Shown: one piece after another, positions 1 through 32,126 of the stretch
Layout of the letters: every line of letters starts with the position of its first letter
How positions within the stretch are numbered: position 1 is the first letter of the stretch
Assembly: GCA_025463555.1 (NCBI GenBank)
Contig: JAODAS010000204.1
Span: 1-32,126, forward strand
Origin: Schumannella sp.
GTDB lineage: Bacteria; Actinomycetota; Actinomycetes; Actinomycetales; Microbacteriaceae
Reading direction: 5' to 3'
DNA length: 32,126 nucleotides
The notes under the pieces: model-generated
What the model saw: only the letters and a program-made list of their open reading frames with translations
Database searches by the model: none
What the model was told of the DNA's origin: nothing
Translations under genes and position numbers: made by a program

Positions 1-224
1 TGAATGTACTCGAAGAGCTCAAGGCGACCGTGACCGTCTGGCGTCTGGAGCATCGCAATGTTGGCGTGGTTGCCATCAAGGCCGACGGCAGTGTCGGTCC
101 ACTCACCACTGACCGTGTCACGGCCGACGACCGTGAGACCGAGGTCGGTGAAAAAGGAGATCGTTGCTTCGAGGTCGCGAACGGCAATGCCGACATTCTC
201 AAGTTTGATGGACATACGATTCAT
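1..224 (-). CDS. VOC family (glyoxalase-like) protein, N-terminal part, cut by window edge
   Basis: The reverse strand encodes MNRMSIKLENVGIAVRDLEA followed by a segment with FFTDLGLTV, a typical first beta-alpha-beta unit of the vicinal oxygen chelate fold. The family includes glyoxalases, ring-cleaving dioxygenases and antibiotic-binding proteins, so the reaction cannot be named. The ATG at 224 overlaps the TGA of the upstream DUF2306 gene as ATGA, which favours it over the in-frame ATG at 215. Neither has a clear separate ribosome site, so translational coupling is likely. It is the last visible gene of the minus-strand operon that starts at 2903. The C-terminus lies outside the window. 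Confidence 0.8.
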   Translation of the reverse strand, partial: MNRMSIKLENVGIAVRDLEATISFFTDLGLTVVGRDTVSGEWTDTAVGLDGNHANIAMLQTPDGHGRLELFEYI

Positions 225-901
225 GCTAACGACGCGGTTATCCGCCGGATGCGCACGCGCTGAGTCCGCCGCCAGATGACGAACTCGGCCACGCCAAGGT
301 TGACCAACCAGGCTGCACCCATCGCGACGGCACGGGACAGTTCGTGGCTGGAGCCGAACACGATCGATCCGGGAATCAGGAACAGAGCCTGGGTGCCGGC
401 GGCGATCCCGAGGGCGTAGGCACGGGTCATCCACGCGCCGTGTGCTGTGTACTGGCGGCGGACGAGGGCACGCACCGCGAGCCCGATGCTGACGAGCATG
501 TATGTTCCGAAGACCAGCCGGATGCCGTGCAGCAGCGGACCGTCACCCACCGGTAGCGCGGAGAACGTCGCCATCCACAGGCCGGAGAGCGCGAGGATGA
601 TGCCTGCGGGGATGAGGACGCGCCCGGCCATCTTGTGCCAGCTTCGCCTGCCCCGTCGCAGCGCGGGGAGGAATTGGAATGCGCCGACGATGCTGAAGAT
701 CGTCGCCGACACTATGTGCAGGATGACGGGGAGCGGCGAACCGGTGAATCTCGCCGCCTCGGGTATGAGCTCGGGCCCGCCGCTCAGCTGTGTGAGTCGG
801 AGCGAGCCCGAGATGATCGGGATGAGCGCGAGCAGGATGAGCCCGGTGGGAATGAGCCAGAGGCCCCTGGTCCGCTGCGGTCGAGTGGTGGTGATCGTCA
901 T
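221..901 (-). CDS. DUF2306-like multi-pass membrane protein
   Basis: This 226-aa protein has about six hydrophobic segments separated by short polar loops. They include LWLIPTGLILLALIPII near the N-terminus, a segment around HIVSATIFSIVGAFQFL, and later helices with HGIRLVFGTYMLVSIGLAV. Histidines sit in or near the helices (ILHIVS, SWHKMAGR, LLHGIR), a pattern common in DUF2306 proteins. No biochemical role is established. I chose the ATG at 901 because AAAGG lies six bases upstream and because it follows the DUF4389 stop codon by only two bases. The preceding arginine-rich reading in the same frame is antisense-like extension inside the DUF4389 gene. It probably acts at the cytoplasmic membrane and is co-expressed with the MDR oxidoreductase. 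Confidence 0.75.
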   Translation of the reverse strand: MTITTTRPQRTRGLWLIPTGLILLALIPIISGSLRLTQLSGGPELIPEAARFTGSPLPVILHIVSATIFSIVGAFQFLPALRRGRRSWHKMAGRVLIPAGIILALSGLWMATFSALPVGDGPLLHGIRLVFGTYMLVSIGLAVRALVRRQYTAHGAWMTRAYALGIAAGTQALFLIPGSIVFGSSHELSRAVAMGAAWLVNLGVAEFVIWRRTQRVRIRRITASLA

Positions 902-903
902 GG

Positions 904-1596
904 TCAGCCTTTCGGTGATGGGGTGGACGAGTGATCGGGGTTGAGCCGGAAAGGCGGATACTCGTCGCCCATCAGCGCGACGTAGACGAGCACCCGGTAC
1001 GTCCACCGGTTGATGCCCATGAGGAAGTCGAACAGCGCCACCGGGTGGCGGCCCGTGATGAGCAGGAAGAATCCCGCGAGCACTACCAGGAGGTTCAGGA
1101 CGGAGTACCCACCACCCAGGCTCCCGTCCAGGCCGTTGAGCGCGGCGATGGGGTACAGCATGAACGGAACAACCAGCAATGCGACCACGACCAGATGTGG
1201 GATAGCGAGAAACCACTTGATCAGCACCCGACCTCGCGAGAGGCGCTCGGGATAGGCGACCGCAAGCGTTGCCGGGTAGTCGCGTGGGGACATGGAGAAG
1301 GGTGGGTAGCGGTCGGTTCCGAGCGCCGCGTAGACGTAGAACCCGACACGCCAGGTCCAGCGCATCACTCCGACGTTGAAGTCGAAGAGGGCGCGCGGGT
1401 AGCGACCGGTGATCAGGATGGCGAAGCCGGCGACCACGGTGACGATCATGAAACACACCCAGAGCACCGCGATCACGAGGAAGTGCGGGATCGCCAGGAG
1501 CATCTTGACGAGCCACAACCAGCGGGAGAGCCTCGAGTCGAGTTCTCCGGTGAGGCGGAGTGGAGAGCGCGTTTCCTTGGTCCAAGTTGGTTCCAT
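904..1596 (-). CDS. DUF4389 domain membrane protein (internally duplicated)
   Basis: The 230-aa protein contains two related halves. Each has a segment like WLWLVKMLLAIPHFLV or LIKWFLAIPHLVVVALLVV, then a helix ending ITGRYPRALFDF or ITGRHPVALFDF, then a Trp-rich R-W-T-(W/Y)-R-V motif and a Y-P-P-F motif. That repeated layout is characteristic of actinobacterial DUF4389 proteins. About four membrane helices are visible. The function is unknown. An AAGGA site lies eight bases before the ATG at 1596. The gene starts 18 bp after the MDR gene ends and stops two bases before the DUF2306 start, so it sits in the middle of one transcription unit. Confidence 0.82.
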   Translation of the reverse strand: MEPTWTKETRSPLRLTGELDSRLSRWLWLVKMLLAIPHFLVIAVLWVCFMIVTVVAGFAILITGRYPRALFDFNVGVMRWTWRVGFYVYAALGTDRYPPFSMSPRDYPATLAVAYPERLSRGRVLIKWFLAIPHLVVVALLVVPFMLYPIAALNGLDGSLGGGYSVLNLLVVLAGFFLLITGRHPVALFDFLMGINRWTYRVLVYVALMGDEYPPFRLNPDHSSTPSPKG

Positions 1597-1614
1597 CGCG
1601 GATTCCTTCTTTCG

Positions 1615-2664
1615 CTATTCGTGGTCGGTGGAGGCGAGGGTCACGACGACACTTCCCCGCTTGCGGCCGGTGTCGACGTACCGGTGCGCGGACTGGATCT
1701 GCTCGAACGGGAAGGTGCGATCGATCGTCGGGCGGAAGGCCCCTCGCGCTGCGAGGTCGACGACGTACTCGAGGTCCTCGGACCGATACGCGCCCGGGGC
1801 GGTGATCACGGTGATGCCGTGCCGGCGGGCTTTGCCGCGCGCGCTGATGATCGACCGGAGATCGCCCGCGACCAGGAGCACGGCGCCGCCTGCGTTCAGG
1901 ATGCTGTGAACCCGTGCGACCGGGGCGTTCCCGACACAGTCGACGATGACGTCATAGGTCGCACCGTCGCTTGTGAAGTCATGGTTCGTGTAGTCGATCG
2001 TGCGGTCGGCGCCGAGCGAGGCGACCAGTGCCTCGTTGGTCTTGCTCGACACTCCCGTCACGTGGGCGCCGGCGGCTTTGGCGAGTTGCACCACGGCGGT
2101 GCCCACGGCACCGGACGCACCGTTCACCAGCACCGTGGTGCCGTGCCCGATCGCGATCTGACTGAGGTAGCCGCGTGCGGTGATGCCTCCGAAGACCAGG
2201 CTCACCGCCTCCTCGAAGCTCATCGAGCTCGGCTTCACGGCGATCGCATCGGATGCAGCCGCGATGGCGTACTCGGCGTGGCCGCCGAACCGGCTGCCCA
2301 GCATCACCAGCACCTCATCGCCAGGCGCGAACCGGTCGACGTGCTCACCGACGGCGACGATGACACCGGCGACGTCCATGCCCAGTATCGGTCGCCTCGG
2401 CCTGAAGAATCCGAGCACGAGGGAGCTCGGGATCAGGAGCCCGGAAGGCACATCCCGCGAGCGGGTGCGGTGATCAGCAGCGCTCACCGTCGTGGCGCGG
2501 ACCCTGATCAGGATTTCGCCGGCAGCGGGCTCCGGCCGCGAGACTTCGACGATCTCGATGACATCCGGTGCGCCGAACCGGCGGTACACGGCGGCCTTCA
2601 TGGTTGCCGGCTGCCCCAGCGCGCTGGGCCGACTCCTTGCGGATGGTTGGGTTCTCGTGGTCAT
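1615..2664 (-). CDS. Zinc-independent MDR oxidoreductase (quinone oxidoreductase-like, NAD(P)H-dependent)
   Basis: A 349-aa medium-chain dehydrogenase/reductase. The N-terminal GroES-like domain starts at MKAAVYRRFGAPDVIEI (residue 22) and carries LGMDVAGVIVAVGEHVDRF and PGDEVLVMLG. The cofactor domain has VLVNGASGAVGTAVVQLAKA, a Rossmann fingerprint of the AxxGxxG type usual in NADPH-binding quinone reductases. The structural-zinc cysteine cluster of true alcohol dehydrogenases is absent. The family reduces quinones or alpha,beta-unsaturated carbonyls; the substrate here is unknown. I keep the ATG at 2664 although the domain starts at residue 22. AAGGAG lies six bases upstream, and the ATG overlaps the TGA of the preceding small gene as ATGA. 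Confidence 0.88.
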   Translation of the reverse strand: MTTRTQPSARSRPSALGQPATMKAAVYRRFGAPDVIEIVEVSRPEPAAGEILIRVRATTVSAADHRTRSRDVPSGLLIPSSLVLGFFRPRRPILGMDVAGVIVAVGEHVDRFAPGDEVLVMLGSRFGGHAEYAIAAASDAIAVKPSSMSFEEAVSLVFGGITARGYLSQIAIGHGTTVLVNGASGAVGTAVVQLAKAAGAHVTGVSSKTNEALVASLGADRTIDYTNHDFTSDGATYDVIVDCVGNAPVARVHSILNAGGAVLLVAGDLRSIISARGKARRHGITVITAPGAYRSEDLEYVVDLAARGAFRPTIDRTFPFEQIQSAHRYVDTGRKRGSVVVTLASTDHE

Positions 2665-2903
2665 TTGGTACTCCTTGTGATGTCGATTTGGGTGACGGAG
2701 ATGAGCGGCAGGCCGGCGTCGCGCAGCTTCTGCAAGACGCCATGAAGTGCCGCTTGATCGGCCAGGACGCCGCGGATCAGCGTGGTCCCGTCCTGATCGG
2801 GTGCGAGCGTCAGTCCGTCGAACCAGAAGGTCCAGCGGGCATCGAGATGTCCGCTGATACGTATCTCGTACAGCCCTGAGCTGCTACTTGGCGATGACCT
2901 CAC
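2661..2903 (-). CDS. Conserved small protein coupled to MDR oxidoreductase
   Basis: An 80-aa acidic soluble protein with a compact core, YEIRISGHLDARWTFWFDG followed by LTLAPDQDGTTLIRGVLADQ and AALHGVLQKLRDAGLPLISV. I recall similar small proteins next to NAD(P)-dependent alcohol dehydrogenase genes in actinomycetes, but I know no assigned function. The final ATGA overlap with the MDR gene implies coupled translation and perhaps a shared complex. The start is GTG at 2903 with only a weak purine stretch upstream. The N-terminal serine run (RSSPSSSSG) looks unconserved, so the true start is the least certain point. It is the first gene of the operon, 18 bp from the inverted repeat at 2921-2949. 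Confidence 0.7.
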   Translation of the reverse strand: MRSSPSSSSGLYEIRISGHLDARWTFWFDGLTLAPDQDGTTLIRGVLADQAALHGVLQKLRDAGLPLISVTQIDITRSTK

Positions 2904-2920
2904 CCTGGAAAACTAGAAGC

Positions 2921-2949
2921 AGATGTGGTGAGTGGTCATCACCACATCT
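2921..2949. promoter_or_regulatory. Perfect 11-bp inverted repeat before the five-gene operon
   Basis: AGATGTGGTGA (2921-2931) is followed by seven bases and then its exact reverse complement TCACCACATCT (2939-2949). It lies in the 51-bp gap between the LAL regulator stop (2955) and the small gene start (2903). It could be an operator for the downstream operon, or an RNA hairpin ending or attenuating transcription from the regulator gene. A TTTT run lies a little downstream on the minus strand, too far for a textbook terminator, so I favour an operator or attenuator. Confidence 0.5.
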
Positions 2950-2954
2950 GGTGA

Positions 2955-5615
2955 TCATCGCTCGGTGCGGAAGATGCCCAAGTCGGTGGCCCGTCGGACC
3001 GCCTCCCTGCGGGACGTGACCCCGAGCTTGGCGTAGATGTTCTTAGTGTGCGTGCGCAGTGTGTTGAGCGAGATCACTAGCTGGCGCGAGATCTCCGGAC
3101 CGGCGAGTTCGCTCCCGAGCAGGCGCAGCACGTCGAGCTCGCGGTCGCTCAGCGGGTCGACTAACCCCTGCGCCGCTGATCGCGGCCGACGAGCGGCCGT
3201 CGTCGCGGCGTGAAGGCGACGAACATAAGCACTGTCGTCTCCGCGTTTCGCCAGCGCGGCGAGCAGCCGCGCGACTGGCTCGCCCTCATCGGCGAACACC
3301 CGCACGTAGCCCTCGGGCTTGGCGAGCGATACGGCCCGGGCGAGCGCGTCGACTGCGTCCTCTATGCGCCCGGTCTTGTGCAGTGTGATGGACTGCAGCA
3401 CCAGGAGCTCGATCACGCTTCCCCAGCGGCCACCGTGCTCGGCGCCATGCAGCAGGCGCTCGACCAGGCGACTTGCGTCGGCAAGCTGCCTCGTGTCGAC
3501 GGGACGTGCCAACAGAACTCGGACGAGCGTCACGTGCTCGAACTCTCGAAGGTATGACAGCTGGTCGTCGACCGTAACGCCGCTACGCCGCACCCAGTCG
3601 AGCGTGTCGGCCTTCCGACCCGCGGTCAGCTGAACTCGAGCGCGAAGCGCAGGGATGGGATGGACGTCTGGGAAGAAATCCGGGGTGTAGAGCCGTTCAG
3701 CTTCATCGAGAATGGGGATAGCGATGGCGGGATCGCCGGCTGTCTGCAGGAGCCGTGCCGCCGCCATCCGCCGCCGATGGCGGTTCTGGGGCAGCCCGGC
3801 ATACTCGCCAAGTGCCTCGGCCGCCGCGAGGTGGCGGCGCGCCCCATCGAGGTCGTCACGCTCGCGGAGCAGGTCGGACATGCCCACGTGCATGTCCGCG
3901 GCACCTCGCAGCGGAGGCTCCGAACCCCCGGCCACGCCGAGAGCATGTCGGTAGGTCTCTCGCGCCTCGGTGAGCCGCCCTTGGGCGAGCTGGATGTCGG
4001 CCACGGCGATCGAGCCGCCGATCATGTCGGACAGGTGACCGGCCCGGTGGAGTTCCTCCAGCGAAACGGCCCAGGACGCGCGGGCGTCCGCGAGGTCTCC
4101 GCGGGACCACAGAATCAGGGCTAGCAGGCCGGTCGCCGAGCCTCGGTCGATGTGGTCCCGATCCTCGGCGAGTTCGACGGCGATGCGCGCATGCTCCGAC
4201 GCACTTTCGATGTCACCCGACGTCAACGCTTGCGCGGCACGGTACAGCGCGATGCCACCCTGTACGGCACGGATCTCCTCTGAAGTTCCGCCGTTGGCTG
4301 ATTCGGCATCGCGGAGCAATGCCTCGACGCCGTCGGTGCGACCTGCCGAGAGGAGGGTGCCGGCGAATCCGATGCTCAAGGCGGGACGGTCCCGGACGAT
4401 CTCTGCCGGGAGCATCTCGAACCAGCGCACGAGCGTGGTTTCCTGACGGCGTTGCTGCATCGCCGGCATTGCGAGGATGATCATGTCGGCGGCTCGGTCG
4501 AACGCCGCGGCATCGATGGCGTGGCCAATCGCCTCAGTCGTGTGATCATGTCGCTTGAACCAGTCGCTTGCCCGGAGGTGGAGCTCACCGACATCCTCAG
4601 ACAGCTCGTCGAGCAACCGGCCGCGGAGCATCTCCGCGAAGAGATGGTGATAGCGGTACCACTCACGGTGGTCGTCGAGCGGCACGAGGAAGAGATTCGC
4701 CCGGTCCAGTGCTTGGAGGGTTGCGGCGCCCCCGCCGGCGCCAGTGACGGCGTCACACAGGTCACCGGTCAGCCGCGACAGGATCGACGTCTCGAGCAGG
4801 AATCTCCGTACCGCCTCCGGTTGCCGCTCCAGCACCTCCTCGACGAGATAGTCGACGACATATCTGTCATCGCCAGCGAACCCTGCGATGAAGGCGCCCG
4901 CGTCATCGCGACCCTGCATCGACAGGGCGGCGAGCTGGAGCGCCGCGATCCAGCCCTCGGTCCGTTCTCCGAGAGTGACGACATCCTCGTCGTGGACGGC
5001 CAGTCCCATGATCTCGTTGAGGTAGGCGGATGCTTCGGCTGCGGTGAATCGCAGATCGGCGGCACGTATCTCGACGAGCTCGCCGCGCGCGCGTAGCCGT
5101 GCGAGCGGTAACGACGGGTCCGCGCGGCTGACGATCACCAACCGCACGTTCGCGGGAAGGGTCTCGACGAGAAACGCCATGCCGACCTGTACAGCCGTGT
5201 CCTGGATGACGTGGAAGTCGTCGAGCACGAGCACGACCGCGGTCGAACGGGAATCGAGGTCGTTCACCAGCGTTGCCAGGACTGCCTCAATAGACGACGG
5301 CGTGGACTGGAGGAGTTCGAGCGCTTCGACCCCGACCCCGGGTACGGCCACGTCCAGGGCGGCGATCACATAAGACCAGAACGACATCACCTCATCGTCG
5401 CGGGCGTCCAGTGACAGCCAGGCGACGCGCTGGTCATCGCCCAGGGAGGACAGCCATTCGGTCACGACCGTCGTCTTACCGAAGCCTGCCGGCGCCGCGA
5501 CGAGTGTGAGCTTCGCTGGTCCTCCGGCCAGGCGGTCGGTCAGCCGGGCCCGCGGCACCGTCGCGGATCGTCGCTGGGGAACATGGAATTTCGTCGCAAT
5601 GAGAGGGCCGACCAT
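2955..5615 (-). CDS. MalT-like LuxR family (LAL) ATP-dependent transcriptional regulator
   Basis: An 886-aa regulator with the usual large LAL layout. The N-terminal STAND-type ATPase has the P-loop APAGFGKTT at about residues 41-49 and a Walker B segment, VLVLDDFHVI, at about 130-138. A long helical TPR-like region follows. The C-terminal GerE/LuxR helix-turn-helix (LSDRELDVLRLLGSELAGPE, then LNTLRTHTKNIYAKLGV) occupies the last 65 residues. Such proteins activate transcription after binding an inducer and ATP. The longest reading starts at GTG 5621, but GGGAGG lies directly against it. The ATG at 5615 has that site at five-base spacing and is the better start. The regulator points into the five-gene operon at 2903-1 and probably controls it; the inducer is unknown. 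Confidence 0.92.
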   Translation of the reverse strand: MVGPLIATKFHVPQRRSATVPRARLTDRLAGGPAKLTLVAAPAGFGKTTVVTEWLSSLGDDQRVAWLSLDARDDEVMSFWSYVIAALDVAVPGVGVEALELLQSTPSSIEAVLATLVNDLDSRSTAVVLVLDDFHVIQDTAVQVGMAFLVETLPANVRLVIVSRADPSLPLARLRARGELVEIRAADLRFTAAEASAYLNEIMGLAVHDEDVVTLGERTEGWIAALQLAALSMQGRDDAGAFIAGFAGDDRYVVDYLVEEVLERQPEAVRRFLLETSILSRLTGDLCDAVTGAGGGAATLQALDRANLFLVPLDDHREWYRYHHLFAEMLRGRLLDELSEDVGELHLRASDWFKRHDHTTEAIGHAIDAAAFDRAADMIILAMPAMQQRRQETTLVRWFEMLPAEIVRDRPALSIGFAGTLLSAGRTDGVEALLRDAESANGGTSEEIRAVQGGIALYRAAQALTSGDIESASEHARIAVELAEDRDHIDRGSATGLLALILWSRGDLADARASWAVSLEELHRAGHLSDMIGGSIAVADIQLAQGRLTEARETYRHALGVAGGSEPPLRGAADMHVGMSDLLRERDDLDGARRHLAAAEALGEYAGLPQNRHRRRMAAARLLQTAGDPAIAIPILDEAERLYTPDFFPDVHPIPALRARVQLTAGRKADTLDWVRRSGVTVDDQLSYLREFEHVTLVRVLLARPVDTRQLADASRLVERLLHGAEHGGRWGSVIELLVLQSITLHKTGRIEDAVDALARAVSLAKPEGYVRVFADEGEPVARLLAALAKRGDDSAYVRRLHAATTAARRPRSAAQGLVDPLSDRELDVLRLLGSELAGPEISRQLVISLNTLRTHTKNIYAKLGVTSRREAVRRATDLGIFRTER

Positions 5616-5800
5616 ACTCACCTCCCGTCAGGATGGGCCGATCTGTGTCATCAACCTAACGTCAAATGCGCAGGCGGCTACAAGAGCCCGTCTGCTCACG
5701 GGGACAACTGTTGGCATCACGGACGGGGCTAGAGGCGGACCGCTCGCGGGCGTAGTATCCCAGCCGTCGGGCAAGGTGCTCGAGTTTGGAGGCAGGAAAA

Positions 5801-6247
5801 ATGTTCAAGAAGTCGATGGCAACGGCGGGTGTGACGGGCGCCGCTCTCGGTATCCTCTTGGCGGTCGGTGCCGTAGCACCGGTCAGCGCTGACCCGGTGT
5901 TCTTCCCGGTGGACGTAGTCGTACACACGGACTTCAGCGCAGAAATGAGCGAGTTCGAAGGGAATATTCCCGGTTGCGAGACCGGCACCGTGGTCAACGG
6001 CGAGGGCGCAACGCACTTCACACCGTGGGGCGGCGTGTTCGTGGGGGTGAAGGAGTTCACATGCGCAGGCGGTGAAGGAGGCGTCGATGTGCGGTTGAAC
6101 GCCCGATTCGGCGAGTTGGGGTCGACGGGGACCTGGACCGTCATCGATGGATGGGGTTCCCTAGAGGGCGTGAAAGCGTCCGGTTCCCTCGTCGGTGTGT
6201 ACACCGAGATCGGTATCGACGACCGTTACACCGGCTCGGCCAGGTGA
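5801..6247 (+). CDS. Secreted protein of unknown family
   Basis: A 148-aa protein starting MFKKSMATAGVTGAALGILL, a clear Sec signal peptide. The likely cut is after VAPVSA, leaving a mature domain that begins DPVFFPVDVVVHTDF. The mature part is rich in Gly, Val and Thr and has alternating short strands (GGVFVGVKEFTC, GTWTVIDGWGSLEGVKASGS). Two cysteines could form a disulphide. The GTW-x-V-x-x-G-x-G-x-(Y/L)-x-x-L/V-x-G rhythm resembles secreted beta-barrel proteins of the DUF3224 or dirigent-like kind, but I cannot assign a family. I chose ATG 5801 rather than the upstream in-frame TTG (5786), because GGAGG at 5788-5792 sits eight bases before the ATG. It is divergent from the LAL regulator. 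Confidence 0.75.
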   Translation: MFKKSMATAGVTGAALGILLAVGAVAPVSADPVFFPVDVVVHTDFSAEMSEFEGNIPGCETGTVVNGEGATHFTPWGGVFVGVKEFTCAGGEGGVDVRLNARFGELGSTGTWTVIDGWGSLEGVKASGSLVGVYTEIGIDDRYTGSAR

Positions 6248-6264
6248 CGCGGCCAAGCACACGA

Positions 6265-6303
6265 CAGCAGGCAGCCCGGCCGATCAGGCCGCGCTGTCTG
6301 TTG
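6265..6303. terminator. Long imperfect hairpin after the secreted-protein gene
   Basis: Bases 6265-6281 pair with 6287-6303 around a five-base loop. The stem has 16 pairs, including two G-T pairs, and one C-C mismatch. It starts 18 bp after the stop codon at 6247. No T-tract follows, so it may stop RNA polymerase weakly or protect the transcript end. Confidence 0.45.
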
Positions 6304-6417
6304 CAGCGCTGATCAGTCGCCTCGAGACTCTAGGTCCGGGTCGAACCGCATGACGATCAGATGACCGGCCCGCCGCGCGCTTTGGACGATGTCGGAGCCA
6401 TCCGCAAGACTGCCAGG

Positions 6418-6828
6418 ATGGCTGTTTTCGATCATCTCGGCATCACCATCGACGATTTGCACCGCGCCACGGCGCAGTTTCATCCGGTGTTGGAAGCGCT
6501 CGGATTCACTCGACACGACGCGGATGGCTCGGTCTCCTGGTTTCGGGATGGCGAGCCGGAACTGATCCTCTTTCCCGCCCGCGAAGCAGGCGCAGGACCG
6601 CACAGGCACGGGCAGGTCGGATGGCAGCACCTCGCTTTCGCCGTCCATTCGCCGGCGGAGGTCGATCGTCTGCATGCGGTCGCGCTCGGCGCAGGCTGGT
6701 CCGCGGTGCGCGAGCCGAAGAAGTACCCGCGGTTCACTGACCGGTACTACGCCTCATTCGTCGAGGACGACAACGGTATCAGGCTCGAGTTCATGTATAA
6801 CCCGCCGCCAGACACAGTTGCGGGCTGA
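6418..6828 (+). CDS. VOC family (glyoxalase/bleomycin resistance-like) protein
   Basis: A 136-aa single-domain-pair VOC protein. It opens MAVFDHLGITIDDLHRATAQ, then FHPVLEALGFTRH. The second half has WQHLAFAVHSPAEVDRLHAV and ends YASFVEDDNGIRLEFMYNPP. The metal-ligand positions H (first strand), H (QHLAF) and E (RLEFMY) are all present, which supports a metal-dependent member. The substrate is unknown. An in-frame ATG at 6361 would add a 19-residue arginine-containing tail before the conserved start. I prefer ATG 6418, although only AGG directly before it resembles a ribosome site. The DUF6157 gene follows in the same direction after 32 bp. Confidence 0.82.
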   Translation: MAVFDHLGITIDDLHRATAQFHPVLEALGFTRHDADGSVSWFRDGEPELILFPAREAGAGPHRHGQVGWQHLAFAVHSPAEVDRLHAVALGAGWSAVREPKKYPRFTDRYYASFVEDDNGIRLEFMYNPPPDTVAG

Positions 6829-6860
6829 CGGTAAACGGCTGCGATCGGCACAATGGCATC

Positions 6861-7283
6861 ATGCACACGACCAACTACTTCGACACCTTCATCGCTGTCG
6901 CCCCCGACACCAGCGCCCTCCAAGCGATGGTGCCGCCCGCCCGTACGAAAGCCAGTGTCGCCGAGCTCACTTATCGACTCATCGCCGAGAACCCTTACCG
7001 TCATACCTCCGACGATGTCATCTTCACGGTCTGGGCCGACCGTGGAGACATCCCCGAAGCACGGCGCCTTAGCGCGCGGGAAGAGTTCTTTTCCCACGGA
7101 CAGCCCTGCCTTCGTTCAAGCGATCTGGGCAAACGGTATGGGTGGGGCGTGCACTCGAACGCGGAAGGCCGGGTCGCTCTCGTTCCGCTTGGCTCGGTGG
7201 AGTACGAAAGGTTCGCCTCGGGCGCGACACCCGAGGGAGTCGCCGTCGCCGTCCAACAGGCGATGCGCAGCAGCCGAGGGTGA
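6861..7283 (+). CDS. DUF6157 family protein
   Basis: A 140-aa soluble protein with the start MHTTNYFDTFIAVAPDTSAL and a central block with AELTYRLIAENPYRHTSDDV and IFTVWADR. Further on it has FFSHGQPCLRSSDLGKRYGW, then GWGVHSNAEGRVALVPLGSV and a C-terminal YERFASG. This pattern (H-T-T-N-Y-x-D-T-F-I start, N-P-Y-x-x-T-S-D-D, G-x-P-C-L-R-x-S-x-L-x-K-x-Y-G-W-G) is how I recognise DUF6157. No activity is known for the family. The start codon lacks a strong AGGAGG. It may share a transcript with the VOC gene just upstream. Confidence 0.75.
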   Translation: MHTTNYFDTFIAVAPDTSALQAMVPPARTKASVAELTYRLIAENPYRHTSDDVIFTVWADRGDIPEARRLSAREEFFSHGQPCLRSSDLGKRYGWGVHSNAEGRVALVPLGSVEYERFASGATPEGVAVAVQQAMRSSRG

Positions 7284-7533
7284 GGATCGCCTAGGCGCTC
7301 CGGATCGGGCTGGTGGCCGAGCAGGTCGGCTAGGAAACGCTCCGATCCGCGCCACCATGGGAGGGTGAGCTACCACTTCACCGAAGGAGCAACTAGGCGG
7401 CTAACCCCAGTACGCGACGAAGGCCTCCTGGTCCTGAGCAGCTTCCGCTTCACAGCGATGAGGTCAGCAGCAGCAGAGCAATGGGGCGACGCCCACCTAT
7501 TTCGTCGGCCTCGCCGCGGCAGGGAGCGAGGTC

Positions 7534-7794
7534 GTGAACATCGTCGCCGTCAGCGTCGTCTACGCGGCCGTGCTGCTCGCGATCAGCGTGCTGCTCCTGC
7601 CCGGCGCGCTCGTCGCCTCGCGCGGTTTCGCCGTGCGTTGGGGTATCGCCGTCGGCATCTGGGGCGGAATACTCGGGCTCGCTGTCGGGCTCGGCGTGCC
7701 CCTGTTCCCGGGGGCGCTCTGGTTCTGGATCCCGTCGGGGTTCCTCACCGCCGTGCCCCTGGTGATTGCGGCCAGGGCCGAAGCACGCGCGTGA
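7534..7794 (+). CDS. Small two- to three-helix membrane protein
   Basis: An 86-aa hydrophobic protein with helices at about residues 4-26 (VAVSVVYAAVLLAISVLLLP), 36-54 (WGIAVGIWGGILGLAVGLG) and 60-78 (ALWFWIPSGFLTAVPLVIAA). I do not recognise a named family. The start is GTG 7534 with GGGAGCGAGG just upstream; the reading upstream in the same frame has a stop at 7459. Its TGA overlaps the GTG of the next gene (GTGA, 7791-7794). In actinomycetes small membrane proteins are often paired this way with a winged-helix regulator, and here the regulator is truncated. The 250-bp gap before this gene (7284-7533) holds a 10-bp palindrome, CGCCTAGGCG, near 7288 and nothing else I can support. Confidence 0.65.
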   Translation: MNIVAVSVVYAAVLLAISVLLLPGALVASRGFAVRWGIAVGIWGGILGLAVGLGVPLFPGALWFWIPSGFLTAVPLVIAARAEARA

Positions 7795-8000
7795 CGCAGG
7801 CGGAGCATCCTCGACACCGGCTCGACGAGGTGATGCACCACCCGGTGCGATTCTCGATCGTCGCCACGCTCGCGGCCGCCGACGAGGCGGAGTTCGCTTT
7901 CGTACGGGACGCCGTGCAGGTCAGCGACTCGGTGCTCAGCAAGCAGGTCGCGTATTCTGAGCGGAACCGCATTCAACCCGACTCGTGGCATCGCGTGTAA
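7791..8000 (+). pseudogene. Truncated winged-helix (MarR/HTH_34-like) transcriptional regulator
   Basis: The GTG at 7791 opens VTQAEHPRHRLDEVMHHPVR, then FSIVATLAAADEAEFAFVRD and VQVSDSVLSKQV. This is the first half of the small winged-helix family with the pattern D-x-V-I-H-x-P-V-R-x-x-I-x-x-x-L and S-D-S-x-L-S-K-x. Intact members continue with S-x-L-E-x-A-G-Y and a basic wing. Here the match stops at about 7950 and is replaced by an unrelated 19-residue tail (AYSERNRIQPDSWHRV at its end) before the stop at 8000. Recognition helix residues are mostly present but the wing is missing, so DNA binding is doubtful. A deletion joining the gene to the promoter region of the next gene is the simplest cause. 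Confidence 0.72.
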
Positions 8001-8001
8001 T
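7972..8001 (+). promoter_or_regulatory. Candidate promoter for the DUF4190-like gene
   Basis: TTCAAC (7972-7977), an 18-bp spacer and TGTAAT (7996-8001) form a plausible sigma-A promoter. The -10 matches TATAAT at five of six positions and the -35 is weak. It lies inside the non-homologous tail of the truncated regulator, 31 bp before the next start codon. This fits the idea that the junction near 7950 brought in a promoter segment. Confidence 0.35.
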
Positions 8002-8032
8002 CGGGTGCCGCAAACGAGTACGGACCCGATTC

Positions 8033-8314
8033 ATGCCAGGAGAAGAATCCCCGCGAGCGCGGGGCAATGGGGCCGGCGTGTACGCGCTGGTGTTCGGTCT
8101 CGCCGCCGTTGTGTGCGTGTTCATTCCGATTGTGGGTGACTACATCGCCGCGCCGTTGGCAGTCTTCGCCATTGCGTTGGGATTCGTCGGAATCCGGCGG
8201 CACGAGACAGGCCGGGCGACCGGGCCGGCTTCAGCGATCATCGGGGCGCTGCTCGGTGCCGCTTCCGCCGCTGTCACTTTCATGATGTACGCGGCAACGC
8301 ATCTAGCCGGATAG
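8033..8314 (+). CDS. DUF4190-like small membrane protein
   Basis: A 93-aa protein with a short polar N-terminus (MPGEESPRARGNGAG), then two helices, VYALVFGLAAVVCVFIPIVG and YIAAPLAVFAIALGFVGIRR. A G-R-A-T-G-P-A-S-A-I-I-G-A-L-L-G segment leads into a third helix. The helix-VGIRR-TGR-helix pattern is that of DUF4190 proteins, whose role is unknown. I use ATG 8033, since the longer in-frame reading from GTG 7985 overlaps the preceding pseudogene and adds basic residues. No strong ribosome site is visible. It converges on the AlkD gene with only 10 bp between the stops. Confidence 0.62.
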   Translation: MPGEESPRARGNGAGVYALVFGLAAVVCVFIPIVGDYIAAPLAVFAIALGFVGIRRHETGRATGPASAIIGALLGAASAAVTFMMYAATHLAG

Positions 8315-8324
8315 TCGCGAGCTG

Positions 8325-9008
8325 TCAGGCGTGCTGTCGGTTCACCATCTCGGTGATCCAGATGGGCGCGAACGGTGAGGTGCAGTTCGGGGGAGTCGGG
8401 TAATCCTTGAGCACCTCCAGGCGCTCACCAATGTCGATGGCTCGAGCGCGGTGCTCGGCGTGCTCGATACCGATCTGGGCCAGGCAATTGTTCATCGCCC
8501 ACTGCAGGCGATCCGGGGCATCCTTCATCTCCGCCTCGATGATGTCGAGCAGTCCGGGGAGGTCGAGGCCCCCGGGCCTCTTCGCTACGCGTTCGGTGGT
8601 CAGGGCCCAGCCGGCACTCGCGACCACCGGGTCCGGATCGGCGAACCAGGCCAAGCGCAATTCCTCGGCGTGCGGGCTCTTCTTCACGACATAGTTCACG
8701 AGCCAGTCGTGCACCTTCGGAGTGCGCGCCTGCCGCAACATGACATCCAGCTCATCACCCTCGAACGCGCTCGGACGGCAGATCAGGGTCGCCACCAGTC
8801 GTGCCGGGGTGTCACCGGTCTCCCACAGCTGGCGTGCAAGTTCCTGCTGGGTCTTCAGCCGCGTGGCGACCGCGCGCAGCTTGCCGAGGTTCACCCCGTG
8901 GTCGTCACCGTGCCTGGCGTTCACCTCGTGGATCTTCGGGTCTTCGAGTGCGGCCAGCTCGGCCATCACCTCGGCCACCGTCGTCCCGGTCACCGTCGTC
9001 TGGGCCAC
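8325..9008 (-). CDS. AlkD-type DNA alkylation repair protein (HEAT-like repeats)
   Basis: A 227-aa soluble alpha-helical protein. Diagnostic segments are ELAALEDPKIHEVNARHGDD, NLGKLRAVATRLKTQQELAR, LWETGDTPARLVATLICRPS, VHDWLVNYVVKK, a W-A-L-T-T-E-R segment and a final RLQWAMNNCLAQIGIEH block. This order matches the PF08713/AlkD-like superfamily, in which HEAT-like repeats wrap DNA and some members remove N3- or N7-alkylated bases. Whether this member is an active glycosylase cannot be judged. The start is GTG 9008 with AGGAGG five bases upstream; the longer reading to 9104 is unlikely. The stretch encoding ELAALEDPK-HEVN (8919-8967) recurs as a gene relic at 12506-12556. Confidence 0.82.
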   Translation of the reverse strand: MAQTTVTGTTVAEVMAELAALEDPKIHEVNARHGDDHGVNLGKLRAVATRLKTQQELARQLWETGDTPARLVATLICRPSAFEGDELDVMLRQARTPKVHDWLVNYVVKKSPHAEELRLAWFADPDPVVASAGWALTTERVAKRPGGLDLPGLLDIIEAEMKDAPDRLQWAMNNCLAQIGIEHAEHRARAIDIGERLEVLKDYPTPPNCTSPFAPIWITEMVNRQHA

Positions 9009-9079
9009 GTCAGCCTCCTGTCCATCGCGTGTGGGATTCAGCCTACGACGAAGGTCCGGCCTCTGGCGTGGACCGCGTC

Positions 9080-9112
9080 GCGGGCGGCCGCGATGAATGG
9101 GCAACCGCCCGC
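9080..9112 (-). terminator. GC hairpin downstream of the ABC permease gene
   Basis: GCGGGCGG (9080-9087) is exactly complementary to CCGCCCGC (9105-9112), with a 17-base loop. It lies in the 126-bp gap between the permease stop (9135) and the AlkD start (9008), both on the minus strand. No T-tract follows, so it is only a candidate end for the ABC operon transcript. Confidence 0.35.
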
Positions 9113-9134
9113 AACTGTCGGGTGCAACCGGGGT

Positions 9135-9974
9135 TCAGCGCACCGATTTCCGCTCGTAGATCGCCATCGACCAGGCGTACCCGCCGACCGCGATCACAAC
9201 GGCCCAGCCGATCGCGAGCCAGGCGTTCCAGCCGAGCGGTGTTCCGAGCAGGAGACCGCGGACGGTCTCGATGAACGGGGTGAACGGTTGGTACTGTGCG
9301 AACCACTGGAGCCACTCCGGCATCGACGCGGTCGGTACGAAGCCGCTGCCGAGCATCGGGAGGATGGTCAGCAGGAGGGGCCAGTTGCTGGCCGTCTCGA
9401 CCGACTTCGCCTGTATTCCCATGGCGACGCCAAGCCAGCTGATCGCGTACGCGATGAGCACGATCAGGCCAGCCACAGCGATCCACTCGACCGGTCCCGC
9501 CGTCGGGCGGAACCCGACCAGCAGGCCGACCCCCAGCACGAGCGCGACGGCGATCAGCGCCTGGATGGTGTTGCCGAGCACGTGCCCGGCGAGCACCGAG
9601 GCCCGCGAGATCGCCATCGTGCGGAACCGTGCCGTGATGCCCTCGGTCATGTCCATCGAGACCGTGGTCGCGGTGCCGCCGGCGCTGCCCGCGATGGTGA
9701 TCAGCAGAATGCCCGGAATCACGTACGCGAGGTACGCGTCCCGCCCGCCGGCGGGGTCCACCCCGGGCAGGCCGGCCCCGAGCGTGCCGCCGAAGACGAA
9801 CACGAACAGCAGCAGGATCACGACCGGGCCCAGGATGGTGAACACCGACAGGCCGGGGTAGCGGATCATGTGCAGCAGGTTGCGGCGCAGCATCGTGATC
9901 GCGTCGGCGACAACGTGCGACTCCCGACGGGTGCCCGTGGCCGTCTGGCGCTGGGCGGTGATGGTGGTGGTCAT
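9135..9974 (-). CDS. ABC-2 type exporter permease (DrrB-like)
   Basis: A 279-aa permease with about six membrane helices. It has the typical N-terminal segment (ADAITMLRRNLLHMIRYPGL) and a first helix (FTILGPVVILLLFVFVFGG). The extracytoplasmic loop leads to YLAYVIPGILLI, then the cytoplasmic MDMTEGITARFRTMAISRAS motif of the ABC-2/DrrB family. The conserved late motif MLGSGFVPTASMPEWLQWFA and PFTPFIETVRGLLLG complete the pattern. It should form the channel of an efflux pump for a hydrophobic drug, lipid or peptide; the substrate is unknown. Its ATG overlaps the ATPase stop as ATGA, and AAGGGA lies nine bases upstream. Confidence 0.9.
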   Translation of the reverse strand: MTTTITAQRQTATGTRRESHVVADAITMLRRNLLHMIRYPGLSVFTILGPVVILLLFVFVFGGTLGAGLPGVDPAGGRDAYLAYVIPGILLITIAGSAGGTATTVSMDMTEGITARFRTMAISRASVLAGHVLGNTIQALIAVALVLGVGLLVGFRPTAGPVEWIAVAGLIVLIAYAISWLGVAMGIQAKSVETASNWPLLLTILPMLGSGFVPTASMPEWLQWFAQYQPFTPFIETVRGLLLGTPLGWNAWLAIGWAVVIAVGGYAWSMAIYERKSVR

Positions 9975-10933
9975 GATTCGATTCCCTTCGTGTCGACCCG
10001 GCCGGACTGATCCTTCTTGCCGGTCAGGGCGAAGAACACGTCATCGAGATCGGGGGTGTGGATGCTGAGGTCGTCGACCTCGAGGCCTGCCACATCGAGG
10101 CGCTCCAGCACGGTGCGCAGCGCGCCCACGCCGCCGTCACTCGGTACGGTGAGCGCGAGCGCATCGTCGTCGCGAGCGGACTCGTCGAGCAGGCGCGATG
10201 CGGCGTCGAGCGCCGCGCCATCTGCGAACCGGAGCCGGATGTGCCCGCCGGGAACGAGGCGCTTGAGCTCGTCCGACGTTCCCTCGGCGACGATACGGCC
10301 GCCGTCGAGTACCGCGATGCGGTCTGCGAGCTCGTCCGCCTCGTCGAGGTACTGGGTGGTCAGCAGCACGGTCGTGCCCTCCGCGACGAGATCGCGCACG
10401 ATGTCCCACATCGTGTGGCGGCTACGCGGGTCTAGGCCCGTGGTGGGCTCGTCGAGGAAGATCACGCTGGGCGTCGAGACCAGGGTCATTGCCAGATCGA
10501 GGCGGCGCTTCATCCCGCCGGAGTAGGTGGCGAGTGGCTTGCGGGCGGCCTCGACGAGGTCGAACTGCTCGAGCAACTCGGCCACCCGTGCCTTCGAGCG
10601 CTTCTCACCGAGGTGGCGCAGCCGGGCCATCAGCAGGAGATTCTCCTCGCCGGTGAGCAGGCCGTCGACCGCGGAGAACTGGCCGGTCAGGCCGATCACC
10701 GCACGCACGCCGTCCGGATCGCGAACTACGTCGCATCCGTTCACGGATGCCGTGCCGCCGTCGGGCCGCACGAGCGTGGACAGGATGTGCACGGTCGTCG
10801 TCTTGCCGGCGCCGTTGGGGCCGAGAAGCGCAGTGACCGTGCCCGCGTCCACGGTGAGGTCGATGCCGTCGAGCACGACCTTCTTGCCGTAGGACTTGCG
10901 AAGTCCGTGAACTTCGATCGATGGGGTGTTCAT
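9971..10933 (-). CDS. ABC exporter ATP-binding protein (DrrA-like)
   Basis: A 320-aa ATPase starting MNTPSIEVHGLRKSYGKKVV. It has Walker A LLGPNGAGKTTT, the Q-loop LTGQFSAVD, signature YSGGMKRRLDLAM, Walker B VIFLDEPTTGLDPRSR and the switch region VLLTTQYLDEADELADRI. The C-terminal extension of about 90 residues is as in daunorubicin-type DrrA proteins. It powers the permease encoded next to it. I chose ATG 10933, with AGAAAGG ten bases upstream; the much longer reading to 11443 is an antisense-like extension through the DUF4097 gene. It belongs to the RHH, DUF4097, ATPase, permease operon. Confidence 0.92.
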   Translation of the reverse strand: MNTPSIEVHGLRKSYGKKVVLDGIDLTVDAGTVTALLGPNGAGKTTTVHILSTLVRPDGGTASVNGCDVVRDPDGVRAVIGLTGQFSAVDGLLTGEENLLLMARLRHLGEKRSKARVAELLEQFDLVEAARKPLATYSGGMKRRLDLAMTLVSTPSVIFLDEPTTGLDPRSRHTMWDIVRDLVAEGTTVLLTTQYLDEADELADRIAVLDGGRIVAEGTSDELKRLVPGGHIRLRFADGAALDAASRLLDESARDDDALALTVPSDGGVGALRTVLERLDVAGLEVDDLSIHTPDLDDVFFALTGKKDQSGRVDTKGIES

Positions 10934-10953
10934 GCGTTTCGTACCTTTCTGTC

Positions 10954-10982
10954 GGTGTGCTGAATCTGTTGGTGTGCTGAAT
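10954..10982. repeat. 12-bp direct repeat before the ABC ATPase gene
   Basis: GGTGTGCTGAAT occurs at 10954-10965 and 10971-10982, 17 bp apart start to start, between the DUF4097 stop and the ATPase start. The first ten bases occur a third time at 11907-11916, in the gap between the RHH gene and the DUF4097 gene. All three copies lie in gaps of the same operon. On the transcribed strand they read TCAGCACACC. Their role is unknown; slippage or an RNA or protein binding site are possible. Confidence 0.6.
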
Positions 10983-10985
10983 TCA

Positions 10986-11828
10986 TCAGGCGCGTCGGAC
11001 GTTGATGTCGCCGAACTGCGTGCGCGCACGGATCGCGACGGTGTTCTCAGACGCATCGGGAACGCTGTCACCGTCGAGTTCGTTGCGCACACGCCCGTCC
11101 TTCGACGACAGGTCGAGCCAGGCGGGGACGCCGGGGCGCACGCCGATCGTGACCTGGCCGAAGCCGCTCTCGACCTGGACAGAACCGCTCGAGATCTCTC
11201 GAAGCTGGATGCTGCCGTATGCGGTCTTCGCCGCAACAGAGGCGAGCGCCTTCGTGATCTCGAGGTCGCCGTAGGAGAGCTTCGCGTCGAGGTCGCCGCC
11301 GGACTCCCCGACCGTGATGCTGCCGTGCGACGATTTGAGGATCGCGTCGCCGGTGACGGTGCCGACTCGGATCTGTCCGTGGTCGGCCGTGATCTCGATG
11401 CCGCCCTCGGCGGTACCCACGGTCGCGTTGCCGTGCGACGCACGCAACCACAGATCGCCCGTGGCGTCGACCTCTACGGCACCAGTCGAGGCTTTGATGC
11501 GGGTGGCGCCAAGGCGACCCACGGTGCGCACGCCGCCGACCGAGATCTCGGCGGTGAGCCGCGACCCCGTCGGCAGCTCGATCTTCAGGTCGACAGATTC
11601 GGTAGGGCCGATGACGCTGAAGCGGGGCTTGGGGCCGGTGACCGTGAGGCGCTGGCCGTCGAAGTCGACTTTGGTCTCCTCCGCGCCTCGGCGGTCGACC
11701 GCCTTCGTCGGGTTGGTGGGCGACACGGTAACGATCGTGTCCGCACGGTCGCTGGCGAAGACCTCGATGACCCCAACCGGTAGGTTGATGGCGAGGTCGA
11801 TGGGGGTGGGGGTGGTGAAGGTGGGCAT
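10986..11828 (-). CDS. DUF4097 beta-strand-repeat protein
   Basis: A 280-aa protein with no signal peptide or membrane helix. It starts MPTFTTPTPIDLAINLPVGV and then alternates short strands and G-[DN] turns, such as LSYGDLEIT, SSHGSITVGES, ADHGQIRVGTV and TAYGSIQLREI. This is the right-handed beta-helix-like DUF4097 pattern. In actinomycetes such genes often sit with ABC exporters, but their role is not established; a scaffold or sensor is a guess. The start at 11828 has only a modest GGAC site. It lies 93 bp after the RHH gene and 52 bp before the ATPase gene in the same direction. Confidence 0.82.
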   Translation of the reverse strand: MPTFTTPTPIDLAINLPVGVIEVFASDRADTIVTVSPTNPTKAVDRRGAEETKVDFDGQRLTVTGPKPRFSVIGPTESVDLKIELPTGSRLTAEISVGGVRTVGRLGATRIKASTGAVEVDATGDLWLRASHGNATVGTAEGGIEITADHGQIRVGTVTGDAILKSSHGSITVGESGGDLDAKLSYGDLEITKALASVAAKTAYGSIQLREISSGSVQVESGFGQVTIGVRPGVPAWLDLSSKDGRVRNELDGDSVPDASENTVAIRARTQFGDINVRRA

Positions 11829-11921
11829 GCTGAAGGTCCGTTTCTCTGGGGTTGCTTGTATGGGCGCAGTCGTCCGACCCCGCGGGTGCGCGTGGCTGGT
11901 GGATGTGGTGTGCTGAGCGGG

Positions 11922-12410
11922 TTAGCGCGCCCAGCCGGCGAAGTTGTCGCCGGTACGCAGCGTTCGCTGCGCGGATCGTCGTTGCTTGGGTTGTAAGGCG
12001 GCCGCGATCGCACGGACCAGCCAGGTGTTGACGGACAGGCCATCGGCCGCCGCCGCGTCGTCAACTCGGGCCTTCAGGGCGTCCGGTAGACGAAGAGTCG
12101 TGCGCGAGGTGCTCGCGTCGTCGAGGTCGACGGATGCAGCGGGCAGGTCGTCGGTGTCGGCCTCGGTGTTCGGCTGGGTGACGACGAACTCGACCTCGCG
12201 TCCGCGCAGGCGCATGTCGACGGAACCGGGTGCGAGGTCACGGGTGATCTCGCCAACCGCAGCCGACAGCGCGTCGAGCAGCACGAGCCGCGTCGCGGCA
12301 TCCAGTCCCGCGGCGAGGCGCTCAGCGACGGCGCGAGTGTCCTCCGCGCCGTTCGCCGCGGCATCCACTAGCTGGCGCTGCAAGTCGGTGACGTACTGTC
12401 CAAGTTCCAT
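11922..12410 (-). CDS. Ribbon-helix-helix protein (HicB/Arc-like), probable autoregulator of the ABC operon
   Basis: A 162-aa protein with two parts. The N-terminal part (MELGQYVTDLQRQLVDAAAN onward) is helical and acidic. The C-terminal part has a ribbon-helix-helix motif, RTTLRLPDALKARVDDAAAA followed by DGLSVNTWLVRAIAAAL, at about residues 103-140, and a basic tail. Such proteins are often labelled HicB-family antitoxins, but no HicA-like toxin gene is adjacent. Instead it heads the DUF4097/DrrA/DrrB operon, suggesting that it represses this operon. I favour the ATG at 12410 over 12419, because the predicted transcription start lies within a few bases of it and no ribosome site is present, as in leaderless actinobacterial mRNAs. 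Confidence 0.8.
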   Translation of the reverse strand: MELGQYVTDLQRQLVDAAANGAEDTRAVAERLAAGLDAATRLVLLDALSAAVGEITRDLAPGSVDMRLRGREVEFVVTQPNTEADTDDLPAASVDLDDASTSRTTLRLPDALKARVDDAAAADGLSVNTWLVRAIAAALQPKQRRSAQRTLRTGDNFAGWAR

Positions 12411-12417
12411 GTGCACC

Positions 12418-12461
12418 ATAGTGACACCATCGTGGTGTCATGTCAAGCCACAGTGGTGTCA
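12418..12461 (-). promoter_or_regulatory. Promoter with two operator copies upstream of the RHH/ABC operon
   Basis: On the minus strand TTGACA (12446-12441) is a perfect -35. A 17-bp spacer leads to a weak -10, CACTAT (12423-12418). TGACACCA-N3-TGGTGTCA (12422-12440) is a perfect 8-bp inverted repeat covering the spacer and overlapping the -10 by two bases. A second copy with one perfect arm (TGGTGTCA, 12454-12461) and one degenerate arm (TCAAGCCA, 12443-12450) is centred 21 bp away, two helical turns, and covers the -35. This suits cooperative binding of RHH dimers. The predicted start of transcription falls at or next to the ATG at 12410. Confidence 0.7.
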
Positions 12462-12505
12462 TCTTGCTGCCGGTTCACGCTCACCGACTGCAAGCGATCC
12501 GGGGA

Positions 12506-12556
12506 GTTCACCTCGTGGGTCTTCGGATCCTCGAGCGCGGCGAGCTCGGCGATCAG
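12506..12556 (-). pseudogene. Relic of a second AlkD-type repair gene
   Basis: Read on the minus strand, this 51-bp stretch encodes LIAELAALEDPKTHEVN, close to MAELAALEDPKIHEVN in the AlkD gene at 8325-9008. The DNA also aligns with 8919-8967 at most positions. The similarity stops on both sides: downstream the frame runs SPDRLQSV and then into unrelated sequence. It ends two bases from the azoreductase stop codon. It is the debris of a duplicated or recombined gene, not a functional one. Confidence 0.7.
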
Positions 12557-12557
12557 G

Positions 12558-13223
12558 CTAGGCCGCGTCGGCCTCTTTGAGCCTCTCGGCTAGGGCCTTG
12601 CCGCATTCGGCGGCCGTGGCGTGTGCGCGCTCGAGGTTCTGGGCTGCCATTTCACGGAGTTCGGCAAGCGCAGGATTGACGTTCGCGGCGGTCAGTTCCA
12701 CCTCGACGACCTTGAGATCCAACCCCCAGATCTTTCCCAAGATCAGCTTCAGCCACTCCGTCGCGTGGTCCCAGCCTTCACGAGGGGTGCCCGGGCCGTA
12801 CGTACCACCGCGGGCGATCACCAGGAAGGCCGGCTTTCCCGCGATCGGGTTGGCAGACCTGGGGGAGAAGCGCGGGTCGGCAATGAGCACGTCGATCCAC
12901 GCTTTCGCATGGGGCGGCACTCCGAAGTTATACATCGGGATCGCGAAAATGAAAGCGTCGGCCCGGGACAGTTCGTCTCCAAGGTCAGCGGCCAGCGCCA
13001 GCGCCTCGTGCTGTCCAGCGGTCCTTTCGGCGTCTGCGGTGTGGGACCCGGCCAATGCGTCCGCCCATACTGTCGATGGAAGCGGCCTGCTACCGACGTC
13101 TGTCCGGATGACTTGTGTCTCTGGGGCGGCCGCGAGCAGCGCGGATTCCAGGCTGTCGGCGACCGCCCGGGTAACCGAGCCCTCGTAACGGATGCTTGCG
13201 TCAAGCCGAAAGATTGTAGTCAC
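12558..13223 (-). CDS. FMN-dependent NAD(P)H azoreductase/quinone reductase-like flavoprotein
   Basis: A 221-aa flavodoxin-like enzyme. It starts VTTIFRLDASIRYEGSVTRA, with the phosphate-binding loop S-I-R-x-x-G-S-V-T. The middle has ADAFIFAIPMYNFGVPPHAK followed by AWIDVLI, the FMN-binding P-M-Y-N-F-x-x-P motif of AzoR-type enzymes. RGGTYGPG is the second flavin contact. The enzyme should transfer two electrons from NAD(P)H to quinones or azo compounds. The GTG at 13223 is the start, since the longer reading runs into the HxlR gene. No strong ribosome site is visible. It is divergent from the HxlR regulator at 13335, a pairing typical of quinone- or electrophile-responsive detoxification. 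Confidence 0.87.
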   Translation of the reverse strand: MTTIFRLDASIRYEGSVTRAVADSLESALLAAAPETQVIRTDVGSRPLPSTVWADALAGSHTADAERTAGQHEALALAADLGDELSRADAFIFAIPMYNFGVPPHAKAWIDVLIADPRFSPRSANPIAGKPAFLVIARGGTYGPGTPREGWDHATEWLKLILGKIWGLDLKVVEVELTAANVNPALAELREMAAQNLERAHATAAECGKALAERLKEADAA

Positions 13224-13246
13224 GGAATGGGCCCCCGATAGTTGAT

Positions 13247-13281
13247 ACTTACTGTTAGTGCGTTGCCCATCATCAGTTAGT
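13247..13281. promoter_or_regulatory. Candidate HxlR operator between azoreductase and regulator genes
   Basis: ACTTACTGTTAGT (13247-13259) fits the dyad ACTNACNGTNAGT, with five of six possible pairs symmetric. GTTAGT recurs at 13276-13281, 22 bp from the first GTTAGT, about two helical turns. Both lie in the 111-bp divergent intergenic region, close to where the azoreductase promoter should be. HxlR-family sites often have this kind of ACT/AGT symmetry. Confidence 0.45.
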
Positions 13282-13334
13282 TTTGCGACGCTTACAAAAG
13301 GCACAATCGTGTTCGTTGAAACGGAGAGGTCTAC

Positions 13335-13799
13335 ATGGCGACCCGAACACCGGCATTTGAGTCGAACGCAGCCGAGCACAGTCGCGCTGGGATGTCCGAG
13401 TATGAGAGCGCGTGCACGGCGGGCGGCCGTGGTGAGGCAATCCGTAGTGTGCTCGGCCATATCGGCGACAAATGGACCTTGCTGATCGTCGGCGCACTTT
13501 CCGCGGGACACCGATTGCGGTTCACGGAGCTCCAACGGCACATACCCGGCATCTCGCAGCGGATGCTGACGGTAACCCTCCGTCACCTGGAGCGCGACGG
13601 TCTGGTGCGTCGCACGATGCACGCCGAAGTCCCGCCCCGAGTCGAGTACGAGCTCACGAGCATCGGCAGAACTCTCATCGAACCGGCTCGTGAGCTGAGT
13701 CGCTGGGCCGTGAACAGCTACACGACCATCCTCGACAGCCGTGAGCAGTTTGACGCCGCTGGCGCGAAACCGAAGCGACGCGAAGGTCGGAAGGACTGA
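13335..13799 (+). CDS. HxlR family transcriptional regulator with a single cysteine
   Basis: A 154-aa winged-helix regulator. After a 25-residue N-terminal tail comes ESACTAGGRGEAIRSVLGHI, then GDKWTLLIVGALSAGHRLRF, TELQRHIPGISQRMLTVTLR and HLERDGLVRRT, the full HxlR helix-turn-helix and wing. The only cysteine (Cys27) is at the position used for thiol sensing in YodB/HypR-type relatives. A redox or quinone-sensing repressor is therefore likely, though this is inference. GGAGAGG before ATG 13335 gives a good ribosome site. Its basic C-terminal tail (PKRREGRKD) is unusual. It probably controls the divergent azoreductase gene and itself. Confidence 0.9.
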   Translation: MATRTPAFESNAAEHSRAGMSEYESACTAGGRGEAIRSVLGHIGDKWTLLIVGALSAGHRLRFTELQRHIPGISQRMLTVTLRHLERDGLVRRTMHAEVPPRVEYELTSIGRTLIEPARELSRWAVNSYTTILDSREQFDAAGAKPKRREGRKD

Positions 13800-13835
13800 G
13801 CGATGTGGGCCGCGAGGTGACCGGCCCACATCGCT
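13799..13835. terminator. Bidirectional terminator between convergent HxlR and DUF916 genes
   Basis: AGCGATGTGGGCCG (13799-13812) and its exact reverse complement (13822-13835) enclose a nine-base loop. The stem begins on the last base of the HxlR stop codon and ends five bases before the DUF916 stop (13841). A perfect 14-bp GC-rich stem in a convergent gap is what is expected of a shared terminator, though T-tracts are lacking on both sides. Confidence 0.65.
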
Positions 13836-13840
13836 ACGCG

Positions 13841-14911
13841 TCACCCGACGGGCGTCGGCGCCTGCACTTCTCCGAGCGCACGCTCGACGGCCTCCTGCAC
13901 GCGTGCGTCTTCGCGGGCCTGCTGTTGCGTACGCTGGCGCTTCAGCAGGCGGAGAGCCAGGACCACCAGAGCGGCCAGGGCGACGACGAGCAGCAGGAGC
14001 ATCCATGGCACAGCCCACCCGTTCGCGGTGGCCGCGATCGGTTCGAGAGCCGTCGTCGAGCCGGACGCGTCGGTGACCACCGGGGTGACGGTGGCAGTGG
14101 CGCTAAGCAGGATTGTGGCAGCAACATTGGAGACGGGAACGGTCACGTCCCAGCTCTCTCCCGGCAGCAATTGCGGCGGAGCATCGATCGCGCCCGCGTC
14201 TGTGGGCAGCCACCCGAACGGACCGGCAACGCCCGCGGTCTGCTGTGCGGACAGCGCGGCGTTGCCCGTGTTGTGGATCGTGTAGGTCATGGTTGCGTCG
14301 CCGCCAGCGAACGGGTTGAGCCCACCGTTCCAGTTGACCTGCATGTCCTCGATCGCAAGGCTCGGTGCGAGCTCGCCGCCCACACGGAGGGCGATACGGA
14401 TGCCGAGCCGCCGATCGACGTTGATGCCCGCCGTCTCGTCGGTCTGGCCGAGGGAGGTGACGATGCCACCGGCGTAGTCTCCAGGCGTCGCATTTTCGGG
14501 CACGCTCACGGTGAAGGGAACCTCGACCGTCTCGCCCGGGCCCACGGTGATGCTGTCGGTCTTGCCCTGCACCCAAGCGCCGACGGCCACGGATTCCGCG
14601 TCGCCGACGACAAGGTCGAACTGGCCGCTGTCCGTCGTGTATCCGTCGGCTGCGTAAACGCCGAGGTCGAGCGCCGTGTCCCCGTGGTTGACGACCACCA
14701 GGGCGTCCTCGACCGTCGAGCCCGGGTTGACCGTGTAGTTGTAGCTGGTCCGGTCCGCTCCGAAGTCATTGGAGGCCGTGCGGACTGTCCAGGTGACGTC
14801 GTCCTCGGCCGCGTGTGAGGCGCCGGCGGGTGCCAGCAACAGGCCCAGCATGACGAGCAGCGCAAGGACGGCGGTGTGGATGCGGGCGGAGTTCGTGGCT
14901 AGTGCGTACAT
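13841..14911 (-). CDS. DUF916 (WxL-partner) membrane-anchored surface protein
   Basis: A 356-aa protein with a signal peptide (LLVMLGLLLAPAGASHAAE), two immunoglobulin-like extracytoplasmic domains and a C-terminal membrane helix near residues 300-322 (AVPWMLLLLVVALAALVVLA). A basic, helical cytoplasmic tail follows. The first domain has the DUF916 pattern: SYNYTVNPGSTVEDALVVVN, GDTALDLGVYAADG, VPFTVSVPENATPGDYAGGI, RLGIRIALRVGG. In Firmicutes, DUF916 proteins partner with WxL-domain proteins and bind peptidoglycan or host ligands. Here the gene upstream on the same strand encodes a phosphoesterase with a WxL-like domain, which supports the same pairing. GAGGA lies five bases before ATG 14911. 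Confidence 0.85.
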   Translation of the reverse strand: MYALATNSARIHTAVLALLVMLGLLLAPAGASHAAEDDVTWTVRTASNDFGADRTSYNYTVNPGSTVEDALVVVNHGDTALDLGVYAADGYTTDSGQFDLVVGDAESVAVGAWVQGKTDSITVGPGETVEVPFTVSVPENATPGDYAGGIVTSLGQTDETAGINVDRRLGIRIALRVGGELAPSLAIEDMQVNWNGGLNPFAGGDATMTYTIHNTGNAALSAQQTAGVAGPFGWLPTDAGAIDAPPQLLPGESWDVTVPVSNVAATILLSATATVTPVVTDASGSTTALEPIAATANGWAVPWMLLLLVVALAALVVLALRLLKRQRTQQQAREDARVQEAVERALGEVQAPTPVG

Positions 14912-14948
14912 GGTGATCCTCAGCGGTCGGGGTGGAGAAAGTCGAATG

Positions 14949-14988
14949 CCCGGTGGGGTGGGCGCCGAGCGGCGTCCACCCCACCGGG
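14949..14988 (-). terminator. Strong hairpin between the WxL-like phosphoesterase and DUF916 genes
   Basis: Bases 14949-14961 pair perfectly with 14976-14988. The stem continues through one G-T pair and four more pairs to a four-base loop (14967-14970), about 18 pairs in all. It lies between two same-strand genes that probably work together, so it may attenuate rather than end transcription. No T-tract follows on the minus strand. Confidence 0.6.
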
Positions 14989-15003
14989 GTCAGTCGGTAT
15001 CGA

Positions 15004-16998
15004 TCAGTTGCTCAGTGCAGTGATGGTCAGGGTGGCGCGGTAGCTACCCTTGTCGATGGTGCCCGGGATCTTCAGGTCCAGGTCGGCGCCGAGCGTAGCG
15101 GTGCCTCGCGCGTGACCTTGGTCTGCCCAACCGAGAGCCCGGGCGACGGACAGGCCGAGGCCCGCGTCGTATCCGGACGGAATTGCAGCACCCGGTACGG
15201 CGCCGGCACCGGCCTCGACCAGTTTCGGAGTCCAGCCGAGGTATTCACCCGAGAACGTCTGGGTGCCGTCTCGGAAGTCCCCGACCGACGCGGAGATCGA
15301 CCATGGGGCGAGCGATTGGCGGGTGTCCGAGACGGTGATCGGGTTGATCTGGCCCGTCGCCTCGAAGTAGTCGCCGTTGTGGTCCACGGCTGCGCCGAGG
15401 TCTACCAAGCCGTTACGACCGTCGATCGTCCAGCCGAACTCTCCCGGAGCGGCGTTCGGGACCGCTACCTGGATGTCCTGCCCGTTGCCGTGGTTGGGGT
15501 GGATCGTCACGGAGTCGACGATCGAGCCGACCGGCTGGGCCGCCGACGCGCCGCTGTCCGGACCGCACCAGGACTCCTGGCCAAGCTCAACGGCCGCGTT
15601 GGGAGCCGCGCACGTGCCGCTGCGGATGTTTTCGACGACGAGCTGGTCGTTCTGCACCTGCACCTTGACGTACGTGCGAACGTGCTCCTGGTCCTGGACT
15701 GAGTTGTACCAGTAGCTGCCCGGGTTCAGCGGGTCCGCACCGTTACCGGCACCGCTGGTGCCGCTCGAGTCCGGAGCCGTGATGTCGTAGTACTTCGAGC
15801 CCGAGGCAGAGTTGGCGGTCACGTAGATGACGCCGCCGGGGCCGGTGTACACATCCGCGGCGCCGGGCTGTTCGTCCGCGTTGGCCTTGGCGCCGTTCTT
15901 GATCTCGTAGCTGCGCGTGTAGACGTGGTCGTGACCCTGGAGTACGAGGTCGACACCCAGGTTGGAGAACGTCGTCGGGAAGTCGACGCGGCGCACCTTG
16001 GCGTCGGCATCCTTAGCGTGGGACGCTGCGGAGTAGATCGCGTGGTGGTAGACGAGAACCGTGTACTTCGCCTCGGCACCGTGCTGGTTGACCACATCGG
16101 TCACGTAGGCGATGTGTGCCTCGTCGCCGCCGCCTCCTGTCGAGGTCCTGTAGCTGTTGCTGTTCAGGTCGATGAACAGTACGTCTTTGTAGATGTACCA
16201 GTAGTCGCCACCGGACGTGGTGTTCCCTGCGGGGGCGCCGTTCGCGTAGTACGCACCCGCGCGGTCGGTGTTGGGTGTGTACAGGTGCTGCTCGTACGCC
16301 TTGCCACCCACGTCGTGGTTTCCGATGGTCGCGGCCCACGGGTACTGGCGCAGCTTGTCCGGAGCGAGAAACGCGTTCCACTGGGTCTCGGTGTTGGCGG
16401 TTTCGACCTGGTCGCCGCCCGAGACGAGGATCTCGGTGTTCGGGTTGGCCGCAAGAGCCACATCCAGTGTGTCCTGCCAGCCGGCTCCGTCCCTGGCGAT
16501 GTCGCCCGACGAACCGATCTGCGGGTCGCCGAAGAACAGGAAGTCGAACGCGCCGTCGAACGACTGCGTCTTGAACGCGTAGGTCGGCGACCAGTTGCCG
16601 TCGAAACCGACCCGGTAGGAGTATGCCGTGTTCTCGGTCAGGCCGGAAAGCGTGGCGTGGCGGTTGAATCCGCCGCTCGTCGCGATGTTTGCCGTGCCGG
16701 CGGCGGAGAATGTGGCGGCGTCGGCCGGGAACTCGCCACTGACGATCGCCGACGTCGGCGCCAACTCCACCGACTGCGCGGAGTCGGTCGAGGAGTACCA
16801 GGTGACGATGCGCTGGGACTCGTCTGCTCCGACGCCGAGGATGACGCCGGTCAGGTTCGCAGCATCGTCAGCCATCGCCGGTGCGGCGGCGAAGCCACCA
16901 ATGGCGACGGACGTGCCGAGGGCGACGGCTGTGAGCCACACCGACGTACGGTGGCGATTTCGCCACGATGGTTGTGCGATTGCACTGGGGGAGGACAT
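15004..16998 (-). CDS. Secreted purple-acid-phosphatase-like metallophosphoesterase with C-terminal WxL-like domain
   Basis: A 664-aa exported protein. The signal peptide ends near AAAPAMADD (about residue 43). A fibronectin-III-like purple acid phosphatase N-domain spans about 48-145. The calcineurin-type catalytic domain follows with GDPQ (157-160), GGDQ (194-197), GNHD (226-229), YHHA (317-320) and QGHDH (354-358), all the expected dinuclear-metal ligands. Residues about 490-664 form a separate domain with INPITVSD, PWSISASVGDFRDG and SGEYLGWTPK. It ends LKIPGTIDKGSYRATLTITA, the shape of WxL cell-wall-binding domains. The proximal WxL is WSI (566-568); the distal Trp is replaced in TITAL (658-662). 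It should hydrolyse phosphoesters outside the cell while held on the wall. Substrate unknown. Confidence 0.88.
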   Translation of the reverse strand: MSSPSAIAQPSWRNRHRTSVWLTAVALGTSVAIGGFAAAPAMADDAANLTGVILGVGADESQRIVTWYSSTDSAQSVELAPTSAIVSGEFPADAATFSAAGTANIATSGGFNRHATLSGLTENTAYSYRVGFDGNWSPTYAFKTQSFDGAFDFLFFGDPQIGSSGDIARDGAGWQDTLDVALAANPNTEILVSGGDQVETANTETQWNAFLAPDKLRQYPWAATIGNHDVGGKAYEQHLYTPNTDRAGAYYANGAPAGNTTSGGDYWYIYKDVLFIDLNSNSYRTSTGGGGDEAHIAYVTDVVNQHGAEAKYTVLVYHHAIYSAASHAKDADAKVRRVDFPTTFSNLGVDLVLQGHDHVYTRSYEIKNGAKANADEQPGAADVYTGPGGVIYVTANSASGSKYYDITAPDSSGTSGAGNGADPLNPGSYWYNSVQDQEHVRTYVKVQVQNDQLVVENIRSGTCAAPNAAVELGQESWCGPDSGASAAQPVGSIVDSVTIHPNHGNGQDIQVAVPNAAPGEFGWTIDGRNGLVDLGAAVDHNGDYFEATGQINPITVSDTRQSLAPWSISASVGDFRDGTQTFSGEYLGWTPKLVEAGAGAVPGAAIPSGYDAGLGLSVARALGWADQGHARGTATLGADLDLKIPGTIDKGSYRATLTITALSN

Positions 16999-17127
16999 GA
17001 GTGGTCCGTTCTCTTAGGTTCCCGGGATGGGAACTGGTTTGCACTGATCAAGATTCGCGGGCTGGATGAACGTCTGTTGAACGTGAGCCTCCGTGTCAGT
17101 AACACGCGGGGAAATACCACAGCCGCC

Positions 17128-18342
17128 TCACAGGCCGAGCACACGTTCCACGAACCAGACGAGCCCGGCTACGGACACAGACACGGCAATGGCGCCTGCG
17201 GCCCACAGGCCGATCCGCGGTGCGCGGCGGCGCAGCAGGGCCAGCAGCGGAAAGAGCGCGGCGATGATCGTGAGCTGGACGACCTCGATCCCGACGTTGA
17301 AGACGAGCAGCGACCACAGAAGCGTCCACGACCATGGCTCGTCGATGCCCAGCGCACTCGCGAAGCCAAGCCCGTGCACGAGGCCGAACAGGAACACCAC
17401 GGCCAGCCGCACCCATCCGGCGCGGTCGAGGCCGAGAGGGCCGCCGGTCGGGTCGAGGTTGTTGGTTGCATCTCCGCGGCGCCAGAGCTGCCACAGATAC
17501 CAGGTGGCAACGACCGCGATCGACAACGCAATGATCGGCTCGACCATCCGGGACGGCACGGAAACCAGCCCAGTCGAGGCCAGAATGAACGTCACAGAAT
17601 GCGCCACCGTAAATGTGGTGGCCGCGAGCACCACTTCGCGCAAACGCCGCGATCCCACGATGAGCGCCAGCAGGAACAGGATGTGGTCGATCCCGCTCAG
17701 CAGGTGCTCAGCGCCAAGGTGGAAGAACTCCCAGAAGCGCTCGCCAGTACTCTGTTCCGTCGAGAATGAGGGCTGTTCTGAATCGAGCGCGGCGCTGCCC
17801 GATCTGCCGTCGATCTCGTACGTGAGGATGGTCTTGGTCCCCGTCACATAGCCTTCCGAGTCGCCGAACAGCTTGCTCGTGATCACGTGCGCGTCGGTCA
17901 GCGCTGGGCACGTGTCTTCGAGAAGGAGCACGGCGTACAGCGCGCCCTGCTGTTCGGTCATCGTGATGTCGCCCACGCTCTTCGGGGTGCACGGCTCGTC
18001 GCCCGACGTGACCGTGAAGCGGCTGGTCACATAGGCGAGAACCGTGTCGATGTGGTCTTCGAGAGCGGTCGCTTGAGCGGTTGCGTCGCCGCCCTCGAAC
18101 GCAGCAGTGCCGTCTTGGAAGAGCGGGTCGTCACGCTCGGCGTCCGCTGCGGAGACGACCAGAAGGTCGTATTCCAGCTGCAGTTCGGTCGTGACGCGCC
18201 CCGCTTCGCTCGAACTCACATCGGCGTACACGACCGAGGTGAAGCCGTGCGCAGAGGCCGGTCCCGCAGTAAGCGCACCGATCGTCAGCGCGATTAGGCC
18301 CAAGAGAAGGGCAAGGACAGAGCGGCGTGCGCCGTGCGACAT
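17128..18342 (-). CDS. HupE/UreJ-like membrane protein with large extracytoplasmic domain
   Basis: A 404-aa protein with a signal peptide cut before H32 (PASAHGF), an extracytoplasmic domain of about 170 residues, then about six membrane helices. The membrane part has the family signature FFHLGAEHLLSGIDHILFLL (206-224), TFTVAHSVTFILA (243-255) and FGLVHGLGFASALG (319-332). Histidines 208, 213, 220, 248 and 323 are candidate metal ligands. Related HupE/UreJ proteins are linked to nickel handling, but no hydrogenase or urease gene is present here. It lies first in line with the phosphoesterase and DUF916 genes; a 5-bp hairpin (17092-17106) sits in the 129-bp gap after it. AAAGGAG four bases before ATG 18342 sets the start. 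Confidence 0.83.
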   Translation of the reverse strand: MSHGARRSVLALLLGLIALTIGALTAGPASAHGFTSVVYADVSSSEAGRVTTELQLEYDLLVVSAADAERDDPLFQDGTAAFEGGDATAQATALEDHIDTVLAYVTSRFTVTSGDEPCTPKSVGDITMTEQQGALYAVLLLEDTCPALTDAHVITSKLFGDSEGYVTGTKTILTYEIDGRSGSAALDSEQPSFSTEQSTGERFWEFFHLGAEHLLSGIDHILFLLALIVGSRRLREVVLAATTFTVAHSVTFILASTGLVSVPSRMVEPIIALSIAVVATWYLWQLWRRGDATNNLDPTGGPLGLDRAGWVRLAVVFLFGLVHGLGFASALGIDEPWSWTLLWSLLVFNVGIEVVQLTIIAALFPLLALLRRRAPRIGLWAAGAIAVSVSVAGLVWFVERVLGL

Positions 18343-18519
18343 TGGTCTCCTTTGGTCGGCCAGTCGGGGGACAGAGTGACCCGAGTCGGTGAACGAAAGG
18401 GAGATCGCGGGCAAACGGCTCGGGAACAGTCACCGGGGCACGTGGTGGTCTGCCCGGTTCTGAAGCATGCTGGAATCGCTTTTTGCTTGTGCGCATCGCG
18501 CCCTGAAGAATGGATACCC

Positions 18520-19182
18520 TTGCGCCCCCGACCCACGACCGTCGCGTCGCTGACGACAGCACTTCTCGCCGCTGCCCTTCTCTCCGGCTGCGCAGGGGAC
18601 AGCTGGGCTGAGCCGCATGCCGCGCCCGTTCCCGTCGGCACTCTCGGGGCGGGCTTCGAACCGTCATCTGCGCCCAGTCCGGAGGCGACGATCAGTCCGA
18701 CAGCGGGTTCGTGGGACGACGTGCATCCGTCGGCGGGCTACCGGGTGGTGCTCCTCACCGCGGGTGACGACGGCCCGACTCGGACCTTGATAGCCGCTAT
18801 CCGCGAGTGGGCGGGCGAGGAGAGCGTCGACCTCCGCACGGTGGAGGCCGACGACCAGCTCATCGACGGGATCGTCGAGGCGATCGACCTGAAGCCGGAC
18901 CTCATTGTGAGCGCCGGCAACGACCTCATCGACCCACTCGCGACGGTCACCGCAAGCCACCTCGATCAGCAGTTCCTCGTGGTCGGCGCCGAGGTAGCCG
19001 AACCGACGCATAACGTCACCGCGGTCGACTGGAGCGGAGCATCGTTCCGTGGTGAAGGACTCGGTGCCTCATCGACTTACGACCCTGAATCCTTTACTGA
19101 CGAGCGCTGCGCGGCCGCGGTGCGCGCTGGAGTCGCAGCGGTGCTCCACGACCTGACCGGCATCGTGATCTGGATCGACTGA
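18520..19182 (+). CDS. BMP-like (periplasmic-binding fold) lipoprotein
   Basis: A lipoprotein of about 220 aa. The basic start LRPRPTTVASLTTALLAAAL leads into the lipobox LLSGC, with Cys24 as the lipidated residue. A Pro/Ser/Ala linker follows, then GYRVVLLTAGDDGPTRTLIA, a segment DLKPDLIVSAGNDLIDPLAT, then HLDQQFLVVGAEVAEPTHNV and DWSGASFRGEGLGASS. This resembles the ligand-binding fold of BMP/PnrA-type lipoproteins, but only part of it is present at this length. I recall similar lipoproteins in Microbacteriaceae without known function. The start is uncertain: TTG 18520 gives a normal signal peptide, whereas the longer reading from 18334 does not. It is divergent from the HupE-like gene across 177 bp. 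Confidence 0.7.
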   Translation: MRPRPTTVASLTTALLAAALLSGCAGDSWAEPHAAPVPVGTLGAGFEPSSAPSPEATISPTAGSWDDVHPSAGYRVVLLTAGDDGPTRTLIAAIREWAGEESVDLRTVEADDQLIDGIVEAIDLKPDLIVSAGNDLIDPLATVTASHLDQQFLVVGAEVAEPTHNVTAVDWSGASFRGEGLGASSTYDPESFTDERCAAAVRAGVAAVLHDLTGIVIWID

Positions 19183-19299
19183 GGCCGCCTCCGACGATCA
19201 CCGTCCGACCGACGCGTTCACCGAGTGCGTTAGAAGGCCTCCTGCTACGGTTCACTTCGGGGGATGGCCCAACCTCCGCTACGCGCGAGAGGACGGCTG

Positions 19300-20334
19300 A
19301 TGAGCGACGCCGAACGTTTTCCGTCCAAGCCCAAGCTCCTCGTTTTGGGAAGCGCGGCCCTCGCCGTCGTTGTCGCCGCTGGCATCGTCACTGCTCTCGT
19401 GTTCAGCACGACGACTACGGGGCAGTCCGTCCCGACCAGCTCGCCAACCGCATCCTCGACTGCAGCAACCCCCGACGAGCCAAAGACCGACAGCACAGCC
19501 ACGCCATCGCCGTCACCCAGCCCTCCGGTCGCCGGAAACCCTGACGCTGAGAGGCCGCTGCCCCGAGCATCCGGGCCGAAACCCGGAAGTCCCGGCGCAG
19601 AGAAGCCGCCTGCTGGAGGGTCCGTCCCCGAGGTCGGCGCCCCCGCTCCGTCCGTGGGAATCGTTCTCGGGCGCACCACTGACGAGCTGGGACAGCCGCA
19701 CGCTCTCGTATTGAACGTGGCTCCAGCCATCCAGGAGGTGCTGCTGGACACCAATGAGCTTTTCGCCGTCGTGTCAGGGAGCACCACGTTCTACGTCACG
19801 GGCGATGCGGCCGTCGGCGCCTGGCGCTTCGGGGTGGACTCAAGCGGTATGGGCGATGCGGCTCCTATTGTCGTGATCAAGCGTGTGACGGACAGCAGTG
19901 TGCAAGACCTCGCGGCCGATCCCAGTCGGTTCGCCGAGGCTGCCGCTCTGAATGAGGATGCTCTCGCGACGAGCGTCAGGCTGAGCGCGCTCATCGCCAC
20001 TGTGCTCGCCGAAACGGATCCGATGTACGCGGCGCTTTCGCACCAGCTGCAAGAGCCGACGTGGACCGGTGTGCTGGTATTCGCCGCGTCGGTTCTCGCG
20101 CTCCCCGGGCAAGTGCAAGGTCAATCGACCGGCGGCTTCGCCGACACTCAGGTCGCTGCTTTCGACATCGGCTTCGAGGTGTCTCCACTGGCGGGCACGA
20201 ACTCCAGCGACCCGGATGCGTTCTTCGGGACCGTGGACTACGCGCGGCCCGCGGGCGATCCGGCGCCGCCCGGCGGGCAGTATCTGCGCGCAGGCTTTGC
20301 CAACAGTGCGTTGACATTCTTCGAGATCGGCTAG
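19300..20334 (+). CDS. Membrane-anchored extracytoplasmic protein with Pro/Ser/Thr linker, unknown
   Basis: A 344-aa protein with a short cytoplasmic tail, one membrane helix (PKLLVLGSAALAVVVAAGIV) and a low-complexity linker of about 85 residues rich in Pro, Ser, Thr and Ala. A folded C-terminal domain starts near VGIVLGRTTDELGQPHALVL. It contains ELFAVVSGSTTFYVTGDAAV, AWRFGVDSSGMGDAAPIVVI, and ends YLRAGFANSALTFFEIG. I recognise no family. ATG 19300 with AGAGGA upstream is preferred to the in-frame ATG 19264, whose GGGGG is directly adjacent. It follows the lipoprotein gene after 117 bp. The linker suggests it spans the thick cell wall. Confidence 0.72.
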   Translation: MSDAERFPSKPKLLVLGSAALAVVVAAGIVTALVFSTTTTGQSVPTSSPTASSTAATPDEPKTDSTATPSPSPSPPVAGNPDAERPLPRASGPKPGSPGAEKPPAGGSVPEVGAPAPSVGIVLGRTTDELGQPHALVLNVAPAIQEVLLDTNELFAVVSGSTTFYVTGDAAVGAWRFGVDSSGMGDAAPIVVIKRVTDSSVQDLAADPSRFAEAAALNEDALATSVRLSALIATVLAETDPMYAALSHQLQEPTWTGVLVFAASVLALPGQVQGQSTGGFADTQVAAFDIGFEVSPLAGTNSSDPDAFFGTVDYARPAGDPAPPGGQYLRAGFANSALTFFEIG

Positions 20335-20368
20335 CACCGGGCGAAATCGATACGCGGGCGTCGAGTGC

Positions 20369-21319
20369 CTACGGTGTGACGACGATCTTGCCGAGCACCC
20401 GCCCTTCGCCCAGATAGGCGAGCGCCTGCGGCACTTCGTCGAGTGAGAAAGCGCGGTCGATGTGGATGCGAACATCGCCGGTGACACAACGCTCGGCGAC
20501 GGGCTCGAATTGCGCAGGCCCCTGCCTCGCAACGAGAACCCCCAGTCGGCGCCCGGTAAGCCGGCCGAGCGCTGCCCCGACCGTCACGACCCGAAGCAGC
20601 GCTCGTGTGGTTCCACCGACGCAGAGGTAGCGGCCGCCGGGAGCCAGTGCACGGCGGTATGCGAACACGGACCGGTGGGCGACGAGATCGAGCACGAGGT
20701 CGTATGGCTCGAGCCGCGTGAAGTCCTGGCTTCGATAGTCGACGACGTCGTCGGCGCCGAGTTCTCGCATGAATCCGAGCTTGCCGGCGTTGTCGACGCC
20801 GGTCACGTGCGCCCCGGAGAGCTTGGCGAGCTGGATGGCGAACGTGCCGGCTCCACCGCCCGCGCCGTTGATGAGCACGCGCTGCCCGCGGCGCGCACCG
20901 CTGGTCCCCTGAAACGCGATCGCACCCGCCTGCGGCAGCGTCGAGGCCTCGGCGAACGTCAGTTGCTTCGGCTTGTGCGCGAGCATGGATTCGGGCGCCA
21001 CCGCGTACTCCGCGAAGCCGCCCATGAGGCCCAGGTTGTCGCCATACACTTCGTCGCCCACGCTGAACCGCGTGATACCGGCGCCGACGGCAGCAACGCG
21101 TCCGGCGATGTCTGAGCCGAGCACCCGACGCGCCGGAGCGCGCAGGCCACCGATCCGCGCGTACATCGGCGTGCCCCGAAGCACCTCCCAGTCGGAGAGA
21201 TTGACGGATGTCGCCGCGATCTCCACGAGCACCTGATTCGCGGCCGGCGACGGCACCGGAATCTCCTCGACTCGCAACACGTCGGGCGGACCGTAGTGAT
21301 CGTAGGTGACGGCCCTCAT
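20369..21319 (-). CDS. NAD(P)-dependent MDR oxidoreductase (zinc-independent)
   Basis: A 316-aa medium-chain reductase starting MRAVTYDHYGPPDVLRVEEI. It has the catalytic-domain motif RVLGSDIAGRVAAVGAGITR and the Rossmann segment VLINGAGGGAGTFAIQLAKL. YLCVGGTTRALL is near the C-terminal half, and it ends YLGEGRVLGKIVVTP. It belongs to the same broad group as the enzyme at 1615-2664 but is clearly diverged from it, so it is not a recent copy. The expected reaction is NADPH-dependent reduction of a quinone or enone; the substrate is unknown. It is monocistronic, convergent with the preceding gene (34 bp) and divergent from the aldo/keto reductase. No clear ribosome site precedes ATG 21319. Confidence 0.87.
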   Translation of the reverse strand: MRAVTYDHYGPPDVLRVEEIPVPSPAANQVLVEIAATSVNLSDWEVLRGTPMYARIGGLRAPARRVLGSDIAGRVAAVGAGITRFSVGDEVYGDNLGLMGGFAEYAVAPESMLAHKPKQLTFAEASTLPQAGAIAFQGTSGARRGQRVLINGAGGGAGTFAIQLAKLSGAHVTGVDNAGKLGFMRELGADDVVDYRSQDFTRLEPYDLVLDLVAHRSVFAYRRALAPGGRYLCVGGTTRALLRVVTVGAALGRLTGRRLGVLVARQGPAQFEPVAERCVTGDVRIHIDRAFSLDEVPQALAYLGEGRVLGKIVVTP

Positions 21320-21442
21320 GCCGATCGGCTATCGCGGGCGAAGCGTGGGGACCTGGGCACGGGAGTCAGCCTACGCGGGGCGCTTGGCGAGAGGTGCGGT
21401 CACTTATGACCGTGCCTTATGAAAGCCAGAACATTCTCCTGT

Positions 21443-21472
21443 TGGACAGCTGATCAACGTCGGGCTTACCGT
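21443..21472 (+). promoter_or_regulatory. Candidate promoter for the aldo/keto reductase gene
   Basis: TGGACA (21443-21448), an 18-bp spacer and TACCGT (21467-21472) match an actinobacterial sigma-A promoter at five of six -35 positions and the TAnnnT -10. It lies in the 244-bp divergent gap, about 90 bp before the start at 21564. No dyad operator stood out in this gap. Confidence 0.4.
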
Positions 21473-21563
21473 TGAATCGCAACCACGGGGAATCCGGGGC
21501 GTCAGGGCCGTCCGAGATTCCGTCCGCGCCACCTCGCCCCCAATCAGATCAAGGATCCCCACC

Positions 21564-22625
21564 ATGAGTACGACCGAGTCGGATGCGACGCCGAACGCCT
21601 ACCGCACACTAGGCCGTAGCGGGACCATCGTCTTCGAGCAAGCGCTGGGCACGATGACTTTCGGCGCAGAGGCCGACGAGGTGACATCGCACGCCATCAT
21701 CGACGCTTACGTGGCCGGCGGTGGCAACTTCATCGACACCGCGGACGTCTACAGCGCAGGTGAGAGCGAGCACATCATCGGACGCTGGCTCGCCGCTCAC
21801 CCGACGGACGCGGCTCAGCTCATCCTTGCGACAAAAGGCCGCTTCCCGATGGGGCCCGGCCCCAACGATCTGGGCACCTCACGTCGCCACCTGCGAACCG
21901 CGCTGGATGACTCGCTGCGTCGACTGGGCGTCGAACACATCGACCTCTATCAGATGCACGCCTGGGATGCGATCACTCCGCTTGAGGAGACCCTGCGCTT
22001 TCTGGAGGATGCTGTCACCCAAGGCAAGATCGGCTACTACGGATTCTCGAACTTCACCGGCTGGCAGCTCACGAAGGCGACGATGCTCGCCGAGCGCCGA
22101 GGCTGGAACCTGCCGGTGACGCTCCAGCCCCAATACAGCCTGCTCGTTCGGGGCATCGAACACGAGATCGTTCCGGCCGCTCTTGACGCAGGAATCGGAC
22201 TGCTGCCATGGTCGCCGCTGGGTGGGGGCTGGCTGAGCGGCAAGTACCGCCGTGATGAGAAGCCGAGCGGTGCGTCGAGGCTCGGTGACAACCCCGAGCG
22301 CGGCATGGAGGCGTGGACGAAGCGGAACGCGAGCGATCGCACGTGGCAGGTCATCGACACCGTGACCGCGATCGCTGAGGCGCACAGCGCATCGCCATCC
22401 CGGGTCGCGCTTGCGTGGCTCGCGGCCCAGCCGGCCGTGACCTCCGTGATCCTCGGTGCTCGCTCGGTCGAGCAGTTGCGAGACAACATGGGCGCCGTCA
22501 ACCTCCAGCTCGAGGTCGATGAACTCCAGCGACTGACCGAGGTCAGTGCTCCCGAGGCCGACGACTACCCTTACGGGGCACCGGGTGTGGCCCAGCGGCA
22601 CCGCCAACTCGGTGGTGGCCGGTAA
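21564..22625 (+). CDS. Aldo/keto reductase
   Basis: A 353-aa (beta/alpha)8 NADPH-dependent carbonyl reductase. The catalytic tetrad is visible: Asp58 (NFIDTADVY), Tyr63, Lys91 (LILATKGRF) and His132 (LYQMHAWD). Other family marks are LRTALDDSLRRLGVEHIDLY, GKIGYYGFSNFTGWQLTKA, LPWSPLGGGWLSGKYRRD and the cofactor segment TSVILGARSVEQLRDN. The last is typical of the AKR11/AKR13 type that reduces aldehydes or sugar carbonyls. The substrate is not predictable. AAGGA lies eight bases before ATG 21564. It is followed by a hairpin and the convergent small gene at 22675, so it appears to be transcribed alone. Confidence 0.92.
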   Translation: MSTTESDATPNAYRTLGRSGTIVFEQALGTMTFGAEADEVTSHAIIDAYVAGGGNFIDTADVYSAGESEHIIGRWLAAHPTDAAQLILATKGRFPMGPGPNDLGTSRRHLRTALDDSLRRLGVEHIDLYQMHAWDAITPLEETLRFLEDAVTQGKIGYYGFSNFTGWQLTKATMLAERRGWNLPVTLQPQYSLLVRGIEHEIVPAALDAGIGLLPWSPLGGGWLSGKYRRDEKPSGASRLGDNPERGMEAWTKRNASDRTWQVIDTVTAIAEAHSASPSRVALAWLAAQPAVTSVILGARSVEQLRDNMGAVNLQLEVDELQRLTEVSAPEADDYPYGAPGVAQRHRQLGGGR

Positions 22626-22634
22626 GGCAAGCAC

Positions 22635-22665
22635 ACGTGCGGCCGACTCAGTGGCCGGACCACGT
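22635..22665. terminator. Bulged hairpin in the convergent gap after the aldo/keto reductase
   Basis: ACGTG and CGGCC (22635-22644) pair with GGCCG (22653-22657) and CACGT (22661-22665), with a three-base bulge and an eight-base loop. It fills most of the 49-bp gap between convergent stops and could end transcription from either side. Confidence 0.4.
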
Positions 22666-22674
22666 CGCTCGGCC

Positions 22675-22926
22675 TCAGTCGTAAACCCGTACGAGCACCC
22701 ACTCGTTGCCGCGCTGGCGGATGTCGAAGACTCGAGAGATCTCGCGCGAGTCGGTTCCCTGGAATCGCCAGCCGGTGATCGCAAGCGGGTGGGTCAGCAC
22801 GGCCATCTCGTCTTCCAGCCGTGTGGGCTGGTCGCTCACGCGGTACCGATTGCCGTCATAAACGATGCGCGTGGGGACTCCGCGTTCGAACCACACTGCG
22901 ATGTGGTGGCCCCGTAGCAGGCTCAT
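22675..22926 (-). CDS. Small SOS-controlled protein, possibly DUF6504-like
   Basis: An 83-aa soluble protein beginning MSLLRGHHIAVWFERGVPTR. The core is IVYDGNRYRVSDQPTRLEDE, then ITGWRFQGTDS, and it ends with FDIRQRGNEWVLVRVYD. The layout (G-x-P-x-x-x-x-x-x-G-x-x-Y-x-V-x-D near the front, WRF in the middle, a final W-x-x-x-R-V-[YW]-D) resembles DUF6504 proteins, which in actinomycetes accompany Y-family polymerase genes. This match is from memory and tentative. GGAGGA stands three bases before ATG 22926. The LexA box upstream (22942-22957) links it to DNA damage. No polymerase gene is adjacent in this window. Confidence 0.7.
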   Translation of the reverse strand: MSLLRGHHIAVWFERGVPTRIVYDGNRYRVSDQPTRLEDEMAVLTHPLAITGWRFQGTDSREISRVFDIRQRGNEWVLVRVYD

Positions 22927-22941
22927 GGCTCCTCCTGACAT

Positions 22942-22986
22942 TCGAATGTATGTTCGATAGTAACGCCGCGCGACGCGACACGCCAA
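22942..22986 (-). promoter_or_regulatory. SOS (LexA) box overlapping the promoter of the small gene
   Basis: TCGAACATACATTCGA on the minus strand (22957-22942) matches the Gram-positive/actinobacterial LexA consensus TCGAACN4GTTCGA with one change. TTGGCG (22986-22981), 18 bp and TACTAT (22962-22957) form the promoter. The box overlaps the -10 by one base and covers the expected start of transcription, the classic position for repression by LexA. The box ends 15 bp before the start codon. Confidence 0.8.
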
Positions 22987-23085
22987 GAAGATCGCGCGCG
23001 TAACGGGGTGATTTCTCTCGCATAGCAGAAAAACTATTCCGAATTCGCTAACGTGTGCGAAAGGTCTTTGGTGAGGGGGTCAGGC

Positions 23086-23844
23086 GTGACTGTCCGGGAA
23101 AGCGGCGGCATGCAGTCACTGGATCGCGCCATCGAAGTGCTCGAGTGTCTTGCGGACGCGGGCGAGGCGATGGGGGTATCTCAGCTCGCCGCGGCCACTG
23201 GCTTGCCGCTGCCAACAATTCACCGGCTTGTGCGGTCTTTGCTCTCCAACGGCTACGTGCGCCAGGATGCGTCGCGTCGGTATGCGCTGGGCGTGAGAGC
23301 CACCCGACTGGGCGATGTCGCCAGGCGCAACCTCGGCCTATGGGCAGACCCTCACCTCGTGAGGCTGGTGGCGGAGACATCGGAGACGGCCAATATGGCT
23401 GTTCTCGAAGGCGAGTCGGCGGCTTACGTCGCGCAGGTTCCTTCGTCTCACAGCATGCGAATGTTCACGGAAGTCGGACGTCGTGTCATGTTGCACTGCA
23501 CGGGTGTAGGAAAAGTTCTCCTGGCCCAGTTGGACGATGGCGAGGTAGTGCGGATTCTGCGCCGCACCGGATTGCCTGCGCGCACCGATAAGACGCTCAC
23601 CACAGAAAGCCAACTCCTGTCGGGACTCGATGCGATCCGACGGCAGGGTTATGCAATAGACGACGGGGAACAGGAACTGGGGGTCCTGTGTGTGGCTGTG
23701 GCCGTGGAGGGCGCCCCGGGCCACGTTGCCGTCTCTGTGTCGGGTCCATCTGTGCGGATGACGGACGCACGAATCGCTGCGGAGTTCGTGCCAGCCCTCA
23801 AGGCCGCGTCCCGTGATCTCTCTGCCGAACTGCGCTCGCACTAG
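23086..23844 (+). CDS. IclR family transcriptional regulator
   Basis: A 252-aa regulator. The N-terminal winged helix has MQSLDRAIEVLECLADAGEA, GVSQLAAATGLPLPTIHRLV and SLLSNGYVRQDASRRYALGV. The C-terminal effector domain shows ETANMAVLEGESAAYVAQVP, VMLHCTGVGKVLLAQL and a late QGYAIDDGEQELGVLCVAVA, the usual IclR ligand-pocket pattern. Such proteins sense small carbon compounds and control uptake and catabolic genes. I chose GTG 23086, with GAGGGGG seven bases upstream, over GTG 23053. It precedes the ABC/flavoenzyme operon in the same direction and is its likely local regulator. Confidence 0.92.
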   Translation: MTVRESGGMQSLDRAIEVLECLADAGEAMGVSQLAAATGLPLPTIHRLVRSLLSNGYVRQDASRRYALGVRATRLGDVARRNLGLWADPHLVRLVAETSETANMAVLEGESAAYVAQVPSSHSMRMFTEVGRRVMLHCTGVGKVLLAQLDDGEVVRILRRTGLPARTDKTLTTESQLLSGLDAIRRQGYAIDDGEQELGVLCVAVAVEGAPGHVAVSVSGPSVRMTDARIAAEFVPALKAASRDLSAELRSH

Positions 23845-23925
23845 CGAGACGCCGGCGTGCCGCTCATGAGATTCGGCCAAAAACACTCGGGCTGCCGATT
23901 GGGCCGTACGCCTCGAACGATTTGC

Positions 23926-23954
23926 TTGACATCGAACTTCCCTTTGAGTACTTT
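23926..23954 (+). promoter_or_regulatory. Strong promoter for the solute-binding protein operon
   Basis: A perfect -35 TTGACA (23926-23931), 17-bp spacer and TACTTT -10 (23949-23954) lie about 130 bp before the binding-protein start. This is the best sigma-A promoter in the window. It separates the ABC operon from the IclR gene that ends at 23844. Confidence 0.7.
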
Positions 23955-23984
23955 TTCACTAGGCAAGACGAACTATCCGCATGG

Positions 23985-23998
23985 TGGAATATGTTCGG
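23985..23998. promoter_or_regulatory. Candidate IclR-type operator in the operon leader
   Basis: TGGAATATGTTCGG holds a GGAA-N4-TTCG near-dyad similar in form to known IclR-family sites (GGAA...TTCC). It lies about 25 bp after the expected transcription start, where a bound repressor would block elongation. The match is partial. Confidence 0.25.
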
Positions 23999-24085
23999 AT
24001 GAGCCAGGCCGTAGGGAGCGCGTCCGCCCCTGCGAGCACGAACACCAAGAGAGTCCCAACTGATCACGAAGTTCAAGGAGGAACC

Positions 24086-25156
24086 GTGCGCAAGATAACA
24101 AGTGCAGCAGCTCTCGCTACTGCAGCAGTTCTCACACTGTCGTTGGCGGCGTGCGCCGGCGGCGCATCATCGACGACGACGACTTCGACTGCCGCTGCGG
24201 ACACACCGTGTGGGGGAGCCGTCGGTGGGTCAATCACCTGGTACACCAGCGCGGACGCTGAAACCGCACAGAAGTTCGTTGACGAGTTCATCTCGATGTG
24301 CGACGTGGATGTGCAAGTACAGAGCGCTCCAACCCTGACCCTGTGGCAGCGATTCCAGTCGGAGCAGGCAGCCGGTGTCCACGATGCCGACGTTCTGTCG
24401 ATATCCTCGCCGGCCCTGGCCGCTCAGGCGATAGCCGGGGACCTGGTTGTGCCGCTACCGGATGACGTCGTGGCGAACATACCCGCGCCATACGTGGACA
24501 AAGACAAGTACTGGTTCTCCAACCGCGTTCAGGTCATCTCCATCATCTACAACACCAACGAAGTGGCCGCCAAAGACGTGCCGACCAGTTATCAGGATCT
24601 GCTCGACCCCAAGTGGGCCGGCAAAGTGTCGATCGCCGACGCATCCAAGAGCACAAGCGCAATTGCGCATGACTGGGAGATGGTCAACACCCCCGGCATC
24701 GGGATGGACTGGTTCGAGGCCTTCGCCAAGCAGCGCCCGGGACTTTTCGGCCAGTCCGGCCAGCAGATCAACTCGATCGTGCAGGGCGAGTATGCAATGG
24801 GACTCACCGTCAGTGGTTCGGCCTGGACTCAGATCGAGGCCGGCGCGCCGATAGCCGAGGTCATCCCCGAAGAGGGTGCCGGACAGCTCTTCAACCAGAA
24901 CATGAAGGTGGCGACTACGGACAATGAGCTAGGTGCCGAGGCGTTCCTGCGGTTCCTGGCCAGCCCGGAGGGCATGGAGATCTCTATGAGAGTGACCATG
25001 GACCTGCCGCCCATCCCGGGGATCGCACCGTACCCGGAGGGGCGTCTGCCGCTCGACAAGATCAAGCTGCTCAAGCATGGCGGTCAAGAGCAGATCGACG
25101 GCGAGCCAGCATTGGCGGAACAGATGGTTGAACTCTTCGGAAAAGCTCCGGAGTAA
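24086..25156 (+). CDS. ABC transporter solute-binding lipoprotein (Fe3+/polyamine-type fold)
   Basis: A 356-aa extracellular binding protein. The signal peptide ends in the lipobox SLAAC, with Cys23 lipidated, followed by a Ser/Thr linker. The mature domain starts GGSITWYTSADAETAQKFVD and carries QRFQSEQAAGVHDADVLSIS, VISIIYNTNEVAAKDVPTSY, then DLLDPKWAGKVSIADASKST and AEAFLRFLASPEGMEI. This is the family-1/6 solute-binding pattern shared by ferric iron and 2-aminoethylphosphonate binding proteins. The tyrosine pair used by ferric-binding proteins near the late Y-P-x-x-x-G region is not evident (TMDLPPIPGIAP), so iron is doubtful. AAGGAGG before GTG 24086 fixes the start; the longer reading to 23981 overlaps the leader. 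Confidence 0.9.
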   Translation: MRKITSAAALATAAVLTLSLAACAGGASSTTTTSTAAADTPCGGAVGGSITWYTSADAETAQKFVDEFISMCDVDVQVQSAPTLTLWQRFQSEQAAGVHDADVLSISSPALAAQAIAGDLVVPLPDDVVANIPAPYVDKDKYWFSNRVQVISIIYNTNEVAAKDVPTSYQDLLDPKWAGKVSIADASKSTSAIAHDWEMVNTPGIGMDWFEAFAKQRPGLFGQSGQQINSIVQGEYAMGLTVSGSAWTQIEAGAPIAEVIPEEGAGQLFNQNMKVATTDNELGAEAFLRFLASPEGMEISMRVTMDLPPIPGIAPYPEGRLPLDKIKLLKHGGQEQIDGEPALAEQMVELFGKAPE

Positions 25157-25167
25157 GCACGAGACAC

Positions 25168-25202
25168 CCGCCCGATCGGGCACTACCGGCCCGATCGGGC
25201 GG
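25168..25202 (+). terminator. Perfect intercistronic hairpin after the solute-binding protein gene
   Basis: CCGCCCGATCGGGC (25168-25181) and its exact reverse complement (25189-25202) enclose a seven-base loop. Each arm contains the palindrome GCCCGATCGGGC. A short T-containing stretch (TATTTAT) follows. It probably ends most transcripts, so that binding protein is made in excess over the downstream proteins. Confidence 0.75.
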
Positions 25203-25229
25203 CCATATTTATCGATTCGAAAGGACAAT

Positions 25230-26663
25230 GTGAAGACCTTCACATCGCGCATCACCAGTGACTTCGTGCTCAAAGGCGACGGGACTGTTCAAGAGACGCA
25301 AACGTACCCGATCGCCGCGACCTACGACGTGATCGTCGCGGGTGGTGGCCCTGCAGGAATCGGCGCCGCTATCGGCGCCGCGCGTCAAGGTGCGCGCGTG
25401 CTGCTCGTGGAGCGTAATTCGTTCCTGGGCGGAACGGCTACCGCGGTGCAGATGGCGACCTGGAACATGTCGGTCGACAAGATGACCGGCTACGCCAAGG
25501 AGCTGGCAACGTCGTTGGTGAACATCGGGGGCGCCACGGGAGGCGGAACCACCGTTCCTTTCGACCCCGAATCGGTCAAGGAACTCACGCTTGCGAGCAT
25601 GCTGGAGCACAAGGTCGAGTTGCTTCTCTACTCGTCAGCCGTTGCCCCCTTGCTCGTCGATGGGCGCGTGCAGGGCCTCATTATCGAGAACAAGAGCGGG
25701 CGACTGGCCCTGAGCGCTCCGGTCGTGATCGATTGCACGGGTGACGCCGATGTCGCTGCCCGCGCGGGCGCGACCTATGTCATGGGCCGTGAAAACGACA
25801 CCAAGATGCGTCCCATGACCGTGCTGGTGCGTCTTGCAGGACTTGATCTGAAGAAGATGGTCCAGTACGCGAAGGACAACCCGGAGGAGTTCGACCCGGA
25901 CACGACCTTCCACATCCTCGACATCGAGCATGGCCTGCTTCGCTTCATCGGCTTCTACAAGCACATCAAGGAAGCGCATGAACGAGGCGACCTGGATGAG
26001 CGAATCCACTACCTGAGGTTCGAAGGGATCCAGGTCGAAAATGGGGTCGCGTTCCTGAACTCGGTGCGGGTCTACGACGTAGACGGCACAAACGGTTTCG
26101 ACCTCACGAGAGCCGAGATCGAGGCGCGACAGCAAGTGGAGCAGCTGGTTGATCTCGTCAAGAATCACGTTCCGGGTTGCGAGAACGCTTACGTGGTGGA
26201 TACCTCCTCCAACATGGGTGTCCGCGAGACCAGGCGGATCGTGGGCGTCGCCACACTCGACGAGGCCGATGTGGTCGCGAACGCCGAGTACGATGACACG
26301 ATCGCGGAGATCTGGCGCTACCACGCTCCAGGGCATGACATGCACAGTCCCGATCCCATCGAGGGCAGTGCCTCGGATCCGTTGCACCGCGGAGCCAAGC
26401 GCCCCTTGCGATCGTTCCAGATCCCCTTCGGAGTGCTCGTGCCTGCCGAACTGGATGGCCTGCTCGTTGCCGGTCGCGCCATCTCGACGACTCACGCAGG
26501 AGATGCCTGGACCCGTGGCATGTACTGCTGCATCGTGACGGGCCAGGCCGCCGGTGTAGCGGCGGCTCTCGCTGCGAGTTCTGGCATTCAACCTCGCAAC
26601 GTCGACATCAGCATGCTGCGCGCTGCGCTCCGCAAGCAGGATATCGACCTGGGCGCTGCGTGA
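25230..26663 (+). CDS. FAD-dependent oxidoreductase (PF12831-type)
   Basis: A 477-aa flavoprotein. The FAD-binding Rossmann motif is YDVIVAGGGPAGIGAAIGAA (GGGPAG at 38-43) ending in the ribose-binding Glu61 (LLVERNSFLGG). The second FAD segment ISTTHAGDAWTRGMYCCIVT and then GQAAGVAAALAAS form the C-terminal contact. VIDCTGDADVAARAGATYVM is the mid-protein signature of the FAD_oxidored family. It should oxidise or dehydrogenate a small organic molecule; the substrate is unknown. Its place between binding protein and permease genes suggests it acts on the imported solute. The start is GTG 25230 with AAAGGA upstream; the longer reading to 25077 overlaps the binding-protein gene. No export signal is visible. 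Confidence 0.88.
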   Translation: MKTFTSRITSDFVLKGDGTVQETQTYPIAATYDVIVAGGGPAGIGAAIGAARQGARVLLVERNSFLGGTATAVQMATWNMSVDKMTGYAKELATSLVNIGGATGGGTTVPFDPESVKELTLASMLEHKVELLLYSSAVAPLLVDGRVQGLIIENKSGRLALSAPVVIDCTGDADVAARAGATYVMGRENDTKMRPMTVLVRLAGLDLKKMVQYAKDNPEEFDPDTTFHILDIEHGLLRFIGFYKHIKEAHERGDLDERIHYLRFEGIQVENGVAFLNSVRVYDVDGTNGFDLTRAEIEARQQVEQLVDLVKNHVPGCENAYVVDTSSNMGVRETRRIVGVATLDEADVVANAEYDDTIAEIWRYHAPGHDMHSPDPIEGSASDPLHRGAKRPLRSFQIPFGVLVPAELDGLLVAGRAISTTHAGDAWTRGMYCCIVTGQAAGVAAALAASSGIQPRNVDISMLRAALRKQDIDLGAA

Positions 26664-26667
26664 GAGG

Positions 26668-26714
26668 AGCGGAGTGCGCCGGCATTCTGGCGGCGCACTC
26701 CGCTCACGCCTTTT
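26668..26714 (+). terminator. Rho-independent-type terminator/attenuator after the FAD gene
   Basis: AGCGGAGTGCGCCG (26668-26681) and its exact reverse complement (26691-26704) form a 14-bp stem with a nine-base loop. TTTT follows at 26711-26714. It starts four bases after the FAD gene stop and lies 40 bp before the permease start. Confidence 0.7.
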
Positions 26715-26754
26715 ACCACCGTCTTACCCGGTTCGAACTCAGCGAGGAGGCCGA

Positions 26755-28479
26755 ATGCTAGACAACGCCACGACCACAGAAAGTGGCCCGGCAGCCCTCC
26801 CGGGGGTTAACCGCCGGTCCCGATTCGGTGGACGTTTTACTCCGCTGAGCGTGGTCGCAGCCCTCATCGTGTTCGGATTGATCATCGCGCCGATCGGCTT
26901 CCTCATCTACGGGAGCCTGCGCGATGCTCCTCCGGGCCTTCCAGGATCGTGGACTCTCGAGAAGTTCGCGTTCCTGGGTACAAGCGAATTCCTCACTCTC
27001 CTTTACAACAGCGCGTTCATTGCGCTTGTGAGCACCGTTCTGGCATTCGTCATCGGCCTCATTGCCGCTCTTTCCATAGGTCGCATCGGGATACCCGGAG
27101 GACGATGGCTGGACAGCATGATGGTTCTTCCGGGCTATTTGCCTCCGTTCATGGTCGCGCTCGCGTGGACAATTCTCTTGTCGCCCAGTGTCGGGTACGT
27201 CAATAACCTCTTCGCAACGCTGGGTCTCCCCACATTCGACATCTATTCGATGGGGGGAATCATCATGGTCATGACATTTTGCTCAGCGCCCCTGGCTTAC
27301 CTGTACCTCAGGCCATCCGTGTTGGGTCTCGATACCTCCATGGAGGAAGCCTCACTCGTTCTCGGCGTGAGTCGATTCCGAACCTTCAGGGCCATCATCC
27401 TGCGACTGATGACGCCGGGGCTTCTTTCGTGCTTCCTCGTGATCTTCGTCACGAATATCGGTGAGTTCTCGATTCCTGCTGTACTCGGCGCCAACGCCAG
27501 GATCTACACGATTTCCTCACAGCTTTACCAGATGATTTCCAACTATCCCGACGATCCGAACGCAGCTGCAGTTCTCGGCCTGTTCCTCATCTCGATAACG
27601 GGCATCGGGGTGATCATCAACCGCCGCATCATTCGTAAGAACGAATACGTGACGGTCGGTACGCGCGGTGCTCGGCAGGACAAGAAGGCGTCGCCCCTCC
27701 TCCGGTGGTCTGCCTTCGCGTTCTGCGTCGTCTATTTCATTCTGGCCGCTGCACTTCCGATCGCCGCGATCGTGATCGGCTCCCTTCAGCCCTATCTCTC
27801 TCCGACGCTGAGCGCTGGCTGGACGCTGGACCACTACGTCGAAATCCTCACCAACGGGAGGACCTCTCGGGTCATCTCCAACACCATCTGGCTTGGGCTC
27901 GGTGCCTCGGTGTTGGGAGTTGCGATATCGGTGATCGTTGCGCGCGCGACCATGGGTCGCTCGAGATTCGCGGGCGCGCTGCAAGCCGGGGCTACCTTGC
28001 CCCTCTCGGTGCCCCACATCGTCTTTGGATTGGCGCTGGTGTGGATGTGGCTCAGCCTCGGTGACGTCGGACTGTATGGCACGCCCTGGATCCTCCTGGT
28101 CGGGTATATCGCACTATTTCTGCCGTTCGGCGTGCAGGCGCTTTCTTCCGCGATGACACAGTTGGACCGTTCACTGGATGAGGCAGCGCACGTTTTTGGT
28201 GCGAACGCGTGGCGCTCGATGAGGTACATCGTCGTTCCGCTTCTCGTGCCTGCGGCGCTGTCGGCGTTCACGGTGATCCTCTACCATGCCGTTCGTGAAT
28301 TGTCGGCCTCGCTGCTGCTGTATACCCCAGGCAATGAGGTCATGTCAGTTCAGATCTGGTCTATGTACATCCAAGGGAACTACGTGGGCATGTTCGCCCT
28401 GGGATTCCTCAACATTGTCCTTGTGCTCGTTCTTGTTGCCGTGGCAAATCGCGTCGTCAAGAGATGGCGCCGGATTTGA
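26755..28479 (+). CDS. ABC importer permease with two fused membrane domains (FbpB-like)
   Basis: A 574-aa permease with about twelve helices in two repeats. Each repeat has an EAA loop that contacts the ATPase: EEASLVLGVSRFRTFRAIIL in the first half and DEAAHVFGANAWRSMRYIVV in the second. A basic cytoplasmic linker (RRIIRKNEYVTVGTRGARQD) joins the halves. This fused form is usual for ferric-iron-type importers. ATG 26755 with AGGAGG five bases upstream is the start; an in-frame reading from 26674 runs through the hairpin. The ATPase gene follows after 35 bp. Confidence 0.92.
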   Translation: MLDNATTTESGPAALPGVNRRSRFGGRFTPLSVVAALIVFGLIIAPIGFLIYGSLRDAPPGLPGSWTLEKFAFLGTSEFLTLLYNSAFIALVSTVLAFVIGLIAALSIGRIGIPGGRWLDSMMVLPGYLPPFMVALAWTILLSPSVGYVNNLFATLGLPTFDIYSMGGIIMVMTFCSAPLAYLYLRPSVLGLDTSMEEASLVLGVSRFRTFRAIILRLMTPGLLSCFLVIFVTNIGEFSIPAVLGANARIYTISSQLYQMISNYPDDPNAAAVLGLFLISITGIGVIINRRIIRKNEYVTVGTRGARQDKKASPLLRWSAFAFCVVYFILAAALPIAAIVIGSLQPYLSPTLSAGWTLDHYVEILTNGRTSRVISNTIWLGLGASVLGVAISVIVARATMGRSRFAGALQAGATLPLSVPHIVFGLALVWMWLSLGDVGLYGTPWILLVGYIALFLPFGVQALSSAMTQLDRSLDEAAHVFGANAWRSMRYIVVPLLVPAALSAFTVILYHAVRELSASLLLYTPGNEVMSVQIWSMYIQGNYVGMFALGFLNIVLVLVLVAVANRVVKRWRRI

Positions 28480-28514
28480 TCCCCGTCGAGCCGTTGTTCA
28501 CGAGTCTTAGTTAG

Positions 28515-29639
28515 GTGGTCTTGGCATTGCCAATCCTCAGCGTTTCACATCTCACCAAGGTGTTCCCGGACGGATCATCCGCCCTCAACAACTTGAACCT
28601 CACCCTGGAGGAGGGCGAGATACTGTCGTTGCTCGGTCCGAGTGGATGTGGGAAGACCACCACCCTGCGTTGTATCGCGGGACTTGAAGAGCCCAACTCG
28701 GGCAGCATCGTGATCTCGGGCAAGACGGTCTTCGGAGTGGACCGCGGCAAGGTCACGTCCGTCCCGCCGGAGAAGCGAAATCTCGCGATGGTCTTCCAGC
28801 AGTACGCGCTTTGGCCCCACTTCGATGTTCTTGGCAACGTCGCGTTCGCGTTGAAATCTCAGCGGATGTCCAAGGCGGAGATTGAGGAGGCCGCGCGCGA
28901 GGCCCTCACGAAGGTCGGTCTCTGGGGCAAGCGTCACAGCAAGATCTCGCAGCTCAGCGGTGGACAACAACAGCGGGTGGCGTTGGCGCGCGCCTTCGCG
29001 GCGGCACCCAGCATCATCCTTTTTGACGAACCGCTCAGCAATTTGGATGCGCGACTGCGCGAGGAGATGCGATACGAACTCCTTCGGCTCCAGCAAGCTC
29101 TGGGGTTCAGCGCCGTTTATGTAACGCACGACCAGGAAGAGGCGTTGAGCCTCTCCAGCCGAATCGCCGTCATGAATGGGGGAGTGATCGAACAGTTCGA
29201 CACGCCCTTCAACGTGTGGCGCCGACCGGCGTCCGGGTTCGTTGCGGATTTCCTCGGAGGCGTCAACTCGCTGCGAGGCGTTGTCAGGCAGTTGCCCGGC
29301 AACGGAGGCGCGGGGATTGTCGAGCTTCAGGACGGCCTTCGACTCGACGTTGCGGAACTTGGGTCGGACATTGCTGTGCAGCAGGAAGTCGACGTGTTCT
29401 TGCGCGAGGGCGACCTCTCCGTTGCGCTCAAAGAGCCGGAGCGCGCCAAAAACGTCTGGAAGGTGAAGGTAACCATGCAGAGCTTTCACGGAGACTACAT
29501 CGCGCTGAAGGTCGCGTTGGGAAATTCTGAGATTAGTTGTCGCATTTACGGCAGGTCGCTCGAGGCGGTTTCCAGCCATGTGTACATCACCGCCGCGCCG
29601 GGCAGCATTCTCGCGTATCCCAGCGCGGCCCTGACCTGA
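28515..29639 (+). CDS. ABC importer ATP-binding protein
   Basis: An ATPase of about 374 aa. It shows Walker A LLGPSGCGKTTTLR, Q-loop VFQQYALWPHFDVLGNV, signature LSGGQQQRVALARAF, Walker B IILFDEPLSNLDARLREEM and switch VYVTHDQEEALSLSS. The C-terminal TOBE-like domain of about 130 residues is typical of sugar, polyamine and ferric-iron importers. It powers the permease encoded just upstream. The start is uncertain: GTG 28515 is used, but in-frame TTG codons at 28521 and 28527 would place AGGTGG (28513-28518) at a more normal distance. A 6-bp stem (GCCGTT/AACGGC) after the stop is the only visible end signal. Confidence 0.92.
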   Translation: MVLALPILSVSHLTKVFPDGSSALNNLNLTLEEGEILSLLGPSGCGKTTTLRCIAGLEEPNSGSIVISGKTVFGVDRGKVTSVPPEKRNLAMVFQQYALWPHFDVLGNVAFALKSQRMSKAEIEEAAREALTKVGLWGKRHSKISQLSGGQQQRVALARAFAAAPSIILFDEPLSNLDARLREEMRYELLRLQQALGFSAVYVTHDQEEALSLSSRIAVMNGGVIEQFDTPFNVWRRPASGFVADFLGGVNSLRGVVRQLPGNGGAGIVELQDGLRLDVAELGSDIAVQQEVDVFLREGDLSVALKEPERAKNVWKVKVTMQSFHGDYIALKVALGNSEISCRIYGRSLEAVSSHVYITAAPGSILAYPSAALT

Positions 29640-29771
29640 GCCGTTGCCTCGCTCGTAACGGCGGGCGTACCATGTGCCCAATCGCCGCTGGCCCGACTGC
29701 AGTCGGCTGTGGACTCGCCCACGACGACCATCCGATTTCTCGACATCGATCTCGAGTGGGGATGTCAGACG

Positions 29772-30524
29772 ATGAGCGACGCAGTTCCGGCACGGGTCAG
29801 CTTGCTTCGCGTGTGCATCGTCGCGGGGGTCGTCGAGGCTTTGTCGCTCGCTGCGGGTGTGATCGTGCAATTCACCACGAATCTCACCGGGTGGGGGCCA
29901 TGGCTCGCCATCGGCGCACTGGCGCTCGTGGCCGCGCTCGCAGAGTGGTTGCGCCAGGTTCTGACCGCACCTCGACCGGGACGGGTGCGGGCCGGATTCG
30001 AGGAGAAGATCGAGCCTCACCGGCGCACCCCAGCCGCCGCGGGCCTGCTTCTGACGGTCGTGGTCATCGGTGGCCTCGGGTTCGCAGCCGCCGCGGGCGT
30101 TGGCTACCTGTCGGGCTTCATCACGGGCAATGAGTCAGGAGCGGAGCGTCTGGCGGCCCCGGTAACGGCGGACTTTGACGGCGTTTCGGTTACCGTGTCG
30201 AGCGTCAGTCACACGCCGCACTTCACGCGGGTGTCCGTGGCGATCACCAACGGGCTGCCCAACACGATCGACCTGCCCCTCGGCTTCTGCTCGCTGTCGG
30301 TCGCGGGGGAGCAGACCCTGGATGCTGATGCCTTTCGAAGCTCCTGGCGTGCATCGATCGCACCGCAGACCACGCGCCAGGGTGTGCTCGTCTTTCCCGG
30401 GCATTTCGCGAGCGGGCCGGTCGAGGCCTCTCTCACTTTTGCAACCGTCTTCAAGCAGGGATTCGAAGGCCCCGACTCCATTGCCGTGACGGGCTTACCG
30501 CTCACCGCCCTGCCGCCGGGCTGA
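29772..30524 (+). CDS. Membrane protein with extracytoplasmic beta domain, unknown
   Basis: A 250-aa protein with three helices (about residues 11-34, 42-60 and 88-114) and a C-terminal domain of about 130 residues. That domain contains FDGVSVTVSSVSHTPHFTRV, then TNGLPNTIDLPLGFCSLSV, and resembles a small immunoglobulin-like fold. I do not recognise the family. The first two helices with an intervening NLTGWGPW and a basic loop recall small actinobacterial membrane proteins. An in-frame start at 29709 is possible but adds a segment with no ribosome site; ATG 29772 is preferred. It follows the ABC operon after 132 bp and may be separate from it. Confidence 0.65.
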   Translation: MSDAVPARVSLLRVCIVAGVVEALSLAAGVIVQFTTNLTGWGPWLAIGALALVAALAEWLRQVLTAPRPGRVRAGFEEKIEPHRRTPAAAGLLLTVVVIGGLGFAAAAGVGYLSGFITGNESGAERLAAPVTADFDGVSVTVSSVSHTPHFTRVSVAITNGLPNTIDLPLGFCSLSVAGEQTLDADAFRSSWRASIAPQTTRQGVLVFPGHFASGPVEASLTFATVFKQGFEGPDSIAVTGLPLTALPPG

Positions 30525-30827
30525 CCCGCCCGGGAGAGCAACATGAGTGGACTCGCTCGGGCGCGGCGCGCCCTGCGGATCAGGTTGCGGGGCGCACCGC
30601 TGAGGACGGTAACCAATCGCCCCCGACGAACAACCATAGGCGAGGGGAGCACCCCATGTGGTTCGCGACTCGATATACCGCTTGCGCCAACGGCCCGAAG
30701 GCGTGCCGCGTGCGGGAGTCGCATGCCATATCCGATGCGGTTAGGGAATGGCTGGTTTGGCCTCGAGCGCGCGTATTACGCTGGCGCAGCCGGTCGTGGA
30801 CGGGCCGACCGCGAGGGGAGAATTCGA
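30525..30827 (+). other. 303-bp stretch without a convincing gene, upstream of PAP2
   Basis: The frame of the PAP2 gene stays open from ATG 30543 but encodes an Arg/Ala-rich, unconserved-looking peptide. A second short reading starts at ATG 30656 behind GAGGGGAG and runs out of frame into PAP2. The 10-mer GCGAGGGGAG occurs twice, at 30640-30649 and 30811-30820, each time as the ribosome site of an ATG. Base composition is less GC-biased in the middle (30640-30780). It may be a decayed gene or a long leader. Confidence 0.5.
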
Positions 30828-31562
30828 ATGACGGAGGTCTCGAGCCGCCGGGCGCGCATGCGTGCGTTCAACGAGAAGTTCATCGTCGAGGTGAGGCAGG
30901 TTCCCGCGTCGACGAAGCGGGCGCTGTACATCTGGGCGGCGGGCCTTGCCGGTGTGGGCCTGGCCGGATTCGTCACCCTCCTCGTGATCGTGGTGCGTGA
31001 CGGCGAGGTCGCCTCGATCGACCGCCCGTTCTCCGAGTGGCTTGCCGGCAGCCACTCGGACGCGCTCACGTCGGTGATGATCTGGCTGGCAATCCTGTTC
31101 GGGCCGGTCGTGCTGCCGATCGTCGCCCTCGTTGTCGTCGTGGCGTGGAGTTACTTCTCCAAGCACATCTGGCGGCCGCTGTTGCTTGCGATGGGCCTAC
31201 TTGCCGGACTGCTGGTCGTGCAGGTGGTCACGCGACTGGTGGGTCGCGACCGACCGCCGCCCGATCAGATGCTGTTCGGCGTCGACACCACGGCATCCTT
31301 CCCTTCCGGCCACGTGGCGGGCGCCGCCGACTTGATGCTCCTCGTGGCCTACCTGGTGTTCTCACGCCGAGAGGAGCCCCGCAGGGCTGCTCTCTCGTTC
31401 GCCGTCGCCGGCGTGCTTATCGTCGTGTCCGCAGTGAGCCGCATCTATCTGGGCTACCACTGGCCGTCGGATGCGCTTGCATCCGGCTTCCTGTCGCTGG
31501 CCGTTCTCGGCGGGGTGATCGCCCTCGATACGCACCGCACGATGCGAGTGAAAGACGACTAG
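30828..31562 (+). CDS. PAP2 family membrane phosphatase
   Basis: A 244-aa integral membrane phosphatase with about six helices. The active-site motifs are VGRDRPPP (138-145), FPSGHVAGA (158-166) and SRIYLGYHWPSD (204-215), giving the catalytic His162, His211 and Asp215. The first motif normally reads K-x6-R-P; here the Lys position is Thr135 with Arg136 beside it, an unusual change. The family removes phosphate from lipid phosphates such as undecaprenyl pyrophosphate or phosphatidate on the outer face of the membrane. GAGGGGAG seven bases before ATG 30828 sets the start. Its TAG stop overlaps the end of the transposase remnant, so the C-terminus could have been altered by the insertion. Confidence 0.9.
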   Translation: MTEVSSRRARMRAFNEKFIVEVRQVPASTKRALYIWAAGLAGVGLAGFVTLLVIVVRDGEVASIDRPFSEWLAGSHSDALTSVMIWLAILFGPVVLPIVALVVVVAWSYFSKHIWRPLLLAMGLLAGLLVVQVVTRLVGRDRPPPDQMLFGVDTTASFPSGHVAGAADLMLLVAYLVFSRREEPRRAALSFAVAGVLIVVSAVSRIYLGYHWPSDALASGFLSLAVLGGVIALDTHRTMRVKDD

Positions 31563-31836
31563 TCCGTGTTGATCAAGTTTGATTTGATCCAGATCAGGGT
31601 GGCGGCGAGGCTGACGGCGGCGCGGTAGCTTCTGAGGAGCTTGTCGGAGCGCATCGCGATCCCGCGCCACTGCTTGAGCCGGTTGAAGCAGCGCTCGACG
31701 ACGTTGCGGCCCTTGTAGCGTTCCTGCTGCTGGTCGCCGAAGTCGATCGGCCTGCCCGGCTTTTTGCGGCGGTGCGCGATCTGGTCGTCCCGCTCAGGGA
31801 TCGTCGTCGCGAGCGCGCGACCGGGACTTGACGTCA
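31559..31836 (-). mobile_element. IS5-family transposase, C-terminal remnant
   Basis: The minus strand encodes ATTIPERDDQIAHRRKKPGR, GDQQQERYKGRNVVERCFNR and LKQWRGIAMRSDKLLRSYRA, then SLAATLIWIKSNLINTD before a stop at 31559. The ERCFN-x-x-K-Q-W-R-G-[IL]-A-x-R-x-D-K motif with its glutamate is the last part of the DDE domain of IS5-group transposases. Only about 90 of roughly 270 residues remain, and the N-terminal aspartates are missing, so it is inactive. The left end touches the PAP2 stop codon. The right break lies near 31815-31850, just before the next gene. No intact terminal repeats were found. Confidence 0.85.
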
Positions 31837-31863
31837 TGCTTGTTTTTTGCAAGTGTTGACCGC

Positions 31864-32126
31864 ATGAGCCTCTTCATTACCTGCCCGGTCGAGAGCGTCG
31901 AGCGCGCGACCGCCTTCTACACCGCCCTCGGCTGGACCCTCAACGCCGAGATGTCCGATCACAACGTGTCGTGCTTCGCGATCGCGCCCGAGCAGTACGT
32001 CATGCTCGGAAGCCGCGAGATGTACGCGAGCGTCGGCGGCGTCGAGGAGCTGGTCGGCGGACCCCACACGCCCTCGAAGGTCACGGTCTCGTTCGACCTC
32101 GGCAGCCGCGAGGCGGTCGACGAGCT
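31864..32126 (+). CDS. VOC family protein, N-terminal part, cut by window edge
   Basis: The sequence from ATG 31864 reads MSLFITCPVESVERATAFYT, then ALGWTLNAEMSDHNVSCFAI and APEQYVMLGSREMYASV. This is the glyoxalase/PhnB-like VOC type in which the first metal-ligand histidine is replaced (FITCPV). It is open to the end of the window. The upstream 27 bp contain no clear ribosome site and abut the IS remnant, so its original promoter may be lost. It is not closely related to the VOC genes at 1-224 or 6418-6828. Confidence 0.82.
   Translation, partial: MSLFITCPVESVERATAFYTALGWTLNAEMSDHNVSCFAIAPEQYVMLGSREMYASVGGVEELVGGPHTPSKVTVSFDLGSREAVDE

Follow-up and report, generated by a model that had tools for sequence, protein, structure and literature searches.

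The window, i.e., the whole 32,126-nt stretch of DNA analyzed, contains three minus-strand genes separated by intergenic gaps of 92 and 129 nt. The initial annotation had described three same-strand genes, for a HupE/UreJ-like membrane protein, a purple acid phosphatase (PAP)-like enzyme, and a DUF916 protein, and all three were recovered on the minus strand. The divergent lipoprotein gene and the PHO-box-like array listed below are absent from that annotation; the conserved module extends beyond 13841-18342, to 19182.

13841..14911, minus strand: WxLIP/DUF916 gene; 356 aa, two Ig-like domains (the first DUF916-like) and a C-terminal membrane helix
14459..14773, minus strand: WxLIP_PGBD (DUF916) domain, PF06030
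14949..14988, minus strand: stem-loop in the gap between the phosphatase and WxLIP genes; pairing by eye
15004..16998, minus strand: phosphoesterase gene; 664 aa, predicted secreted, PAP fold, WxL-like C-terminus
15004..15531, minus strand: WxL-like domain, residues 490-664 of 664, core about 500-664 (hhalign)
17128..18342, minus strand: HupE gene; 404 aa, Ang-2-type N-terminal domain and HupE/UreJ-2 membrane domain
18384..18427, minus strand: PHO-box-like array; four 11-nt direct repeats of the GTTCACC type
18520..19182, plus strand: divergent lipoprotein gene; LLSGC read by eye as the lipobox, putative TTG start

Gene order was followed in the best 80 of 92 loci by phosphatase similarity, a non-random and mutually related set. 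In these 80 loci, the WxLIP gene is downstream of the phosphatase gene in 76 (the four misses are contig ends), HupE is upstream of it in 71, and an orthologue of the divergent lipoprotein is present in 78. The HupE-phosphatase-WxLIP order is kept across loci from many actinobacterial genera, and the conservation of gene order expected in the initial annotation was thus borne out. An NCBIfam search with the HupE, phosphoesterase, and WxLIP proteins gave no match.

The stem-loop between the phosphatase and WxLIP genes consists of 13 bp, one mismatch, and 4 bp, closed by the loop GCTC. Perfect stems of at least 9 bp occur in this gap in 25/75 loci versus 6/375 random stretches, a count outside which the window's own imperfect stem falls. 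An Rfam scan of the whole window returned zero families at the gathering threshold.

A phosphoesterase of the purple acid phosphatase fold

The phosphoesterase begins with a hydrophobic signal-like segment (by eye) and matches Pur_ac_phosph_N (E 3.4e-16) and Metallophos (E 3.3e-10) above the curated Pfam cut-offs. In a structure search, its model aligned with 6hwr_C over 362 residues (Z 32.7, rmsd 3.1). The PAP-like identity proposed earlier therefore holds: the enzyme has the PAP fold and shares the N-terminal fn3-like and metallophosphoesterase domains with plant and mammalian PAPs (fold Z up to 32.7), whereas sequence identity is only ~18% and the WxL-like domain is extra. In alignment A1 (53 rows from 52 of the 80 loci), D158, D196, N227, H228, H318, H356, and H358 are invariant in all 53 rows. 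Position 199, where the structural alignment is ambiguous, is E in 51 and D in 2 of the 53 rows; based on motif spacing, we take E199 to occupy the Tyr-ligand position of the PAP DxxY motif. PAP motifs are GDxG and DxxY, while the window enzyme has GDxQ and DxxE. Because DxxE replaces DxxY, the Tyr behind the purple color of PAPs is probably absent from the window enzyme.

The fold also bears on the substrate. In phosphate starvation, Bacillus PhoD and GlpQ cleave the wall glycopolymers of their own cell, and under the same condition the docked enzyme might mainly cleave phosphodiester or phosphoryl groups of its own wall glycopolymers. Docking would put the enzyme beside these polymers, a GDPD-type enzyme (locus L147) bears the same WxL-like domain, and the PHO-like array is compatible with both scavenging and recycling. 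However, the best fold matches are plant PAPs/phytases, at Z 28-33, ahead of PhoD (2yeq_A) at Z 20.9. The order of these matches leaves the substrate unsettled. We consider it unlikely that wall recycling is the main role, and favor the release of phosphate from organic phosphates.

A remote WxL homologue and its probable WxLIP partner

The initial annotation had tentatively assigned the last 175 residues of the phosphoesterase to a WxL wall-binding domain. A scan with PF13731 gave no match to the window's own domain; for five of six phosphatase C-termini scanned, PF13731 was the best Pfam match (E 0.009-0.054) but under the cut-off (25 bits). In hhalign comparisons, A4, the alignment of the WxL-like domain (29 rows from 28 of the 69 loci bearing it), matched A5, an alignment of eight Bacillota WxL-type sequences, with an E-value of 1.8e-6 across the motif region. 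Alignment A6 matched A5 with an E-value of 3.7e-10, but is biased toward WxL by L090, which was taken from the PF13731 search and is not in A4; controls gave E-values of 0.26 and 0.026. In A4, the first Trp is invariant, and in most rows Ile, Leu, or Val stands two positions after it (the window has WSI); the second W-x-L motif reads LTITALS, without Trp, and LGWxP is a new, nearly invariant motif. As judged from these profiles, the phosphatase tail (~165 residues) is a remote WxL homologue outside Pfam WxL membership; thus, the homology part of the assignment stands, while the PF13731 cut-off and the second Trp are missed. The structure search with the whole phosphatase gave a list filled by PAP matches and thus covered the PAP part, and PDB searches with WxL sequences or profiles returned nothing relevant, only seven unrelated matches with E-values of at least 0.19. 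We note that the title of PDB entry 9i25 names a long WxL, yet WxL sequence searches of the PDB gave no relevant match.

The DUF916 assignment of the WxLIP protein was confirmed by profile search and model alike. PF06030 (WxLIP_PGBD) matched with an E-value of 3.3e-10 (40.5 bits versus a cut-off of 27.3), a profile comparison against five DUF916 proteins from Bacillota gave an E-value of 8.4e-11, and Pfam gave no DUF3324 match in the protein. The model (pLDDT 86.1) best matched the Enterococcus faecium WxLIP 9i25_C (Z 17.1), followed by 9i1y_A (Z 16.2), over residues 38-304, and comprises two tandem Ig-like domains and a C-terminal helix. A C-terminal hydrophobic 19-mer is present in all 74 orthologues of testable length (of 76); the WxLIP alignment, A2, has 54 rows from 53 of the 76 loci with WxLIP.

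The Bacillota WxL clusters (small WxL, large WxL, and WxLIP; PMC9772566, PMC10599100; PDB 9i25, 9i1y) likewise combine a secreted protein that ends in a WxL-type domain with an adjacently encoded WxLIP made up of two Ig domains and a C-terminal membrane helix. In contrast, the window operon has a single WxL-like protein and no small WxL, its domain falls under the PF13731 cut-off with the second Trp-x-Leu lost and LGWxP gained, and its cargo is an enzyme rather than an adhesin, with apparently PHO-like control. In the source genome (77%-complete), we found one WxL-like domain and one WxLIP.

Several observations bear on whether the two proteins form a pair. Among class genomes, WxLIP was found in 46/47 with and 42/249 without the WxL-like domain, based on two genome searches with E-value limits of 1e-3 and 1e-10 and a Fisher test that ignores kinship. 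The WxL-like domain is also C-terminal on unrelated exoproteins, and 38 of the 58 non-PAP reading frames that carry it are immediately followed by WxLIP; 60 further regions were selected by us from longer match lists, leaving out the WxL-less candidates G617 and G621. In three relatives (L188-L190), the same phosphatase core carries the sortase-type tails LPYTG, LASTG, and LPSTG in place of the WxL-like domain, and in L187, LAVTG lies in another reading frame; WxLIP was not found in the L187-L190 regions. Compared with such sortase-anchored (LPxTG) surface enzymes, the window protein has no LPxTG tail and probably relies on the WxL-like/WxLIP pair. At L183, which encodes a phosphatase with the WxL-like domain, WxLIP was not found within 6 kb downstream.

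In the best 80 of 92 loci, 11 phosphatases have no recognizable WxL-like domain (nine with a short tail, two with another domain), and WxLIP is nevertheless present in 10 of these 11 loci; therefore, the WxL-like domain alone is insufficient to explain WxLIP. The alternative C-terminal domain of the L078 phosphatase occurs in 2 of 149 genomes searched. WxLIP at domain-less loci, the missed PF13731 cut-off, and the lost second Trp would all fit an ordinary beta-sandwich accessory domain with no role as a wall anchor, WxLIP then binding something else. The profile homology to WxL, the co-occurrence across genomes, the recurrence of the domain before WxLIP on unrelated exoproteins, and its substitution by sortase-type tails argue against this reading, which we regard as hardly probable. 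A role in docking onto WxLIP remains our preferred reading of the domain.

Proposed phosphate-type control, metal capture, and function

In Streptomyces coelicolor, the GTTCACC motif occurs in 11-nt units, and PhoP-regulated Streptomyces pstS and phosphatase genes share upstream direct repeats of this type with the window operon (PMC4415409, in part). The window array lies between the divergent genes, 42-85 nt before the HupE start, and scores 20 of 28. With a threshold of 17/28 that was set after the scores were seen, arrays were identified in 71/79 upstream regions (for nine loci without HupE, that of the phosphatase gene) versus 39/790 random and 11/395 shuffled sequences; the remaining 8/79 regions and 3 of 8 additional phosphatase operons were under the threshold. 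The same array type is present at 19/20 canonical pstS genes, including that of the window's own genome (score 22), and at 0/10 PstS-like paralogues, these 30 loci being from a longer match list and split by identity afterwards. Only 3 of 44 other WxL genes have an array (one or two genes per locus, 42 of them among the 58 non-PAP frames and the other two from L048 and L215, with start codons set by a simple rule). The array tracks the phosphatase rather than the WxL domain. It lends independent support to the phosphate scavenging suggested in the initial annotation and points to putative PhoP control of the window operon. A 9-mer enrichment before HupE was rejected as a second regulatory motif; the conserved stretch is coding sequence of the divergent lipoprotein gene.

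HupE matched PF13795 (HupE_UreJ_2; E 2.3e-37) above the cut-off, in line with its earlier description as HupE/UreJ-like. All 71 orthologues have a mature N-terminus of the A|HGF type, with His first (cleavage site by motif only); the HupE alignment, A3, has 40 rows from 39 of the 71 loci with HupE. The neighborhood of Ang-2-HupE, metallophosphatase, and DUF916 genes in Actinomycetota is already published, having been noted in a 2025 paper on Ang-2-HupE/UreJ-2 "anglerases" (PMC12537917, in part). The window protein has the identical two-domain architecture with His after signal cleavage, and its H213/H220/H248 are spaced like "anglerase" His194/201/229 (PMC12537917, in part). The Kd of Microbacterium maritypicum Ang-2 for Cu2+ is 62.3 nM, and Fe2+ has a weak stabilizing effect on Ang-2 (PMC12537917, in part). 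The "possible metal transporter" of the initial annotation agrees with that work, and HupE is a candidate metal-capture permease. The WxL-like domain, PHO array, and lipoprotein are unnamed in the section of that account that we consulted, and among the matches listed in our literature searches, none pointed to the WxL-like tail, the PHO array, the lipoprotein, or the exchange with LPxTG tails.

Metal acquisition might be primary, with HupE/Ang-2 as the core and the phosphatase freeing metals, or phosphate, from metal-phosphate complexes. The HupE gene upstream in 71 of the best 80 of 92 loci, the N-terminal His in 71/71 orthologues, and the metal binding of Ang-2 would fit this possibility. 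However, nine of these 80 loci have no upstream HupE and retain the phosphatase, WxLIP, and lipoprotein, and the operator looks like a phosphate box; we therefore consider a primary role in metal acquisition very unlikely. The divergent lipoprotein matched PF02608 (PnrA/Bmp-like) with an E-value of 0.035, under the cut-off.

The explanation that we consider probable is that the locus is a PhoP-controlled, wall-docked phosphatase module for phosphate starvation. Judging from the array, PhoP would bind the direct repeats and switch on the lipoprotein, HupE, phosphatase, and WxLIP genes. The exported phosphatase would use its PAP-fold domain to free phosphate from organic phosphates, as suggested by the fold and the invariant metal-ligand-type residues. 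The WxL-like domain would dock on WxLIP and keep the enzyme at the cell surface, with the C-terminal helix of WxLIP in the membrane and WxLIP in contact with the wall; we propose this step because of the homology to Enterococcus/Lactobacillus WxL/WxLIP, the strong co-occurrence, and the sortase-type tail replacement in relatives. The N-terminal-histidine domain of HupE may capture a transition metal for the enzyme or for the cell; Cu2+, to which Ang-2 binds best, is an unusual metal for PAPs, a point against this explanation. In the weakest step, a dephosphorylated product, e.g., a nucleoside, may be the ligand of the lipoprotein.

WxL/WxLIP systems have so far been characterized mostly in lactic acid bacteria and their relatives, and the role chiefly ascribed to them is host binding by gut Bacillota. 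A related pair in many actinobacteria has an enzyme as its cargo, and this enzyme seems to be under phosphate control; in some relatives it bears sortase-type signals. Together, these features open the proposed anchoring by WxL/WxLIP to a direct test by enzyme assay in harmless strains. The analysis also suggests what a conserved actinobacterial locus of four genes, most of them uncharacterized, is likely to do, and would connect the recently described Ang-2-HupE metal proteins with phosphate nutrition. More tentatively, divergent WxL-like domains and WxLIP could constitute a general non-sortase display route in Actinomycetota that docks nutrient-acquisition exoproteins and is exchangeable with LPxTG anchors, with the PAP module as one unit coupling hydrolysis, metal supply, and product uptake. 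Candidate docked exoproteins are the phosphatase, GDPD, an HtaA-type heme protein, chitinase-type and peptidase-type enzymes, and perhaps a PstS-like binding protein.

Gene content and order of the module

In the best-supported reading of the module in the window, which we consider rather probable, its genes serve the response to phosphate starvation and its phosphatase is docked to the cell wall. The HupE, phosphoesterase and DUF916 genes of the surface module proposed in the initial annotation were all identified by Pfam matches above cut-offs and lie on one strand; the divergent lipoprotein gene was absent from that annotation.

17128-18342, minus strand: HupE
15004-16998, minus strand: secreted metallophosphoesterase, 664 residues
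13841-14911, minus strand: DUF916 protein (WxL-interacting protein, WxLIP), 356 residues
18520-19182, divergent to the module: lipoprotein gene, lipobox LLSGC

The proposed gene order is conserved. Ninety-two related loci were ranked by phosphatase similarity; in the best 80, WxLIP was directly downstream of the phosphatase in 76, HupE was upstream in 71, and the divergent lipoprotein gene was present in 78. In the four loci without a downstream WxLIP (L009, L011, L020, and L069), the contig ends ~150 nt or less past the phosphatase gene; six of the nine loci without an upstream HupE have a distant HupE relative further downstream on the opposite strand; and in both loci lacking the lipoprotein gene (L009 and L026), HupE is at the contig edge. 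In further regions outside the 80 loci, the lipoprotein gene adjoins 14 of 15 phosphatases, with or without a WxL-like domain, and the sole exception, L183, is at a contig end. All six lipoproteins scanned resembled the N-terminal third of PnrA/Bmp below cut-off (E 0.0085 to 0.36), and the lipoprotein would have a role in the module. Within Microbacteriaceae, the distribution of the phosphatase is patchy: of 100 genomes, 34 have any match, counting that of the window, 15 have a match of at least 300 bits, and the one other genome of the window's genus among those listed has none.

The phosphoesterase model (mean pLDDT 71.4; 81 to 93 per block of ten for residues 541 to 660) was closest among solved structures to purple acid phosphatases from red kidney bean (6hwr_C, Z 32.7, rmsd 3.1, 362 residues), in agreement with the proposed enzyme type. 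D158, D196, N227, H228, H318, H356, and H358 did not vary across the 53 aligned rows, and the protein is predicted to be catalytically active. Purple acid phosphatases have a Tyr three residues after the Asp matching D196; in the 53 rows, this position is Glu in 51 and Asp in 2.

PMC12537917 describes Actinomycetota Ang-2-HupE/UreJ-2 proteins as having an N-terminal histidine and their genes as often near metallophosphatases and DUF916; for Ang-2, it gives a Kd of 62.3 nM for Cu2+ and a smaller shift with Fe2+. The window HupE shares the N-terminus of these Ang-2-HupE proteins, and the A|HGF type was found in 71 of 71 orthologues; a link of the module to metal would be consistent with this likeness.

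A GC-rich stem-loop (14949-14988) lies between the phosphatase and WxLIP genes. Of 75 loci, 25 have perfect stems of at least 9 bp between these two genes, compared with 6 of 375 random stretches, and the stem-loop may set the ratio of both products. Beside the module, at 12558-13799, genes for a flavodoxin-like oxidoreductase (minus strand) and an HxlR-type regulator (plus strand) are divergent. At 9971-11828, a gene for a DUF4097 protein with weak LiaG likeness adjoins a frame resembling, by eye, an ABC ATPase; the pair is a possible envelope-stress unit.

PHO-box-like repeats upstream of phosphatase genes

In S. coelicolor, PHO boxes consist of direct repeats of 11 nt that share a GTTCACC core (PMC4415409). 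We scored four 11-nt GTTCACC units (PHO score; maximum 28) in the 250 nt before the first gene. A score of at least 17 was reached in 71 of 79 upstream regions of phosphatase loci; among random stretches drawn from these loci, 39 of 790 reached it, and among dinucleotide shuffles, 11 of 395. Most arrays are on the coding strand and lie 67 to 85 nt ahead of the start; that of the window is as follows.

18384-18427: PHO-box-like array, PHO score 20

In the positive control, 19 of 20 canonical pstS genes scored at least 17 (22 for pstS of the window genome), compared with 0 of 10 PstS-like paralogues and 29 of 300 random stretches of the short pstS loci; a part of these 29 may coincide with genuine boxes. 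In the specificity control, this threshold was reached by 3 of 44 WxL-like genes with other cargo, one of which (L143) itself has a metallophosphoesterase domain, and by 31 of 1,040 random stretches; it was reached by 5 of 8 further phosphatase operons with a WxL-like domain outside the 80 loci and by 4 of 6 phosphatases without this domain. Thus, the array is associated with the phosphatase and not with the WxL domain, and the operon would be under PhoP control. The S. coelicolor Pho-regulon paper PMC7244524 has no mention of HupE, DUF916, or "metallophosph-" in the main text. Searches of the open-access journal literature listed no report of a PHO box preceding the operon, of a WxL-anchored phosphatase, or of the lipoprotein as operon-associated.

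The WxL-like domain and WxLIP

The proposed WxL domain at phosphatase residues 490 to 664 was upheld by profile-profile homology to Bacillota WxL but not by the Pfam scan, in which the C-terminal domain of the window's own phosphatase had no PF13731 match. WxL was the top Pfam match, below cut-off, in five of six phosphatase C-termini scanned (E 0.009 to 0.054). A profile built from the C-termini of 29 phosphatases (A4) matched a set of eight WxL-type sequences from Bacillota (A5; six belong to proteins with a WxL annotation, one is in an unannotated record, and one in a record naming another domain) with E 1.8e-6, and a broader profile (A6) did so with E 3.7e-10; in controls using a DUF916 alignment, E was 0.26 and 0.026. 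The first WxL-type motif is V-S-D-T-R...P-W-S-I, the second Trp is absent, and LGWxP is new and nearly invariant. Together, the sub-cut-off Pfam matches, profile matches, and motif changes identify the domain as a remote WxL relative that is not a Pfam member. PF13731 (below cut-off) and the A4 profile also coincide at two sites in other genomes (G204:C1:1526779 and G225:C1:1218368).

The assignment of the DUF916 protein was borne out by a profile match to five Bacillota DUF916 proteins (E 8.4e-11, 236 columns) and by its model (pLDDT 86.1), which best matched E. faecium WxLIP (9i25_C, Z 17.1, rmsd 5.0; 9i1y_A, Z 16.2, rmsd 5.3; 240 aligned in each), followed by a fimbrial chaperone (Z 12.5). 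The title of 9i25 is WxLIP in complex with long WxL, and docking of the phosphatase to WxLIP would follow this pattern. All 74 WxLIP orthologues of testable length have a hydrophobic segment at the C-terminus.

Among the indirect evidence that the WxL-like domain is a wall anchor, the best support comes from six Microbacteriaceae phosphatases without it, which have no WxLIP in the regions examined. Three have sortase-type C-terminal signals (LPYTG, LASTG, and LPSTG) in its place, LAVTG occurs in a different frame in a fourth, and two have C-terminal Ig-like and basic stretches. This swap supports that the domain may serve as the anchor. In a tree of 97 phosphatase cores, the domain occurs in both deep clades and three changes are needed, the direction of which is inferred because the tree is midpoint-rooted.

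In 11 of the 80 loci (L067-L069 and L071-L078), the phosphatase lacks the WxL-like domain and has a short tail (9 loci) or a different domain (2 Solirubrobacter loci, L077 and L078). WxLIP is present in 10 of these loci, and the eleventh, L069, is at a contig edge; so either WxLIP binds the tail in another way or it has an unrecognized partner. The short tails are of WLQ or TxLS type, as is that of the phosphatase at L036:11308-12873, which also adjoins a WxLIP. The latter phosphatase, which lacks the WxL-like domain, belongs to a second phosphatase-WxLIP pair (L036:11308-14092) that immediately follows the first one in Planotetraspora phitsanulokensis. The Solirubrobacter domain (VGGTVP...KTLTFTLSTTNP), with WxLIP adjoining, is possibly another WxL-type domain; of 149 genomes from the phylum, 2 contained the L078 type.

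WxL-like domains with other cargo

The A4 domain was found in 47 of 296 Actinomycetes genomes, with per-genome numbers reaching at least 11. WxLIP was present in 46 of these 47 compared with 42 of the 249 others, and the WxL-like domain and WxLIP may together act as a display device. In 60 hand-chosen regions, 38 of 58 non-phosphatase WxL reading frames were directly followed by WxLIP, 40 of 45 loci with such frames contained a WxLIP, and 8 of 9 phosphatases with the WxL-like domain were followed by one; the L183 phosphatase has no WxLIP within 6 kb downstream. Besides a PstS-like binding protein, the cargo includes proteins with HtaA, GDPD, GH18, X-Pro peptidase, or metallophosphoesterase domains that exceed Pfam cut-offs; PF13731 matched 7 of 20 cargo proteins scanned, below cut-off. 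In PMC10599100 and PMC9772566, the WxL clusters described are mainly in Bacilli, with mostly adhesin-like cargo.

PstS-like binding proteins with a C-terminal WxL-like domain are encoded at L048:13912-15810 and L215:1288-3147, with no adjoining WxLIP in the sequenced surroundings examined and no array at threshold; the L048 gene (Actinacidiphila glaucinigra) is on the strand opposite to the phosphatase operon, ~2.8 kb past it. Nine actinobacterial regions (L139, L148, L151, L156, L158, L161, L165, L167, and L174) combine a single WxLIP gene, present as two frames in L156, with two or three genes for WxL-like proteins and resemble the commonest Bacillota WxL cluster.
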